Source: Candidatus Nanopelagicaceae bacterium
GTDB taxonomy: Bacteria > Actinomycetota > Actinomycetes > Nanopelagicales > Nanopelagicaceae
Assembly (NCBI GenBank): GCA_009694285.1
Contig: SHVK01000004.1
Span: forward strand, 1 to 64,000
DNA length: 64,000 nt
Reading direction: 5' to 3'
The notes under the pieces are model-generated. The model had not been told where the DNA came from, did no database searches, and saw only the letters and a list, made by a program, of their open reading frames with translations. Position 1 is the first letter of the stretch. Every line of letters begins with the position of its first letter. Position numbers and translations under genes: made by a program. Below, one piece after another: positions 1-64,000 of the stretch.

Positions 1-309
1 TTTGGTTCTTGATATCCGACCTTTGCCGGACAACACCCCGAACTAGCCGCCAATTTTCATGGCAATTTGGTGGGGGGAAGGCTCTACCATCCCAAACTAT
101 GCCCCTTAGCGGTCAAATCTAAATGGCCTTTTTTCTCTGTGAGTTTCCCTAAAATTAACCTGTGGAAAAGTGTTTCCGCAGGTCAACGTCTTTTGGCTCA
201 ATATATGAGAGATAGCCGACATTCCTGACCTCCCCTAATTTTCGATATCACGTAACTGCCAATAGGGGGCTACATTGGAGATAACTTCCTTGAAGGAGGG
301 CTGATTAAT
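1..309. other. Left-edge non-coding region upstream of the hibernation factor gene
   Basis: No gene is recognised here. Two plus-strand frames are open from the left edge: one stops at 43-45 after 14 codons and another at 120-122 after 39 codons. Either could be the tail of a gene starting outside the window, but neither peptide resembles a family I know. From about 125 to 290 all that can be said is that it is AT-rich and must contain the promoter of the following gene; no convincing -35/-10 pair stands out. A strong ribosome binding site (GAAGGAGG) lies at 292-299. Confidence 0.5.
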
Positions 310-660
310 TTGGAAATTATTTTTCATCTTCGAAAAGCCACGATCGCGGCAGATTTTAAGAAGATAGCTACTGAAAAAATTAACTCTTTGCAGCGGCTAC
401 ATGTAAAAGTCGATCGAATTGAAGTTGAAGTAATTCATGAAGGAAATCCAAGCCAAGGCAAACGCTCGCACACCGTCATCATCACTTCGCATGGCTCCGG
501 TCCATTACTCCGTGCCGAAGCTGCAGCCTTCAATGACCTAGCCGCTTTTGATGAGGCGATCCGCAAGGTCGAATTACAGATACGCAAAAGGCATGAGCGA
601 TCAGCCGAGCACAACCACCAGAGCCTGAAGGCGATCCCGGCTGACCCGGATCTGATCTAG
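310..660 (+). CDS. hpf: Short-form ribosome hibernation promoting factor (HPF/RaiA, S30AE domain)
   Basis: The 116-residue product matches the S30AE (HPF/RaiA) fold. It has an N-terminal beta strand (MEIIFHLRKATI), a helix, three further strands (DRIEVEVIHEG, HTVIITSHG, LLRAEAAAF) and a C-terminal helix ending in basic residues (IRKVELQIRKRHERS). In this family the domain binds the 30S decoding centre in starved cells and silences ribosomes. The TTG start is chosen because GAAGGAGG lies about 10 bases upstream. Most actinobacterial homologues are long forms of over 200 residues with a C-terminal dimerisation domain. This one ends about 20 residues after the S30AE domain, so it is a short form. 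The usual neighbour secA is not found downstream; the next gene is convergent and unrelated. Confidence 0.85.
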   Translation: MEIIFHLRKATIAADFKKIATEKINSLQRLHVKVDRIEVEVIHEGNPSQGKRSHTVIITSHGSGPLLRAEAAAFNDLAAFDEAIRKVELQIRKRHERSAEHNHQSLKAIPADPDLI

Positions 661-739
661 ACCAACCGAGCTCGACCCACCGCCGGATCAAGCGTTAACT
701 TCTTAATTAATCTTTATGGTCATTAACCTAGGGCACCTA

Positions 740-2746
740 TTACTTAATCTGACCGCTCTTGAATCCCTTTGTTATATTTCTATTCATTTCTTTTTGAAGT
801 TTTATAAATGCGTCAAGAGAAGACTTTTTCTCCTGAGCCTCTGATTGTGTTTTTTCACGTGCGTTTTGAGCCGCTTCCCTTGATTTTTGCTGTGCTGCTT
901 GAATCGATGCTTGAGCCGCTGCTTTGGCCGCTGCTGCGTCCGCTGCTGCTTTCGCTGCTGCTGCGTCCGCTGCTGCTTTCGCCGCTGCTTGAACTGCTGC
1001 TTCGGGAGCCCTTTCCTCTTTATCTTCTTTAGCTATTTTGGCTGCTGTTTCTTCACCTAAATTCTTTATGGTTTTTTCTTGAAGTTCCTTTACCTCTTCT
1101 TGTGCTGCTACTCGATCTGCTTCAGCGGAAGCAGCTGCAGCTTGTTTTGCCGCAACCACTAAATTGGCTTGTGCAGTTTTCGCTGTGGCTGTTACTGCTG
1201 CCGTTGCGGCAACATTTGCTTCCTTAACAGCGGTAGCAGCGGTCCTCGTCGCTGCAGCCGCCTCAGTAGCGGCCTTACTAGCCTCAGTAGCTTTGTTTGC
1301 CTCATCTTTTGCAGCCGAAACTGCCGCGGCAGCTTTCTCATTGTATGCAGCCCTTGCCGCAGCTTCATCTCTTTCATCTCGTCTTTTCTCTGCTGGATTG
1401 AAAAAACCAGCGACTGCCTTGGCGTATTGTCCCAACTCTTTTACCGCTGCATCAAATACACGTTTAGTATCTGACGCCAATTTGTCGGCGGCATCTGACA
1501 CCGCTTGTGCTGCTTTACTCGCTTCATCTGCCACTTTTTTAGCAGCGTCTTCTGCGCCTTTAAAAATCTCTGCTACAACTTTTGCTGCTTCTTTTTCTAC
1601 TTGGTTTACAACTGCTTTTGCCTCTGCTACTACAGCAGCGGTCTGATTAACCACAGCCGCAGTCACATCTTTCGCGGCATTCATTGCAACGTTTGTAGCC
1701 TCATCCAACTCCTGCATAGCTTGGTCATATGCTTCCTCCGCCAGATCTACTGCTGCTTCGTATACAACTCTGGCTTCTTCCGCGGCTGCTTCTGCGACTG
1801 CTTCGGCTTCTTCTTCCAGTGCTCGTAACTCTGCTTCAGCTTTTTCTTCAAATGCTCGTAACTCTGCTTCAGCTTTTGCTTCAAGTGCTTGTAGTTCAGC
1901 GTCAGTTTGAGTAGTGATATCTGAAATTTCACCAGATGCGTCTGTAAATGTTGAAGCAGCATCGTTTGCAAGGTCCGTTGTACCGTCAGCCACCGTATTT
2001 GAAAGTTCTACTGTGCCATCTGCAACTGTTCCTGCAGTGTCTACAGCTGCATTTTGTAATGGTTTTGTATCCACTGACATGCTGACATTAATATCAACAC
2101 CAGCGAGTAATTTAAGTTCAACATCTCCACCGAGTGTTACGACACCATCGTCCATAGTTGCTTCGCCGCCACCGCCAACACCAGCTTGTATGCCAATTGA
2201 AACCCCTGCACCAGCTTCGGCGCCATTCCCAGATTCATCATAAACTCCAGTTGTATTACTAACACCTACGCCAACACCAGCACTTGCTCCACCAGATGCC
2301 ACGACACCATCGCTACCAATTTGTGCATTCGCATGTGCTTCGGCACCAGCAGAAGCTTCGACTGTTGTTGTATTAGAAACTGTCACATTGCCCACTTCTG
2401 CAGTAGTAGTAGTTTCTGCAGTTGCACTCACTCCAGCTTCAGCACTGGCACCAACAAATACATTGCCATCTTTGACCCCTGCACCAGCACTTGCACCAAC
2501 ATGTGCTTCGGCTCCAACAGATGCTTCTTGTGTAAGAGTTACGTCACCGACAGTTGTACTAGCTGATGCACCAACTCCGGCACCAACTCCGGCTCCGGCA
2601 AATGCACTTGCGGATGTGTCAGTAACTTCCGTACCGGCCCCGGCATGAGCCTCTGCTTCATACTCTGCCTCTAGTTCTACTCCTGCTACTTCAGTTCCGA
2701 CGCTATCGCTTTCGGCAACGCTAACTTCTACAGAATTTTCTGACAT
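740..2746 (-). CDS. Alanine-rich two-part repeat protein: Gly/Ala/Val beta-like half and long coiled-coil half
   Basis: This is a 668-residue protein of unknown function. The start is the ATG at 2744-2746, which has GGAG 8 bases upstream; the open frame runs 47 codons further but without a binding site. Residues about 20-250 are rich in Gly, Ala, Val and Thr, with degenerate repeats of the type GAEAHAxAxxG followed by short VxVxN/T strands, suggesting a beta-repeat domain. From about 270 to the end the sequence is almost all helix-forming. It has 11-residue repeats (AELRALEEEAE, AELRAFEEKAE), then Ala/Lys/Asp arrays such as AAADAAAAKAAADAAAAKAA, typical of a long coiled coil or LEA-like helix. 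There is no signal peptide or membrane segment. The extreme C-terminus is basic (MNRNITKGFKSGQIK). The gene is convergent with hpf and follows a secreted-protein gene on the same strand. A structural or stress role is possible but not shown. The overlapping plus-strand open frames are products of its GCT/GCA codon repetition. Confidence 0.75.
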   Translation of the reverse strand: MSENSVEVSVAESDSVGTEVAGVELEAEYEAEAHAGAGTEVTDTSASAFAGAGVGAGVGASASTTVGDVTLTQEASVGAEAHVGASAGAGVKDGNVFVGASAEAGVSATAETTTTAEVGNVTVSNTTTVEASAGAEAHANAQIGSDGVVASGGASAGVGVGVSNTTGVYDESGNGAEAGAGVSIGIQAGVGGGGEATMDDGVVTLGGDVELKLLAGVDINVSMSVDTKPLQNAAVDTAGTVADGTVELSNTVADGTTDLANDAASTFTDASGEISDITTQTDAELQALEAKAEAELRAFEEKAEAELRALEEEAEAVAEAAAEEARVVYEAAVDLAEEAYDQAMQELDEATNVAMNAAKDVTAAVVNQTAAVVAEAKAVVNQVEKEAAKVVAEIFKGAEDAAKKVADEASKAAQAVSDAADKLASDTKRVFDAAVKELGQYAKAVAGFFNPAEKRRDERDEAAARAAYNEKAAAAVSAAKDEANKATEASKAATEAAAATRTAATAVKEANVAATAAVTATAKTAQANLVVAAKQAAAASAEADRVAAQEEVKELQEKTIKNLGEETAAKIAKEDKEERAPEAAVQAAAKAAADAAAAKAAADAAAAKAAAQASIQAAQQKSREAAQNAREKTQSEAQEKKSSLDAFIKLQKEMNRNITKGFKSGQIK

Positions 2747-2919
2747 TAGACCATCTCCGTCTAATAAGTAGCACCCGGCTTTGCGGGGTAATGATGTATG
2801 AGAGTTTGTCACCACCTGCGAAGATGTCAATAGACGGCTAGAAAAGCATGGGGATACCCGAATGCCCAAATCGCCTTTTACGCTCAATTGCCTAAATCTT
2901 GTAACAGAGTAAAAATCGT

Positions 2920-4629
2920 CTACCTAGCGCGATAACCAACCGGGCATTTGGGGGCGGTGCCAGAGAGTTTCCGGGTTAATTTACCTTTAGTACAGGTAAT
3001 TGTTTTTACAATTTTTTTCACAACTTTTTTGGCAACTGCCTCTTTAACTGGTTCCGCAACAGTTGTAGTCGTCACTACCGGTTCAACAATTTTTTCTTGA
3101 GTTAGTTTTACTCGAATAGTTGGTTGCGAGTATTGAAAACCATTAGCAGATAGTTTGATAAACCCATTATTCTCATTTAGAAAACTTGTTTCAACCGTTG
3201 TTTTTTCGGAGGTGCTTATAACTGAGATTGATGCTTTGAGTGGGGCTTTAGAAAAACCATACATACATCGAGCTACCTGTGAATTCATAACTAAGTCATA
3301 ACTTCCAAGCAAATTTTCTCCTGTGGAAGTTAAATGCGGCGCAGCAACTTTGTACTCTAAAGATTGCGATTCAGTATTAAAAACTGGCGGTCCTGATGAA
3401 TACATAGATGCATTTGTGGTGACTAATCCAGCAATTCCACTCTCAAGTTTTGTGCATCTCTCTACATCGCCCTTAGCGTCACCATCAATGGTCGAGATGG
3501 CCCAGGCAGATGGCATTGCAGCAGCACGATCACCGAGCAGCGGTAACCAACTTTTCAACTCTGCCAAAGTGTCATCGGTAAAGACTGAATTTGTGTCATT
3601 CAATACTGAGGTTTGGCTCAAATCTCCATTTATAGGTCCGAAATAACCAGAGCCATATCTTGGAGGTTTGGAATATCGAAGTTTTAAATCTTCTGGCAAT
3701 GAAGCAGTATCAACCCAGCCAAAAACCGTTGGAACTTTTATCGGGTTAGCAATAATAGAAAAATTCATCAATCCATCTTTAATCTCACTGGTGATCTCAG
3801 GAGTACTAAACCTTCCATGCCACCAGCCTGTTAATTGATTTTTAAATTTAGCATTAAAACCAAAAGCGACACCTTCGGGAAAAGTTTGAATAGTGAGGCA
3901 TTTTGTTGCAGTGGCAAATTGACATGCAGGATCGATGCTATCTCCATTAATCATGTTGTAAGAAGTATAAGTGGGAGTATCTATTGAAATTTTGCTGGGA
4001 GAAAATTTTCCTGAAGTTATTAAGACCGGGAAAATGCCCGCTCTAGTTCGCCCAATCACGAGAACTGAGCCATTTCCGCTACCTTGCATTTCAACTTTTA
4101 ACATGTATTTATCGCCGCCAGCATGAGGGGCTTCAGGAATTGAGAAAATTAATGGTGGTCCACCTGTAGGTAATCCCTTAGTAGCATCACCAGCAAAATC
4201 ATAAATCAATGAACTTTCAATTGGTCCTTCATAATTTACTTTCAACTCTTTGCCCGCGGCGTTTCGAGCCGACATTCCAGTTACGCATTCACTCGTAATT
4301 TTTTCACTGCAAAGTTGCAAATTCGCACTCATCTGTTGAACTACTGTTTTTGCACAAAGTGGATCTGTAAAAGATTTGCAGGCGATAACACTTTCCACCT
4401 TATCTTTGCTGCCATCTAGCGAGATTAAATAAGAAGAAAATCGCAATAGTTCTAAAGATTGCTGAATTAAAATTCCATATTGACCAGGTTTTGAAGCTGC
4501 GGTGCGCTTCCACTGTTCATCAATTGGCTTAGCCACTTCGCCTAATGCGGGGGATTGCAATGAAATTAGCAGGCTGGCCGTAAGTACGGTGATGGCTACT
4601 TTTTTCAGGCTCACCACTGGGTACCTCAT
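2920..4629 (-). CDS. Secreted protein of unknown function with Cys-containing basic C-terminal tail
   Basis: The product has about 569 residues. An N-terminal signal peptide (basic VSLKK, hydrophobic VAITVLTASLLISL, cleavage near PALG/E) indicates export. The mature part has scattered cysteines (for example VIACKSFTDPLC and SEKITSECV) that could form disulfides outside the cell. It has no domain I recognise. The last 60 residues form a low-complexity Val/Lys linker (EAVAKKVVKKIVKTI) followed by TCTKGKLTRKLSGTAPKCPVGYRAR, split here as a pair of cysteines in a basic tail. I recall similar tails of the form TCxKGK...PKCPxGYK at the ends of exported proteins in small aquatic actinobacteria; this is from memory, not a search. 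The ATG at 4627-4629 is preferred to the GTG one codon earlier. The gene is 173 bases upstream of the Ala-rich gene on the same strand. Confidence 0.7.
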   Translation of the reverse strand: MRYPVVSLKKVAITVLTASLLISLQSPALGEVAKPIDEQWKRTAASKPGQYGILIQQSLELLRFSSYLISLDGSKDKVESVIACKSFTDPLCAKTVVQQMSANLQLCSEKITSECVTGMSARNAAGKELKVNYEGPIESSLIYDFAGDATKGLPTGGPPLIFSIPEAPHAGGDKYMLKVEMQGSGNGSVLVIGRTRAGIFPVLITSGKFSPSKISIDTPTYTSYNMINGDSIDPACQFATATKCLTIQTFPEGVAFGFNAKFKNQLTGWWHGRFSTPEITSEIKDGLMNFSIIANPIKVPTVFGWVDTASLPEDLKLRYSKPPRYGSGYFGPINGDLSQTSVLNDTNSVFTDDTLAELKSWLPLLGDRAAAMPSAWAISTIDGDAKGDVERCTKLESGIAGLVTTNASMYSSGPPVFNTESQSLEYKVAAPHLTSTGENLLGSYDLVMNSQVARCMYGFSKAPLKASISVISTSEKTTVETSFLNENNGFIKLSANGFQYSQPTIRVKLTQEKIVEPVVTTTTVAEPVKEAVAKKVVKKIVKTITCTKGKLTRKLSGTAPKCPVGYRAR

Positions 4630-4632
4630 CAC

Positions 4633-4863
4633 TGCAGCAGAATGGCTACGTAGTTCATAAGGATACTTGAATTATGCCGTTGGGCTGATGGCAAATGGAA
4701 CATTTGAACTTAAGTAAGTAGAACTAGGAATCTCAGATCTCCTCAAATCCGCAGTTTAAGTAACCCAATGTGTGTAAAAAAGGTTGATTTATGATTTCGC
4801 ATTGCGAGGCACCAAACCTGCGTTTACCCTTAGGTATTATTGATTGACCATTAAGGAGTCCGG
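4633..4863. other. Divergent intergenic region between the secreted-protein gene and the psiE-like gene
   Basis: This 231-base AT-rich spacer must hold two divergent promoters. A CATAAT hexamer on the minus strand near 4670 could be a -10 box for the secreted-protein gene, and TATTAT at 4835-4840 one for the psiE-like gene, but neither has a good -35 at proper spacing. AAGGAG at 4853-4858 is the binding site of the GTG start at 4864. Nothing else is seen. Confidence 0.4.
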
Positions 4864-5346
4864 GTGAAGTACAAATCAGTCAAAGGTTTACTTACAAATG
4901 ATGAGTCACTCATCCCTGCTACTTTTATCGATAAACTTGAAGATATTTTGCATGGTTTTCTTGGGATAATCTTATTTGTGATTTCAGTCTTGGCTGCGGG
5001 TTACAGTTTACAACGCCTAATTGAAACTCGGCCATTTTTTCCAGTCGGAATGATTCAAGGAATTAATGACATTCTTTTTGTGGTAATTATTCTAGAGCTG
5101 ATGCGAACTGTAATCGTGAGATTTACTGATGGAATTTTCCAACTGGATAACTTCTTAATTATTGGCGTAATTGCAGCAGTCCGACATATCCTCACGGTCG
5201 GAGCATCTCTTACCATGGAAAAAGAGAAGACAACCGAGTTTTTTAATCGTGCACTGATTGAAATGGGCGTCAATACTGGCATCGTCTTAACGCTCGTCTT
5301 TGCACTATTTTTATCTCGCGCGGCACGTGCATCTCGGTCAAAATGA
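4864..5346 (+). CDS. PsiE-like (phosphate-starvation-inducible E family) membrane protein
   Basis: The 160-residue protein has four hydrophobic segments: about 31-53 (FLGIILFVISVLAAGYSL), 68-86 (INDILFVVIILELMRTVIV), 95-115 (NFLIIGVIAAVRHILTVGAS) and 136-152 (NTGIVLTLVFALFLSRA). The ELMRT motif between segments 2 and 3 and the overall layout fit the PsiE family. The molecular role of that family is not well established; in E. coli psiE responds to phosphate limitation and to cAMP-CRP. The GTG start is supported by AAGGAG just upstream. It stands alone, about 67 bases before the GH116 gene on the same strand, so co-transcription is possible. Confidence 0.7.
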   Translation: MKYKSVKGLLTNDESLIPATFIDKLEDILHGFLGIILFVISVLAAGYSLQRLIETRPFFPVGMIQGINDILFVVIILELMRTVIVRFTDGIFQLDNFLIIGVIAAVRHILTVGASLTMEKEKTTEFFNRALIEMGVNTGIVLTLVFALFLSRAARASRSK

Positions 5347-5413
5347 AGAATTAACTAAGAATTCGGATACGAGCAATGGGTGCAGAATCTTCATCATGTC
5401 ATAGGTGCTAAAC

Positions 5414-7936
5414 ATGCAAAATAAAAATAATTCTTTATGGCCTGTATTGAAATCCTATAAAGGCGATGATCTTAGAAAAATATCAATGCCGGTTGGCGGT
5501 ATCGGAACTGGAAATATTGGACTTAGCGGAAACGGAGGTTTAGTTAATTGGGAAATAATGAATCGGCCTTCTTTTAAAAAAAGTCCCGATGTAAATTCCT
5601 TCCTAATTAGAGTCGAGCAAAAAAATCAGCAGATATTTACTAAGGTGTTGGAGGGCCCACTCGATACCTCTCAATATGAAGGACCCTTTGGGGCTGAAGT
5701 TCGGAATCACGGAATGCCTCGCTTTCGTGGGGCAACATTTATGGGTGCATACCCATTTGGACAAGTTGAATTAGAAGACATAAATTGCCCGATCCAAGTC
5801 ACAATTCAATCCTTCAATCCACTTATACCCTCGGACTCAGATGCAAGTAGTTTTCCAGTGATGGTTCTTCGTTATGTGGTCAAAAATTCTTCAAATGAAG
5901 AGGCGACTGTCTCAATAGCAAGTAATATCTCAAATTTTATTCGGCCCTTAAATAATCAAGACCTTTCATTTGTTAATCACAATGAATACATCGAAAATAG
6001 TGACTTTTCTGCGATCCGGTATTCATCAAAAATGCAAAATTTAAATGATGAAAACTATGGAAATTTTTCCATAGCACTTTTGAAACCTGAGCATTGTACA
6101 TATCGAACTTCTTGGGCAGATTTAACATGGCGTGATTCACTATTGGATATGTGGGACGATTTTATAGATGATGGGAATTTTGATCTACGAAAATCAGTTA
6201 GTGTCGAACCAGCCGGCTCATTATGTGATAAACGAATCATTAAACCAGGTGATGTTGAAGAATTTACTTTTTTAATTTCATGGCATTTTCCAAACCGAAG
6301 AGGGTGGTCGATAGAAGGTGAAGATGGTACTAGTCCTCCCGGTACCAATATTGGGAAGTATTCAGACTTAATAATTGGAAATTATTACACAACACAATTT
6401 AGCGATTCCGTCGATGTTCTCAAAAAATTTATTCCTAGGTTGGAAGATCTAGAGAATCGATCAAGAAGATTTGTTGAAGAAATTCTTAACACAAATTTCC
6501 CTGAACCGCTCCTTGATTCTGCTCTTAGTAATCTATCTACTTTAAAAACGCAAACAATCTTTCAATCTAGTGACGGTAAATACTTTGGTTGGGAAGGAAT
6601 TGGTTATAACGCTGGATCTTGTTTTGGTAATTGCTCGCATGTGTGGAACTATGAACAAACAACTGCTTTTTTGTTTAGCAATATTGCCAAAGATTTTCGT
6701 GAAACCGAATTCTTATATGCAACAAATGGAGATGGTTTTATGTCTTTTAGAGTCACCTTCCCTTTGGATGGGTTACAAGACTGGCCAATCGCTGCAGCTG
6801 ATGGGCAGATGGGTTGCATCGTTAAGCTCTATCGTGAATGGAGTTTGAGCGGAAATACTGAATGGCTTCGCTCGTTATGGCCCGCAGCGCGAAAAGCTTT
6901 GGAATTTGCCTGGATTCCAGGTGGGTGGGATGCGGATCAAGATGGTGTGATGGAGGGCGTTCAACACAACACCATGGACGTGGAGTATTACGGACCAAAC
7001 CCACAGATGGGTTTCTGGTACTTGGCGGCGCTCAGGGCAGCTGAAGAGATAGCAATCGAATTATCTGAAGATGAATTCGCAGCTAAATGCAGAAGATTAT
7101 TTGAAAATGGGAGCAGGTGGATAGATAAGAACCTATTCAATGGCTCCTACTACGAACATAAAATATATCCATTACAAGAAGGCCAAACTATTGCTCGCGG
7201 ACTACGCCATGGAATTGTAGGTGCGCAAAATACTTCTGACCCCGAATTACAACTTGGTTCAGGATGCTTGGTTGATCAACTCATTGGTCAATTCCTAGCA
7301 GATATAACAGATTTGGGATCACTTGCTAATACGGAAAATATCAGGACAACTGCGCGAAGTATTTTGGAATTCAACGAAAAGAAAGATTTATTTGACCACT
7401 TCAACCATATGCGTAGTTATGCCTTAGGAGATGAAAAAGGTTTACTAATGGCGACCTATCCGCTGGGCAACCGGCCTAAGCGTCCCTTTCCTTACTTTAC
7501 AGAAATGATGACAGCCTATGAATATACAGCGGCGGGAAATCTAATCTACAGCGGAGAATTCGCTAAAGGTGTTCAGGTAATTTCAAATGTAAGAGAGAGG
7601 TTTGCCGGCAAAACTAGAAATCCTTTTGATGAGGCCGAATGTGGTCGGCACTATTCCCGAGCGATGATAGCTTGGGGACTCTTTTTGGCCTGGACTGGAC
7701 AAAAATTTAATGCAAAAAAGAAAACACTTTCCTTTAGAAAAGAGTTAGAAAATTCCGCTCTACCTTGGTACACAGGAGCGGCTTGGGGCACAGTAACTTT
7801 GGATAACCAACAATTAGTAGTGCAGATATTTGAGGGTGCTGCCGACATTGAAACGGTAAATTTTAAAGGAATTAAGTATAAGAAAAGTAGCGAAAACTTA
7901 AGTAAAGATTCTCAAACTTATTATTATTCAAAATAG
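5414..7936 (+). CDS. GH116 family glycoside hydrolase (GBA2-like beta-glucosidase/beta-xylosidase)
   Basis: The protein has about 840 residues. The N-terminal half is a beta-sandwich domain (GGIGTGNIGLSGNGG at the start is typical), and the C-terminal half is an (alpha/alpha)6 catalytic barrel. The barrel shows the family signatures CSHVWNYEQTTAFLF, carrying the likely nucleophile Glu (residue 414), and HNTMDVEYYGPNPQMG, carrying the likely acid/base Asp (residue 522). These residue roles are inferred from characterised GH116 enzymes such as SSO1353 and GBA2. No signal peptide is present, so it should act in the cytoplasm on imported glycosides. ATG 5414 is preferred over the in-frame GTG 5405 because AGG at 5403-5405 is at proper spacing. 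It is convergent with a GntR-type regulator 7 bases away and lies just upstream of a sugar importer, which fits uptake followed by hydrolysis. The substrate cannot be read from sequence. Confidence 0.88.
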   Translation: MQNKNNSLWPVLKSYKGDDLRKISMPVGGIGTGNIGLSGNGGLVNWEIMNRPSFKKSPDVNSFLIRVEQKNQQIFTKVLEGPLDTSQYEGPFGAEVRNHGMPRFRGATFMGAYPFGQVELEDINCPIQVTIQSFNPLIPSDSDASSFPVMVLRYVVKNSSNEEATVSIASNISNFIRPLNNQDLSFVNHNEYIENSDFSAIRYSSKMQNLNDENYGNFSIALLKPEHCTYRTSWADLTWRDSLLDMWDDFIDDGNFDLRKSVSVEPAGSLCDKRIIKPGDVEEFTFLISWHFPNRRGWSIEGEDGTSPPGTNIGKYSDLIIGNYYTTQFSDSVDVLKKFIPRLEDLENRSRRFVEEILNTNFPEPLLDSALSNLSTLKTQTIFQSSDGKYFGWEGIGYNAGSCFGNCSHVWNYEQTTAFLFSNIAKDFRETEFLYATNGDGFMSFRVTFPLDGLQDWPIAAADGQMGCIVKLYREWSLSGNTEWLRSLWPAARKALEFAWIPGGWDADQDGVMEGVQHNTMDVEYYGPNPQMGFWYLAALRAAEEIAIELSEDEFAAKCRRLFENGSRWIDKNLFNGSYYEHKIYPLQEGQTIARGLRHGIVGAQNTSDPELQLGSGCLVDQLIGQFLADITDLGSLANTENIRTTARSILEFNEKKDLFDHFNHMRSYALGDEKGLLMATYPLGNRPKRPFPYFTEMMTAYEYTAAGNLIYSGEFAKGVQVISNVRERFAGKTRNPFDEAECGRHYSRAMIAWGLFLAWTGQKFNAKKKTLSFRKELENSALPWYTGAAWGTVTLDNQQLVVQIFEGAADIETVNFKGIKYKKSSENLSKDSQTYYYSK

Positions 7937-7943
7937 CAAAGCA

Positions 7944-8738
7944 TTAATTTTTAGGGTTCGAAAATGCGGGTCCTAAAATCGAGGCGATGTCCAAGACATT
8001 CAATTCAATTAACTCTGCCATAGCAATTCGTGATTTGCTGACCTGTCGATCGCAGACCGCTTTCGCAACTTTTTCATGCTCCGCAATTCTTCTTCCATGT
8101 CCTATTCCCACGGTTACTTCCACACTTAGCCTCAGCACTGATTCAATTGCGACCCCAATCTGAACAAATATGTCGTTGTGGGTAGATTGGATAATTGCCC
8201 TGTGAAATTGCAGGTCTGCTTCAATAAAAGCAAATTCATCATCTTTCGCGTAATTTAATTCTCTAGCAAGTGCGGCAATAAGTTGGAGCTCGGGGTCGCT
8301 GGCTCGTTCAGCAGCGAGCGCACAAGCTGCTGGCTCAATAATGGATCGCAGGTCCGTTAAATCTCGTAAAAATTTTGGATCAAAATTTTGCCCAATTCTC
8401 CAAAACAGGATTTCTGGATCTAGAAGTTGCCACATGGAACTCGGCAGTACCTGTGTTCCCCGTTTAGGCCGGGTTTCAACCAGCCCTTTGGCCGCCAGCA
8501 CCCGAAGGGCCTCTCGAATAACACCTCGCCCAACGTCAAGTTTTTCAACAAACTCTTCCTCGAAGGGCAGGATCTCCCCGACGGCATATTTGCCATTAAC
8601 GATGTCGCGGCCAATGAGGGCTACCACCGCAGCATGGTGTAGCCGAGTGGGGGTAAGGGAAGTTTCAGTGCCCACTTGGGCTCCATTTCCAGTGATTCGT
8701 GACAAGGCATCGCGACCATAAAACATCGGTGGGCCCAA
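7944..8738 (-). CDS. GntR/FadR-subfamily transcriptional regulator
   Basis: The protein has up to 264 residues. A winged helix-turn-helix spans roughly residues 35-105, with the GntR signature LPFEEEFVEKLDVGRGVIREALRV (written in full only here as a pattern; key part GRGVIREALRVLAAKGLV). A C-terminal FCD ligand-binding domain follows, with DLRSIIEPAACALAA, the metal-site type motif FHRAIIQSTHN and the AEHEKV helix. FadR-type regulators of this kind usually sense small acids or sugar acids and repress nearby genes. The start is uncertain: TTG at 8738 or ATG at 8726, neither with a clear binding site. It is divergent from the importer gene at 8990 and convergent with the GH116 gene, so it is the obvious local regulator of both. 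Confidence 0.87.
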   Translation of the reverse strand: MGPPMFYGRDALSRITGNGAQVGTETSLTPTRLHHAAVVALIGRDIVNGKYAVGEILPFEEEFVEKLDVGRGVIREALRVLAAKGLVETRPKRGTQVLPSSMWQLLDPEILFWRIGQNFDPKFLRDLTDLRSIIEPAACALAAERASDPELQLIAALARELNYAKDDEFAFIEADLQFHRAIIQSTHNDIFVQIGVAIESVLRLSVEVTVGIGHGRRIAEHEKVAKAVCDRQVSKSRIAMAELIELNVLDIASILGPAFSNPKN

Positions 8739-8989
8739 TAACTTGTCGGATGTTATCAGTTGTGCGCTGACCTGTGCTGATGGAGTTTTAGCGGCTGATG
8801 GCTCACTTTTAGGCCTATCGATCGCCCCTGGGGAAACGAATAATTAATTAGTCGTACATATTGACATTGGGATTGGTTTCCGGTTTGGTTACGGAAGGCA
8901 AAAATATCTTTGTCGGCGAATTGAACATGAACTTCAATTCGGAAGCGGGCTTGCCGCTCGTTTTGATACATAAGTTAGGAGTTACTTAA
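8739..8989. promoter_or_regulatory. Divergent control region between GntR regulator and sugar importer
   Basis: The 251-base region holds several candidate sites. A perfect TTGACA lies at 8861-8866, but the hexamer 17-18 bases on (TTTGGT/TTGGTT) is a poor -10. TAGTCGTACAT at 8849-8859 is one base from the GntR/FadR operator consensus TNGTNNNACNA and abuts the TTGACA. TTCCG-N9-CGGAA at 8878-8896 is an inverted repeat just downstream, where a repressor could block initiation. AGCGG-GCTTG-CCGCT at 8944-8958 can form a 5-bp hairpin in the importer leader. GGAG at 8978-8981 is the binding site of the importer's first gene. All assignments are inference from pattern and position. Confidence 0.4.
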
Positions 8990-10306
8990 ATGAAGAAATC
9001 TTCAAAAGGTACTGTGCTCGCGACGCTGGTCGCGCTAACGATGATCGGCAGCACCGTTGTAGCACCAGCATCATATTCCGCAAAGGCTCCCGCCTGGCCA
9101 TCTCAGACTGCCAAACTGACGGGCGTCACTCTTACGATGTGGTGCGCAGCCGCGTCTTTGGCAATTCCGAAGTCAGTGATTTCTAGCTTCGAGAGAGCTA
9201 CTGGGGCAAAGATTAAAGTTGTCACAATTCCAGATCCATACGAATCTCCAGTGCTAGCCAAGATCGCAACTGGTGACAAACCAGATGTCGCCTTCTGGGC
9301 GCCAACAGTATCTGGGCTCACCAGCATTAACGCGAAAGCTAACTTGCTCTCGCTAAATGATGCCCCTTGGATCAGTTCGGTAGATCCTGCGCTTCGGGAT
9401 GTATTTGGCCTGCTTGGGAAAACTCGTTACGCCGCTTTGATCGGTACACCGAACCTAGTTGGCATGTTCTACAACAAGGAAGCCTTTGCTAAAGCTGGTA
9501 TCACTACTCTCCCAAAGAACTTTACAGAGATGACTGCTGCTGGAGTTAAGTTGAAGGCCGCCGGCATTACTCCGTTTTACGACGCTGCCAAGGATGCTTG
9601 GCCAACTCAATTCATGGTGCAGAGCTTGCTCGGAGATGCTGCAAAATCAGGTTGGTACCAAAAGTTGAACTCACGTGAAGCCAAGTTCACGGACCCGACC
9701 TTCATCAATGCAGTGACTACTTATAAATCTCTTATCGATCAAGGTTTATATAACTCTGATATCAAAAGTGGCACTTTTGCAGCCCAGACGACAGCGCTAT
9801 TAAAGGGTGATGTAGCGATGGTCAATCAGGGAAGCTTCTTAGGTCCGGCACTTTTGGCAGAAGCTGGTAACGACGCAGCCATTCTCGACGCAAAGATTGG
9901 CTATTTCGGTATTTCTCCTACTAGCAATTTGACGTTGTCGCTTCCCGGCCAAACCGATGCGATAGTCGCATTCAAAACCGGTAACGCCAAACGTGAAGCT
10001 GCCACTAAGCAATTCCTTGCATACTGGATGGGCAAAGGCTACGCAGCCTTCCTCGATGACCGGAGCTACATCTCACTTCAACCAAAAGTTGCTTCGCCAT
10101 CTACGGTTCCAAAACTCTTTATTCAGGTCGCCAGCGGATTGAAAAATTCCGTGGGTGCAATCCAGTCGCAGGCCCTTGCGACTCCTGACATTCACGTCTA
10201 TCTCAGCAACATGATCAATGGAACGATGACCGTTCAAGAAGTTGCACAAGCTATGCAGACGCAATTCGAGCAATTGGCAAAGGCCCAAGGCGCGAAAGGC
10301 TTCTAG
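8990..10306 (+). CDS. Sugar ABC transporter substrate-binding protein (family 1 extracellular)
   Basis: The 438-residue protein is a typical carbohydrate-binding component of an ABC importer. It has a signal peptide (MKKSSKGTVLATLVALTMIG...APASYSA), then the lobed fold with LTMWCAAA, GDKPDVAFWAP, LIGTPNLVGMFYNKEAF and the ATKQFLAYWMGKGYAAF helix. The signal region contains no lipobox cysteine; the cleavage site looks like signal peptidase I (SYSA/KAP). In a Gram-positive envelope these proteins are normally lipoproteins, so this one would need another way to stay at the membrane. A GGAG binding site precedes the ATG by 8 bases. Two permease genes follow, separated by a strong stem-loop. The ligand is probably a mono- or oligosaccharide; a glycoside cleaved by the neighbouring GH116 enzyme is a reasonable guess. 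Confidence 0.87.
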   Translation: MKKSSKGTVLATLVALTMIGSTVVAPASYSAKAPAWPSQTAKLTGVTLTMWCAAASLAIPKSVISSFERATGAKIKVVTIPDPYESPVLAKIATGDKPDVAFWAPTVSGLTSINAKANLLSLNDAPWISSVDPALRDVFGLLGKTRYAALIGTPNLVGMFYNKEAFAKAGITTLPKNFTEMTAAGVKLKAAGITPFYDAAKDAWPTQFMVQSLLGDAAKSGWYQKLNSREAKFTDPTFINAVTTYKSLIDQGLYNSDIKSGTFAAQTTALLKGDVAMVNQGSFLGPALLAEAGNDAAILDAKIGYFGISPTSNLTLSLPGQTDAIVAFKTGNAKREAATKQFLAYWMGKGYAAFLDDRSYISLQPKVASPSTVPKLFIQVASGLKNSVGAIQSQALATPDIHVYLSNMINGTMTVQEVAQAMQTQFEQLAKAQGAKGF

Positions 10307-10315
10307 GTAAGCGTT

Positions 10316-10354
10316 AGGTGGGCTTTATAAGAGTTATTCTTATGAAGCCCACTT
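10316..10354 (+). promoter_or_regulatory. Strong stem-loop between binding-protein and permease genes
   Basis: Arms at 10318-10332 and 10338-10352 pair over 15 bp with one G-U and a 5-base loop. The stem can extend to 10316-10354 with another wobble. It begins 9 bases after the binding-protein stop codon. No long T run follows, so it is more likely an mRNA-stabilising or attenuating hairpin that keeps binding protein in excess over permeases than a full terminator. This arrangement is common in binding-protein ABC operons. Confidence 0.7.
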
Positions 10355-10402
10355 AACTATCTCGAATACGGCCAAGCATTACAATTTTCAGGGGACGATC
10401 AA

Positions 10403-11329
10403 ATGAATGCCGGTGCCAAAGTTAAATTACTTCTGAAAAGACCTCGAATCAACGCGGCGACTAAAGCGCACTCAACTCATCCAATCTGGTTTATTGTTCC
10501 TGCTTTTTTCTTTTTAATAATTTTCTTCATTGTGCCAACGGTTTTAAATTTCGTCTACTCGTTCACCGACTGGTCAAGTTTTAAAACAGAAGTTAATTTT
10601 TCAGGGTTTAGTAATTTCACTCAATTGTTTTCAAGTGGCAATCTCGTGGCAGACTTGCGCATCACAATTCTTTACGCAGTTCTGGTCGCAGTTTTTCAGA
10701 ATCTTTTCGGGTTTGCTCTCGCACTTTTACTCGAACGAGATACGCTCCTAAACCGAATTGCTAGGGCAGCTTTTTTTATTCCGGTCATCATGTCGGCTTT
10801 AGCAGTCGGTTATGTTTTTCAAGCAGTACTAGAACCAAAGGGCCCCGTGAACTCGCTTTTCAGTTTTATTTTGGGTCGACCTGTTGAAATCCCATGGTTA
10901 TATGACACCTCATGGACAATTGTCGTTGTCTCTGTAATTCACGCCTGGAAATGGATGGGTTTGGCGATGCTGATTTTTCTCGCTGGCCTAAAGACCATCG
11001 ATGGTGAAGTACTAGAAGCAGCACGCATCGATGGTGCCTCCTGGTTTCAAACGCTTCGCACGATTCGGTTTCCACTCCTCGCGCCGGCGATAACTTTTAA
11101 CGTCGCAACTTCGTTGCTTGGTTCAATGAATAGTTTTGACATCGTTCAAGCAACAACTCAGGGCGGCCCCGGTGGAACAACGGAGCTGCTTAACATCTAT
11201 ATCGTTAGAGCTTTTGGTCAAGGACTATTCGCGCAAGCAACGGCAATGAGTTTGGTTCTCCTCATCATGGTGATGGTCTTGGCATTTCCACTCATTTGGT
11301 CTCTACGCAAGAGAGAACAAATCCTGTGA
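10403..11329 (+). CDS. Sugar ABC transporter permease (MalF/UgpA type)
   Basis: The 308-residue integral membrane protein has six predicted helices, the first at about residues 31-55 (IWFIVPAFFFLIIFFIVPTV). The cytoplasmic EAA loop is EAARIDGASWFQTLRTIRFP near residue 208, which docks the ATPase. With the following gene it forms the membrane channel of the importer. GGGGA at 10391-10395 is a binding site at suitable distance from ATG 10403. The C-terminus ends in a short basic tail (SLRKREQIL). Confidence 0.88.
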   Translation: MNAGAKVKLLLKRPRINAATKAHSTHPIWFIVPAFFFLIIFFIVPTVLNFVYSFTDWSSFKTEVNFSGFSNFTQLFSSGNLVADLRITILYAVLVAVFQNLFGFALALLLERDTLLNRIARAAFFIPVIMSALAVGYVFQAVLEPKGPVNSLFSFILGRPVEIPWLYDTSWTIVVVSVIHAWKWMGLAMLIFLAGLKTIDGEVLEAARIDGASWFQTLRTIRFPLLAPAITFNVATSLLGSMNSFDIVQATTQGGPGGTTELLNIYIVRAFGQGLFAQATAMSLVLLIMVMVLAFPLIWSLRKREQIL

Positions 11330-11358
11330 TAAAAAATTCTGAAGCTTCGGTCTAGCTG

Positions 11359-12195
11359 ATGCTAACCAACGCACTACAACGCCCATCGCGAATCTTCCAG
11401 CCACTCGCAGTTCTGCTCACCATGATTTTTTCGCTTGGTGTGCCGTTTTGGGTCATCATTGTCACGGCTGGTAAATCAGCAGTTGAAGCGCGGCAACCTA
11501 ACCTGGCGCTACCAAGCCAGTGGGAGTTTGGCAAAAATATTTCCACCACATTTAGCGAAGGCAATATGGGTGTCGCTTCGCTTGGAAGTCTTCTCCTATT
11601 AATTCCATCTGTCTTCGGAGTTCTGCTGCTTGGAGCCATGGCATCTTGGGTGTTAGCACGGCGGAAAACCCGTGGCCTTTTGATCGCGTACACGATCGGT
11701 ATCAGTGGCGTGATTGTTCCGCCCGCCATCGTCCCGATTGTGCTCTTGCTAAAACAGATCGGCCTGCAAGGTACTCCGCTCGGATTAATCGGCGTCTACA
11801 TCGGTATGTATATGTCCACCGTAATTTTTTTCATCACGGGATTTATTCGAACGATTCCCATAGAACTTGAGGAAGCGGCTCGCGTAGACGGCGCGAATCC
11901 GATGAGAGTCTTCTTTCGAATCATCTTTCCTCTACTCGGGCCGGTCATTGCGACTGCAACAATTCTGGTTTCATTGTTTATCTGGAACGACGTTTTCTAC
12001 GCACTATTTGTTGTTGGCGGACGTCTCGATACGTTGCCATTGAACTTATATCAAGTCGCAAGTTCAGGGCTGTACCTACAGAATTGGAATTTAATCTTTT
12101 CTTACATTCTTCTCATGACGCTTCCGATGCTGCTCGTCTTCATTTTCGCACAACGTCGAATTATTTCAGGTGTTACAAGTGGAGCAGTCAAGTAG
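11359..12195 (+). CDS. Sugar ABC transporter permease (MalG/UgpE type)
   Basis: The 278-residue protein is the second permease, with six predicted helices and the EAA loop EEAARVDGANPMRVFFRII near residue 175. It lies 29 bases after the first permease, and the ATG has no strong binding site, so expression may depend on coupling. No ATP-binding gene follows: the next gene is convergent, 17 bases away. Importers of this CUT1 type in actinobacteria often share one ATPase (MsiK-like) encoded elsewhere, which would explain the absence. Confidence 0.88.
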   Translation: MLTNALQRPSRIFQPLAVLLTMIFSLGVPFWVIIVTAGKSAVEARQPNLALPSQWEFGKNISTTFSEGNMGVASLGSLLLLIPSVFGVLLLGAMASWVLARRKTRGLLIAYTIGISGVIVPPAIVPIVLLLKQIGLQGTPLGLIGVYIGMYMSTVIFFITGFIRTIPIELEEAARVDGANPMRVFFRIIFPLLGPVIATATILVSLFIWNDVFYALFVVGGRLDTLPLNLYQVASSGLYLQNWNLIFSYILLMTLPMLLVFIFAQRRIISGVTSGAVK

Positions 12196-12212
12196 TTCAC
12201 ATCGCAGAAAAC

Positions 12213-13496
12213 TTAACCCATCACCGTCCCACTACTTTCAGAGTTAAATTGGCGCTTACGCGAAAAAGCTCCCATGTTGATCTCATTTCCGGTATGTCCA
12301 CAGTGCACCCGCACCGGCTCAACATCATGGTTTCGACCCGCTTCAACTTCTGAGATCAGTTGGCACAGAATCTTGCCCACCATAGGAGCATTCTTAAATT
12401 GATTTCCACTAGTACCTATCGCTACATAAAAACCATCAAGATCAGTTCGATCATAAATTGGAGTCCAATCAGAGGCGACGTCATAGACTCCAACAATTCC
12501 TAGTGGTGTATTAGGAATCTGCAACGCTGGCAGACGTCGTGCGGCTCTTGTAACTTGAGCTTCGAATCTTTCTTGCGTTCTATTCATATTTACTTTATCA
12601 ACGTTATCGACCCATTCGAGTGGATCACACTCAGGTTCAGTGCCACCAACTAATAGGCCACCATTAGGCGTACCTCGCATATAGATCCCTAAATCTAGAT
12701 CTCCCATGATGGGGCCAGGTAATAGATTCAACGGTGCATTTACTTGATGAACCTCCTGTCGCATCGGTCTCACACTGATGGTGAACTCACTGCCAACCCC
12801 AGCCATTTTGTTGATCTCACTCGACCACGGCCCACAGGCATTCACCACAACGTCAGCTGTGATCTTCTCTGATCCATTAATTTCCACACCAATAATTCGA
12901 TTTCCTTTTTGCATTACTTTTGTCACAACAGATTTAAATCTAAATTGTGCTCCACGTGAAAGAGCAGCGTCCGCTAAATTTTCTGCGGCTAAAAGCGGGT
13001 CATTCACATAACCACCTTGTGGCGTAAAGAGAGCACCTAAAGAATCAGTGGAATCCTCCCAGAATTCTTCATCGCTAATAGATTTAGGCGGGCCGTACTT
13101 TCCTGGATCCAAATGTGGGAGCTTCATCGCTAAGGTTTCTTTATCCCATAATTCAAAAGGGATTTTGGCCTGGGTGTATAAATCAGCAATTCTTTCTTTT
13201 GCAATCTCTGGTGCATCTAGCATGAGAACACCCACGTCAAAAAGTTGTGAATATGAAGTTAATTCAACCCCTAAATGCTCACGCCAATTCTTCCAGCAGT
13301 GATAAGACTCCCAGGCCAATGCAATTGAATCTAAAGTTGAGTAGTTAAACCGAATAATCGCACTAGATGCACTTGTGGATCCTTGACCTGCACCTGCACC
13401 TTTATCAATGACGATGACATCATCACCATTACGAGAAAGTTCTAAGGCAATGGATGATCCAATTACTCCAGCACCAATAACGATTGCTTTGCTCAC
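12213..13496 (-). CDS. FAD-dependent oxidoreductase of the DAO (glycine/sarcosine oxidase-like) family
   Basis: The 427-residue protein starts with the FAD-binding Rossmann motif VIGAGVIGSSIALELSRNG and the second nucleotide-site segment DVIVIDKG. VVNACGPWSSEINKMAG and GVYDVASDWTPIYDRT near the C-terminus are typical of the DAO superfamily (sarcosine oxidase beta, glycine oxidase, dimethylglycine dehydrogenase relatives). Such enzymes oxidise secondary amines or amino acids. The substrate is not clear, and no partner subunits or folate-binding domain are nearby. The C-terminal 35 residues (HCGHTGNEINMGAFSRKRQF) extend past the catalytic core. It is convergent with the importer and just downstream of tRNA-Tyr on the same strand. 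Confidence 0.83.
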   Translation of the reverse strand: MSKAIVIGAGVIGSSIALELSRNGDDVIVIDKGAGAGQGSTSASSAIIRFNYSTLDSIALAWESYHCWKNWREHLGVELTSYSQLFDVGVLMLDAPEIAKERIADLYTQAKIPFELWDKETLAMKLPHLDPGKYGPPKSISDEEFWEDSTDSLGALFTPQGGYVNDPLLAAENLADAALSRGAQFRFKSVVTKVMQKGNRIIGVEINGSEKITADVVVNACGPWSSEINKMAGVGSEFTISVRPMRQEVHQVNAPLNLLPGPIMGDLDLGIYMRGTPNGGLLVGGTEPECDPLEWVDNVDKVNMNRTQERFEAQVTRAARRLPALQIPNTPLGIVGVYDVASDWTPIYDRTDLDGFYVAIGTSGNQFKNAPMVGKILCQLISEVEAGRNHDVEPVRVHCGHTGNEINMGAFSRKRQFNSESSGTVMG

Positions 13497-13531
13497 TTAT
13501 GAACAATAACCTGGAAGTTAAAACTTAAAAC

Positions 13532-13616
13532 TGGTGGCGGGTGAAGGATTTGAACCTTCGAAGGCAGAGCCGGGGGATTTACAGTCCCCTCCCATTGGCC
13601 GCTCGGGCAACCCGCC
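13532..13616 (-). tRNA. tRNA-Tyr (anticodon GTA)
   Basis: Reading the minus strand gives a 7-bp acceptor stem (GGCGGGT/ACCCGCC), a G-rich D arm, an anticodon arm GGGGA-CTGTAAA-TCCCC with anticodon GTA, a class II variable arm (CGGCTCTGCC), a T arm (GAAGG-TTCAAAT-CCTTC type) and an encoded A-CCA end (13532-13535). The long variable arm and GTA anticodon identify bacterial tRNA-Tyr. The plus-strand open frames that overlap this locus are artefacts of the tRNA sequence. Confidence 0.95.
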
Positions 13617-13738
13617 AGGGGATGAGAGCGGGCCAAGATTACCACCGCTACCAGTGCTCAAATCCCCCTCTAAAACCCCTATTGGCATCTACCGACGCAG
13701 CCGTATCGTTTACCACTAAATAACTAGGGGGCAGAAAA

Positions 13739-14056
13739 ATGATTAGAAAAGCGTTCATGATGAGACTTCAACCCGGTGGTCTTGCGATGTACAAAAAATA
13801 TCATGACGAGGTCTGGCCAGAATTAGTTACTGAAATTGAACATCAAGGTATTGCGAAGATAACTATTTTTGAAAATGATCCAATTCTTTTTATGTACTCA
13901 GAAATTAATGATCTCGAATCATGGAATCGATTATGGCACTCAGAGATTCATGAGAAATGGGGCGAAATTATGAACCCTTATATGGAGTTTAATTCAGAGG
14001 GATTAGTCGATGCCAAAGAGGTGCATGAGATTTTCCACCTACAGACTAAAGCTTGA
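13739..14056 (+). CDS. rhaM: L-rhamnose mutarotase (RhaM/DUF718 family)
   Basis: The 105-residue protein matches the RhaM ferredoxin-like fold: IRKAFMMRLQPGGLAMYKKY, the HDEVWPEL motif with the likely catalytic His, ITIFENDPILFMYSEIN and W-rich LESWNRLWHSEIHEKWGEIM. RhaM interconverts alpha and beta anomers of L-rhamnose before isomerisation. No other rhamnose catabolic gene is in the window. It may serve a sugar brought in by the importer at 9-12 kb, or act on fucose-like sugars. AGGGGG about 8 bases upstream supports the ATG start. The gene stands alone between tRNA-Tyr and the convergent tryptophan dioxygenase, 10 bases away. Confidence 0.85.
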   Translation: MIRKAFMMRLQPGGLAMYKKYHDEVWPELVTEIEHQGIAKITIFENDPILFMYSEINDLESWNRLWHSEIHEKWGEIMNPYMEFNSEGLVDAKEVHEIFHLQTKA

Positions 14057-14066
14057 AAAGTAAGAG

Positions 14067-14858
14067 CTAGAACCGTGACCGGATCTCCCAAAGATCAGCA
14101 AAAGTTGGAGCAAATAGTGTTGCTGCTAAATAACCAGCACCACTAGAGCCGCCAGTTCCGACCTTATGACCGATTGTCCGTTCGACCATCTTCACATGTC
14201 GATATCTCCACTCTTGCAGCCCTTCGTCGATATCTACTAAACGTTCACAAATCATTGATGCCTCTGGATCGCTACGATGAATCTCTAGCAACACTTCTTG
14301 CACTTCTTGATTTGATTGATACTGGAGTTTGTAATCTCGTTCTAAAACATCAACTGGAATCTTAGGAGATCTGGTACTTATGTATTTCAAAGTTGAATCC
14401 CAGAGAGAAGGAGAAGACATAATCTTGGTAACTTTTGCTTGTGATTCAGGTGAAAGATGGGAAGCGGCTTTCATATCCCTTCTACCCAGCATCGCTTCTA
14501 ACTGCCTGAATTGCGCGGATTGAAAACCACTTGCCGATTCAAGTCGGCCCCTAAAGGAATTAAATTGCAACGGGGTCATGGTTTCTAAAATATCTATTTG
14601 GGCTACGCAAATTTTTAATATTGTTCTAATTCTGCCTAATAGTGAAAGCGAATAATAAGTATCTCCCGATTCCAAAGTACTTTGAACTTTAGTGATCTCG
14701 TGCAAAATCTGTTTAAACCATAACTCGTATGTTTGATGAATGGTGATAAATAAGAGCTCATCATGTTCTGGGCCTTCAGACAGTGGTCGTTGCAAATTAA
14801 GCAACTCATCTATCGCCAGATATTTTGAATAGGTCAGTGCTGATTGATGATCGCTCAT
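14067..14858 (-). CDS. kynA: Tryptophan 2,3-dioxygenase
   Basis: The 263-residue haem enzyme opens the indole ring of L-tryptophan to give N-formylkynurenine, the first step of the kynurenine pathway. Family marks are FITIHQTYELWFKQILHEI, with the active-site His at residue 41, and a C-terminal RHVKMVERTIGHKVGTGG/SSGAGYL block, which carries the haem-ligating His and the substrate-binding GTGGSSG loop. Length is close to bacterial homologues. Its ATG overlaps the stop codon of the DUF4236 gene (ATGA), indicating translational coupling. Kynureninase is encoded 1.3 kb upstream on the same strand; a formamidase for the intermediate step is not present here. Confidence 0.95.
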   Translation of the reverse strand: MSDHQSALTYSKYLAIDELLNLQRPLSEGPEHDELLFITIHQTYELWFKQILHEITKVQSTLESGDTYYSLSLLGRIRTILKICVAQIDILETMTPLQFNSFRGRLESASGFQSAQFRQLEAMLGRRDMKAASHLSPESQAKVTKIMSSPSLWDSTLKYISTRSPKIPVDVLERDYKLQYQSNQEVQEVLLEIHRSDPEASMICERLVDIDEGLQEWRYRHVKMVERTIGHKVGTGGSSGAGYLAATLFAPTFADLWEIRSRF

Positions 14859-15907
14859 GTTTTTCCCACTTCCGATATTAACTCTTTTATTTCTGGATAA
14901 TCTCCCTCACGCGCTAATATTTTCTCTAAATCTTTAATCGCCATAGCTTTCTTTCCCATTGCCCGATAGCACTTAGCTCTCTCTACTAATGCCCGATTTA
15001 GCACCTCTTCACTAAGTGAACGTTTGGCAATCACAGTTTTAAAGACTTCAATGGCCGCATCATTAAACCCTTGTAGGGTGAAAGCAATCCCTCGGAATAT
15101 CTGAAGCATCCCAGAAGTATCACTTTCAACTTCAATCTCTTCAGTTGCAGAAATTACTTCATCATATAATTTCAAATCTATGTTCAACTCGGCCATAGAA
15201 ATTGTAGTAAACGGGGTTTGATCTAAAGATTTCACCACTTCCTTGGCTTCTTTAACTTTCCCAGTTTCTTGCAATACTTCTGAATAAAGAAGTCCGAGTG
15301 CTGTTACGTTAAATGGATAAGGGCTAGAAATTCCTCGGGTAATTTGTACTTGCGGATACATCCGTGAGAAATACTTATCGACGATGTAATGTTCAAATAA
15401 CTCTTTACGTTTTTCCCATAGTTCAGTCATCCAAAGTTCGCCATCAGTGACAGATTCATCATTTCTCATCGCGTGAATTGCAGCGATAGCTAAACATGGA
15501 AGTTCGAGCAAGGGAAATTCCTGAGCGAGTAATTGGGTCTGTCTAATAACTTTCTTGTCTGGCCATTTATTTTCTTCATCAAATGCAGCAAGCAAAAACT
15601 TATGAAAAGCGCGCTCTCTTTTTGTTGCAATCAATCCAGGTGTTGGAGCAGGAGTTTGTACTGCGCTGGCAACCTCTGCTGCTTGAAATTCTTTAGCCCG
15701 TCGCTGAGATTTAGTGCCCCTGAGTGAGGTTTGTTCAACGCTATACAAACCAGTGCCAGGCAATCCAACTGAAGAATAGACCTGGCCTTTTGTATTAACA
15801 GATACTCGGGCACCCGGAACTCCAACTGATAATCCCAAAGCACTTTTACTGAAATTCAATCGAACTCCAGGAATCAACTGCACCGAGCGCCTAAACCGTA
15901 AAGACAT
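14855..15907 (-). CDS. DUF4236 domain plus TPR-like protein
   Basis: This 350-residue protein opens with a DUF4236 module at about residues 1-55: SLRFRRSVQLIPGVRLNFSK, then SVGVPGARVSVNTKGQVYSS and VGLPGTG. After a linker (residues 60-100) the rest is alpha-helical with TPR-like repeats, clearest in the final third (AALVERAKCYRAMGKKAMAI-like helices, ILAREGDYPEIKEL). DUF4236 is small, beta-rich and of unknown function; TPRs bind protein partners. The stop overlaps kynA's start by 4 bp, so both are translated from one message. A link to tryptophan breakdown is therefore possible but may be only positional. Confidence 0.78.
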   Translation of the reverse strand: MSLRFRRSVQLIPGVRLNFSKSALGLSVGVPGARVSVNTKGQVYSSVGLPGTGLYSVEQTSLRGTKSQRRAKEFQAAEVASAVQTPAPTPGLIATKRERAFHKFLLAAFDEENKWPDKKVIRQTQLLAQEFPLLELPCLAIAAIHAMRNDESVTDGELWMTELWEKRKELFEHYIVDKYFSRMYPQVQITRGISSPYPFNVTALGLLYSEVLQETGKVKEAKEVVKSLDQTPFTTISMAELNIDLKLYDEVISATEEIEVESDTSGMLQIFRGIAFTLQGFNDAAIEVFKTVIAKRSLSEEVLNRALVERAKCYRAMGKKAMAIKDLEKILAREGDYPEIKELISEVGKT

Positions 15908-15952
15908 AATTTAACTTTATCCCTAATCTTTAGGAAAAAAGTAAAAATAAAA

Positions 15953-15982
15953 GATGGCTCCCCTGCAAAAGGAGGAGCCATC
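15953..15982 (-). terminator. Rho-independent terminator after the tRNA-like gene
   Basis: On the minus strand the perfect 9-bp arms GATGGCTCC and GGAGCCATC (15953-15961 and 15974-15982) enclose a 12-base loop and are followed by TTTTATTTTTAC. It lies 11 bases after the 3' end of the tRNA-like gene and before the DUF4236 gene. It shows that the tRNA-like locus is organised as a transcription unit of its own. Confidence 0.85.
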
Positions 15983-15992
15983 CCGCTCAACG

Positions 15993-16066
15993 AACCCCTG
16001 GCGGGAATCGAACCCGCTGCCGTAGCGTCGTCGCACGCTCTGCTCTATCCGGTGAGCTACAGGGGC
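15993..16066 (-). tRNA. tRNA-like gene with Arg-type body and abnormal anticodon arm (possible pseudo-tRNA)
   Basis: The minus strand shows a normal acceptor stem (GCCCCTG with CAGGGGT, first pair G-U), D arm (GCTC-ACCGGATA-GAGC) and T arm (GCGGG-TTCGATT-CCCGC). The body resembles bacterial tRNA-Arg. The anticodon arm is wrong: between base 26 and the T stem there are 23 bases instead of 22. The arm reads either as a 4-bp stem AGCG/CGCT with an 8-base loop TGCGACGA, or as AGCGT/ACGCT with a 6-base loop GCGACG. Neither has the universal U33, so no anticodon can be assigned. CCA is not encoded. A good terminator follows. The upstream flank carries an inverted copy of the D arm and a partial copy of the anticodon arm. 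It could be a decayed tRNA-Arg or a tRNA-derived regulatory RNA. Confidence 0.6.
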
Positions 16067-16077
16067 TCACCGGATAG
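16045..16077. repeat. 13-bp perfect inverted repeat spanning the D arm and 5' flank of the tRNA-like gene
   Basis: CTATCCGGTGAGC at 16045-16057 is the exact reverse complement of GCTCACCGGATAG at 16065-16077, with a 7-base loop. One arm is the D arm of the tRNA-like gene; the other is its 5' leader together with the first acceptor base. In a precursor transcript this 13-bp hairpin would compete directly with D-arm and acceptor pairing. Confidence 0.85.
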
Positions 16078-16105
16078 GTAAAATTAAATGTGATATATTT
16101 TCATT

Positions 16106-16127
16106 GCGTCGTCGCGAACGCCGCTCT
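16106..16127. repeat. Partial duplicate of the tRNA-like anticodon arm in the upstream flank
   Basis: GCGTCGTCGC occurs at 16025-16034 inside the anticodon arm and again in the same orientation at 16106-16115. Read on the minus strand, the match extends as AGAGC...GCGT(TC)GCGACGACGC versus AGAGC...GCGTGCGACGACGC, so the flank copy differs mainly by a 2-base insertion and a 2-base deletion. This GC-rich patch is conspicuous in an AT-rich spacer. Confidence 0.65.
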
Positions 16128-16140
16128 TGTTGCAAATGAG

Positions 16141-16189
16141 TAAATTAATTAACCTCCATTAAGTTATTTAACGGAGCTTAATTAATTTA
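16141..16189. terminator. Long AT-rich inverted repeat just after kynureninase
   Basis: Arms 16141-16152 and 16178-16189 are perfect reverse complements (TAAATTAATTAA). Inside them, after one C/C mismatch, CTCC pairs with GGAG, and after an A/C mismatch TTAA pairs with TTAA around a 5-base loop. In total 20 of 22 positions pair. It begins 9 bases past the kynU stop, so it probably ends or protects that mRNA, although no T run follows. A symmetrical protein-binding site is an alternative. Confidence 0.6.
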
Positions 16190-16197
16190 AATGGATT

Positions 16198-17469
16198 TTA
16201 TGTTACGCGCGTTTCTTGTTGATCAATTTTTTCATAATCTTTTCGAATAACACTATCTTTAATTCTTTCGAAACCTTCGAAAACTTCAAGGTAAGAAGTT
16301 GGTAAGGGCGAAATAGCTAAGCGAATCTGATTTGGTACTCGATAATCAGGAATTACTTTTGCATATTTGCGTAATGCAAAACTAATTCGCTTTGCTTCTG
16401 GGTGCCAAAGTGAAATGTGACCTCCCCGTTGGATTGCCCCGCGCGGAGTGCGTAGTTCAAAACCAAGCGCTTTCAACCATTGATCATGAAGTTCAATCAT
16501 GAAATCAGTTCCAATCGCTGCTTTCTTGGCAATTTCACTAATCTTTGCTTCTGCAATCATTTCAAAAGCTGTGTTTACACATCGCAAGCCAATTATTGAA
16601 GGACTAGCGATCTGGAACCTGCGCATCTGTTTTATCGCTTCAAAATCGGCTCCCATTTCAAACTGATCAGCTTGTGCAAACCATCCTTGGATAGGTACCC
16701 GCAACTGGTTCTGGATAGATTTACGAACGTAAAGCCAAGCAGGTGAACCCGGTCCAGAATTTCCATACTTATAAGTACAGCCAACAGCAAGGTCTACTCC
16801 ATTTGCATCAAAATCTAAATCAATTGCCCCAACTGCATGACTGGCATCCCAAACTAGTAAAGCACCGTGAGCTCTAACTAAATCTGTTAATGCTTTAATC
16901 TCAGACCGGGCACCTGATCGATATTGAATAACTTCTAAAGAAACAAGTGCCACGTCATCATTCAAATAACTTTTCAAAATCTGTGGAGTAATCTGTTCAT
17001 TCTTAATTTCATCTGTTGTTTCATTATCAATCATCACTAACTTCATGTCATGTGCATCGGCCAGCCCTTGCAAGATATATCTATCTGTTGGGAAGTTTGC
17101 TTGATCGGTAATTATTGTTTTGCGATCAGGTCGCGCCTTAATAACTGCGGCACATAATTGATAGAAGTTGACAGAAGTTGTATCGCAGGCGAGAACTTGT
17201 CCTGAAGCAGCTCCGAGGGCAGCTCTCCCAATCAAATCTCCCGTGATTTGTGCTTCATCTATCCAATGCGCCCAACCATCTACTACTTCAGATCCCCACT
17301 CGTTTTGAAGATAGGTATTTACGACTTCAACCGTTTTTAATGGCAACCTACCAAGTGAGTTTCCATCCAAATATGCGATCTCTTTATCAGGAAAATAGAA
17401 GCGTTCTCGATACTCTGCCAGTGGATCCTTTTTATCTAGCTCCAAAGCAGCATCACGAGTCAGTGTCAT
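16198..17469 (-). CDS. kynU: Kynureninase
   Basis: The PLP enzyme of about 423 residues cleaves kynurenine to anthranilate and alanine. Marks of the family are YLDGNSLGRLP near the start, the aspartate segment LLVWDASHAVGAIDLD, and the PLP-lysine motif CTYKYGNSGPGSPAW, where the lysine forms the Schiff base. The RGGHISLWH segment and the C-terminal PNQIRLAISPLPTSY also fit. The PLP motif has Gly-Asn-Ser where many family members have Leu-Asn-Ala. The start at Met 17469 is chosen for fit to family length; an upstream ATG at 17487 adds six residues, and neither has a clear ribosome binding site. It lies upstream of the tRNA-like gene and kynA on the same strand, and is divergent from yajQ. Confidence 0.93.
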   Translation of the reverse strand: MTLTRDAALELDKKDPLAEYRERFYFPDKEIAYLDGNSLGRLPLKTVEVVNTYLQNEWGSEVVDGWAHWIDEAQITGDLIGRAALGAASGQVLACDTTSVNFYQLCAAVIKARPDRKTIITDQANFPTDRYILQGLADAHDMKLVMIDNETTDEIKNEQITPQILKSYLNDDVALVSLEVIQYRSGARSEIKALTDLVRAHGALLVWDASHAVGAIDLDFDANGVDLAVGCTYKYGNSGPGSPAWLYVRKSIQNQLRVPIQGWFAQADQFEMGADFEAIKQMRRFQIASPSIIGLRCVNTAFEMIAEAKISEIAKKAAIGTDFMIELHDQWLKALGFELRTPRGAIQRGGHISLWHPEAKRISFALRKYAKVIPDYRVPNQIRLAISPLPTSYLEVFEGFERIKDSVIRKDYEKIDQQETRVT

Positions 17470-17561
17470 GGGCCAAGGGTATGGCAAAAATTTACTTTTT
17501 GAGTCGTTTTTGTTGAATAATCTTTGTTTCCCGTAAGGATTAAGAGTAATATTAAAGGCAT

Positions 17562-17594
17562 AATTACATTTAAATGTATTTAAAAAGTGTAATT
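17562..17594. promoter_or_regulatory. Nested palindrome between kynU and yajQ, candidate operator
   Basis: TACATTTAAATGTA at 17565-17578 is a perfect 14-bp palindrome. It sits inside a wider inverted pair, AATTACA (17562-17568) and TGTAATT (17588-17594). It lies about 95 bases upstream of the kynU start and 70 bases upstream of yajQ, in the only spacer from which kynU can be transcribed. A dimeric regulator site is plausible; random occurrence in AT-rich DNA cannot be excluded. Confidence 0.4.
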
Positions 17595-17645
17595 GATTTT
17601 TACTTTAAATAAACGACGTACTATCTTGGTATCGAAAGGCAGAAG

Positions 17646-18134
17646 ATGGCTGATTTTAGTTTTGATATCGTCTCTAAAGTTGATTATATGGAACTTGATA
17701 ATGCATTAAATCAAGCTGACCGTGAATTGACTACTCGCTTTGATTTTAAAAATACCGGAGTGAAAATCGAAAAAGATGGCGAAAAGATTTTAATCGAAGC
17801 CCAAACAGAAGAGCGCGCAAAAGCAGCTCTTGATGTCTTTAAAGATAAGTTGATTAAACGTGGAGTTTCCCAAAAGCATATCGATCCAGGTCTTCCATTT
17901 TTATCTGGTAAGATTTATAAAATTGTTGTACCAATCAAAGAAGGTATTTCTCAGGAGCATGCTAAGAAACTTGCAAAATCATTGCGAGATGATGGTCCTA
18001 AAACTATTAAGACTCAAATCCAAGGAGATGAACTGCGGGTAAGTTCAAAGAGTAAAGATGATCTGCAAGAAGCGATTGCTTTTGTTAAAGCCCAAGATTT
18101 AGATTTCGCTCCTCAGTTTACGAACTTTCGTTAA
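17646..18134 (+). CDS. yajQ: YajQ family nucleotide-binding protein (UPF0234)
   Basis: The 162-residue protein matches YajQ along its full length: it opens FSFDIVSKVDYMELDNALNQ, has ELTTRFDFKNTG and KDGEKILIEAQTEERAKA, and ends ADD-type LQEAIAFVKAQDLDFAPQFTNFR (key part DFAPQFTNFR). The family has two ferredoxin-like folds; some members bind cyclic di-GMP or RNA, others have no assigned role. A purine-rich GAAAGGCAGAAG precedes the ATG. rarD follows 4 bases after its stop. Confidence 0.93.
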   Translation: MADFSFDIVSKVDYMELDNALNQADRELTTRFDFKNTGVKIEKDGEKILIEAQTEERAKAALDVFKDKLIKRGVSQKHIDPGLPFLSGKIYKIVVPIKEGISQEHAKKLAKSLRDDGPKTIKTQIQGDELRVSSKSKDDLQEAIAFVKAQDLDFAPQFTNFR

Positions 18135-18138
18135 TACT

Positions 18139-19035
18139 TTGACTCGATACCGCACAGGGCTGGTTTACGGAGTAGCCGCATATGTGATTTGGGGATTGCT
18201 CCCACTTTATTGGGGTGCACTGGGCAAGACTCGAGCCTTTGAGATCATTTCACATCGTGCGGTCTGGTCTCTGCTGGTTTGTTTTATTGCGCTAGCTTTT
18301 CGCACAGAGTTCCGCAGCGCATTCAAAGCGTTAAAAAATCCGCGAACACTGGCTTTGCTCGCGCTGACCTCAGGACTTCTATCAGCCAACTGGGCAATTT
18401 ATATCTGGTCTGTGACTGTCAATCGAGTTGTTGAAGCGTCCCTTGGTTATTACATCACCCCATTAGTAAACGTAGCCTTTGGCGTATTTATGTTGCGCGA
18501 AAAGATGCGACCGCTCCAATGGGCTGCGGTTTCAGTGGCTGCGATCGGCGTCGCAGCACTCACTTTTGATTTCGGACATTTGCCGTGGATTGCAATTGGT
18601 TTAGCAGTTTCGTGGGGCCTTTATAGCGTAATTAAAAAATCTTTACCGGTAACTGCATTGCAAGGGTTAACAGTAGAAACTTTGATTGCAATGTTCCCAA
18701 CTCTTACATATCTATCGATGTTACAAGTGAGTGGAGATGCTGCCTTTGGAAATACTTTATGGCTCTCATTAGGTTTGGCTGGGGCCGGAATTATGACCGT
18801 TGCGCCATTGCTCTTTTTTAATGGCTCAACAGTGCGCTTACCGTTATCTGTTGTTGGCTTACTTCAATACATTACACCAACAATAATGTTCATAATTGGT
18901 GTCACCGTAAATGGAGAAGCGATGCCTTTAGCACGCTGGATTGGATTTTTTGCAATTTGGGTTGCGTTAATATTTTTAGGCAGCGATTTATGGAAATCAG
19001 GAAGAGCGAGTAACCAAGGAATCGCACAAAGTTAA
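18139..19035 (+). CDS. rarD: RarD-type EamA transporter
   Basis: The 298-residue membrane protein has about ten hydrophobic helices in two EamA halves. It begins YRTGLVYGVAAYVIWGLLPLYW, and has HRAVWSLLVC, SANWAIYIWSVTVNRVVEASLGYY (key part NWAIYIWSV) and LLQYITPTIMFIIGV, all typical of RarD. It belongs to the drug/metabolite transporter superfamily; the substrate is unknown. It starts at TTG 4 bases after yajQ, suggesting coupling. Its last 39 bases overlap the convergent polyprenyl synthase gene. Confidence 0.9.
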   Translation: MTRYRTGLVYGVAAYVIWGLLPLYWGALGKTRAFEIISHRAVWSLLVCFIALAFRTEFRSAFKALKNPRTLALLALTSGLLSANWAIYIWSVTVNRVVEASLGYYITPLVNVAFGVFMLREKMRPLQWAAVSVAAIGVAALTFDFGHLPWIAIGLAVSWGLYSVIKKSLPVTALQGLTVETLIAMFPTLTYLSMLQVSGDAAFGNTLWLSLGLAGAGIMTVAPLLFFNGSTVRLPLSVVGLLQYITPTIMFIIGVTVNGEAMPLARWIGFFAIWVALIFLGSDLWKSGRASNQGIAQS

Positions 19036-19980
19036 AAATGCTGAAGTAGTTTCATTAACTGGCAATACGGATAGCAATTTTCGCGAATTTTCCGCATATT
19101 GCATGGCAATAGTGCGTGCCTCTTCCAATGCAGGGTGGACTCTAAGAGCATTTAGAACTTTGGCTACTTCATTCTCATCTGAAATTGGCCCAGCCAATGA
19201 TGCGATCAGCTTTTGATCCTCAGGGCGATTAGCTTTTTGAACGAGCAAAGTTACTAATGTCGGTACACCTTCGCGCAGATCAGTTCCTGGTGTTTTGCCA
19301 GATTCATTTGTTTGACTGGCAATATCAATAACATCATCAGCGAGTTGGAAAGCTAGGCCGATCTCTTCTCCAAATATGGTGAGCGCTTCAACTATTTGCG
19401 GAGAAGTACCAGATAACAAGGCGCCGAAACGAATACTGGTTCCGAACAGAGAGCCAGTTTTATCGGCAATCACTGAGATGTAATGCTCCAATGGATCCGC
19501 ACCATTTTGTGGACCTTGAGTCTCCCTTATCTGCCCAATGACTAGTCGTTCAAAAGTTCGCGCTTGAAGTCGAACCGCTTCGGGGCCTAAATCGGCTAAT
19601 AGATCAGAGGCTTTTGCAAAGAGGTAATCGCCAGTCAAGATTGCAATAGCGTTCCCCCAAAGTTCATTGGCGCTTTCAACCCCACGACGCAATGGCGCTT
19701 CATCCATAACATCATCATGGTAGAGCGTTGCAAGATGAGTTAATTCGCAAACTACCGCTGCTTCAATTACTTGGCGTTCGCCACTATTTCCATAATTAGC
19801 AGCGAGCAAAGTCAGCACCGGACGCAATCGCTTACCACCCGCAACAATTAGATGACGGGATGTTTCATTTACAAATGGATATTTTCCTTCGACGTGAGCA
19901 AAAAGTAATTTTTCTACCAGATCTAAACGTCTAGTGAGATCTTGCTCAATCTCAGGAGCTAGATCTGGAAGCGTTGCCAT
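18997..19980 (-). CDS. Polyprenyl diphosphate synthase (menaquinone side chain type)
   Basis: The 327-residue trans-prenyltransferase has the two Asp-rich motifs that bind Mg-diphosphate: LYHDDVMDEAPLRRG and FQLADDVIDIASQ, plus GGKRLRPVLTLLAA near the N-terminus. It elongates farnesyl or geranyl diphosphate with isopentenyl diphosphate. Position directly after nuoN, 3 bases downstream, and the nearby menA support production of the menaquinone tail. Chain length cannot be fixed from what is seen. The gene's 3' end overlaps rarD convergently. Confidence 0.92.
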   Translation of the reverse strand: MATLPDLAPEIEQDLTRRLDLVEKLLFAHVEGKYPFVNETSRHLIVAGGKRLRPVLTLLAANYGNSGERQVIEAAVVCELTHLATLYHDDVMDEAPLRRGVESANELWGNAIAILTGDYLFAKASDLLADLGPEAVRLQARTFERLVIGQIRETQGPQNGADPLEHYISVIADKTGSLFGTSIRFGALLSGTSPQIVEALTIFGEEIGLAFQLADDVIDIASQTNESGKTPGTDLREGVPTLVTLLVQKANRPEDQKLIASLAGPISDENEVAKVLNALRVHPALEEARTIAMQYAENSRKLLSVLPVNETTSAFLTLCDSLVTRSS

Positions 19981-19983
19981 TTG

Positions 19984-21498
19984 CTAACCGGCAAAAAATG
20001 CAAGGGAATTTATGGCTGAGATAACGGGTTGTGGATAAATTCCCATAACCAATGTAGCAACAGCACAAATTGCAATCGTTGCAACAGTCATCGCAGATGG
20101 AATTACCACCGAAGTGCCATCTTCAACAGGATCACTAAAGTACATCATTACGATGATGCGGATATAGAAGAAGGCTGCAATTGCACTAGCAAGCACGCCC
20201 GCAACAACTACTGAGATATTTCCGCTCTTATACGCGGCAGTGAAAATTGCAAACTTTCCAACAAAACCGCTTGTGAGTGGAATTCCAGCAAGTCCTAGCA
20301 AAAATAGGGTGAAAGTTCCAGCCACTAGTGGTGAACGCTTGCCTAAGCCGGCCCATCGGTTTAAATCACTAACTTCGCCACCGGAGTCCCGCACCAAAGT
20401 TACAATTGCAAAAGTTCCAATTGTTGTAAAGCCATAAGTAAACAAATAAATCAAAGTCGCATTTAAGCCATCTTTACTCAAAGCGATAATTCCAGTTAGT
20501 AAGAAACCAGAGTGCGCAATTGCAGAGTATGCAAGCACACGTTTAATATCTTTTTGAGCAATCGCAATGACTGTACCGATAGCCATAGTTACAATTGAAA
20601 TTGCAATCAAAATTGGGCGCCAACTCCAAACCAAACCGCCAACTGCAAAGTAGTAGATCCGAATTGCAGCACCAAACGCAGCAACTTTTGTTACAGCGGC
20701 CATGAAGGCGGTCACTGGAGTTGGTGAACCTTGATAAACATCCGGTGTCCAAGCATGAAATGGAGCGGCAGAAACTTTAAATAGCAATCCAACTGTAAGT
20801 AAAGCTAAACCGACTAGCAAAAATTGGTCGCTTCCACCTGATTCGACAATTGATTTACGGATTCCGTCAAAAGTAGTACTGCCTGCTTGGCCATAAATAA
20901 ATGCTGAACCAAATAGGAAGAAAGCCGATGAAAATGCGCCTAATAAAAAGTACTTGAGTGCTGCTTCCTGGGAAAGCAATCTGCGACGTTGTGAAAGTCC
21001 AGCCATCAGATAGAGCGGAAGTGACAAAACCTCTAAAGATACAAAAAGAGTCAATAAATCATTGGCTGCTGGAAAAAGCATTGCTCCGGAAATTGCAAAA
21101 AGAGTTAATGGGAAAACTTCGGTTTGCTGTAATCCAGAGACTAAGGCTTTTTGTTCTTCATTTGAACCTGGAATTGCCGCAGCTTGTGCTGTAAAGGATT
21201 GAAAGCCGCGCTCTGCAATTAATAGTAAGCCTAAGAAACCAAAAATTAGTACTGAGCCTTGTAAAACAATCGTAACTCCATCAATTGACATCGAACTTAC
21301 GGCTGCTTTTGAACTTGTCTGGCGTATTAAGACAAGTTGTAAGAACGCCAAAGCAACTGCAGCAAAAGCGGTTCCTGTTTGCAAAATGTAACGGTAGCGA
21401 CGGGAGACAAATGCCTCAATGAGTACTCCAATTAGTGCGGCTGCCAAAACAATAAGAATAGGTCCCAGTATTCCATATTCAATATTTGGAGCGTTCAT
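19984..21498 (-). CDS. nuoN: NADH-quinone oxidoreductase subunit N
   Basis: This 504-residue antiporter-like subunit of complex I has about 14 transmembrane helices and pumps protons. The proton-antiporter signature is HAWTPDVYQGSPTPVTAF, followed by KDIKRVLAYSAIAHSGF. It is the last nuo gene, followed 3 bases later by the polyprenyl synthase gene. Its start codon meets the stop of nuoM at 21498. Confidence 0.96.
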   Translation of the reverse strand: MNAPNIEYGILGPILIVLAAALIGVLIEAFVSRRYRYILQTGTAFAAVALAFLQLVLIRQTSSKAAVSSMSIDGVTIVLQGSVLIFGFLGLLLIAERGFQSFTAQAAAIPGSNEEQKALVSGLQQTEVFPLTLFAISGAMLFPAANDLLTLFVSLEVLSLPLYLMAGLSQRRRLLSQEAALKYFLLGAFSSAFFLFGSAFIYGQAGSTTFDGIRKSIVESGGSDQFLLVGLALLTVGLLFKVSAAPFHAWTPDVYQGSPTPVTAFMAAVTKVAAFGAAIRIYYFAVGGLVWSWRPILIAISIVTMAIGTVIAIAQKDIKRVLAYSAIAHSGFLLTGIIALSKDGLNATLIYLFTYGFTTIGTFAIVTLVRDSGGEVSDLNRWAGLGKRSPLVAGTFTLFLLGLAGIPLTSGFVGKFAIFTAAYKSGNISVVVAGVLASAIAAFFYIRIIVMMYFSDPVEDGTSVVIPSAMTVATIAICAVATLVMGIYPQPVISAINSLAFFAG

Positions 21499-23018
21499 TA
21501 CTTTCCTCCCATAATTCCCGTAATTTGAAGGGCTGAAAGCGTTGCGCTAGCCGCAGGATTGATTACATCCAATAATGGTTGAGGATAGAAACCAAAGAAA
21601 ATTATTACCGCTATGACCGGAGCAATCGAAACTTTTTCACGCAAAGTTAAATCAGTTAAGTTTTCATTTCCTGGTGTTATAGGACCATGTAAAGCACGTT
21701 GAACTGGAATCAAAATATAAAGTGCTGCAAAAATAATTCCAATAGTTCCGATAATTGCTGGAATTGGATAACGGGCAAATGTTCCAACCAGGACCAGGAA
21801 TTCGCTCACAAAGGATGAGAGCCCGGGCAATGCCAAGCTCGACATTCCAGCAATAAAGAATAACCAAGCCATTATTGGTGTAACTCTTTGCAATCCACCG
21901 AAATCTGAAATTCGCTCAGATTTACGACGTGAGATCATCCACCCCGCAATTAAGAATAATGCCGCGGTTGAGAAGCCATGATTGATCATGTACAAAGTAG
22001 CACCCGAGTGCGATTGTTCTGTAAATGCAAAGATGCCGAGAGTTATAAATCCAAAGTGCGATATGGATGTATAAGAAATCAAGGCCTTAATATTTCCATC
22101 ACCAGATGATGTACCTTGAGCAATAGCCAAAAAAGCCCCATAGAAAATTGATATTAGGGAGAGCACAATAATTGTTGGGCCAAACTCTTTTGATGCTTCT
22201 GGAAAAAGAGATAGACAGAAGCGGATCATTCCGTAAGTACCAACTTTGTCCAGTACTCCAAGAAGCAGAACTGATGTTCCTGGGGTGGCGGCGCGAGCGG
22301 CATCAGGTAACCAAGTATGGAATGGCCATAGTGGAGCTTTAATCGCAAATGCAATAAAGAAACCTAGGAATAACATTCGCTGAGTTACTGGATCAATACT
22401 TAATTGTGAGAGCGCAGTGACATCAAAGGTAGGTGCTTGTAATTGATTCCCACTAATTACATACAATCCAATTATTGAAGCGAGCATCAACAGTCCACCA
22501 AACAGCGAGTAAAGCAAGAATTTAACTGCTGCTGCAGCTTTCTCTCCGGTTCCATAACCACCTATGAGGAAGTAAACCGGGATGAGCATTGCTTCAAAAA
22601 ATACGTAGAAGAGAAAAATGTCGGTAGCAGCAAAAACTCCTACAATCATTGTTTCAAGAATTAGAATCAAGCCAAAGAAGTTCTTAACTGACCAACGCCC
22701 GCCTTCGGCTTCGTGCCAGCACGCCGCGATAACTACTGGAGTTAAGACAAGTGCTAGTAAAATTAACAACAGCGAGATCCCATCTACACCTAAAGCGTAG
22801 TTAATTCCAAAAGCGGGAATCCATTGATGCTTCTCAACAAATTGAAAACCCGTAGCAGAGCGATTAAATGAAAATGCCATTCCTAATCCAGCAATTGCCA
22901 CAACTATGGAAACACCAAGTGCAACTTGCTTAGCAAGCAAATCGCTACCTTTAGGAAGTAAAAATAATGCTGCGCTTCCAATAAGTGGAAGTAAGCCCAA
23001 AATAGTTAAGGAGTTCAT
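21498..23018 (-). CDS. nuoM: NADH-quinone oxidoreductase subunit M
   Basis: The 506-residue antiporter-like subunit carries the conserved helix-5 glutamate in [17 protein letters not shown] and the motif [19 protein letters not shown]. These form part of the proton path in the membrane arm. It overlaps nuoL by 4 bp and touches nuoN by 1 bp. Confidence 0.96.
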
Positions 23019-24922
23019 ACAGTTACCACCAAAATTGCGGCGAGGATCGCAACTGTTCCGAGCAAGATCAGTAATGCATAAGAGCGAACATATCCGGTCT
23101 GCGTCTTTCGAAGATCACCGGCTAGTCGAAGTGTCATAGCTCCTACCCCACTAACAGCGCCATCAACTACTCTCTTATCAAGAAACGCAAGGACCCTTGT
23201 TAGTGACTGCCCTGGACGCATAAATACTGTCTCATTGAAATCATCTTGCAATAGATCTCGACGTGCGATTTTGGTCCACACCGTGACATCAGTTGGGGCT
23301 GATGCCGGAATTGTTTTACGACTATATTTTGCTAATGCGATAGAAATACCAATCGCTACTGCAAACATCGCAAGTCCGGTGACAACTATTGGTGCCAATA
23401 GTTCAGTTTCATGTTCATGATGATGTTTATCTACAACAGGCGCTAAAAAGTTCTTCAAGCGATCGCCATTGCTAAAAATAAATCCAGTTGTGATGGAACC
23501 TATTGACAACAAAATCATCGGCACTGTCATTAACCAGGGAGATTCATGTGGATGTGCTGCAGAATCCCAACGCTTAGTACCAAAGAAAGTCATTAACATT
23601 ACACGCGTCATGTAAAATGCGGTAATGGCTGCTCCGAGCAAAGTTACGCAACCAAGAATAATTCCTTTACTGCCACCAGCATTAAAAGCGGTTTCTATAA
23701 TTTTGTCTTTTGAATAGAAGCCAGCAAATGGTGGGATTCCAATAATTGCTAAATACCCAAGACCAAATGTCGCGAAAGTTATTGGCATAACTTTACGAAG
23801 TGCTCCGTATTTACGCATATCTACTTCATCATTCATTCCGTGCATAACTGAACCGGCGCCAAGGAACATTCCAGCTTTAAAGAATCCGTGTGTAAGTAAG
23901 TGCATCATTGCAAATGCATAACCGGCTGGTCCGAGACCAGTTGCTAAAATCATGTAACCGATCTGCGACATGGTTGATGCTGCTAATGCTTTCTTAATGT
24001 CATCTTTAGCCATGCCGATAACAGCGCCAAATAGCAGGGTTACTGCTCCAACAATTACTACTAGAAGTTGTGCTGTAGGTGCATTATCAAAAACAAAATT
24101 TGATCTCGATATTAAGTAGACGCCAGCAGTAACCATTGTCGCGGCATGAATTAATGCTGAAACTGGAGTAGGACCAGCCATCGCATCGCCAAGCCAAGCC
24201 TGTAACGGAAATTGTGCTGATTTTCCAACAGCCGCGAGCAAAATTGCCGCACCCATTGCGTTGAGCGCAGTTGAGCTTGCTGATCCGGCCTCAATTCCCT
24301 TTGCAACACCATCAAAAGTAACTGCACCAAATTGCACAAATGCGATCATTACGGCTAGAGAAAGACCTACATCGCCAACTCGGTTAGCAACAAATGCTTT
24401 TTTCGCTGCGGTTGCATAAGTTGGCTTTTGATTCCAGAAACCTATTAGTAGATAAGAGGCAAGGCCTACCCCTTCCCACCCAACATAAAGATTTAGGTAT
24501 GAATTACCAAGGACTAATAAGAGCATTGCAGCAATAAAAAGGTTAAGGAAAGCGAAAAAGCGGCGGCGGTCAATATCGTGCGCCATGTATGAGATGGAGT
24601 AGATGTGGATCAACGTTCCAACACCAGTAATTAGAAGTACAAAACAGATAGAAAGTTGATCAAGCAACAATGTTGCATCTATCTGAAAAGATCCAACATT
24701 GATCCAAGTGAATAGATGCTGAGTTACACCGCGACTCTCTGCATCACGTCCAAGCATTTTATTTAATTCAATCAATGCCACAACAAATGAACTTGCAGAG
24801 GCTGCGGTGCCAATCAAGTGTCCGACTCGATCTAGTGCACGACCGCCAAGTAGTAAAAACGCTGAACTAAATAATGGAATTGCAATTAAATAAACTAAAG
24901 TATCGCTTGTTCCTAAACTCAT
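23015..24922 (-). CDS. nuoL: NADH-quinone oxidoreductase subunit L
   Basis: The 635-residue distal antiporter-like subunit has [16 protein letters not shown] and [19 protein letters not shown] motifs. The C-terminal part includes a long extension matching the lateral helix that braces the membrane arm, ending in a final hydrophobic segment. A His-rich stretch ([12 protein letters not shown]) lies in a loop near residue 505. It overlaps nuoK by 1 bp and nuoM by 4 bp. Confidence 0.96.
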
Positions 24923-25221
24923 TAGAGCCTCAACAGTCTTGCATCATCCACAGAGGCAGATCGGCGCGAACGATAAATAGTGACGATAATTGCTAGTCCT
25001 ACAACTACTTCACATGCGGCAACAACCATGGTGAAAAAGGCAACTATCTGACCATCGAGAGTTCCATTCATGCGAGAGAAAGTCACGAAAGCAAGGTTTG
25101 CAGCATTTAGCATTAATTCAATACACATAAAAACAACTATTGCATTGCGTCTTAGCAAGACACCAGCAGCACCAAGTGAAAAAAGAATGCAAGAGAGATA
25201 TATGTAATTCATGGGATTCAT
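24922..25221 (-). CDS. nuoK: NADH-quinone oxidoreductase subunit K
   Basis: The 99-residue subunit has three helices with the two conserved membrane glutamates, in [14 protein letters not shown] and [13 protein letters not shown]. These residues lie in the proton channel next to NuoJ. The length is typical. It is followed at once by nuoL. Confidence 0.96.
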
Positions 25222-25223
25222 GA

Positions 25224-26012
25224 TTAATTCCCCTCTCTATCATCATCAGAAGTTTCGAGAAATTTAAAATCCCCTGGTTTAGCCAGATGGCCACGTGCGG
25301 TAATTACATCTGAAACGGATACATCAGAGGAAGTCCCGTCAGGTAGAAGTGCTGGGATATCAACTGCGTTGTGACGAGCAAAAGTTCCAGGTCCGGGCAA
25401 ACCAGCCACTGGTTGTGCGCTTTGACGCACGCGCTCTTCAGATAACGCACGTTGATCTTTTTTGTCACTGTCTGGTTCGCGATGTGCCAGCACCATGGAA
25501 CCAAGAGCTGCGGTGATAAGTAATGCGGAAATCACTTCAAAAGGCCATACATATTGTCCAAATATTAATTTCGCAATTCCTTGCACATTACCTTCACCAT
25601 TTGCCATCTCAAGGCCAAACAATCGGTGGCCAAGATTTCCTTTTGAAACTAAGGCAATTAGTAATCCACCTACGCCAACAGCAGCAATAATTCCAAGAAT
25701 CCGCTGACCCTTGATTGTTTCAACTAACGAATCTGCCGAATCAACTCCCACAAGCATCAAGATAAATAAGAAGAGCATCATTACCGCGCCGGTATAAACA
25801 ATTATTTGCACAATTCCTAAAAATGGGGCTTCATTTAAAATATAAAAAATTGCTAATGAGATCATTACCGCAGCCAGCAAAAGCGCTGAATGAACCGCTT
25901 TTTTGACTAACAGCATTCCCACTGCACTTAACACTGTGATTGGCGCTAATAAGTAAAATAAAACTGCTTCGGCATGCGAAGTCTGATCTTGAACAATCGC
26001 CGCAAGGTTCAT
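25224..26012 (-). CDS. nuoJ: NADH-quinone oxidoreductase subunit J
   Basis: This 262-residue subunit has five helices in its first 165 residues, with [20 protein letters not shown] typical of NuoJ. A hydrophilic tail of roughly 85 residues (from [19 protein letters not shown]) extends into the cytoplasm; such tails are usual in actinobacterial NuoJ. It begins 1 bp from nuoI's end and ends 2 bases before nuoK. Confidence 0.95.
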
Positions 26013-26626
26013 TACTTTACCTGGCCGTTATTTTGTTGAGAGGGATGTGAAGATTTTACTTTTCCATGATAATAATCTTGATCATCAGTACCAGGGTAGT
26101 AAGGGTGTGGTGCTTCGATCATCCCCGGTTGTAATGGTGCCATTAGGTCAGATTTTTCAAAAATCAACTTAGCTCGATCATTATCAGCTAACTCATACTC
26201 ATTTGTCATAGTAAGCGCACGAGTTGGGCAAGCTTCAATGCAGAGACCGCAGAAAATGCAACGCAAATAATTAATCTGATAGACCGCACCAAAACGTTCA
26301 CCAGGTGAGTACCGAAGTTCATCTGTGTTGTGTCCACCTTCAACCAAAATTGCATCTGCTGGACAAGCCCATGCGCACAATTCGCAACCAATACATTTTT
26401 CCAGCCCATCAGGGTGGCGATTTAACTGATGGCGACCATGAAAACGAGCAGCTGTTGGTTCTTTAACTTCCGGATATTGCACAGTATTAACTTTTCGGAA
26501 CATCATTGCGAAAGTTACCCAAAAACCTTTTAGTTGCGTCAAAAATGGTTTTGCGTTTTCATTCCCAATTGAAATATCTGTGTATTCGACAGCAGATAGA
26601 TCCTGCTTCTTCTCTATTTCACTCAT
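26012..26626 (-). CDS. nuoI: NADH-quinone oxidoreductase subunit I
   Basis: The 204-residue ferredoxin-like subunit binds two [4Fe-4S] clusters (N6a, N6b) through [12 protein letters not shown] (Cys 78, 81, 84, 88) and [12 protein letters not shown] (Cys 123, 126, 129, 133). It passes electrons to NuoB. It overlaps nuoH by 8 bp. Confidence 0.97.
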
Positions 26627-27869
26627 GGATGACCCTTTCTTGCCCTGCTTTTGGCACAGAAATAGTTGAAATATCCATTGGAAGTTTGGGAATTGGAAAA
26701 GATGGCGCTGCAGGCACTGGACGAGAACTCACGGTTTCAGCGCGATTCTTTGCTGCGCGCTCCCAAATCATGCTGGCAAATAAGTAAATCAAAATTACTC
26801 CACCTGCAAATGCAATTATTACTGAACGAGGTGTTCCCTGATTTGAAAAATAACGCAAAACCGCGACGACCATAATCCAAATAACATTTGCTGGAATTAA
26901 TACTTTCCAGCCAAATTTCATAAACTGGTCGTATCGCAATCTTGGCAATGTTCCACGAAGCCAGACAAAGATAAAGAAGAAGAATAGTACTTTTGCGAAG
27001 AACCAGAAGAAAGTGAACCAACCTCCGAGCCAACTTTCAGTAAATCCAAGACCAGGAAGTGCATGGTAGCCACCTAAGAATAAAGTTGTGGCTAACGCAG
27101 ATACTCCAATGATATTTACATATTCAGCTAAGAAAAATAATGCGAATTTAAGTGAGGAATATTCAGTGTGGAATCCACCTACAAGTTCACCTTCTGCTTC
27201 TGCTAAATCAAATGGCGCTCTATTAGTTTCACCCACCATCGAGATCGTGTAAATCGCAAAGGATGGGAAAAGAGTTACGGCAAACCACCATGAACTTTGC
27301 GAATTGACAATATCTATTGTGGACATCGATCCTGCATACAAAAAGACTGCTACAAGTGAAAGTCCCATCGCGATTTCGTATGAGATTACTTGTGCACTCG
27401 ATCGTAAACCGCCTAACAGGGGGTAGGTAGAACCAGAGGACCAGCCGGCTAAAACAATTCCATAAACACCAATTGAGGCAATTGAGAGAATGTACAAAAC
27501 TCCGACTGAAATATCAGTCAATTGAAGTGATGTTTTCTCACCAAACAAAGTAATTTCTCCGGTCATTGGAATTACCGCGAAAGCCATAAAACATGTAGTA
27601 GCACTAATAATTGGAGCAATAATAAATACAATTTTGTCAGCCGCTGCTGGAATTAAATCTTCTTTAAGGGCAAGTTTCACTCCATCAGCTAATCCCTGCA
27701 AAACTCCGAACTTTCCAACGCGGTTTGGTCCTAGGCGCATCTGCATGCGAGCAACAAGTCGCCGTTCGCCCCACACGGCCAAGATTGTTGAGACTAAACA
27801 GATTACAAAGATTATTACCGCTTTTAGAATAACTATTGAAAGTGGGTCATCAAGAATTATTTCTCTCAT
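26619..27869 (-). CDS. nuoH: NADH-quinone oxidoreductase subunit H
   Basis: The 416-residue membrane subunit lines the quinone chamber. It has [19 protein letters not shown] and [17 protein letters not shown], both typical, and about eight to nine helices. After the last helix a Pro/Ala-rich tail of about 45 residues ([18 protein letters not shown]) reaches into the cytoplasm. It overlaps nuoG by 4 bp. Confidence 0.96.
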
Positions 27870-30247
27870 ATTCCTTTACGCACCCTTACTCCATCGCCAT
27901 TGAGTGCGCCAAGAATTCGAAGTGACTCGGCTCCAACTCCATTGCGCGGTAACCAAATTACGCCATCTAAAATTTCGCTAACTTCAATCGGAAGTGCAAG
28001 TGAACCTCTATCTGTCGAGACCGTTACCAGATCACCATTTTTTACCCCAAGTTCATTTGCAAATTTTGCACTCACTCGGGCAAGATTTTTGCGTGCTGTG
28101 CCCGCCAAATTTGGCTCATTAGCTTGGAGTGAACCGTTATCTAATAGGTGACGCCAAGTTGCCAGGATTACTCCTTCGTGAAGATTTTTCGCTTGAGTTG
28201 CAGTAAATGTTGCTCGTGCGCCATCCCAAGAACCCACTGCTGCAATTTCTTTCGCAGCAGCTTTTGAACCAGTTAAGTTAATTGGGGTTCCCATTGCATC
28301 TGACAATATTGAGAGTACATAGGCATCACTTCGATGTTCTGCATCGGGTGCTGCTTTTTCAAAGGAACGAGAAGTGCCGGCCCAACTCATAAATGATCCA
28401 GATTTTTCAGTGACGGCTGCAATTGGAAAAATCACGTCTGCAAACTCTGTAATTGCACTTGGGCGCATTTCAAGAGAGACGATAAAAGTTTTTTCTAAAG
28501 CGTTAACTGGTGGCTGTTGCATATCAAATGGATCGACTCCACCAATAACCAAGGCTTCTAATTGACCAGCATTTGCTGCTGCCAAGATTTGATCCGCATT
28601 TTTTCCAATTTCTGCAGGAAGTGAATCGACTCCCCATGCCGCAGCAAGATCAACTCGAGCAGTTGCATCACTTACTGGTCGGCCACCAGGTAACAAGTTT
28701 CCAATTGCACCAACTTCGATAGCTCCACGCTCACCAGCACGGCGTGGAACCCAAGCAATTTTTGCGCCACTCTTATTTGCTAATTTAACAACTGCTGATA
28801 GACCACCAGCTAACTCAGCTAAACGTTCACCAGAAATAATGATTGATTTACTTGTTAGTGATAAACCATTTAATGCCGTAGCTTCCTGACCCGGTGTGGT
28901 CAATACTGCTTTTGCATTTAACTTCTTAAACCCTCGCGAAAGATATGGAGTGACCGCCGTAACTTCTAACGCACGCTTCTGAACTTGCTTTCTGATTCGC
29001 AAGAAAATAATTGGGGACTCTTCTTCAGGTTCAAAGCCAACAAGAACAACATGATCTGCTGTATCAATATCTTGATAATTAACTTTTGATCCAACTACAT
29101 GTGCCGCTAAGAAATCTGTTTCTTCTTGAGAATGAGGCCGTGAGCGGAAATCAATGTCATTTGTATTTAAAGCAACTCGGGCAAATTTCGCATAACCGTA
29201 AGCATCTTCAACTGTGGAACGCCCGCCAACTAGTACGCCAGTACGTTTATCTTTTAATCCTGCAGCAGCTGCGGCTAGCGCCTCTGGCCAAGATGCTTCA
29301 CGTAGTTGCCCATTTTCGCGAATCAATGGATTGGCAATTCGATCTTTAGCCATCGTGTATTGGAATGCCCAACGACCTTTGTCGCAATTCCACTCTTCAT
29401 TTACATTTGAGTCATCGCCGGCAAGTCTGCGAAGGGTTTTATTTCTGCGCACATCTGTACGTAATGAACAACCTGATGCGCAATGCTCACAAACACTTGG
29501 TGTAGAAACTAAATCAAAAGGACGTGATCGGAAACGATATGCAGAGCCGGTAAGTGCGCCAACTGGACAGATTTGGACAGTATTTCCAGAAAAATATGAT
29601 TCAAATGGATCTTTTTCGTAGATGCCAACTTGCTGAAGTGCTCCTCTTTCATTTAGAGAGATGAAAGCGTCGCCGGCAATCTCTTCTGAAAAACGTGTGC
29701 ATCGAGCACATAAAATACAGCGTTCTCTGTCAAGCAATACTTGTGATGAGATATTTACTGGCTTTTCAAATTTTCGCTTTGTTCCTTCAAATCTTGATTC
29801 ACTTTGACCAGTACTCATGGCTTGATTTTGGAGTGGGCACTCGCCACCTTTATCACAAACTGGGCAATCAAGAGGGTGGTTTACTAACAAAAGCTCCATT
29901 ACGCCTTCTTGTGCTTTTTGAGCAACCTCAGAAGTTAATTGGGTTTTTACAATCATTCCGTTTTCTACTGGAATTGTGCAAGAAGCTTGTGGCTTCGGAA
30001 AAGCGCGGCCATTTATTTCAATATCTACCAGACATTGGCGGCAGGCACCTACAGGAGCAAGAAGTGGGTGATCGCAAAAACGTGGAATCTGAATTCCAAG
30101 TTGTTCCGCAGCACGGATTACCAAAGTGCCTTTTGGAACAGTTACTTCAAATCCATCAATAATCAAATTTATCTGCTCGACTGGTGCAATTGGTGTAATT
30201 GGTGTAACTGCTGATTCTGTGCGACCTGAGTCAACGGTAGTCATCAA
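27866..30247 (-). CDS. nuoG: NADH-quinone oxidoreductase subunit G
   Basis: The 793-residue subunit contains an N-terminal [2Fe-2S] domain (Cys 58, 69, 72 in FCDHPLLAPVGACRQC), the DCPVCDKGGECPLQNQAM segment with cluster ligands, and CILCARCTRFSEEIAGD. VCEHCASGCSLRTDVRR then adds the extra N7-type [4Fe-4S] cluster, and a large molybdopterin-oxidoreductase-like domain follows. The first 25 residues form a short Thr/Pro-rich lead (TPITPIAPVEQ) not typical of the core. It overlaps nuoF by 4 bp. Confidence 0.96.
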   Translation of the reverse strand: MMTTVDSGRTESAVTPITPIAPVEQINLIIDGFEVTVPKGTLVIRAAEQLGIQIPRFCDHPLLAPVGACRQCLVDIEINGRAFPKPQASCTIPVENGMIVKTQLTSEVAQKAQEGVMELLLVNHPLDCPVCDKGGECPLQNQAMSTGQSESRFEGTKRKFEKPVNISSQVLLDRERCILCARCTRFSEEIAGDAFISLNERGALQQVGIYEKDPFESYFSGNTVQICPVGALTGSAYRFRSRPFDLVSTPSVCEHCASGCSLRTDVRRNKTLRRLAGDDSNVNEEWNCDKGRWAFQYTMAKDRIANPLIRENGQLREASWPEALAAAAAGLKDKRTGVLVGGRSTVEDAYGYAKFARVALNTNDIDFRSRPHSQEETDFLAAHVVGSKVNYQDIDTADHVVLVGFEPEEESPIIFLRIRKQVQKRALEVTAVTPYLSRGFKKLNAKAVLTTPGQEATALNGLSLTSKSIIISGERLAELAGGLSAVVKLANKSGAKIAWVPRRAGERGAIEVGAIGNLLPGGRPVSDATARVDLAAAWGVDSLPAEIGKNADQILAAANAGQLEALVIGGVDPFDMQQPPVNALEKTFIVSLEMRPSAITEFADVIFPIAAVTEKSGSFMSWAGTSRSFEKAAPDAEHRSDAYVLSILSDAMGTPINLTGSKAAAKEIAAVGSWDGARATFTATQAKNLHEGVILATWRHLLDNGSLQANEPNLAGTARKNLARVSAKFANELGVKNGDLVTVSTDRGSLALPIEVSEILDGVIWLPRNGVGAESLRILGALNGDGVRVRKGI

Positions 30248-31551
30248 GCACCTACCTTTGCAGATACAAATAAAGTTGATGCGACAGGATCAATAGGGCA
30301 ACCACCATTTTTAAAGTGTGCTAAATAATCATCACGGAAATATTTTAATGAAGAGATAATCGGTGCAATTGCTCCATCTGCAAGTGCACAGAATGAACGT
30401 CCACCGATGTTTTCGCAGATATCTAACAACTTGGCAAGATCTTCTTCAGTTCCTACGCCATTTTCAAGATTGCCCAACATTTGAACAAGCCACCAAGTGC
30501 CTTCACGACATGGTGTGCATTTGCCACAAGATTCATGCTTATAAAACTCAGTCCAACGCAATACTGCTCGCAAAATACAAGTTGTCTCATCAAAAATTTG
30601 TAACGCCTTAGTTCCAAGCATTGATCCTGCTGCATCTACAGACTCATAATCAAGTGGAATATCTAAATGCTCACTCGTTAAAATTGGGGTCGATGACCCG
30701 CCAGGTGTCCAGAACTTTAATTTATTTCCATTACGGATGCCACCGGCAAGATCTATCAATTCACGCAAAGTAATTCCAAGTGGTGCTTCAAACTGTCCTG
30801 GATTTTTAACATGTCCAGAGAGTGAGTACAAGGTAAAGCCCTTGCTCTTCTCGCTTCCCATAGAACTAAACCATTCCGCACCTTTTTCAATAATCGCAGG
30901 TACTGATGCAACAGATTCAACGTTATTTACAACTGTTGGTCGTGCATAAAGTCCAGCAATGGCTGGAAATGGTGGTCGGAGTCTTGGTTGTCCACGGAAA
31001 CCTTCAAGCGAATCAAGTAATGCAGTCTCTTCGCCACAAATATAAGCACCCGCGCCGATATGCAAAGTAAGTTCGAGATTAAAACCAGTTCCAAGAATAT
31101 TTTTACCCAGGAATCCGGCCTTATAAGCATCTTCAATTGCCTGAAGTAAACGGCGTACAACATGTGAAACTTCACCCCGGATATAAATAAATGCGTGGTT
31201 AGCTCTAACAGCGTAGGAGCCAATAATTATTCCTTCAATAAGTACATGTGGATTAGCCATTAATAGTGGTGTGTCTTTGCAAGTACCTGGCTCTGACTCG
31301 TCAGCATTAACTACAAAGTAATGCTCGCGATTATCTCCTTGTGGAATAAATCCCCATTTGGTTCCAGTCGGGAAGCCAGCACCTCCGCGGCCTCGTAATC
31401 CAGAATCTTTCACAATTTGAATCACCGCATCTGGCTCCATAGCTAAAGCTTTTTTAAATGAGGAGTAGCCACCGTGCCGTGAGTACCCTGCGATGGTAAA
31501 AGAGTCTTTGTCATCCCAATGCGCAGAAAGAACTGGTGTTAATTTACTCAT
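30244..31551 (-). CDS. nuoF: NADH-quinone oxidoreductase subunit F
   Basis: The 435-residue NADH-oxidising subunit has the FMN/NADH-binding GRGGAGFPTGTKWGF and the [4Fe-4S] motif ESCGKCTPCREGT. Electrons from NADH enter complex I here. It overlaps nuoE by 4 bp. Confidence 0.97.
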   Translation of the reverse strand: MSKLTPVLSAHWDDKDSFTIAGYSRHGGYSSFKKALAMEPDAVIQIVKDSGLRGRGGAGFPTGTKWGFIPQGDNREHYFVVNADESEPGTCKDTPLLMANPHVLIEGIIIGSYAVRANHAFIYIRGEVSHVVRRLLQAIEDAYKAGFLGKNILGTGFNLELTLHIGAGAYICGEETALLDSLEGFRGQPRLRPPFPAIAGLYARPTVVNNVESVASVPAIIEKGAEWFSSMGSEKSKGFTLYSLSGHVKNPGQFEAPLGITLRELIDLAGGIRNGNKLKFWTPGGSSTPILTSEHLDIPLDYESVDAAGSMLGTKALQIFDETTCILRAVLRWTEFYKHESCGKCTPCREGTWWLVQMLGNLENGVGTEEDLAKLLDICENIGGRSFCALADGAIAPIISSLKYFRDDYLAHFKNGGCPIDPVASTLFVSAKVGA

Positions 31552-32183
31552 AATTGAGCACCCATTTCTTTTGCTATTTTCAAACCTAACAGTGTTGCAG
31601 GACCAGCTTGAACGCCTTCTTCAGCATGGCCATCATTAAATCCAGCTAATAACTCAGAGGTTTCTTTAAATGTAGAAACCTTATTTGCTCCACGAGTTGG
31701 AGCAGGATTTTTTCCACTCCGCAAATCATCTACCAAAGTTTTTGCACTTTCAACTGTTTGATTGTCGAAAAATTCCCAGTTGACCATAACTACTGGGGCA
31801 TAGTCACACGCTGCATTGCACTCGATATGTTCTACTGAAATTTTTCCATCATTTGTTACTTCATCATTTCCTACACCAAGGTGATCTTTAAGACCAGCAA
31901 AGATCGCGTCCCCACCCATTACGGCGCACAAAGTATTTGTGCACACCCCAACATGGTATTCACCGACTGGTTTGCGTTTATATTGGGAATAGAAAGTTGC
32001 AACAGCATAAACTTCAGCAGTAGTTAGGCCAAGTTTTTCAGAGATAAATTCAATACCAGTGGGAGTCACAAAACCATCGCGAGATTGAATTAAATGCAAC
32101 ATTGGCATAATTGCTGAACGTGATCTTGGGTAACGCGCAATGATGGCATCCATCTGTCCATTAGTTTTTTCGTCATAGCTCAT
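31548..32183 (-). CDS. nuoE: NADH-quinone oxidoreductase subunit E
   Basis: The 211-residue thioredoxin-like subunit holds the N1a [2Fe-2S] cluster through Cys 81, 86, 122 and 126 (VCTNTLC and ECNAAC). A C-terminal extension of about 45 residues follows the domain. It overlaps nuoD by 1 bp. Confidence 0.96.
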   Translation of the reverse strand: MSYDEKTNGQMDAIIARYPRSRSAIMPMLHLIQSRDGFVTPTGIEFISEKLGLTTAEVYAVATFYSQYKRKPVGEYHVGVCTNTLCAVMGGDAIFAGLKDHLGVGNDEVTNDGKISVEHIECNAACDYAPVVMVNWEFFDNQTVESAKTLVDDLRSGKNPAPTRGANKVSTFKETSELLAGFNDGHAEEGVQAGPATLLGLKIAKEMGAQL

Positions 32184-33532
32184 TAGCGATCAACTCCGCC
32201 CATAACAGGATCGATAGAAGCAACTGCGGCAACAACATCTGCAATCAAACTTCCTTCGCACATTGCTGATGTTGCTTGAAGATTATTAAATGATGGGTCA
32301 CGGAAATGCACTCGATAAGGTTTTGTTCCGCCATCAGAAATAACCTGCGCGCCTAATTCGCCGCGTGGTGACTCGACGGTTGCATATGCTTGACCAGCTG
32401 GCACTCTAAAACCTTCGGTAACTAATTTAAAGTGATGAATCAATGATTCCATCGAGCTTCCCATAATCTCACGAATATGATCTAAGGAGTTTCCAAGCCC
32501 ATCTCCACTTAATGCTAATTGTGCCGGCCATGCAATTTTTTTATCAGCGACCATAACTGGCCCTGGTTTCAATTTATCTAGCGCCTGCTCGATTATCCGT
32601 AAAGATTGTTCCATCTCATAAATACGGATCAAAAAGCGACCGTACACATCGCAACTATCAGCAGTGACAACATCAAAATCATAATTCTCATAACCACAAT
32701 ATGGTTGAGTTTTACGTAAATCCCACGGCAAACCAGTAGAGCGTAATACTGGTCCGGTTACTCCAAGTGAGATACAACCTGGTAAATCTAAATAAGCAAC
32801 TCCGACAGTTCGCTTCATCCAGATGGTATTTCCAACGAGAAGTTTTTCAGTATCTTTCAAATTTGTGCGAAGTTCTTTCACTATTTCGCGTAATTTTGGA
32901 ATTGAATCTTCTGGCAAGTCCATTGCTACACCACCGGGGCGAATGTAAGCACTGTTCATCCGTAGTCCCGTGATCATCTCGTAAACATTCAAAATCAATT
33001 CACGTTCACGGAATGCAAAAATCATTGGTGAAAGTGCACCAAGTTCAAGTGCGCCGGTACCTAATGCGACTAAATGTGAAGAGATGCGGTTGAACTCCAT
33101 CAGCATTACTCGAATAATTGATGCGCGTTCTGGAATCTGATCTGTAATACCCAATAATTTTTCTACTGCAAGACAGTAAGCAGCTTCGTTAAAAAATGGT
33201 GCAAGGTAATCCATGCGAGTTACGAAAGTTACTCCCTGAGTCCAATTGCGGTACTCAATATTTTTTTCAATTCCGGTATGAAGGTATCCAATCCCACAGC
33301 GAACTTCAGTGACGGTCTCTCCTTCAAGTTCTAAGATCAACCGAAGCACACCATGTGTTGAAGGGTGCTGTGGTCCCATATTTACTACTACGCGCTCTTC
33401 TTGTGTTGCGCCGATCTCTGTTACGAGATCATCCCAATCTCCACCTGTTACCGAGTAAACCCGACCTTCAGTAGTTTCTCGTACTGATGCATATGGATCT
33501 GTATTTTGATTAGAAGTATTAAAAGTGGTCAT
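32183..33532 (-). CDS. nuoD: NADH-quinone oxidoreductase subunit D
   Basis: The 449-residue subunit is related to the large subunit of NiFe hydrogenases and forms part of the quinone site. [13 protein letters not shown] and [12 protein letters not shown] are typical, and the active-site His lies in the first motif. It overlaps nuoC by 4 bp. Confidence 0.97.
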
Positions 33533-34188
33533 CGGTAAGACCTGCGCTCATTTGGTGGTGGAATAGTTGCGCCTTTGTATTCAACTGGAATTCCACCAAG
33601 TGGATAATCTTTACGTTGCGGATGACCAGGCCAATCATCTGGCATCATGATTCTTGTTAGTCCTGGGTGGTTATCAAAAATAATTCCAAACATGTCATAA
33701 GTTTCGCGCTCTTGCCAATTGTTTGCCGCCCAAATTTCAACAAGAGATGGAATATGTGGGTTACTTTCTGGCACAGAAACTTCTAAGCGAATTCTTTGGT
33801 TGCGCGTTAATGAAAGCAAAGGATACAGAGCATGTAATTCACGCCCAGTTTCGCTTGGGTAATGTGCACCGCTAACTCCCATGCACATTTCAAATTTCAA
33901 TTCATCACGCAAAATAAGTGAAACTTCTAATAGCCGCGAACTTTTAACATGAAGTGTTAATTCTCCACGATCAACTACAACCTTCTCAATTGCATCACTA
34001 AAACTTGGATATGCACGTTCTAAATCATCTACAACTTCATCAAAATAACTTCCAAATGGACGCTCACTTGATCCAACTTGAACGCCCTTAAGTACTAAGC
34101 CTCCATAACCAGATGTGTCTCCAGTTCCGCTAACTCCAAAAGCGCCGTTGTCAGAAAGTTTCGGCGTACTTTTTGCGATATCACTCAC
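33529..34188 (-). CDS. nuoC: NADH-quinone oxidoreductase subunit C
   Basis: The 219-residue connecting subunit has the signature [18 protein letters not shown] followed by [20 protein letters not shown]. About 40 residues at the N-terminus are extra and Gly/Ser-rich. It overlaps nuoB by 4 bp and nuoD by 4 bp. Confidence 0.96.
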
Positions 34189-34739
34189 GCCAACAATCCC
34201 TTCATCTGGTGAGTTGGGAGTGCTGCAAGTGCTGCTGCTTCAACTTCGCGAACAATCATCTCGCGATTAATTCCAAGTTTTTCATTACCAATTTGCTCAT
34301 GTAATTTCAAAATTGCATCCATCAACATTTCAGGTCGTGGTGGACAACCAGGTAAGTAGATGTCAACAGGAACAACATGATCTACACCTTGCACAATTGC
34401 GTAATTGTTAAACATTCCACCAGAAGATGCGCACGCTCCCATGGCAATAACCCATTTAGGTTCAGCCATTTGATCATAAATCTGTCGAAGAACCGGAGCC
34501 ATTTTGTTACTAACGCGACCAGCCACAATCATTAAATCTGCTTGGCGTGGGGAAGCACGAAAAACTTCCATTCCAAATCTAGCTAAGTCGTAACGACCGG
34601 CACCTGCTGCCATCATTTCAATTGCACAACATGCTAAACCAAAAGTTGCTGGCCAAAGCGAATTTTTTCGCATGTAACCTGCAAGTTTTTCAACTGAAGT
34701 TAAAAGAAAGCCACTTGGTAATTTTTCTTCAATACCCAT
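34185..34739 (-). CDS. nuoB: NADH-quinone oxidoreductase subunit B
   Basis: The 184-residue subunit binds the terminal N2 [4Fe-4S] cluster with adjacent Cys 37 and 38 (LACCAIEMM), Cys 103 (GACASSGG) and Cys 132 (LPGCPPRPE). It hands electrons to quinone. It starts immediately after the nuoA stop. Confidence 0.97.
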
Positions 34740-35099
34740 TTAATCCCACTCCAGCCCACCACGGCGCCAAACATAACCGTATGCAATAAATACTGTGGCG
34801 ATAAAGATAAACATTTCAACAATTCCAAATAAGCCAAGTTGGTCAAATGAAACTGCCCATGGATAAAGGAAAACAATTTCAATATCAAAAATAATAAATA
34901 GCATTGCAGTCAAAAAGTATTTAACTGGGAATCTTCCACCACCCGCAGCTTGCGGTGTTGGCTCAATGCCACACTCATATGCATCAATTTTTGAACGGTT
35001 ATAACGTCGTGGGCCCGAAATTGCTGCCGCAACTACTGAAAATGCTGCGAAGCCAAACCCCACGGCACCAATTGCAATGATCGGGAGGTAGGGATTCAT
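34740..35099 (-). CDS. nuoA: NADH-quinone oxidoreductase subunit A
   Basis: The 119-residue subunit has three helices and the motif YECGIEPTPQA followed by FPVKYFLTAMLFIIFDIEIV (20 residues), typical of NuoA. The ATG at 35097-35099 is chosen because GAAGGG lies 7 bases upstream; an in-frame GTG two codons earlier is too close to it. It is the first gene of the 14-gene operon. A 140-base spacer separates it from menG, probably with the operon promoter. Confidence 0.95.
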   Translation of the reverse strand: MNPYLPIIAIGAVGFGFAAFSVVAAAISGPRRYNRSKIDAYECGIEPTPQAAGGGRFPVKYFLTAMLFIIFDIEIVFLYPWAVSFDQLGLFGIVEMFIFIATVFIAYGYVWRRGGLEWD

Positions 35100-35239
35100 C
35101 CACACGCCCTTCTGCTAAAAACGAAAAACCGCCAGCAATTTGACTTGATCTAATGCTCTTTCTTAATTCTAGAGGGGCAACTCCATCTAGATTTCCACAG
35201 CAAGTGTTACCTGCGTTACCTTTCTGGGGGTTTGGCTAA

Positions 35240-35935
35240 TTATTTTGGTTTTCTGGCCCGATGGATCGCCACAATCCCGAAAGTCAGATTTTGCCATGAG
35301 GCTTGACTCCAGCCGGCTGCACTGATTTGAGCGGCGAGCGCACCTTGATCCGGCCAAGCCTGGATCGACTCAGCTAGATATCTGTAAGCCTCGGGGTTGG
35401 ATGAGGTACCCCTGGCGATTGCCGGCACGGCCCGCAGCAGATATTTGAGGTAGAGCGCCCGAAATGGGGCAAAAGTTGGATGTGAAAACTCACAGACCAG
35501 GAGCGACCCGCCGGGGGCGGTAACCCGAAGAGCTTCAACTAACGCTGCCTTGGGATCGGCGACATTACGTAAGCCAAAAGAGATCGTGGTCAGATCAAAG
35601 GAGTTCTCCCTGAAGGGCAAAGCCAGGGCATCTCCGGCGATGAAGGGCAGATTTGGGTGCCTTTTTCGGCCAACTTTGAGCATGCCGAGTGAGAAATCCA
35701 CTGGAATTGCAACTGCGCCAGCGGCCACTAAAGGGGCAGTAGAGCTTCCGGTCCCAGCCGCCAAATCCAAAATCAGCATCCCGGGCTTTGGTTCAATTGA
35801 GCCAGTAACTGCCCCGCGCCAGGCTTTGGTCTGTCCCAAACTCAAAATATCGTTGACGATGTCATAACGGCGAGCGACACCATCAAACATCTTGGCGATA
35901 TCAAATGGAACTTTATTGAGGTTCGGGCCAGCCAT
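35240..35935 (-). CDS. menG: Demethylmenaquinone methyltransferase (MenG/UbiE)
   Basis: The 232-residue SAM-dependent methyltransferase carries out the last step of menaquinone synthesis. It shows MFDGVARRYDIVNDILSLGQ, the SAM-binding LDLAAGTGSSTAPLV, and ISFGLRNVADPKAAL, all typical of UbiE/MenG. The ATG at 35933-35935 gives family length; the frame is open 59 codons further but would run into the divergent bioY gene. It is upstream of nuoA on the same strand, which matches the use of menaquinone by complex I. Confidence 0.93.
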   Translation of the reverse strand: MAGPNLNKVPFDIAKMFDGVARRYDIVNDILSLGQTKAWRGAVTGSIEPKPGMLILDLAAGTGSSTAPLVAAGAVAIPVDFSLGMLKVGRKRHPNLPFIAGDALALPFRENSFDLTTISFGLRNVADPKAALVEALRVTAPGGSLLVCEFSHPTFAPFRALYLKYLLRAVPAIARGTSSNPEAYRYLAESIQAWPDQGALAAQISAAGWSQASWQNLTFGIVAIHRARKPK

Positions 35936-35999
35936 GCGTATATCTTTGCCCGGTAATGGTTTTAATGCCAATTCAATAACGAGCCAAAAAGGAATGACC

Positions 36000-36593
36000 A
36001 TGACCACACTTCCGATTGCACCACTCACTCTGAGGGCTGCGCTTTTCCCTCGTGCAAACTCACTTACTAATTCATTACTGGCATTAGGCGGTGCCGGCTT
36101 TTTGGCAATCATGGCCCAAATCGCAATCCCTGTTCCAGGATCACCAGTCCCAGTTACTGGCCAAACTCTTGGCGTACTTTTAATCGGCGCAAGTTACGGT
36201 CCGGCGTTAAGTATTTCTACCGTCGCACTTTATTTAGCAATCGGTGCTGCAGGCGCTCCAATTTTCTCAAATGGCGGATCAGGTTTTGCAAAATTGGTAG
36301 GGCCAACTGGCGGTTACCTAGCTGGAATGGTTTTAACTGCTCTAGTTCTTGGATATCTAGCAAATAAAAAATGGGATGCTCGTTTTCGTACCGCTTTACC
36401 AGCGATGTTAATCGGTGAGGTTTTAACTTTTATTCCTGGATTAATTTGGTTACAACATGCAACAGGTAAAGATTGGTCATGGACTGTTAGTGCAGGTTTC
36501 ACTCCATTCATACTGGGTGAAGCAATAAAAATTTCACTTGCTGCTGTAACCCTTCCAACGATTTGGAAAGTTGTGGATAAACGTCGTTCGTGA
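36000..36593 (+). CDS. bioY: Biotin transporter substrate-binding subunit BioY
   Basis: The 197-residue membrane protein is the S component of an ECF-type vitamin importer. It has six hydrophobic segments, with PVPGSPVPVTGQTLGVLLIG and VGPTGGYLAGM typical of BioY. ATG 36000 is preferred because AAGGA lies at optimal spacing; ATG 35994 is an alternative. No bioM/bioN or ECF ATPase is nearby, so it either works alone or uses shared energising subunits. The stop overlaps the GTG start of menF. Confidence 0.93.
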   Translation: MTTLPIAPLTLRAALFPRANSLTNSLLALGGAGFLAIMAQIAIPVPGSPVPVTGQTLGVLLIGASYGPALSISTVALYLAIGAAGAPIFSNGGSGFAKLVGPTGGYLAGMVLTALVLGYLANKKWDARFRTALPAMLIGEVLTFIPGLIWLQHATGKDWSWTVSAGFTPFILGEAIKISLAAVTLPTIWKVVDKRRS

Positions 36594-37843
36594 ATTCAAT
36601 ACCTGTAAAAACAATTGAGATAAGTCACGGGCTGGACTTACTAAAGCATTTGCCTGAATCAAAATCATTGGCTTGGATTCGCGGTGGAGACGGCATAATT
36701 GGCATCGGCGAATTTGAACGGTTTGAAGTTAGTGGTGGAAACTTCAGTGGAAACGACCGAGATAGATTTGCGCAAATGCGCACATGGTGGCAGGCAAAAT
36801 TAGCAAAATTTATTGTCACCGATGATTTACATTTATCTGGAACTGGGCCAATAGCATTTATTTCCGCATCCTTTGACCCTGCCGAAAAAAGTGTTGTAGT
36901 GATTCCAAAAATTATTATCGGACAACGCAATGGCAAAAGTTGGTTAACTTGGATTGGAGATCTTCCGAAACCTGAAATCGTTGAATATCCAAAACCAGAA
37001 GCCCCGTTGAATTTATCTTGGGAAGGCGGTGCATTAGAACCTCATCTCTGGGAAAGCGTTGTTGCTAAAGCAGTGGAGAGAATTACAGCGGGCGAACTAG
37101 ATAAAGTTGTTTTGGCTCGAGATTTAACTGCACATTCGGATCTACCTTTTGATGCCCGCCATATTATGCTTAAATTAGCGGAGAAATACTCAGCCACCTG
37201 GGTTTTCAACATTGATGGTCTAGTAGGTGCAACTCCAGAGTTACTGCTGCGATTAAATAAAGGTCTAGTAACTTCAAGAGTTCTCGCTGGAACTATTCAA
37301 CGCACTGGAGATGATGAACACGATTTAGCTTTAGCTGGTTCGTTGGCAAGGTCTTCAAAAGATTTAGAAGAACATAAATATGCTGTTCAATCTGTCACTC
37401 AATCGTTAATGCCATTTTGTTCATCAACAAATATTCCAGAATCACCTTTTGTACTTCACTTAGCAAATGTCATGCACTTGGCTACTGATGTAACTGGCGT
37501 AATCAGCGATTCGTTGACACCGGCTGACCTTTTTGCATTAGCTGAAGTGCTTCATCCATCAGCGGCAGTCTGCGGAACCCCGAGAGAGATTGCAAAAAAA
37601 GTTATTTCAGATCTTGAAGGTATGAATCGTGGACGATACGCCGGTCCTGCTGGTTGGATTGATTCACGCGGTGAAGGAGAGTTGGGAATTGCACTGAGAT
37701 GTGCGCAAATTGATCCAAATAATCAAAAACAAATTCGACTTTTTGCTGGTTGTGGGATCGTCGCCGGTTCTGATCCAAAAAAAGAGTACGCCGAAAGCCA
37801 AGCAAAGCTTCTTCCAATACGTGAGGCATTGGAAAGTCACTAA
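36590..37843 (+). CDS. menF: Isochorismate synthase
   Basis: The 417-residue chorismate-utilising enzyme converts chorismate to isochorismate, the entry step of the menaquinone pathway. Marks are KVVLARDLTAHSD, VGATPELLLRL, LAGTIQRTGDD, LHPSAAVCGTPREIA and GPAGWIDSRGEGELGIALRC (20 residues). The start is GTG overlapping the bioY stop (GTGA), so translation is coupled. It is convergent with menD, 9 bases apart. An entC-like role in siderophore synthesis is unlikely given the menD neighbour. Confidence 0.93.
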   Translation: MNSIPVKTIEISHGLDLLKHLPESKSLAWIRGGDGIIGIGEFERFEVSGGNFSGNDRDRFAQMRTWWQAKLAKFIVTDDLHLSGTGPIAFISASFDPAEKSVVVIPKIIIGQRNGKSWLTWIGDLPKPEIVEYPKPEAPLNLSWEGGALEPHLWESVVAKAVERITAGELDKVVLARDLTAHSDLPFDARHIMLKLAEKYSATWVFNIDGLVGATPELLLRLNKGLVTSRVLAGTIQRTGDDEHDLALAGSLARSSKDLEEHKYAVQSVTQSLMPFCSSTNIPESPFVLHLANVMHLATDVTGVISDSLTPADLFALAEVLHPSAAVCGTPREIAKKVISDLEGMNRGRYAGPAGWIDSRGEGELGIALRCAQIDPNNQKQIRLFAGCGIVAGSDPKKEYAESQAKLLPIREALESH

Positions 37844-37852
37844 TTAACTCAA

Positions 37853-39460
37853 TTACTCTAAATCACTTGATATCTGCTTTAGTAATTTGGCATTACTTTC
37901 ACGATCAGGCATCAGCGCAACGATCACTCGTATCCCTCTTGTATCGCGAGCGATCTGTGCTCCTAAAGCCTCGAGCGTACGAACTTCGATGGCCGGAATT
38001 CCATAGCTTTCGGCAACTTTCGCAATTGATCTTCCATGTGGAGTGCCGAAAATTCTTTCAAATCCAGCAACACCATTTTGCGGCAAAGTAGAAAAAATTC
38101 CTCCTCCGTCGTTTGATACAACTAAAATTATTAAATCAGGATGTACTTCCTCAGGACCTAACAACAATCCATTTACATCATGAAGGAAAGCCAGATCCCC
38201 GATTACCGCAAAAGTTTTTTTACGATTCAGTGCAATTCCGATTATGGTAGAAATGTTTCCATCGATTCCCGCTAATCCACGATTTGCAAAAGTTTCTAAA
38301 TCTGCTCTAGGTGTTGCAAAACTTTCGATATCGCGAATTGGTCGTGATGAGGCAACAAAAAGTGTACTATTTTTAGGTAATTGTGAAACAAATTCATGAA
38401 CTACCGCTGGCTCACTCCAGCCTTTAAGATGCTTCAAAACCTTACTGTGGATCTCTGTTGATAATTTTATAAATAATTTCATCCACTCTGGATCTATTTT
38501 TTGTGAGGTAACCTCAGGAAGCGTCAAGTGAATCTCATCACCACTTCTGGCTGTATCTATCTCTGCGATTCTTGAATCAACAATTATTTTAAAATCTGCT
38601 TGTTCTAAGTATGAATTAAATGATCGAGATAAGGTCAATCTGCCAATCACCATCGCAATTTTTGGTTTTAGCAATTCACGGCGTTCTGAATTACCTACTA
38701 ACAAAGAAGCGTGTGGAATTGCCTTACTGCTGGAGAGTGGATCTTCACTCAAAATCGGCCAGCCTAATTTCTCAGATAAAAGTTCAATCTCCACCATTGA
38801 AATCTCTGCTCGATCATGGCCTACCAAAATCACACCATGGGTTTCATATTTCCCTAGTGGATGAGATAACGGTTCCATCTTTTCTTCAACCTCTGGTATC
38901 CCAGCAGAAAGTGGTTCGACCCATTCCAATTCGCCGATAAGCGGCTCTTCAAATTGCAGATTTAAATGAATCGGGCCACTTTCAAATAATGCCGCTGATA
39001 TTTCACTCCGCCATATCGCAATCTGCCCTACCTCTGGCTTTGTAGATGCAAAAATATCTAACGAAACATTAACGGCCTCACCAAAAATACCCACTTGAGT
39101 TGTTGTTTGATTTGCCCCGGTGCGACGAAGCCGTGCCGGTCTATCCGCTGTTATCGCAATCAACTTTATGGCGCTGTGATGCGCTTCCAGAATTGCTGGA
39201 TGGAAATTTGCCGCAGCACTTCCGCTAGTACAAATTACTACTGTGGGTGACTTTGTCACCTTAGAAATTCCAAGCGCTAAGAATGCTGCACTTCTTTCAT
39301 CAATTCGCGTATGAAATTTAACTCTGCCGGCTTGGTAGGCGCGGAAAAATGCCATAGTGATCGGTGCGTTTCGTGATCCAGGCGCAACCACGACTTCTCT
39401 AACGCCATTTAAAATTAATTGATCAACAATAACTTCTGCTAAAACCGAGGTTGGATTCAT
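37853..39460 (-). CDS. menD: SEPHCHC synthase MenD
   Basis: The 535-residue thiamine-diphosphate enzyme joins isochorismate and 2-oxoglutarate. It begins with VIVDQLILNGVREVVVAPGS and RNAPITMAFF, typical of MenD, has CTSGSAAANFHPAILEAHHS, and the TPP-binding region VIGDLAFLHDVNGLLL near residue 425. Its ATG overlaps the stop of menC by 4 bp. It is the last gene of a menB-menC-menD operon. Confidence 0.95.
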   Translation of the reverse strand: MNPTSVLAEVIVDQLILNGVREVVVAPGSRNAPITMAFFRAYQAGRVKFHTRIDERSAAFLALGISKVTKSPTVVICTSGSAAANFHPAILEAHHSAIKLIAITADRPARLRRTGANQTTTQVGIFGEAVNVSLDIFASTKPEVGQIAIWRSEISAALFESGPIHLNLQFEEPLIGELEWVEPLSAGIPEVEEKMEPLSHPLGKYETHGVILVGHDRAEISMVEIELLSEKLGWPILSEDPLSSSKAIPHASLLVGNSERRELLKPKIAMVIGRLTLSRSFNSYLEQADFKIIVDSRIAEIDTARSGDEIHLTLPEVTSQKIDPEWMKLFIKLSTEIHSKVLKHLKGWSEPAVVHEFVSQLPKNSTLFVASSRPIRDIESFATPRADLETFANRGLAGIDGNISTIIGIALNRKKTFAVIGDLAFLHDVNGLLLGPEEVHPDLIILVVSNDGGGIFSTLPQNGVAGFERIFGTPHGRSIAKVAESYGIPAIEVRTLEALGAQIARDTRGIRVIVALMPDRESNAKLLKQISSDLE

Positions 39461-40449
39461 AATGATCCCAAATTATAAATATCAGTGATTCTCTGGTGCC
39501 ACCATTTTTTTCGAGAGTCACTAACAGAATATCTTTTTAATTTATCTAGCTCAACATTTGCTTTTTCTACTTTAATTTTTCCATCTACTGGAAGAAGTGG
39601 ATTACTCACAACATCTCCCTCAAGTAAAGCTACAGTTCCCAATCCAAATGGTAGTGGTGATTGATTTTTCTTCGAAAGTTGAGCGGCAAGTGCTACCCCT
39701 GCTGAAATACCGACGCTACTTTCCAGCGCGCTAGATACGACGACTGGAATATCTACTTTTTCAATTAGTTGCAAACACGAAGATATTCCCCCCAAAGGGG
39801 CCACTTTAATAATTAGCAAATCTGCTACTTCTAAAATTTCGTTTAGGTTTCCTTCTTTTCTCACTTTTCTCACTTTTCTCACTTTTCTCAAGTTTTCGTC
39901 AATTGCAATCTTGAGTGGAAAAGTTAATTCATTTTTAAGTTTCTTATTTTCGGCTAACGTTTGACATGGTTGCTCAACGTATTCAAGTGAACTTCCAAAC
40001 TCTTTGTTTAAACTTTCTAAGAACATTTTGGCTTCTGAAACACTCCATAACCCATTTGCGTCTAATCGGATCTGTGCTTCAGCGTTAATTCGAAAAACTT
40101 CTCTAATTCGCTCTAAATCTTCTTTGGTACCAACTTTGATTTTTACGGTATTGCATCCCGGAAACCAGGAGAGAACTTCTGCTACCTGCTCTATTTCTAC
40201 CGCAGGTAAAGTCGCATTTACCGCAATAAAATCTAGGCCGTTACTTTGAAAAGGAGTTACGGCAGATTCAATTGCACTTTTTAACCAATTCTTTGCCGCT
40301 TTTGCGTCGTACTCTAGAAATGGTGAGAACTCCCCCCAATTTGTATCGCCTTCGATCAATGCAATTTCGCGAAATTGAACTCCACGAAAATTTGTTTTTG
40401 TAGGGATAGAAACAATGTGAGTGCGATCAAGCACTTCCTTTAGTTGCAT
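39457..40449 (-). CDS. menC: o-Succinylbenzoate synthase MenC with a slippage-prone VRK repeat
   Basis: The 330-residue enolase-superfamily enzyme dehydrates SHCHC to o-succinylbenzoate. It shows TVKIKVGTKEDLERI with catalytic lysines, RLDANGLWSV, VEQPC, KIAIDE and LLIIKVAPLGGISSC, giving the metal ligands Asp, Glu and Asp of the barrel. Between the third metal ligand (DENLR) and the next strand there is an insertion KVRKVRKVRKEG, encoded by four exact 9-bp tandem copies. This sits in a loop after strand beta-5, so it is probably tolerated. It overlaps menD by 4 bp and follows menB by 5 bases. Confidence 0.93.
   Translation of the reverse strand: MQLKEVLDRTHIVSIPTKTNFRGVQFREIALIEGDTNWGEFSPFLEYDAKAAKNWLKSAIESAVTPFQSNGLDFIAVNATLPAVEIEQVAEVLSWFPGCNTVKIKVGTKEDLERIREVFRINAEAQIRLDANGLWSVSEAKMFLESLNKEFGSSLEYVEQPCQTLAENKKLKNELTFPLKIAIDENLRKVRKVRKVRKEGNLNEILEVADLLIIKVAPLGGISSCLQLIEKVDIPVVVSSALESSVGISAGVALAAQLSKKNQSPLPFGLGTVALLEGDVVSNPLLPVDGKIKVEKANVELDKLKRYSVSDSRKKWWHQRITDIYNLGSL
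39855..39890. repeat. Four exact tandem copies of a 9-bp unit inside menC
   Basis: CTTTTCTCA is repeated four times without error at 39855-39863, 39864-39872, 39873-39881 and 39882-39890. On the coding strand it gives TGAGAAAAG, read as repeated Val-Arg-Lys. Gain or loss of a unit keeps the frame and changes loop length by three residues. Confidence 0.95.
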
Positions 40450-40454
40450 TTAAA

Positions 40455-41324
40455 TTATGGGCGCTTTGGAAAGCGACCAAAATCTGGGGGACGTTTTTCT
40501 AGAAATGCGTTACGACCTTCTTGTCCTTCTTCAGTTAAATAGAAAAGCAAGGTTGCATCTCCGGCGAGTTGTTGCACTCCAGCCAATCCATCATCGGCTG
40601 CATTCAAGCCAGCTTTAAGTAAACGAAGTGCCATTGGGGAATGCCGCAACATCTCACGTGCCCAAGAAACAGTTTCAGCTTCCAACTCTGCTACGGGAAC
40701 AACTGTGTTAACTAATCCCATTTCTAAAGCTTCATTCGCATCGTATTGACGACACATAAACCAAATTTCGCGAGCTTTCTTTTGACCAATATGTGCAGCA
40801 AGAAGTCCTGCACCATAACCGCCATCAAAAGATCCAACCATTGGGCCAGTTTGGCCAAACTTTGCATTATCGGCAGCAACTGTAATGTCACACACAACAT
40901 GCAAAACGTGACCTCCACCAATTGCCCAGCCTGCAACCATTGCAATCACTGGTTTAGGCAGACGTCTAATTTGAATTTGTAAATCTAAGACATTTAATCT
41001 TCCGATTCCTTTTTTGCCTAACTTGTCTTCACCAAGGTATCCGTCATCACCGCGAACATTTATATCTCCACCAGAACAAAATGCTTCACTTCCAGCACCG
41101 GTGAAAATTACAACGCCGACTGAGTCGTCATCTCTTGCCATACTAAAAGCATCTTGTAATTCAAAAAGAGTTTGCGGCCGAAATGCATTTCGCACTTCTG
41201 GTCGATTAATCGTGATTTTGGCAATGCCTTCTGCACTTACGTAAGTGATATCTCCGAAAGATCCACTAGAAATCCATGCGGGAATCTGCCTGCTGCTGGG
41301 CTCGGCTTTTATGGGCTTGCTCAC
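40455..41324 (-). CDS. menB: 1,4-Dihydroxy-2-naphthoyl-CoA synthase MenB
   Basis: This crotonase-family enzyme cyclises succinylbenzoyl-CoA. It has [35 protein letters not shown] (the oxyanion/active-site segment), [20 protein letters not shown] and [20 protein letters not shown] (20 residues), then [15 protein letters not shown] at the C-terminus, all diagnostic of MenB. The start is uncertain. The GTG at 41322-41324 gives 289 residues and avoids overlap with menE; an upstream ATG at 41381 would overlap menE by 38 bases. No strong binding site marks either. It heads the menB-menC-menD operon. Confidence 0.93.
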
Positions 41325-41343
41325 AAGACGATAGCCTAGAGGC

Positions 41344-42453
41344 GTGTTGCAAGTGAAGCGAGTCAATCTTTTCGACCCCATGCTCGCGCGTGAGCAGATT
41401 CACCAGGCGTTGGCTGGAACCGGCCCCACACTCCTGATCTCTTCAAGTGAAAAATTTGCTCCTGGGAACGAGAGCTTCAAATCGCTATTGGATGACCACT
41501 CGGAAAGTGCTGAACAAATTGCTATCTTGATTGAAACAAGTGGAAGTAGTGGAACTCCAAAATTGGTTGCCTTGAGCGCCCAAGCAATTAGCGAATCTGC
41601 AGAAATTACTAATCAATTTTTAGGTGCCGAGATTGGTGACCGATGGTCATTAACTCTGCCACTAAATCATATTGCCGGCATTAATCAATTAACTCGCTCA
41701 ATTAATTTGAATTCTCTTCCTGCTCCAAGTGATGGAGAAGGGGCACAATTTATTTCTATCGTACCTACACAATTACATCGGGCTATCCAAAATAGAGATT
41801 CTCTATTTAATAATTTGCTTGCTGCTAAAAAAGTCTTAGTTGGTGGAGCGCCTATTTCTGAAAAATTAATTGATGAAGCGCACGAATGTGGAATCGCAAT
41901 TGTTACAAGTTATGGAATGACTGAAATGAGCGGTGGATGTATTTATAACTCACTGCCTCTTCCAGGAGTGGAGATGCGGATTGCTGCAAATGGCTTAATT
42001 AATCTGAAAGGTCCAATGATTGCTAACTCATATTTCGGTGATAAAGAGTCAACAAGAAAACATTTTCAAGCAGGATGGTTTATTACTTCAGATATTGGTG
42101 AAATAGAAAATGATGAACTGAAAATTATTAGTCGAAGTGATGATTTAATAATTAGTGGTGGAGAGAAGATTTCAGCAATAAAAGTGGAAGCACTCATTCG
42201 TTCGCATTACCCAGATTTAGAAATCATTGTCATAGGAATATCAGATATTGAATGGGGGCAAGCATTAAGAGTTGTGGTTACCGGGGAAAAGCATGGGTTG
42301 ACTCTTGCGCAGATTCGCGACATCGTAGGAGTGCAGATTGGACGTTTTGCAGCCCCTCGTTCACTTCTGTATCTTGAAAAGATGCCAATGATCGCAATAG
42401 GAAAGCCAGATTTAGTACTTTTAAGAAGTGCTCAAGCTACTGAGGAGATGTGA
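41344..42453 (+). CDS. menE: o-Succinylbenzoate-CoA ligase MenE (short actinobacterial form)
   Basis: The AMP-forming ligase of about 369 residues has [20 protein letters not shown] (P-loop like A3 motif), [25 protein letters not shown] and [20 protein letters not shown] (20 residues) with the adenylate-binding Asp. It activates o-succinylbenzoate for MenB. Its length suits the compact MenE of actinobacteria. The start could be GTG 41344, TTG 41347 or GTG 41353; AGAGG at 41337-41341 fits the second best. It is divergent from menB and ends 0 bases before menA. Confidence 0.92.
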
Positions 42454-43320
42454 GTGGCAAAAGCCAATGAGTGGATTCAAGGAGCAAGACCTAAAACTCT
42501 TCCGGCGGCAATTGCTCCGGTACTAGTTGGTACCGCGCTCGCCTTTCCAAATCCAAATTATGTAAATGCACTTTTAGCCCTAATAGTTAGCCTGTCACTA
42601 CAAATTGGCGTTAACTTTGCAAACGATTACTCGGATGGAATTAGAGGCACTGACGCTGAACGTGTTGGCCCACTGCGACTGGTGGGCAGTGGTTTGGCAA
42701 AAGCAAGCGCTGTTCGTAACACCGCTTTTGGCTGCTTCTTAATTGCTGCAATTACCGGCTTGTATCTCTCCTCGCGCTCCTCTTTGTGGTTAATTTTGAT
42801 TGGTGCGCTAGCCATTGGCGCTGCTTGGGGATACACCGGAGGTAATAATCCATACGGGTATCGGGCATTAGGTGAAGTTTCAGTTTTCTTATTTTTTGGA
42901 GTGGTAGCAGTTCTTGGTACCTATTATGTGCAGAGTCAAAAAATTACTTTTCTGGCAATCTGTGCCTCTTTTCCTATTGGAATCTTTGCTTGTGCAATTT
43001 TGGTAATGAATAATTTACGCGATCGCGCTAAAGATTTAGAAGTTGGGAAGCACACGCTCGCTGTAGTCCTTGGTGATCGTCCAACTCGAATCCTTTATCT
43101 TTCACTACTAATGAGCGGGGGGTTGATTGGTGCACTTACTGCAATATCAAGACCGTGGGCTCTCTTAACTATTATCACTCTTCCTATAAGTATTTCCTTA
43201 GCAGTAAAAGTCTTAAAAGGTGCAGGCGGACGAGATCTGATTCCGTTGCTTCAACGTACGGCCTTGATCCAACTGCTCTTCGCATTTATATATTCGGTGG
43301 GACTGGCAATTAGTGCGTAA
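42454..43320 (+). CDS. menA: 1,4-Dihydroxy-2-naphthoate polyprenyltransferase MenA
   Basis: The 288-residue UbiA-family membrane enzyme attaches the polyprenyl tail. The first Asp-rich motif is NFANDYSDGIRGTDAER (residues 54-70) and the second is NNLRDRAKDLEVGKHTLAV (key acidic residues). About eight helices are seen. The GTG start is preceded by GAGGAGAT and immediately follows menE's stop. Confidence 0.94.
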   Translation: MAKANEWIQGARPKTLPAAIAPVLVGTALAFPNPNYVNALLALIVSLSLQIGVNFANDYSDGIRGTDAERVGPLRLVGSGLAKASAVRNTAFGCFLIAAITGLYLSSRSSLWLILIGALAIGAAWGYTGGNNPYGYRALGEVSVFLFFGVVAVLGTYYVQSQKITFLAICASFPIGIFACAILVMNNLRDRAKDLEVGKHTLAVVLGDRPTRILYLSLLMSGGLIGALTAISRPWALLTIITLPISISLAVKVLKGAGGRDLIPLLQRTALIQLLFAFIYSVGLAISA

Positions 43321-43329
43321 GATGTACCC

Positions 43330-43587
43330 ATGACCCGCTTACTTCCGTTATTTCTAATTTTGGCTGTCAGTATTTATGCGTTTGTAGATTGCGCGCGCAC
43401 CCCACAAGAATCAATCCAGAAACTTCCAAAATGGGGTTGGATTCTTGCAATTTTAATTGCTCCTTTTGCAATAGGTGGCATCGCGTGGTTGTTATTGGGC
43501 AGGGATCGTGGATTAGGTGGACCAAAAGGTGGACGCGGCAAAATGATTCCACCTGATGATGACCCAGATTTCTTAAGAAATCTCTAA
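43330..43587 (+). CDS. Small PLDNc_N-type membrane protein
   Basis: The 85-residue protein has two helices (LLPLFLILAVSIYAFVDCA and WGWILAILIAPFAIGGIAWLL, split by QESIQKLPK) and ends in GRDRG followed by a Gly-rich, acidic tail. This is the phospholipase D nuclease N-terminal (PLDNc_N) architecture, normally found at the start of cardiolipin synthases. Here the catalytic domain is absent. Stand-alone copies next to menA or ccs genes are frequent in actinobacteria; the role is unknown. It follows menA by 9 bases and is convergent with ccsA. Confidence 0.85.
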   Translation: MTRLLPLFLILAVSIYAFVDCARTPQESIQKLPKWGWILAILIAPFAIGGIAWLLLGRDRGLGGPKGGRGKMIPPDDDPDFLRNL

Positions 43588-43594
43588 TATCTTG

Positions 43595-44509
43595 CTATAA
43601 ACCAGAGTAAGTGTGGCGTCCCGCGCCCCAAATATTTACATAGACGTAGTTGAATAAGAAAGTTGAGCCGGCAAATAAACATAACCATGCAGCTCGCTTG
43701 CCTTTCCAGCCCGCAGTGACTCGCGCATGTAAGTAAGCTGCGTACGCAACCCAAGTGATGAAAGCCCAAGTTTCTTTTGGATCCCAACCCCAATAGCGGC
43801 CCCAGGCGGCTTCGGCCCAAATTGCACCAGCGATTACCGAGAATGTCCATAAAGGGAATACCAAAGCAACAAGGCGGTATGAGAGTTGATCTAATTCAGC
43901 CAGAGTTGGAAGTTGCTTTGCCCAATTTGGTCGATGCTCATTTCCATCTTCATCTTGATAGCGATCCATAATCAAGTATGCGGCCGCAACGCAATTTGCT
44001 AACAGGAATACCCCACCAGAAATAATCGCAGCACAAACGTGAATAACTAGCCATGTTGATTTTAATGCCGGTACGAGCGGGGCAGTTGGAACATAAAGCA
44101 ATGTAACAGCTGTTCCTAAAGTCAGCAGAACGGCAAGTGTCACGACTAATCCAAGCCATTGCACATTATATTTTCTTAAAGTTACTAAATATGCAAACAA
44201 AAATGCGAGCGCCCCGGTAATTGAGAATTCATACATATTTCCCCAGGGAACTCGTCCAGCTGATACACCGCGAGCTATTACTCCACTTAATAAGAAAATA
44301 AATCCGAGAATTGTTAAGGCAATTCCAATTCGTCCAGCTTTTGTATATTTCACACTTTTAGGATTAGGAGTATCTAGATCCTGCGGCACCACACGAAAAG
44401 ACCAAGCCGTTTGAAATGCAAAAGAAATGAATGCAATAAAAATAATTCCCATTGAGCTGTAAACAAAATTATTTGAAAGTGTTGCCCAATCAGCTTTACT
44501 CATCATCAC
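43595..44509 (-). CDS. ccsA: Cytochrome c biogenesis protein CcsA (named CcsB in many actinobacteria)
   Basis: The 304-residue membrane protein has about eight helices and the haem-handling WWD-type segment AEAAWGRYWGWDPKETWAF near residue 230, with conserved His in WLVIHVCAAIISG and in YLHARVTAGWKG. With ResB it exports haem and attaches it to apocytochrome c. The first three codons are all ATG, so the exact start may be 44503. It overlaps resB by 14 bp. Confidence 0.93.
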   Translation of the reverse strand: MMMSKADWATLSNNFVYSSMGIIFIAFISFAFQTAWSFRVVPQDLDTPNPKSVKYTKAGRIGIALTILGFIFLLSGVIARGVSAGRVPWGNMYEFSITGALAFLFAYLVTLRKYNVQWLGLVVTLAVLLTLGTAVTLLYVPTAPLVPALKSTWLVIHVCAAIISGGVFLLANCVAAAYLIMDRYQDEDGNEHRPNWAKQLPTLAELDQLSYRLVALVFPLWTFSVIAGAIWAEAAWGRYWGWDPKETWAFITWVAYAAYLHARVTAGWKGKRAAWLCLFAGSTFLFNYVYVNIWGAGRHTYSGL

Positions 44510-46034
44510 CCCACTTTTCTTTTAATACATTCACAAGTGCATCAATTTCTTGGGCGAGACCAGGAGACCTGCTTAGGCCAGCGATTTCAACAATTACCCT
44601 AGAATTAGAAGTATTCTCGCCTACAACTGTACGTATCCATATTCGTCGCCGACGTGCAAAAAGTGAGATTAACAACCCCAATAATGCAAAAACCGCTCCG
44701 AGCAGGGAAAATGGTTTTCCGGGGTCGCGCACAATCTGCAAATTAACCCACTGAGTAACCCCATCGAAGGTGATACTTCCCACGTTATTGGAGTTATTGG
44801 AGTTGCCGGGAATTTCCCAAACTTCACCAGGAGCTAATGATTGCAATCCAACTCGGTCCATTTTTTTAGTATTAATTCGATAAACCGATTGTGGTACTCC
44901 GGAGTCCAATCCCAAATCACCAAGCCAGGCTGCCATTAGCAACCTAGGATTTAAAGCCTCGGGATAAGAAGAAAAGCCGCCCCTAATTTTATCTCGTTCA
45001 GCAGTTGGCAGAAAGGAACCAACAATTCCCAGTTGGGTAGGAGTTAAATCTGGAACTTTAATTGCGCCAATTGAAGTCAAATTACCATCTTGCGGTAAAA
45101 AAGGAATTGCACCGCTTAAAACAATCTTCCCAGTGTTATCCCGCACTGTAACTTTGGGTGAGAAACCATTTGCTTGTAAATAGATGCGAGTTGATCCGAA
45201 TGTAATTGGTTTATTAACTTTTACTTCCACTCTGCGAGAATTCGATTTACCACTTTCGGTCACATCAAGAATTAAAGAGTAATCAAGTGGTGCATTTGTT
45301 AACAGATCGTAAGTTGCAGTGAATTTTATAACTTTTAAAGTTATTGGAGGAAAGTCAGATAATTTAAAAAATCTTCCTGCTGAGAGCGAGTCATAACTTG
45401 TGGCAACATTTGTGAAACTCTCTCCTTCATTTACGATTGCGCTGCCGCGCATCCCACCGAGTGACCCAGTAGAAACTCCAATTAAAATTCCAATTAAAGA
45501 AAGGTGGAAGAGTAAATTTCCACTTTCTCTAATAAACCCTTTTTCTACGGCAACTGAAGCATCGCAATCTCTTATTCGATATCTGCGCTTACCGAAATGA
45601 GCCCGTGCGATAACTAGAATTTCAGCAGCACTCTTTCGACTCTCAAAGGTTCTGAACTCCTCAAGCCTAATCAAATTTTTTGGAGTTTGCGGAGGTAGCG
45701 CTCTGATGTTTTTAAAATGCTCCCATGTCCTTGGGAGAACACAGCCGATTAACGAAATGAAAAGCAAAAGATAAATTGCACTAAACCAGGTTGATGAATA
45801 GAGATTAAATAATGAGAATTTATCAAAAACTTTTGCCAGTGTGGGATTGTTTACAAAGTACTGTTGTACTCGAGTTGGGTCTTGATTTCGTTGTGGGATT
45901 ATTGAGCCCGGGATCGAAGCCACTCCCAATAACAGCAATAAAATCAGCGCAGTACGCATGCTCGTTAATTGACGCCACAACCAACGCAATAAACCAACAG
46001 TTCCTAGTTCGGGAGTTTTTATCTCGTAACTCAT
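44496..46034 (-). CDS. resB: ResB family cytochrome c biogenesis protein
   Basis: The 512-residue protein has three N-terminal helices (TALILLLLLGVASIPGSIIP with the following FSAIYLLLFISLIGCVLPRT, and LLFHLSLIGILIGVSTGSLG), a large extracytoplasmic domain, and a last helix (LLGAVFALLGLLISLFARRR). This is the ResB/Ccs1 layout. The start is ATG 46034, overlapping the ccdA stop as TAATG; the frame is open 14 codons further without support. A tandem GTTATTGGA pair near 44785-44802 encodes SNNSNN in the periplasmic domain. Confidence 0.92.
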   Translation of the reverse strand: MSYEIKTPELGTVGLLRWLWRQLTSMRTALILLLLLGVASIPGSIIPQRNQDPTRVQQYFVNNPTLAKVFDKFSLFNLYSSTWFSAIYLLLFISLIGCVLPRTWEHFKNIRALPPQTPKNLIRLEEFRTFESRKSAAEILVIARAHFGKRRYRIRDCDASVAVEKGFIRESGNLLFHLSLIGILIGVSTGSLGGMRGSAIVNEGESFTNVATSYDSLSAGRFFKLSDFPPITLKVIKFTATYDLLTNAPLDYSLILDVTESGKSNSRRVEVKVNKPITFGSTRIYLQANGFSPKVTVRDNTGKIVLSGAIPFLPQDGNLTSIGAIKVPDLTPTQLGIVGSFLPTAERDKIRGGFSSYPEALNPRLLMAAWLGDLGLDSGVPQSVYRINTKKMDRVGLQSLAPGEVWEIPGNSNNSNNVGSITFDGVTQWVNLQIVRDPGKPFSLLGAVFALLGLLISLFARRRRIWIRTVVGENTSNSRVIVEIAGLSRSPGLAQEIDALVNVLKEKWGDDE

Positions 46035-46783
46035 TAGAGTGCCGTCACAAACGCTGATGAAAAGCCTTGTAACCAAATCACAATATCAACCCATATGCCG
46101 GTTATTTGTGCAAGACCTAACACAATAAGCATGGATCCACCGATTCGGGTAATAATCTTTGGGGAAATTTTGCGATAAATCTTCATGCTGCGTTCAATCC
46201 CTAAACCAGCAATCAAAAATGGAATTCCCAAACCAATGCAATACCCAAGCGAGAGAAAAGCCCCGCGCACTGCCGATGATTCGGAAAACGCCAATGTCTG
46301 AACCGCTGCTAGCGTCGGCCCAATACAAGGAGTCCAGCCAACAGCAAAGAGCACCCCTAGAAATGGTGCTCCTGCTAATCCCCAGGTTGTGACAATTTTT
46401 GGTCGCAACTGCATTTGGTTTGGTATCACTCCAAGAAAAGCTAAACCCATCAGGACTGTAAATACTCCCAATATTTTTGTCACCAAACTTTGCTGTTCAA
46501 GCAAAATACTTCCGGCACCTCCAAAAAGTGCACCGTAAGAAATAAAAACTGTGCTAAATCCCAAGATGAACAAGATGGTTCCCCAAAAGACTCTACCGCG
46601 AGCCACTTTTGCTGTTAATTCAAGTCCAGTTAACCCTGTTACATATGAAAGATAGGCAGGGACTAATGGCAATACGCAAGGTGAAAGAAAAGCAACTATC
46701 CCAGCGATTACCGCAATCGGAAATGACAGTAAAACCGATCCATTTAAGACCTGTTCACTTAATGAAGTTGCAAGAATAATCAT
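46034..46783 (-). CDS. ccdA: Thiol-disulfide transporter CcdA
   Basis: The 249-residue, six-helix protein carries reducing power across the membrane for apocytochrome reduction. The two redox Cys are in FLSPCVLPLVPAYLSYVTG and VGWTPCIGPTLAAVQTLA. It overlaps the ResA-like gene by 4 bp and resB by 1 bp, so it is part of one translationally coupled cluster. Confidence 0.94.
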   Translation of the reverse strand: MIILATSLSEQVLNGSVLLSFPIAVIAGIVAFLSPCVLPLVPAYLSYVTGLTGLELTAKVARGRVFWGTILFILGFSTVFISYGALFGGAGSILLEQQSLVTKILGVFTVLMGLAFLGVIPNQMQLRPKIVTTWGLAGAPFLGVLFAVGWTPCIGPTLAAVQTLAFSESSAVRGAFLSLGYCIGLGIPFLIAGLGIERSMKIYRKISPKIITRIGGSMLIVLGLAQITGIWVDIVIWLQGFSSAFVTAL

Positions 46784-47334
46784 TTAACACTCTCATTATC
46801 TATTTTTTCAATTAGATTCGACAAAGAAGCAACAGTAATAGCTCCTGAAATTCTTGCAGCTACTTTTCTATTTTTATCTAAAATTATTGTAGTTGGTATA
46901 GATGTGACTGGTAATGAGTTCCTAAATCCCAAAAGAATTGCATCATCAGCAATAGTTGGATATTGAATATTAAATCTCCGTAAAAATGCCAATGCCGAAT
47001 CTTTTGAATCTCTGGTTAAAATTCCAATAAACTGAGTATTTGAGTACTTCTCCGAAATTGCCTGGAGCGCTGGAGCTTCAGCGCGACAAGGTGAGCACCA
47101 CGACGCCCAAATATTTATAACTGTGATTTTCCCTTTTTTGCTAAAAATTTTCTCGTCTAAAAGTGATTCCCCGTTGATTTCCGGAGCAATGGATCGATTC
47201 TCTTGAGCTACAAAGGTTACAACTCCATCTCCCGCAACAAAAGATTCTTCACTTACTGATGTCCCACCAGATCCACATCCTGAAAAAATTAAGGAAGTTA
47301 AAATTAAAGCCGCAATTGAGAATCTAGTTTTCAC
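46780..47334 (-). CDS. ResA/TlpA-like thioredoxin lipoprotein
   Basis: The 184-residue protein has a lipoprotein signal (ALILTSLIFSGCGSGG, lipidated Cys 20) and a thioredoxin fold with the redox motif WASWCSPCRAEAPALQ. It should reduce apocytochrome c haem-site cysteines using electrons from CcdA, on the outer face of the membrane. It overlaps both neighbours by 4 bp. Confidence 0.92.
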   Translation of the reverse strand: MKTRFSIAALILTSLIFSGCGSGGTSVSEESFVAGDGVVTFVAQENRSIAPEINGESLLDEKIFSKKGKITVINIWASWCSPCRAEAPALQAISEKYSNTQFIGILTRDSKDSALAFLRRFNIQYPTIADDAILLGFRNSLPVTSIPTTIILDKNRKVAARISGAITVASLSNLIEKIDNESVK

Positions 47335-47957
47335 TTCTTCTTAGGAGGAAGTAAATCTTTTGCTGGTTCACAATATTCAACATCCTCAATCACCCCATCA
47401 CTATTGAATACAAAGGTGGTTACTGATGCTAATGAGCACTCTCTCTTGCGTGGGTCATGTAATAAAGATCTACCTTGTACATGTGAACGCACGATCCAAA
47501 TCGGAAGTTGGTGGGATACGCAAATTGCTTCAGCACCAATTGCATTATCGCGTGCAGAATAAATTGCCGCCATCATTCTTTCAATCTGTTCTTTGTACGG
47601 CTCGCCCCAAGAGGGACGCCATGGATTCCATAAGTAACGCCATGTTGATGGACGGCGCAAAACTCCATCTCCAACTGAAAAAGGTTTTCCTTCAAAAACA
47701 TTGGCAGCTTCAATCAATCGTGGATCAGTAGTAATCGAAATTCCATGAGCGGCGACAATCGGTGCTGCCGTTTCTTGCGCTCGCTCAAGTGGTGACACAT
47801 GTAGTGCCCGAATCGGACGATCTTTAGACCAGAGCGCAACCGCTTCTGCCATTTGAACACCGCGGGTGGATAGGTGCCAATTTGGCTGGCGTCCGTATAA
47901 GACTTTATTTGGGTTTTCGACTTCACCATGACGAAGCACATGTACCCGGGTTTTCAT
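47331..47957 (-). CDS. Histidine phosphatase family protein
   Basis: The protein has about 208 residues and the phosphoglycerate-mutase-like fold. VHVLRHGEVENPNKVLYGRQ (20 residues) supplies the catalytic His, HVSPLERAQETAAPI the conserved Arg, and ICVSHQLPIWIVRSHVQGR the second His. The substrate is not clear. The gene leads the cytochrome c maturation cluster, overlapping the ResA-like gene by 4 bp; the same order occurs in many actinobacteria (from memory). ATG 47957 is preferred to ATG 47969. Confidence 0.88.
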   Translation of the reverse strand: MKTRVHVLRHGEVENPNKVLYGRQPNWHLSTRGVQMAEAVALWSKDRPIRALHVSPLERAQETAAPIVAAHGISITTDPRLIEAANVFEGKPFSVGDGVLRRPSTWRYLWNPWRPSWGEPYKEQIERMMAAIYSARDNAIGAEAICVSHQLPIWIVRSHVQGRSLLHDPRKRECSLASVTTFVFNSDGVIEDVEYCEPAKDLLPPKKK

Positions 47958-48003
47958 GAGGGAAATCATAGTGAGGACGAGATTGGGGTAGCGTTGGCAA
48001 GTT

Positions 48004-50214
48004 ATGTCACCTCAATCACCCAACTCGCACCCAACCAGATCCCTGGCCCAGGAACTGCGTGCGCGCAATGATGAGCAATTGAGAGTGCTTTTAGCCGCAA
48101 GAGGCGATCTTTTGTCGCCATTACCTACTGATATCTCGGCTCTGGCATCCCGTGCGAGTGCTCCCCCAAGTATTTCCAGAGCATTAGATTCCCTTAATCT
48201 TTGGGAGATCCAGATCTTAGAAGCTCTCGTTGCCCTACCAGAACCAATCACAATTGAATCAATAATTGCTGCCACTTCAGAAGATGCCAAATTAGTTATT
48301 GAAAAACTAATTTCACTTGCGCTGGTCTTTCCAGATGAAGATCAAATAAGAGTTCTCAAGGCAATACACGATTCAGTCGGAAATGAACCAACCGGACTTG
48401 GACCCGTGCTTGGATTGTTGAGTTCAAAAGCTATAAAGAAAATTAGTGATGCACCAAAAAATGCCCAAACAGTACTTGAGCGCTTAACTTGGGGACCGCC
48501 AAGAGGCAGTGTTTCAGATATTAAAAAACCAGGAGTCGCCATCAAATGGTTACTTGATAATGATTTACTGCTGGCTGTAAATAGCAAAACTGTTGTACTA
48601 CCTAGAGAAATTGGAATACATCTTCGTGGCGGAAAAATTCACCGTGAACTTCAAAATAAACCAACTGATTATCGCGGTCGCGAATTTACCCAAAGCGAAA
48701 TAGATAAAAGCGCAGTCGGCGCAATTATCACTTTGTTACATCAAATTGAAGAGTTAATGAAACTTTGGGCAGGAGAACCACCAGCAATTCTAAGATCTGG
48801 TGGTATCGGCGTAAGAGAAGTAAAGAAGGCGGCCGATGGGCTTGGCGTGGATGAGAATTACCTAATTTTCATCGCTGAACTTTCTTACATTTGTGGACTA
48901 GTCACCGTTGATCGAGAAGAAGAATTACTCCCAACTTCTACATTTGATCTTTGGCTTAATTCAACTCATGACGAGCGTTGGCAACTGATAGTAAATGGAT
49001 GGTTAACAACTTCAAGAGTTAGTGGATTAGTTGGAAAAAGTGAAGCGAGATATATCTCTGCACTTGGTCCAGAGATTGATAGGGCAGCAGCAGCTAATTT
49101 ACGAGCCCTATTTCTTAAGTTAGTTGCTGAAATTTCCCCATGTGCACCTGACTTATCCGCATTGTCACAAAGAGTTCGATGGGAGCGGCCACGACGTGGA
49201 GTTGGATTACATACGGATATTGCAAATTGGAGTTCCCGAGAAGCCGAGTGGCTTGGAATTACCGGACGGGGGGCCATCTCTTCTTTTGGTTCGGCAATTC
49301 TGGCCGGAAAAGATGATTCGGGATTAAGTAAAGCCTTGCCAAAAGAGATTGACCATATTTTAATTCAAGCAGATAACACAGCAATTGCCCCAGGTCCACT
49401 TCGCCTTGATCTTGCCCAAGAACTTTCGCTAATCGCAAATGTTGAAAGCAAAGGTGGGGCAACTGTTTATCGATTCAGCGAGAACTCGATAAGGCGGGGC
49501 TTGGATAATGGTCGCAGTAGCGATGAAATAAATAAATTTCTCACTAAAATTTCGAAAACTTCAATTCCTCAACCCCTCTCATATTTAATTGCTGATGTTG
49601 GTAAGCGACATGGAAAATTGAGAGTTGGCATTGGCTGGAGTTCATATATTCGGTGTGAAGATGAATCAGTTGTAAATGCAATACTTGCTGACAGACGAAC
49701 CGCGCATTTACAATTACGAAAAATTGCACCACAGGTTTTATTTACTGAGATTGACACAGCGGAAGCTGTGAATACTTTGATTGAAGCTGGTTTCTTACCT
49801 GCCATTGAGGGAAGAGATGGAGCACTTGTCACACGCAAAAGATCTGCAGCCCGTGCAATCTCAAAAACTCGTCCACCACGAGTTATTGGAGATTACGAAA
49901 TTCCGCGAGACGAACTTTTAACTGCGGCACTTAGAGCTTTGCGCGCAGGTGATCGCGCTTCAGCGAAACGAAGTGGTGTTCCAACAACTGTTGCAAGTGC
50001 CACTCCAAGTGAAACGATGGCGGCATTAACTGTTGCCATTAAAAGCAAGGAGACGCTAGTTATTGGATATGCCGATTCTGATGGCGGAGTCAGTCAACGA
50101 ATCATCGACCCAATCCAAGTTATGGCCGGCGTCCTTGTGGCGTATGACCATGGCAATGATGAAGTCTTGCGATTCCCAGTTTCACGCATAAATGGCATCG
50201 CCTTAGTCGAATAG
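48004..50214 (+). CDS. Helicase-associated (Helicase_C_3) protein, XPB partner
   Basis: The 736-residue protein has the layout of the actinobacterial XPB-associated family. It has an N-terminal region SLAQELRARNDEQLRVLLAA, a helical middle with winged-helix-like repeats, and a C-terminal part. That part contains ILIQADNTAIAPGPLRLDLA and YLIADVGKRHGKLRVGIGWS and ends with KSKETLVIGYADSDG...VLVAYDHGNDEVLRFPVSRI. It has no Walker motifs, so it is not itself a helicase. In mycobacteria a homologue lies beside the XPB gene; a joint role in DNA repair is inferred. It is divergent from the phosphatase gene 46 bases away. Confidence 0.82.
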   Translation: MSPQSPNSHPTRSLAQELRARNDEQLRVLLAARGDLLSPLPTDISALASRASAPPSISRALDSLNLWEIQILEALVALPEPITIESIIAATSEDAKLVIEKLISLALVFPDEDQIRVLKAIHDSVGNEPTGLGPVLGLLSSKAIKKISDAPKNAQTVLERLTWGPPRGSVSDIKKPGVAIKWLLDNDLLLAVNSKTVVLPREIGIHLRGGKIHRELQNKPTDYRGREFTQSEIDKSAVGAIITLLHQIEELMKLWAGEPPAILRSGGIGVREVKKAADGLGVDENYLIFIAELSYICGLVTVDREEELLPTSTFDLWLNSTHDERWQLIVNGWLTTSRVSGLVGKSEARYISALGPEIDRAAAANLRALFLKLVAEISPCAPDLSALSQRVRWERPRRGVGLHTDIANWSSREAEWLGITGRGAISSFGSAILAGKDDSGLSKALPKEIDHILIQADNTAIAPGPLRLDLAQELSLIANVESKGGATVYRFSENSIRRGLDNGRSSDEINKFLTKISKTSIPQPLSYLIADVGKRHGKLRVGIGWSSYIRCEDESVVNAILADRRTAHLQLRKIAPQVLFTEIDTAEAVNTLIEAGFLPAIEGRDGALVTRKRSAARAISKTRPPRVIGDYEIPRDELLTAALRALRAGDRASAKRSGVPTTVASATPSETMAALTVAIKSKETLVIGYADSDGGVSQRIIDPIQVMAGVLVAYDHGNDEVLRFPVSRINGIALVE

Positions 50215-50248
50215 GGCAGACTTAGCACTTGGGAAAAAGGGGTAGTTG

Positions 50249-51325
50249 ATGAGTTCGCAAGTTTTGGAGCACCTAGAGCGATTAGTGCGCTGCCAATCCC
50301 CAACTTCAGATTTATCAGCATGCCAAGCAGTCATAAATCTAGCTGCAGAGATTGCTGGTGAAGTTTTAAATAAGCCCGCACAAATTCGTGAAATTGGAAA
50401 TCGCCCAGTTTTTTGGTGGGGTGATCCGAACCCTGAGATTATTTTGCTTACCCACCTAGACACAGTTTGGCCGATCGACTCGTTTACACCTATTTGGGAA
50501 ATCAAAGATAACCGAATCACCGGTCCTGGTGTTTTTGATATGAAAGCCGGATTTATTCAAGCACTTTATGCACTTCGCGGAGTTAGCGGATCCGTTGCTC
50601 TCATTGCAACTACTGATGAAGAAGGTGGATCTCATTCATCCAAAAAACTAATTGAAGATTTATCACGCAATGCCCGAGCTGTTTTAGTTTTTGAGGCATC
50701 TGTAGATGGTGCAGTAAAGATTGGAAGAAAAGGTAGTGCTGATTTCAAAGTTACAGTTACTGGCAAGGCTGCCCATGCTGGACTAGAACCAGAAAAAGGT
50801 ATTAATGCTAGTACTGAACTTTCACAATTAGTTTTACAAATTGCCAAGTTGGAAAATCCAGAATTTGGAACAACTGTTGTCCCAACCACTATGACATCGG
50901 GAAGTACCACTAATACTGTCCCAGCGTTGGCATCTGTAGATATTGATGTACGTTCATATAAAGCCGCTGAGTTAAATCGGATTTCTGTAGCGCTAACAGC
51001 TTTAGTTCCACAAAATCTAGAAGCTAAAATCACCGTTACTGGACAAATTAATCGTCCGCCACTTGAGTTAACTTCAACTCAATCGCTATTTGAGCGTGCA
51101 AAAAAAGTTAATGTCGGTTTAGGAAGACCACCTTTGGTTGGCGTTTCTGTCGGTGGAGTTAGTGATGGAAATTTTGCTGCCGCTGTAGGAGCCCCGACAC
51201 TTGATGGATTGGGTGCGATTGGCGGTGGAGCCCATGCTCAAGGAGAATGGGTTAAGGCAGATTCCATTGATTCGCAAATTACATTTATAAATGCATTAAT
51301 TACTGATCTTATTGAGAGGCCTTAA
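50249..51325 (+). CDS. M20 family metallopeptidase (carboxypeptidase G2-like)
   Basis: The 358-residue zinc enzyme has the family ligands in ILLTHLDTVWP (His, Asp), GPGVFDMKAGFIQALYALRG (bridging Asp), TDEEGGSHSS (catalytic Glu and ligand Glu) and VFEASVDG. The dimerisation domain has FKVTVTGKAAHAGLEPEKG. ATG 50249 is preferred, with AAGGGG 7 bases upstream, over TTG one codon earlier. Substrates of this group include acylated amino acids and folate analogues. It sits between the two helicase-pair genes, only 2 bases before XPB. Confidence 0.9.
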   Translation: MSSQVLEHLERLVRCQSPTSDLSACQAVINLAAEIAGEVLNKPAQIREIGNRPVFWWGDPNPEIILLTHLDTVWPIDSFTPIWEIKDNRITGPGVFDMKAGFIQALYALRGVSGSVALIATTDEEGGSHSSKKLIEDLSRNARAVLVFEASVDGAVKIGRKGSADFKVTVTGKAAHAGLEPEKGINASTELSQLVLQIAKLENPEFGTTVVPTTMTSGSTTNTVPALASVDIDVRSYKAAELNRISVALTALVPQNLEAKITVTGQINRPPLELTSTQSLFERAKKVNVGLGRPPLVGVSVGGVSDGNFAAAVGAPTLDGLGAIGGGAHAQGEWVKADSIDSQITFINALITDLIERP

Positions 51326-51327
51326 TA

Positions 51328-52989
51328 ATGAGCGAAGGTCCACTAATTGTTCAGAGCGATAAAACTCTCCTGCTTGAAATAGACCATGTTTTAGCTGATG
51401 AATGCCGAAAAGCAATAGCTCCGTTTGCTGAATTAGAAAGATCTCCAGAACATATCCACACATATAGATTGACTAATCTAGGACTTTGGAATGCACGCGC
51501 TGCAGGTCATGATGCAGAAGCGGTAATTGATATTTTATTGCGTTATTCAAGGTATTCAGTTCCACATACATTGCTGGTTGATATTGCGGAAACCATGGAT
51601 CGCTACGGAAGACTTCGACTTGAAGCCCATCCTGTACACGGATTAATTCTGACCTCTACTGATGCTGCAGTCTTAGAAGAAGTACTACGGGCTAAAAAAA
51701 TAGCGCCCATGTTCGGTCCACGAATTGATCCTGAAACAGTTGTAGTTTTTGCAAGTGAACGCGGGCGTCTAAAGCAGAGTTTATTACGTCTTGGTTGGCC
51801 AGCTGAAGATATGGCTGGATATGTAGATGGTGAAGCACATCCAATCTCACTTGTAGAAAAGGATTGGAAGTTGCGCACTTACCAAAAAATGGCAGCTGAA
51901 GGTTTTTGGCATGGAGGTTCAGGTGTAATCGTTTTGCCTTGTGGCGCTGGCAAAACCATGGTGGGTGCTGCGGCGATGGCACTAGCTAAAGCAACAACTT
52001 TAATTTTGGTAACAAATACAGTCGCCGCAAGACAATGGCGAAATGAGTTGCTGCTTAAAACCTCTCTTACTGAGGATGAAATTGGCGAATACTCAGGAAC
52101 TAAAAAAGAAATCAAACCAGTCACAATCGCCACTTATCAAGTGCTGACAACTAAAAAAGGTGGGGTGTACGCACATTTAGATCTATTTGATTCACATGAC
52201 TGGGGATTAATTATTTATGATGAGGTTCACTTACTTCCTGCGCCAGTCTTTAGATTTACGGCAGATATCCAATCTCGCCGGCGCCTTGGCTTAACCGCAA
52301 CACTTGTTCGTGAAGATGGAATGGAAGGTGAAGTCTTTTCACTCATTGGTCCGAAACGATACGACGTTCCATGGAAAGAAATTGAGGCTCAAGGTTATAT
52401 TGCTCCTGCTGAATGTATTGAAGTGCGCGTTAATTTAACTGATGCGGAAAGACTTCTTTATGCAACTTCTGAACCAGAACATCGTTACCGAACATGCGCA
52501 ACAACGTTAACCAAAACTAAAGTTGCTAAATTTATCGCTGAGAAACATCAAGGTGAACAGGTTTTAGTAATCGGACAGTATCTTGACCAACTTGCAATAC
52601 TTGGCGAAACTCTCGGTGTACCAGTAATAACTGGAGATACCCCAATAAAAGATCGCGAATCGCTATTCCAACTATTTCGGGACGGGGAAGTCAAGACTTT
52701 AGTTGTTTCCAAAGTGGCAAATTTCTCAATTGATTTACCTGAAGCTACCATCGCAATTCAAGTATCGGGGGCTTTTGGGTCACGCCAAGAAGAGGCTCAA
52801 AGATTAGGAAGAATTTTGCGACCAAAATCAGATGGTCGGGGAGCACGTTTTTACACGTTAGTTGCTCGGGACACTATCGATCAAGATTTCGCGCAAAATA
52901 GACAGAGGTTTTTAACTGAACAAGGTTATTCATATCAAATTATTGATGCAGATGACATTCTTTCGGGAGATAATAAATTAGGAAGTTAG
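51328..52989 (+). CDS. XPB/Ssl2-type DNA repair helicase
   Basis: The 553-residue superfamily 2 helicase has an N-terminal damage-recognition-like domain (LLVDIAETMDRYGRLRLEAH), Walker A in LPCGAGKTMVGAAAMALAKA, the DEVH box IIYDEVHLLPAPVFR, motif III GLTATLVREDG, and motif VI EEAQRLGRILRPKSDGRGAR. The RED motif (REDG) and the thumb region between the helicase domains are typical of XPB. It unwinds DNA 3' to 5' and is implicated in excision repair. It begins 2 bases after the M20 gene and overlaps the convergent glutaredoxin-like gene by 12 bp. Confidence 0.94.
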   Translation: MSEGPLIVQSDKTLLLEIDHVLADECRKAIAPFAELERSPEHIHTYRLTNLGLWNARAAGHDAEAVIDILLRYSRYSVPHTLLVDIAETMDRYGRLRLEAHPVHGLILTSTDAAVLEEVLRAKKIAPMFGPRIDPETVVVFASERGRLKQSLLRLGWPAEDMAGYVDGEAHPISLVEKDWKLRTYQKMAAEGFWHGGSGVIVLPCGAGKTMVGAAAMALAKATTLILVTNTVAARQWRNELLLKTSLTEDEIGEYSGTKKEIKPVTIATYQVLTTKKGGVYAHLDLFDSHDWGLIIYDEVHLLPAPVFRFTADIQSRRRLGLTATLVREDGMEGEVFSLIGPKRYDVPWKEIEAQGYIAPAECIEVRVNLTDAERLLYATSEPEHRYRTCATTLTKTKVAKFIAEKHQGEQVLVIGQYLDQLAILGETLGVPVITGDTPIKDRESLFQLFRDGEVKTLVVSKVANFSIDLPEATIAIQVSGAFGSRQEEAQRLGRILRPKSDGRGARFYTLVARDTIDQDFAQNRQRFLTEQGYSYQIIDADDILSGDNKLGS

Positions 52990-53217
52990 CGCTTTCCTAA
53001 ATCTTATTTCGTTAAGTTTAAAAAAATCGTGGTTTTCACCATTAATTAAAATTACGGGAACTTGTTCTCCATATTTTTCTTCTAACTCTATATTTTTATC
53101 AATGTAAATTATTTCGATCGTGAATGATAACTCTTGTTGAATTAGGACAACTTCATCTCTCATCACATGACAAAGATGACACCCATGCCGAGAATAAATA
53201 GTAACTTTAGCTGTCAT
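52978..53217 (-). CDS. Glutaredoxin-like (DUF836) protein
   Basis: The 79-residue thioredoxin-fold protein has the redox motif YSRHGCHLCHVM (Cys 13 and 16), the cis-Pro segment EQVPVILING, and a C-terminal helix. It belongs to the short glutaredoxin-like/DUF836 group, whose partners are mostly unknown. Its ATG overlaps the stop of the next upstream gene by 4 bp. Confidence 0.88.
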   Translation of the reverse strand: MTAKVTIYSRHGCHLCHVMRDEVVLIQQELSFTIEIIYIDKNIELEEKYGEQVPVILINGENHDFFKLNEIRFRKALTS

Positions 53218-53501
53218 TTGCTAGAAATTATCCGATCAAGCAATTCCTGCAAAACAAAAGTCAATTCAGTTTTTGCCTTAGTTGAGTTTTCTTCAAAATC
53301 TTTAAGGAACTTCTCAATAGCTCCTTCTGAAATTGGACCAATTAATGGACCATACTTATGAGCAAAATTTTGTTGGACGAAATCACCAAGTGCACGAGCC
53401 AAATCGCTACGCAGATCAGATAGCTCGGGTTGCTTACTCTGATTTTTTTGCTCTTTGGCCGCCCGTTTAATTCCTGCGCTAGCCAATTCTTCCGAATTCA
53501 C
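53214..53501 (-). CDS. Small helical protein of unknown function
   Basis: The 95-residue protein is predicted mainly helical. It has a polar N-terminus (IKRAAKEQKNQSKQPELSDL), a central FVQQNFAHKYGPLIGPISEG and a C-terminal LTFVLQELLDRIISSK. I do not recognise the family. The 4-bp overlap with the glutaredoxin-like gene and lack of a rival frame support that it is real. It has no signal peptide, membrane helix or cysteine. Confidence 0.6.
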   Translation of the reverse strand: MNSEELASAGIKRAAKEQKNQSKQPELSDLRSDLARALGDFVQQNFAHKYGPLIGPISEGAIEKFLKDFEENSTKAKTELTFVLQELLDRIISSK

Positions 53502-53544
53502 TTCAAGCTCCTCTTAGGTCCAATAAAACTGCTACGGTTTTTCC

Positions 53545-55929
53545 ATGAAGCGGGCCAAATCGATAACTGTAATTGTAGGCCTGCTCGCTACCTTGCTGCT
53601 ACCGCTGGCACCCACCGCTTCGGCTTTAACAACCCAATCAACTATTGCGCCTTTACAGGTGGTTTTTGCTGGTGCTACCACAAAGTTAACTTCCACTTAC
53701 ATTCCTTTTAGTGATGCAAATTTAGATCCTAAATCCAAATTTGAAGTTAATTTTCTTACCGAATCCAGAACGCCTTGGCCAGAGCCAGCTAAAAAGGCAT
53801 TTTTACGCGCAACTCAAATCTGGTCATACCTTTTTGAATCCAATATCACTATAACTGTCGATGCTTACTGGTCACCACTTGATCGAGGAATACTTGGAAA
53901 TGCCAGACCTGGTGGTCCCAAAGGAGGCGGATACTTTAAGGATTTCCCTGGTGCTCCTGAAAAAAATCTTTGGTACCCAGCTGCACTTGCTAATTCATTG
54001 GCTAGTGATAAAAAAGATCAAGATGAATTAAATGCTGAGATAACCGCCCGCTTCAACTCAAACCCGTCTAACATAAATTGGTATTACGGTACCGATGGAA
54101 AAGATGCCGCAGGGCAATTTGATTTCTTAAGTGCTGTACTTCACGAATTAGGACATGGACTTGGCATTATCTCTACTGAAACCTTTAATGATCGTTTTGG
54201 TACTTTTGCAAATAACTCACCGAGTATTTTCGCAGGATTTGTTGCAAATGAAACAGGGCGCAGATTATCTGATCTTGCAGCCACGCTTCCTGAATTCGGT
54301 ACATATATAACATCACCGCTCTATTGGGTTGGCTCACAAGGAATATTGGCTAATAACGGTACTAAGCCGAAACTTTTCGCACCTGCTCCATACAAAACTG
54401 GCTCTTCAGTAGGCCACTTGGATGATGAATTGTTTCCAAAAAGTGCAATTAATGGGTTAATGAGTTCCACTATAAATATGCAACAAGCAATCCATGACCC
54501 AGGACCAGTGGCAATTGCAATGCTAAAAGATATGCGTGGGAAAACTCCGGTAACTCAGATTAGCGAGATTCGCAATCTGCACACCATTGCGGGAAATAAG
54601 GCAATTACTTTATCTTTTGATCCCCCTGAAGAATCAATCAGGCAAGATATTACTTCCTACGAAATAAAAGTTTATCCCGGAAACCAAATCATTACTGTTA
54701 CTAAATCGCCAGTAACGATTCCAAAGTTGTCTCCTGGATTACCCTACTACTTTGGCATTACCGCCATTTCAAATGGCTTTCAAAGTAAAGAAGTTACCTC
54801 ATCGGTTGTTGTTCCTGAGGACACTTGGGTTAAGAAAGTAATTGATTCAAATTCAGATGCTCAATTTACGGCTAGTGCAATTTACTCAGGCAAGCAAACT
54901 TTAATTTACACTGATTCAAAAAGTGGTTATTTGATAATGAATCAATTTGACGGAAAGGTTTGGAAGCGACAAATTGTAGATGGTGATTCTACTAAATTGG
55001 GAAAGCGCAATAATAATCTAAATGGGCGCCTTTCTGTCTGCTTGACAAATCCAGGAAAGAAAGAGAAGTTACATATTTTTTATACAGATACGATTGAAAA
55101 AGATCTATTGCATGCAACTTTTGATGGGAAAAAATGGAGTTATGAAACAGTTGATGGAGATGGACCTGCAATCCAAGATTATCGTGAAACTATTCGGACT
55201 AAAACTGCAAGTAATGTAAATGTGTCAAATGCTTGTGCAGCAACTACTCAAGGATTGCAAGTATTTTATCGAGATGACTCACAAGGAATCTTGCTTGGTG
55301 CCACATTACTTAAAACTGGTTGGAGTTATGAAATAGTAGATGGCGATAAATTAACTGGTGGTCGAAGTGAAGGTGATGTCGCATTCCGTCTTGCGGCGGT
55401 AACCACTGGAAAGAAAATTCATTTACTTTATGACTCGGTTCTAGCTTCCCCGGAGAAGAAACCCATTCAAGGCGATATTCGCTATGCAACCAGAAGTAGT
55501 GTTTCCCCACTTGACTGGCAATACACAGCTGTTGAATCAGGCAAACGTGAGATACCTGTAGCCGGTTTTGATTTAGGGCTTGCCGTAGATGGTTCCGCAA
55601 TTCGTGCCATTTGGTATGCCTCTTCTGCTGCAACTATTTCGAAAGCTGATCGCATTCACTGGACTGATTTAACTACTCCAGGAATTATTTCTGAATTTGT
55701 TCCCACATCAAGCCCGGTTTCGCCAATTTCACTCACAGCAAGCAGTGCAATTTACGGGTGTGAAGATCGACTTTGTTCCTTAAATTTGATTACTAAAAAA
55801 AGCACTCTTGCAAATGACACTGCTATAGATAAGAGCATTTCAGCATCTTGGATTAAAATTAAAAGCAGAGACTACGCATTTGTAAATATTGATGGTAAGG
55901 CAACTTTACTTACTAAGCCCTTAAGTTAG
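53545..55929 (+). CDS. Secreted metalloprotease-like protein with FN3-like and repeat domains
   Basis: The 794-residue protein has a signal peptide (ITVIVGLLATLLLPLAPTASA). The first domain holds the zinc-site motif AVLHELGHGLGIIS (His 200, Glu 201, His 204). In metzincins a third His would lie at 210, but Ser is found there, so the third ligand must come from elsewhere or the enzyme may be inactive. Residues about 340-425 look like a fibronectin type III domain (NKAITLSFDPPEES, YYFGITAISNGFQSKE). From 428 on, repeats of 45-65 residues carry a W-x-x-x-x-VDGD motif (Trp 473, 531 and 593 most clearly; WSYETVDGDG, WSYEIVDGDK), like beta-propeller blades. Likely acts outside the cell on protein or glycan; substrate unknown. 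Confidence 0.75.
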   Translation: MKRAKSITVIVGLLATLLLPLAPTASALTTQSTIAPLQVVFAGATTKLTSTYIPFSDANLDPKSKFEVNFLTESRTPWPEPAKKAFLRATQIWSYLFESNITITVDAYWSPLDRGILGNARPGGPKGGGYFKDFPGAPEKNLWYPAALANSLASDKKDQDELNAEITARFNSNPSNINWYYGTDGKDAAGQFDFLSAVLHELGHGLGIISTETFNDRFGTFANNSPSIFAGFVANETGRRLSDLAATLPEFGTYITSPLYWVGSQGILANNGTKPKLFAPAPYKTGSSVGHLDDELFPKSAINGLMSSTINMQQAIHDPGPVAIAMLKDMRGKTPVTQISEIRNLHTIAGNKAITLSFDPPEESIRQDITSYEIKVYPGNQIITVTKSPVTIPKLSPGLPYYFGITAISNGFQSKEVTSSVVVPEDTWVKKVIDSNSDAQFTASAIYSGKQTLIYTDSKSGYLIMNQFDGKVWKRQIVDGDSTKLGKRNNNLNGRLSVCLTNPGKKEKLHIFYTDTIEKDLLHATFDGKKWSYETVDGDGPAIQDYRETIRTKTASNVNVSNACAATTQGLQVFYRDDSQGILLGATLLKTGWSYEIVDGDKLTGGRSEGDVAFRLAAVTTGKKIHLLYDSVLASPEKKPIQGDIRYATRSSVSPLDWQYTAVESGKREIPVAGFDLGLAVDGSAIRAIWYASSAATISKADRIHWTDLTTPGIISEFVPTSSPVSPISLTASSAIYGCEDRLCSLNLITKKSTLANDTAIDKSISASWIKIKSRDYAFVNIDGKATLLTKPLS

Positions 55930-55952
55930 TTAAGATGTAAGATTTACTTAAA

Positions 55953-56051
55953 TTATTTAGCGTTTCGTCTTTGAATTCTGGTGCGCTTTAGCAACTTCTT
56001 ATGTTTTTTCTTAGCCATTCTTTTGCGACGCTTCTTGATTACTGAACCCAC
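55953..56051 (-). CDS. Small ribosomal protein bS22 (AURKAIP1/COX24-domain, 32 aa)
   Basis: Reading the minus strand from GTG 56051 gives a 32-residue, very basic peptide: [18 protein letters not shown], then [14 protein letters not shown]. It matches actinobacterial bS22, the small-subunit protein known from mycobacterial ribosome structures, nearly residue for residue as I recall it. AAGGGAG lies 7 bases upstream. In mycobacteria this tiny gene is a neighbour of proC; here proC is 1.4 kb upstream on the same strand, which supports the call. It is too short for ordinary gene finding. Confidence 0.9.
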
Positions 56052-56164
56052 GTATCACTCCCTTAGAAACTTTTTGTAACTGCCGATTGAAGAATTTTAA
56101 TTAGGGTCAGAGATTACCCTGTTGGGAGAAGAGTTCTAAATTGTAGATATTTAGCCCTAAAACC
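56052..56164. other. Spacer upstream of bS22
   Basis: This 113-base spacer between the beta-propeller gene and bS22 contains a small hairpin, AGGGT (56103-56107) with ACCCT (56116-56120), and the bS22 ribosome binding site. The hairpin may end the upstream transcript, but no T run follows on the minus strand. No other feature is seen. Confidence 0.35.
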
Positions 56165-57475
56165 CTAAAATGGGAGCTGGGCCAAGACAAATGTGCCGTC
56201 ATCGGCACGAATTGCCACACAGGTACCCAGGCCAGCTTGAGATCGTAAGCCAAGGATTTCGGAACTCAGCGGAATGCGTCCACCAAATACCGGGTCACCC
56301 TTTTTATCAAATTGATACACCACCACATCCCCCGCTTTGGCTTTCAAGAGTGCGTTGGTTTGTGTGGTTAGCACAGCAACCGCCGATGAGTTATTGAGTG
56401 CAGCACTTGCTCCTTTATACCGCTTACTCCACAGCACCAAGCCAGTGCTTGAGAACTGGGAAATTACTACCTCAGTTAAATTTTTAGTTAATGAGGTTCC
56501 CCCAACGGTTAAATTTCCCGAAGCGCTATTCCAAGCACGTGTTGCACCTACGCCATTACTTCTAACAACTTTCAATATCTTGCCATCGGCCGGTGAAACA
56601 TTAAGAATAATTCCATCTACTTTTCCAATTACCGGTTTTTTCGCAAGTACTTCTGCACTGTGGCCAACTAAAGTTAGAGTTTTATCTTTATTTAAGACTC
56701 CAGAAGCTAAAGTTGTGGCAGATTTTCCAAAATAAAATTTTGTTCCAAATTCACCTGCACTCGTAAGTGATTGCATGAAAGAACGTTTGCCGCCAGTCTT
56801 GGTGATTTCAATTCCAATTAAATACACGACCGCGCTACCAGGAATAATGGCAGTTACATATCCAAAATTATTTAACTCAATTGCAAAGCTATTGAGCAGC
56901 ACTCCACTTTTATCTACTTGCGTAACAGTTACAAACTTTAAATCTTTTCGAATGGGTTTGACTATTTGTGCAGTGACCGTATCGGGGTTCAAAGTTTGCA
57001 CTGTTGGAGTTTGATTACTTTGAATTGGTTGCGGTTCAACAGAGGGAGATGAACTATCCGGAGAGAGTAAAGTAGTTGGATTTCTCTCACTTTGTGCCAA
57101 TCCCGCAATCCAAATTTGCTCTTTTGAATCCACAGCGATTGCTGTTGCGACATCATCTTCCGATGTTCCAACCCGAAGTGACCAAACATTCCCTCCTGAA
57201 GAATCAAAAGCACTAACCCATGAATCAAGACCACCTAAAGAACCTAAAGAACCTAAAGAACCTAAAGGAGTGGTGCCAAGAAAATCTCCAACCACATTGC
57301 CTGCAACTACCCAATTCTTTTTGGTAGAAGTTAGCCCAATAATTTCGTCATTTTGATTGCCAGAAATTGTCGTACTAAAAAATGGGAGCACCACTTTTGG
57401 TGAAAAAGTTGCTGCATAAGCGTTTGAAGTAAATAAGAGTGAAAAAGCTACCGCTATAAAAAGTGCTCGTCTCAG
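56165..57475 (-). CDS. Secreted SBBP-like beta-propeller protein, probable CTG start
   Basis: From the first standard start (GTG, 57394) the product is 409 residues and lacks a signal. Extending upstream in frame from CTG at 57473-57475 adds 27 residues, RRALFIAVAFSLLFTSNAYA then ATFSPK, a textbook signal peptide with AYA cleavage site. AGGGG lies about 9 bases before the CTG, and a TGA in frame closes anything further upstream; no ATG, GTG or TTG is available between. The mature protein has SBBP-type blades (LDSWVSAFDSSGGNVWSLRV, TAIAVDSKEQIWIAGLAQ) and a Thr/Pro/Gln linker (SVEPQPIQSNQTPTVQT). A GSLGSLGSLGG run is encoded by 9-bp tandem repeats. It is exported, and its partner is unknown. 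It starts 7 bases after the proC stop, so it may be coupled to proC. Confidence 0.75.
   Translation of the reverse strand: MRRALFIAVAFSLLFTSNAYAATFSPKVVLPFFSTTISGNQNDEIIGLTSTKKNWVVAGNVVGDFLGTTPLGSLGSLGSLGGLDSWVSAFDSSGGNVWSLRVGTSEDDVATAIAVDSKEQIWIAGLAQSERNPTTLLSPDSSSPSVEPQPIQSNQTPTVQTLNPDTVTAQIVKPIRKDLKFVTVTQVDKSGVLLNSFAIELNNFGYVTAIIPGSAVVYLIGIEITKTGGKRSFMQSLTSAGEFGTKFYFGKSATTLASGVLNKDKTLTLVGHSAEVLAKKPVIGKVDGIILNVSPADGKILKVVRSNGVGATRAWNSASGNLTVGGTSLTKNLTEVVISQFSSTGLVLWSKRYKGASAALNNSSAVAVLTTQTNALLKAKAGDVVVYQFDKKGDPVFGGRIPLSSEILGLRSQAGLGTCVAIRADDGTFVLAQLPF
57234..57269. repeat. 9-bp tandem repeat in the beta-propeller gene
   Basis: CCTAAAGAA is present three times (57234-57260) and then once as CCTAAAGGA (57261-57269). 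On the coding strand this encodes repeated Gly-Ser-Leu. Unit number can change without breaking the frame. Confidence 0.9.
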
Positions 57476-57481
57476 CTTTGC

Positions 57482-58285
57482 TCACCCCTGAGCTAATTCG
57501 CGCGAACGATCACGCGCTGCCAAAAGTGCGGCACTAAATATCTCGTGAATTCCGCGTTCATTTAAAGTTTTAAGTGCAGCAGCAGTTGTCCCATTTGGAC
57601 TTGTAACATTTTCGCGCAAAGTAGTTGGTGTTTTCCCTGAATCTCGCAACATCGTTGCAGCACCGTAAATAGTCTGGATACTTAATTGATGTGCATCCTC
57701 AGGTGTCAGGCCTAACTCAATTCCAGCTGCAACCATTGCTTCGATTATTAGAAAAAAGTAAGCCGGTCCTGATCCACTTAGTGCAGTAACTGCGTCTTGC
57801 AAATGCTCTTCAACGCGAATCACTTTGCCTGTGCCATTTAATAGTTTTTCGGCGAGCGCTAAATCTTTTTCACTGCAATGAGTGCCCCCAGAAATGGCTG
57901 CCATTCCCTCACCAACTAATGCTGGGGTATTTGGCATTACTCGGATAACTGGAACGCGCTTGCCTTTGAGTCCAGCTTCGATGCCAGCAATCTTTTTACC
58001 CGCTGCAAGACTAATAAGTACAGTATCTGCAGAGATGTGATCTGAAATTTCGGCAACGCTCGTCACCAAATCTTGAGGTTTAACGATTAAAAATATTGCC
58101 GCGAACTCTGATACTGCCGCAATGCCGGAAAGCTCACCAACACCATATTGTGCACAAATCTCTTTACTTCGCTCTTGCCGCTTTTCTAATATCGAAATAG
58201 AACTGGGCACGGTTCCTGATTTTATGAGTCCGGCGATAATCGCCTCTCCCATTGCACCAGCGCCGATGATCAATATCTGGCTCAT
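57482..58285 (-). CDS. proC: Pyrroline-5-carboxylate reductase
   Basis: The 267-residue NADPH enzyme makes proline from pyrroline-5-carboxylate. It has the Rossmann motif ILIIGAGAMGEAIIAGLIKSG, IFLIVKPQDL, VIRVMPNTPALVGEGMAAIS (20 residues) and the C-terminal ALSGSGPAYFFLIIEAM and TSPNGTTAAAL, all typical. The start ATG 58285 gives the usual length; a longer frame to 58345 lacks similarity. The secreted beta-propeller gene follows 6 bases later. Confidence 0.95.
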   Translation of the reverse strand: MSQILIIGAGAMGEAIIAGLIKSGTVPSSISILEKRQERSKEICAQYGVGELSGIAAVSEFAAIFLIVKPQDLVTSVAEISDHISADTVLISLAAGKKIAGIEAGLKGKRVPVIRVMPNTPALVGEGMAAISGGTHCSEKDLALAEKLLNGTGKVIRVEEHLQDAVTALSGSGPAYFFLIIEAMVAAGIELGLTPEDAHQLSIQTIYGAATMLRDSGKTPTTLRENVTSPNGTTAAALKTLNERGIHEIFSAALLAARDRSRELAQG

Positions 58286-58402
58286 AAGGCAGAGCCTACA
58301 ACGCCAACATCTCGACAGGTCGGTAAGCCAACTTAAAGCCAGCACCCACCCAATTCCTACCGATGTAACCAGAACCTAAAAAAGCCTCTACCCTTGTGCC
58401 TT

Positions 58403-59236
58403 ATGCCTGAGGTAGTAATTGATTTCCCGCGCGACTGGGTTGAATTTGATAACCCTGCAGATCCATTTGGTGAGCGTTTTCGTTGTGATTTAACTTGGCT
58501 TACCTCTAATTGGACCTGTATTTATGGCAATGGTTGTAAGGGAATTTACGCTGATCGTCCTAATGATGGATGTTGTTCTGAAGGTGCGCTTTACTCTGGT
58601 AAAAAAGATGAAGAGCGCGTCCTTAAATTTGCTAAAAAATTAAAAAAATCTCAATGGCAATACTTTGACAAAGCCCAACCTAAGAAAAAAGGTGGCAAAT
58701 TAAAGATCTCTGAAGTAGATGAAGATGGTGAACGAAAAACTCGAAAAGTAGAAGAGGGTTGCATCTTCTTAAATCGAAAAGGTCATACTGCTGAAGGTTT
58801 CACTGGGGATTTTGGTTGCGTTCTACACCATCTTGCTCAAAGCGAAGGTGTCCACTTTGTTAAGACAAAGCCTGATGTATGTTGGCAATTACCAATTCGC
58901 CGGAGTTTTGAAAAAGTTGATCTCGGCGATGATGTAGAAGTGTCAGTCACAGTTATAGGTGAATATGAAAGTCGCGGTTGGGGACCTGGTGGAGAAGATT
59001 TTCACTGGTACTGCACCAGTAACTCTGACGCACATGTTGGCAAAGATCCGGTCTACATCTCAAATGAAGCAGAACTTACTGAATTGATGGGCAAAAAAGC
59101 TTATGCGGAATTGAAGCAGATTTGCGATGCTCGGATGGAAATCAAACGAGCTGCATCTCCCAAATTGTTGCCATTTCTACTTGAGCATCCAGCCACGACT
59201 TTAGCTCGCAAAGAGGCTGCCGCAAGGATTCAATAG
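58403..59236 (+). CDS. Cysteine-rich protein of unknown function (distant DUF3109/YkgJ-like Cys pattern)
   Basis: The 277-residue protein has a cysteine-rich N-terminal part: FRCDLTW, WTCIYGNGCKG and NDGCCSEGALYSG, then EEGCIFLNRKGH, GDFGCVLHHLA and PDVCWQLPIRR. The CDL...GCCSEGA arrangement recalls the metal- or Fe-S-binding cysteine clusters of DUF3109/YkgJ proteins. The match is loose, so function is not assigned. A Lys-rich segment (KAQPKKKGGKLKI) interrupts the domain. The C-terminal third is helical and basic. ATG 58403 is preferred over TTG 58394. It is divergent from proC and 33 bases before radA. Confidence 0.6.
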   Translation: MPEVVIDFPRDWVEFDNPADPFGERFRCDLTWLTSNWTCIYGNGCKGIYADRPNDGCCSEGALYSGKKDEERVLKFAKKLKKSQWQYFDKAQPKKKGGKLKISEVDEDGERKTRKVEEGCIFLNRKGHTAEGFTGDFGCVLHHLAQSEGVHFVKTKPDVCWQLPIRRSFEKVDLGDDVEVSVTVIGEYESRGWGPGGEDFHWYCTSNSDAHVGKDPVYISNEAELTELMGKKAYAELKQICDARMEIKRAASPKLLPFLLEHPATTLARKEAAARIQ

Positions 59237-59269
59237 CAAAAGGTCAGTTGTAAGTCGTACTCTTAGAAC

Positions 59270-60631
59270 ATGGCAAAAGCATCGCTCAAAGAGCCCTTCC
59301 GCTGTTCAGAATGCGGTTGGAGCACCTCTAAGTGGGTAGGTCGATGCGGCGAATGTCAGGCGTGGGGCAGCATTGATGAGGGAACTCGCAAACTTAATGT
59401 TGTAGCCGCAGGGGCGGTCACTGCGACTGCGCGCCCAATTGGTGAAGTTGATTTAGCCGCAGCGCAATCTCGATCAAGTGGTGTCGCAGAGTTAGATCGC
59501 ACCCTTGGTGGTGGATTAGTTCCTGGTGCTGTTGTTTTACTTGCCGGTGAACCTGGAGTTGGAAAATCTACTTTGCTCTTAACTGTTGCGGCAGAGAGCG
59601 CACGCACTGGCTTAACTGCACTTTATGTAACAGGTGAAGAATCCACAGCGCAAGTTAGATTGCGTGCCGAACGCCTTTCCGCAATTCATCCATCACTTTG
59701 GTTAGCTGCTGAAAATGAATTAAGTGCTGTTGTTGCACATATTGATGCGGTAAAACCGGATTTATTAATTATTGACTCAATCCAAACAATGGCTAGTGCT
59801 GCAATTGAAGGATCCCCTGGTGGCGTCACCCAAGTTCGCGAAGTTGCAAATACTGCAATTAGAATCGCGAAAGATCGTGGAATAACCGTAATTTTAGTTG
59901 GTCACGTTACAAAAGATGGATCAATCGCCGGCCCAAGATTACTCGAACATTTAGTAGATGTGGTGCTTAATTTTGAAGGAGATCGCCATTCACGGTTGCG
60001 GTTAGTCAGATCAATCAAAAATCGATTTGGGGCAACAGATGAAGTTGGATGTTTTGATTTACATGATGGCGGAATCTCAGGTGTAACTGATCCAAGCGGA
60101 CTTTTCACAACTCGTCATGCCGAACCTGTTCCGGGAACTTGCGTCACAGTTGCACTTGAGGGTCGGCGAGCACTTGTTGCCGAAATTCAAGCATTAGTCG
60201 GAGTTGAAAAAGATCGTGATTATGGAAACGCCCGTCGAGTTACCAGTGGATTAGATAGTGCTCGAACCGCAATGACACTTGCAGTTTTAGAGTTACGTGC
60301 AAATACAAAATTAGCCGGGCGAGATGTTTATGTAGCAACAGTTGGCGGAATGAAATTAACCGAACCAGCTGCTGATCTTGCTGCCGCACTTGCGGTCGCC
60401 TCTGCAGCGGTCGGTTTAGCCCTGCCCGCAGATTTAATTGCCATTGGTGAAGTTGGACTTGCCGGAGAAATCAGAAAAGTAACGGGTAGTCAACAACGGA
60501 TAGTTGAGGCAGCCCGACTCGGATTTAAGCGCGCATTAATTCCGGCCGGAAGTGATATCAAAGTTGCTGGAATTGAAATTGTTGAAGTGCACCGGATATC
60601 TCAAGCTCTTGAAAAAGTGAAACTTTTATAG
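59270..60631 (+). CDS. radA: DNA repair protein RadA (Sms)
   Basis: The 453-residue protein has the four-Cys zinc finger (Cys 12, 15, 26, 29 in FRCSECGW and VGRCGECQAWG), the Walker A motif GEPGVGKST at residues 93-101, the RadA motif IKNRFGATDEVGCF, and a Lon-like C-terminal domain ending GEVGLAGEIRKVTGSQQRI. It is a DnaB-like branch-migration helicase in homologous recombination. It is convergent with the DoxX-Rieske gene, 2 bases away. Confidence 0.96.
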   Translation: MAKASLKEPFRCSECGWSTSKWVGRCGECQAWGSIDEGTRKLNVVAAGAVTATARPIGEVDLAAAQSRSSGVAELDRTLGGGLVPGAVVLLAGEPGVGKSTLLLTVAAESARTGLTALYVTGEESTAQVRLRAERLSAIHPSLWLAAENELSAVVAHIDAVKPDLLIIDSIQTMASAAIEGSPGGVTQVREVANTAIRIAKDRGITVILVGHVTKDGSIAGPRLLEHLVDVVLNFEGDRHSRLRLVRSIKNRFGATDEVGCFDLHDGGISGVTDPSGLFTTRHAEPVPGTCVTVALEGRRALVAEIQALVGVEKDRDYGNARRVTSGLDSARTAMTLAVLELRANTKLAGRDVYVATVGGMKLTEPAADLAAALAVASAAVGLALPADLIAIGEVGLAGEIRKVTGSQQRIVEAARLGFKRALIPAGSDIKVAGIEIVEVHRISQALEKVKLL

Positions 60632-60633
60632 CA

Positions 60634-61557
60634 TTAAGCAGAAACAATGTATTCACCGCTGATCTGCACCGGAATCTCCGTTAATGCAGCACGAGTTGGT
60701 CCAGCGATTGCTTTTCCGTTTTGCAAAGGATCAAATCTTGCTCCATGACATGGACAGATTAATTCTTTGCTCGCTTGATCATAATCAACCGTACAACCTT
60801 GATGGGTACATACTGCCGAAAAAGCACAAACTGCATCGGTAGCAGTACGAATTAATATTCCTGGATCACCTGATGTAAGTTTAATTTGCAAAGCAGTACC
60901 AACATTTAAATCTGAAATTGCCACAATTGCATTAGCGGGGGCACCACCGCCTATCTTTGTCACAACTTTTGCTGCCGAGGATGCAATTCTTGCGGGCCTA
61001 GCAAATAAATTTCCTAATGCTGCAAATGCGATTGAGAGCACACCCACAACTCCAATACCAATAGCACCTCTTCGATCAACATTTAAAACTCTAGAAATTG
61101 TTCGCTTTCTTGGCAAAATTGCTAATGCAAAAACTAACCACATAATCAAATATGCAGTATTAGGGGCTAAGAAATATGGTGTTACATAGAATGACGATGA
61201 AAACCAAAGTAATGCTGAAAGTCCGGCACCAGCAATCGCTGCCAAAAATGGCAATACTCCAAAAAGAGTTGCTAAACCAATTGCTATTTCGCCAACCATC
61301 GTGCCAGCACCAACCAGAGTTGCGTGCTCAACCATCTTATTTAGTAGTGGTGAGATCGGAGATTGTTGCGCAAATCCGGCAAGTTGCTTACCAATATAGG
61401 TAGTGGCATCTGGATTTAGAAATCCTCCGTCAAGAGCCTTATCAAGACCAGCGTAAGTAAAAGTAATTCCCAGCCAAAAGCGCAATAAGCGCACGCTCCA
61501 ACTCTGGTGCGTCCAACTTTTAGCAACACCTGGTAAAAATTCTTGAACGCTACTCAT
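60634..61557 (-). CDS. DoxX/MauE-like membrane domain fused to a Rieske iron-sulfur domain
   Basis: The 307-residue protein is a fusion. Residues about 20-150 form four helices of the DoxX/DoxD type (LLRFWLGITFTYAGLDKALDG, GEIAIGLATLFGVLPFLAAI, WLVFALAILPRKRT). A further helix near 167-187 leads to a C-terminal Rieske domain with all ligands: Cys 251 and His 253 (CTHQGC) and Cys 269 and His 272 (CPCHG). The disulfide pair Cys 256 and Cys 271 marks a high-potential Rieske centre. The layout suggests a quinol- or thiol-linked electron carrier on the outer membrane face. AAGGAG precedes the start; the second of two ATG codons has better spacing. It follows the SDR gene by 5 bases. Confidence 0.85.
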   Translation of the reverse strand: MSSVQEFLPGVAKSWTHQSWSVRLLRFWLGITFTYAGLDKALDGGFLNPDATTYIGKQLAGFAQQSPISPLLNKMVEHATLVGAGTMVGEIAIGLATLFGVLPFLAAIAGAGLSALLWFSSSFYVTPYFLAPNTAYLIMWLVFALAILPRKRTISRVLNVDRRGAIGIGVVGVLSIAFAALGNLFARPARIASSAAKVVTKIGGGAPANAIVAISDLNVGTALQIKLTSGDPGILIRTATDAVCAFSAVCTHQGCTVDYDQASKELICPCHGARFDPLQNGKAIAGPTRAALTEIPVQISGEYIVSA

Positions 61558-61565
61558 CATGCTCC

Positions 61566-62354
61566 TTAAATAGGTGGCTCAAATATAAACAATGTTCCAG
61601 AGAATCCACCGTCAACTGGTATGGCGATACCAGTGACAAAATCCGAGGCTGCACTTCCTAAAAATGCGGCCACACCCTCAAAATCTGACTCCATTCCCCA
61701 CCTATTTGCCGGCGTGCGTTGTAGTACTTGCTGCTCAAGTCCAGGGATTGAACGGGATTGGGTTGTCATTTCAGTTTTCACCCATCCCGGCAGAACCGCA
61801 TTTACTTGAATATTATCCGCTCCCCAAGCTACTGCTAAAGATTTAGCTAATTGAACTACTGCACCTTTTGTAGCCGCATATGCGGAAGTTATTCCAAATC
61901 CAAAGATGCTTGTCATGGAGCCAATTGTGAGTATTTTTCCGCCACCACGCTTTTTCATTTCTGGATAAACGGCTTGGCAGCACTCAAAAACCGCAGTTAA
62001 ATTTGTATCTAAAACATCTTTCCAATCTGCTTTAGAAAAATCTTCTGGTTTTTTGCGAATATTAATACCGGCATTGGCTACTAAAATATCAATTGAGCCA
62101 AGTTTTGCAACTGTATCAATTACGGCTTGATCAATATCTGCTCGAATATTTACATCGACTTTAAATGCAACTGCGCGCACTCCAAGGGATTCAAGTTCAG
62201 CTACGGCTTTGGTACTTTTTTCGAGGTTGCGCGACCAGATCGCGATATTTGCACCAGATTTAGCAAATCCCCGCGCAAATCCAAGACCGATTCCACCATT
62301 TCCACCAGTGACTACGGCAACTTTGCCATGCAAGTCAAAGGCGGATGGGGTCAT
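61566..62354 (-). CDS. SDR family oxidoreductase
   Basis: The 262-residue short-chain dehydrogenase has the cofactor motif VVTGGNGGIGLGFARGFAKS, the NAG motif LVANAGINIRK, the catalytic Tyr-Lys in SAYAATKGAVVQLAKSLAV with upstream Ser in GSMTS, and the PG motif NAVLPGWVKTEM. The second-strand residues IWSRN suggest NADP(H). The substrate is unknown; 3-oxoacyl-ACP reductase or gluconate/glucose dehydrogenase types are closest by general look. It lies between clpC and the DoxX-Rieske gene on the same strand. Confidence 0.88.
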   Translation of the reverse strand: MTPSAFDLHGKVAVVTGGNGGIGLGFARGFAKSGANIAIWSRNLEKSTKAVAELESLGVRAVAFKVDVNIRADIDQAVIDTVAKLGSIDILVANAGINIRKKPEDFSKADWKDVLDTNLTAVFECCQAVYPEMKKRGGGKILTIGSMTSIFGFGITSAYAATKGAVVQLAKSLAVAWGADNIQVNAVLPGWVKTEMTTQSRSIPGLEQQVLQRTPANRWGMESDFEGVAAFLGSAASDFVTGIAIPVDGGFSGTLFIFEPPI

Positions 62355-62363
62355 TGATGAAAG

Positions 62364-64000
62364 TTAAACTGCTGGAGTTTCGGCCAGATCCTCAGGTGTG
62401 TTGGGTGTTGAAATCTTTGGTTCACCAGTAAAAGTGAACTTCGCGTCAACTCCTTCGCCTTCAGTATCAACAACGATAATTTCACCGGCTTTAAGTTCGC
62501 CAAATAAAATTTTCTCAGAAAGAATATCTTCAATCTCTCGTTGAATGGTCCGGCGTAATGGACGCGCTCCCATTACTGGATCATAACCGCGGGATGCGAG
62601 CAATTCCTTAGCAGAAGGTTTCAATTCGATACCCATATCTTTGGCTTTTAACCGCTCATCAAGTAACGCAATCATCAAATCAACAATTTGTACAATCTCT
62701 GTTTCTGTCAATTGATGGAAGACAACTATCTCGTCAATACGGTTCAAAAATTCTGGACGGAAATGCGCTTTAAGTTCATCAGTAACTTTATTGCGCATCC
62801 GCTCATAAGAGGTTTGTGAATCGCCACTGTTAGCAAAACCAAGTCCGGCACCCTTTGATATGTCACGAGTTCCAAGGTTTGTAGTCATGATGATGATTGT
62901 GTTTTTGAAATCTACAACGCGACCTTGCGCATCTGTTAAACGCCCATCTTCAAGAACTTGTAGCAAGGAGTTGAAGATATCTGGATGTGCTTTTTCAATC
63001 TCATCAAAGAGCACAACTGAGAATGGACGGCGCCGAACTTTCTCGGTGAGTTGTCCGCCTTCGTCATAACCAACATATCCTGGAGGTGAGCCAAATAACC
63101 GTGAAACAGTATGGCGTTCGGCGTACTCACTCATATCGAGTTGAATAAGTGCATCTGCATCACCAAATAAGAAACTAGCCAGAGTGCGGGATAGTTCAGT
63201 CTTACCAACCCCAGAAGGACCGGCGAAGATAAATGAGCCTCCTGGACGTTTAGGATCTTTCAATCCTGCTCGTGCTCGACGAATCGCTTGTGAAAGTGCC
63301 TTAATGGCTTGATCTTGGCCAATTACCCGTTTGTGTAATTCATCTTCCATGCGTAACAAACGTGAGGTCTCTTCCTCAGTCAACTTCACAATTGGAATTC
63401 CGGTAGCCGCAGCAAGAACTTCAGCAATCTCTTCTTCGCCAACAACTGAAACCTGGTCTAAATCCCCAGCTTTCCATTGCTTCTCGCGCTCACTTTTTTC
63501 TTGAATCAGAGTTTTTTCTTTATCCCGAAGTGAGGCTGCTTTTTCAAAATCTTGCCCATCAATTGCCGACTCTTTTTCGCGTCTAACATTTGCGATGCGA
63601 TCATCAAACTCACGTAAATCAGGTGGTGCTGTCATTCGCTTAATTCGAAGACGAGATCCGGCTTCATCAATAAGGTCAATCGCTTTATCTGGCAAGAAGC
63701 GATCTGAAACATAACGATCTGCCAAAGTAGCAGCCGCAACTAAGGCTGTATCTGTAATTGAAACATGGTGATGTGACTCGTAACGATCACGAAGTCCTTT
63801 TAAAATCTCGATAGTGTGAGTTACGGATGGTTCAGCAACTTGAATTGGCTGAAAACGTCGCTCAAGTGCAGCATCTTTTTCTAAATGTTTGCGGTATTCA
63901 TCAAGAGTTGTGGCACCAATTGTCTGAAGTTCGCCACGTGCCAACATAGGTTTCAAAATGCTTGCGGCATCAATTGCACCTTCTGCAGCACCTGCACCTA
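62364..64000 (-). CDS. clpC: ATP-dependent Clp protease ATPase subunit ClpC, 3' part (runs off right edge)
   Basis: The gene is cut by the window end; about 544 C-terminal codons are visible and the frame stays open to 64000. It begins in the first AAA+ domain ([20 protein letters not shown], 20 residues, then [12 protein letters not shown]) and continues with the UVR-like middle segment [20 protein letters not shown]. The second AAA+ domain has Walker [15 protein letters not shown], Walker [18 protein letters not shown], and the D2-small region [20 protein letters not shown]. ClpC unfolds proteins for ClpP1P2. The C-terminal tail is Thr/Pro-rich ([19 protein letters not shown]). Confidence 0.96.

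What the first reader, a model, noticed from the sequence alone, without database searches (positions are those of the whole stretch)
15993..16066. tRNA-like gene with intact acceptor, D and T arms but an unreadable anticodon arm
The acceptor, D and T arms are canonical and Arg-like and a strong terminator follows. Yet the anticodon arm has one extra base, a 6- or 8-base loop and no U33, so it cannot decode normally. It is either a decaying tRNA-Arg, a frameshift-type tRNA, or a tRNA scaffold used for another purpose. In a streamlined genome a kept dead tRNA with its own terminator would be surprising.
Basis: partly seen in the sequence, partly recalled or inferred. Interest (0 to 1): 0.72.

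Follow-up and report, generated by a model that had tools for sequence, protein, structure and literature searches.

The report
tRNA-shaped RNA, locked anticodon family
The odd tRNA-like gene is a diverged member of an apparently undescribed family of small RNAs in freshwater actinobacteria that are shaped like tRNAs; in most members the anticodon loop base-pairs with the RNA's own tail, and a DnaA (replication initiator) binding site sits just upstream.

Summary
In detail: 15993-16066 (-) is a cloverleaf that ARAGORN cannot assign, with an extra base, a 6-nt loop and no U33. It is not an assembly error, because G002 carries the identical anticodon arm.

It is not a broken tRNA-Arg. It belongs to a family of about 120 loci found in 69 of 151 genomes of its order, all in one family (acI/Nanopelagicaceae by record titles), and in no other genome of 297 sampled across the phylum. 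Typical members have:
- an Arg-like body with a 12-bp extended acceptor stem and no CCA;
- a terminator hairpin whose loop pairs with the anticodon loop, with strong covariation (UA/CG/UG and UA/GC);
- a DnaA box at one fixed position upstream (71 of 107; about 0.7 expected).

A second, Gln/Gly-type body shows the same layout.

Best reading: DnaA-box-controlled, non-decoding, tRNA-shaped small RNAs, probably protein decoys or scaffolds (inferred). The window copy keeps the body, extended stem, -10-like box and terminator, but has lost the loop-loop lock and the DnaA box. I found no such RNA in Rfam 15 or the held papers. Function is unknown and expression untested.

The parts
15993..16066 (-). 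tRNA-like body: acceptor, D, anticodon (6-nt loop GCGACG) and T arms
   Evidence: ARAGORN tRNA-???, Rfam RF00005 43.4 bits, family model R1 89.2 bits over 15946-16073
16024..16039 (-). anticodon arm AGCGT-GCGACG-ACGCT; the loop plus next base (GCGACGA) is 7/7 complementary to the terminator loop of the intact sibling G000:C49
   Evidence: sequence
16067..16072 (-). 5' half of the extended acceptor stem (CGGUGA, pairs with 15988-15993)
   Evidence: MFE fold of 15985-16072, 13-bp stem including G.U pairs
15988..15993 (-). 3' half of the extended acceptor stem (UUCGUUG region) in place of a CCA end
15951..15984 (-). intrinsic terminator hairpin; its loop (CTTTTGCAG) lacks the anticodon-loop complement found in most family members
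16075..16080 (-). -10-like hexamer TACCTA at the family's conserved -10 position; would start the RNA at the extended stem
   Evidence: position matches the upstream conservation of 65 kissing relatives; weak match, not an independent promoter call
16065..16077 (-). 13-nt perfect inverted repeat of the D arm (16045-16057); imperfect in G002, overlaps the -10-like box, probably not functional
16106..16127 (-). 22-nt 77% direct repeat of the D-arm 3' half and anticodon arm (GCGACGACGC), also present in G002; origin unknown
16128..16136 (-). place of the missing DnaA box; best match is TTTGCAACA, 3 mismatches to TTATCCACA

Best explanation
The gene is a diverged member of a family of autonomous, non-decoding, tRNA-shaped small RNAs restricted, as far as sampled, to acI/Nanopelagicaceae actinobacteria. 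In a typical member, transcription starts at the 5' base of an extended acceptor stem, from a -10-only promoter with a DnaA box about 50-60 bp upstream. The RNA folds as a tRNA with a 12-bp acceptor stem and no CCA end. The loop of its terminator hairpin folds back to pair (5-9 bp) with the anticodon loop, so the anticodon is blocked and the RNA is closed on itself. I propose that it works as a stable tRNA mimic (decoy or scaffold for a tRNA-elbow- or stem-binding protein) whose level follows DnaA, that is, the replication cycle. The window copy keeps the mimic, the extended stem and the terminator, but not the loop-loop lock or the DnaA box. Shown by sequence comparison: family, extended stem, loop-loop covariation, DnaA box, phylogenetic restriction. 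Inferred: transcription, DnaA control, the cis (rather than dimer) form of the pairing, and the decoy/scaffold function.
For: Alignment of 36 members picked without reference to the terminator: extended acceptor 92.6% paired, 10 of 12 pairs changed on both sides; anticodon-loop x terminator-loop helix 91.7% paired with UA14/UG11/CG7 and UA17/GC12, above all 500 shuffles for the whole structure. 108 members: 52 have >=6 Watson-Crick pairs between the two loops, against a mean of 16.7 (max 27) when loops are permuted between members. Within genomes, own pairs 29/52, cross pairs 20/128. Odd loops keep matching terminators: TTACTA/TAGTAA, CTCACGA/TCGTGA, TTGGCTA/TTAGCCA, CTAACGCA/TGCGTTAG, CTGACGG/CCGTCAG. 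DnaA box <=1 mismatch in 71/107, one orientation, positions -60 to -64 (some -78 to -81), shuffles 0.7; the same 9-mer clusters at dnaA. R1 separates members (75-139 bits) from most tRNAs. Window 89.2 bits and full length; 13-bp acceptor. Body conserved against G002.
Against: No transcript data. The window copy fails the two most distinctive tests (loop-loop complementarity, DnaA box), so it could be a relic. About 40 of 108 members score <5 bp, and a no-kiss subgroup (15 loci with GCC-type acceptors) exists. Members are related, so counts overstate independent events. Occurrence is patchy (69 of 151 genomes). No shared neighbour gene points to a partner protein. The 75-82-bit tail of R1 overlaps ordinary tRNA-Arg genes with GC-rich terminators in other families.
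Confidence: 0.72

Rival explanations
1. The window copy is a dead relic: a member of the family that lost its DnaA box and loop-loop lock and is now drifting.
For: Missing DnaA box and missing kissing loop; 1-nt loss in the acceptor of the G002 copy, whose predicted fold is disturbed; element absent between the same two genes in G013 and from that locus in G003.
Against: Body 1/69 changes against 24/222 in flanks, p=0.013; extended stem and terminator stem kept; 15 other members lack the kiss but keep a box within 2 mismatches.
Confidence: 0.4
2. The family are ordinary but fast-evolving tRNAs (Val-like GAC/AAC/UAC/CAC) that ARAGORN names correctly.
For: ARAGORN and Rfam call most of them tRNA-Val and tRNA, up to about 58 bits; most have T33 and a C36 anticodon.
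Against: Separate canonical Val tRNAs exist; position 37 is often T; extended acceptor, no CCA, mismatched anticodon stems; the anticodon loop is complementary to its own terminator with covariation, which blocks decoding.
Confidence: 0.07
3. The pairing works between molecules: the RNA dimerises, or one copy targets the tail of another.
For: Loop-loop pairs could form in trans; the window loop GCGACGA matches the G000:C49 terminator loop 7/7, better than that copy's own 5.
Against: Own-loop matches exceed cross matches within genomes (29/52 against 20/128), which fits cis pairing or homodimers but not general trans pairing.
Confidence: 0.2
4. The element is a DNA-level site (integrase or DnaA-titration site), not an RNA.
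For: tRNA genes are common integration sites; DnaA boxes upstream; members occur in tandem and in islands.
Against: Covariation follows RNA pairing including G.U pairs and a tRNA elbow; oriented -10 and terminator; no integrase among the window neighbours checked.
Confidence: 0.1

Closest known systems
Canonical bacterial tRNA (Rfam RF00005)
   Same: Cloverleaf, invariant D/T-loop bases, 5-bp T stem, size
   Different: Extended 12-13-bp acceptor, no CCA, anticodon blocked by the RNA's own terminator loop, weak anticodon stems, DnaA box
Bacterial Y RNA YrlA (tRNA-mimicking Y RNA bound by Rsr/Ro60)
   Same: Non-decoding tRNA mimic with a long terminal stem (from knowledge)
   Different: No TROVE/Ro60 gene in 61 genomes of the family; YrlA has no such loop-loop lock (from knowledge)
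tmRNA
   Same: Independent tRNA-like RNA gene
   Different: No tag reading frame; ARAGORN finds no tmRNA at this locus; full anticodon arm present
T-box riboswitch
   Same: A hairpin loop reads an anticodon loop by codon-like pairing
DnaA-controlled loci / datA-type DnaA sites
   Same: DnaA boxes near a tRNA-type gene
   Different: Single oriented box at promoter distance of a small-RNA gene in many loci

Membership tests
Decoding tRNA | 7-nt anticodon loop with U33 | tested here: not met
   Window loop is 6 (or 8) nt, no U33
Decoding tRNA | 3' CCA or 7-bp acceptor with free 3' end | tested here: not met
   No CCA; acceptor extended to 13 bp into the terminator linker. Post-transcriptional CCA addition not testable
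Decoding tRNA | Aminoacylation | not testable with these tools
   needs acid-gel northern or charging assay
This new kissing tRNA-like family | Arg-type tRNA-like body scoring with the family model | tested here: met
   R1 89.2 bits, positions 1-128 of 128; intact sibling 123.9
This new kissing tRNA-like family | Extended acceptor stem | tested here: met
   13 bp with several G.U pairs
This new kissing tRNA-like family | Terminator loop complementary to anticodon loop | tested here: not met
   Window 3 bp, G002 copy 2 bp
This new kissing tRNA-like family | DnaA box at -60 to -64 | tested here: not met
   best match has 3 mismatches. The window copy is therefore filed as a homologue, not a full member
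Ro60-bound Y RNA (YrlA) | Rsr/Ro60 (TROVE) protein in the genome | tested here: not met
   0 of 61 genomes
tmRNA | ARAGORN tmRNA with tag peptide | tested here: not met
T-box leader | Rfam T-box match | tested here: not met
   only RF00005 matched the window; tRNA was the only credible hit on five relatives
Integrase attachment site | Integrase gene next to the site | tested here: inconclusive
   Six neighbouring proteins in the window are metabolic, DUF or TPR proteins; other loci not scanned with Pfam

The most novel reading that the evidence does not exclude
A new class of bacterial small RNA: tRNA-shaped molecules built on at least two different tRNA bodies, each carrying a private anticodon-terminator loop code that locks it shut, transcribed under DnaA. 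They would couple a tRNA-mimic signal to the replication cycle. Unlocked variants such as the window copy, whose free loop matches the tail of the intact sibling, could act on locked ones in trans.
Probability: 0.3. Interest if true: 0.93.

Novelty: categorically new. Interest (0 to 1): 0.78.

Why it matters
acI/Nanopelagicaceae are abundant freshwater bacteria with small, streamlined genomes (general knowledge). A family of RNAs that gene finders label tRNA-Val or tRNA-??? but that seems built not to decode would correct tRNA annotation. It would also show evolution reusing the tRNA fold together with its anticodon as an internal lock. A DnaA box at a fixed promoter position makes a link between replication initiation and a tRNA mimic directly testable. 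The covarying loop codes give ready-made compensatory mutants.

Tried and rejected
Leader/D-arm 13-nt inverted repeat as a switch: it outcompetes the cloverleaf only if transcription starts upstream of the -10-like box and it is eroded in G002, so not favoured. Y-RNA/Ro60: no TROVE gene. Phage origin: the 7 viral-contig hits are mostly ordinary tRNA-Arg. Partner gene next to the elements: none recurrent across genera. Orientation as a 5'-UTR switch: downstream genes co-directional 51, convergent 54, so not a leader. Hits outside the family at about 80 bits are tRNA-Arg genes plus GC-rich terminators. Literature: no match for a tRNA-like RNA with such a terminator, or for acI small RNAs; the library lacks most subscription papers. 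My first reading that the window copy had lost the extended stem was wrong and was corrected by folding from the inferred start. 'Ordinary tRNA' control for the DnaA box: 10 of 222, several of which belong to the second (Gln/Gly-body) sub-family.

Full report
WHAT IS THERE. On the minus strand, 16066 to 15993 reads GCCCCTG TA GCTC ACCGGATA GAGC AG AGCGT GCGACG ACGCT ACGGCA GCGGG TTCGATT CCCGC CAGGGGT T. ARAGORN calls it tRNA-??? and Rfam tRNA scores it 43.4 bits. The fold alone is modestly better than shuffles (z -2.15); the whole transcript is strongly so (z -3.58). The extra base, 6-nt loop and missing U33 are real. The same arm occurs letter for letter in G002. The body has 1 difference in 69 positions against 24 in 222 in the non-coding flanks.

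THE FAMILY. Searching relatives with the locus found not Arg tRNAs but other strange genes with the same Arg-type body and loops of the form [U/C]GAC[G/U]A, named tRNA-Val or tRNA-??? by ARAGORN. A pattern for this body and loop hit 37 of 151 genomes, with no hits for the reversed control pattern. Printing the flanks showed two shared features: the 5' and 3' flanks extend the acceptor stem, and the downstream terminator loop is complementary to the anticodon loop.

STRUCTURE TEST. On 36 members aligned by sequence, the extended acceptor is 92.6% paired with 10 of 12 pairs changed on both sides. The anticodon-loop x terminator-loop helix is 91.7% paired, with U-A14/U-G11/C-G7 and U-A17/G-C12 at its two variable pairs. 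The covariation score of the whole structure was 0.484 against 0.220 in shuffles (0 of 500 reach it), and sliding the partners destroys it. A covariance model (R1) found 123 matches in the fetched loci. Of 108 distinct members parsed, 52 have at least 6 Watson-Crick pairs between the two loops, against 16.7 on average (maximum 27 in 300) after permuting loops among members. Unusual loops keep matching tails: UUACUA/UAGUAA, CUCACGA/UCGUGA, UUGGCUA/UUAGCCA, CUAACGCA/UGCGUUAG, CUGACGG/CCGUCAG. Inside single genomes own matches are 29 of 52 and cross matches 20 of 128, which argues for pairing within each element.

DISTRIBUTION. R1 hits above E 1e-18 occur in 69 of 151 genomes of the order, 1-7 per genome, all in the family of the window. 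Record titles from the pattern scan (Nanopelagicaceae, Planktophila, Nanopelagicus, IMCC25003) identify it as acI/Nanopelagicaceae (identification by title is my inference). In the class and phylum samples nothing credible appears outside the family.

PROMOTER. Aligned on the acceptor, the upstream region shows a -10-like box (T-16, A-15, T-11) and no -35 box. A DnaA-box 9-mer TTATCCACA (<=1 mismatch) occurs in 71 of 107 members in one orientation at -60 to -64, sometimes also at -78 to -81; shuffles give 0.7. In complete genomes this 9-mer is rare (5-10 copies) and clusters beside dnaA, while one copy lies 58 bp upstream of an element (G030, 442673 and 442731). So it is the DnaA box of these organisms; that DnaA acts here is inferred.

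SECOND BODY. Genes with a Gln/Gly-type body (two in the window's own genome, G000:C5:418 and C5:3123) show the same arrangement: UACCAAU/AUUGGUA, UACCAA/UUGGUA, ACCAA/UUGGU, UUGCCAA/UUGGCAA; several related loci carry TTATCCACA upstream. This rests on few sequences.

THE WINDOW COPY. It scores 89.2 bits with R1 over the full model; the intact sibling on G000:C49 scores 123.9. Folding from the start implied by the -10-like box gives a 13-bp acceptor. Its terminator loop does not match its anticodon loop and its DnaA box is gone. It lies between kynureninase and a DUF4236/TPR gene. G013 has these two genes adjacent with only about 70 bp between them and no element; G003 has another gene upstream and no element. 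It is thus a lineage-specific, unlocked homologue, either functional or decaying; the body conservation mildly favours function. Its loop plus the next base is 7/7 complementary to the terminator loop of the intact sibling, expected by common descent but also allowing a trans effect.

MECHANISM. Most likely these RNAs are closed tRNA mimics: a tRNA elbow on a long stem, with the anticodon blocked by the RNA's own tail. They could not decode and could hardly be charged. A decoy or scaffold role for a tRNA-binding protein, with level set by DnaA, fits these facts. Partner and purpose are unknown.

KNOWN KINDS. Features of tRNA, tmRNA, Ro60-bound Y RNA and T-box leaders were checked and fail (membership table). 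No match was found in Rfam beyond tRNA or in the held papers. The label 'categorically new' applies to the family; the window copy is a diverged homologue of it.

Noticed in passing
G000:C5:418-489 (L062) and G000:C5:3123-3196 (L075); L064, L189, L300, L346: Second sub-family of tRNA-likes with a Gln/Gly-type body, loop UUACCAA complementary to a downstream hairpin loop, several with TTATCCACA upstream.
   Followed up: partly
L213:2393-2560 (Eremiobacterota): Arg-bodied tRNA-like with a GACUAA loop followed about 60 nt downstream by a 15-nt inverted copy of its anticodon arm (CCGCCCTGACTAAGC / GCTTAGTCAGGGCGG).
   Followed up: no
window 16106-16127: 77% direct repeat of the D-arm/anticodon-arm stretch 16025-16046, conserved in G002; perhaps a remnant of another copy.
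   Followed up: no
L128 (G022:C9:60616 and 60987), L135 (G013:C1:193003-194747): Tandem copies 0.3-1 kb apart; in L128 the 3' halves and terminators are identical while the 5' halves differ, suggesting recombination between copies.
   Followed up: no
L112, L113, L126, L135, L123/L124: By eye, elements often lie near DoxX, TspO, DCC/DUF393, mycoredoxin, photolyase-related, Fpg or LexA-type genes (light/oxidative/DNA damage); not confirmed with Pfam and not tested for enrichment.
   Followed up: no
window 16141-16189: AT-rich 22-nt inverted repeat (91%) after kynureninase.
   Followed up: no
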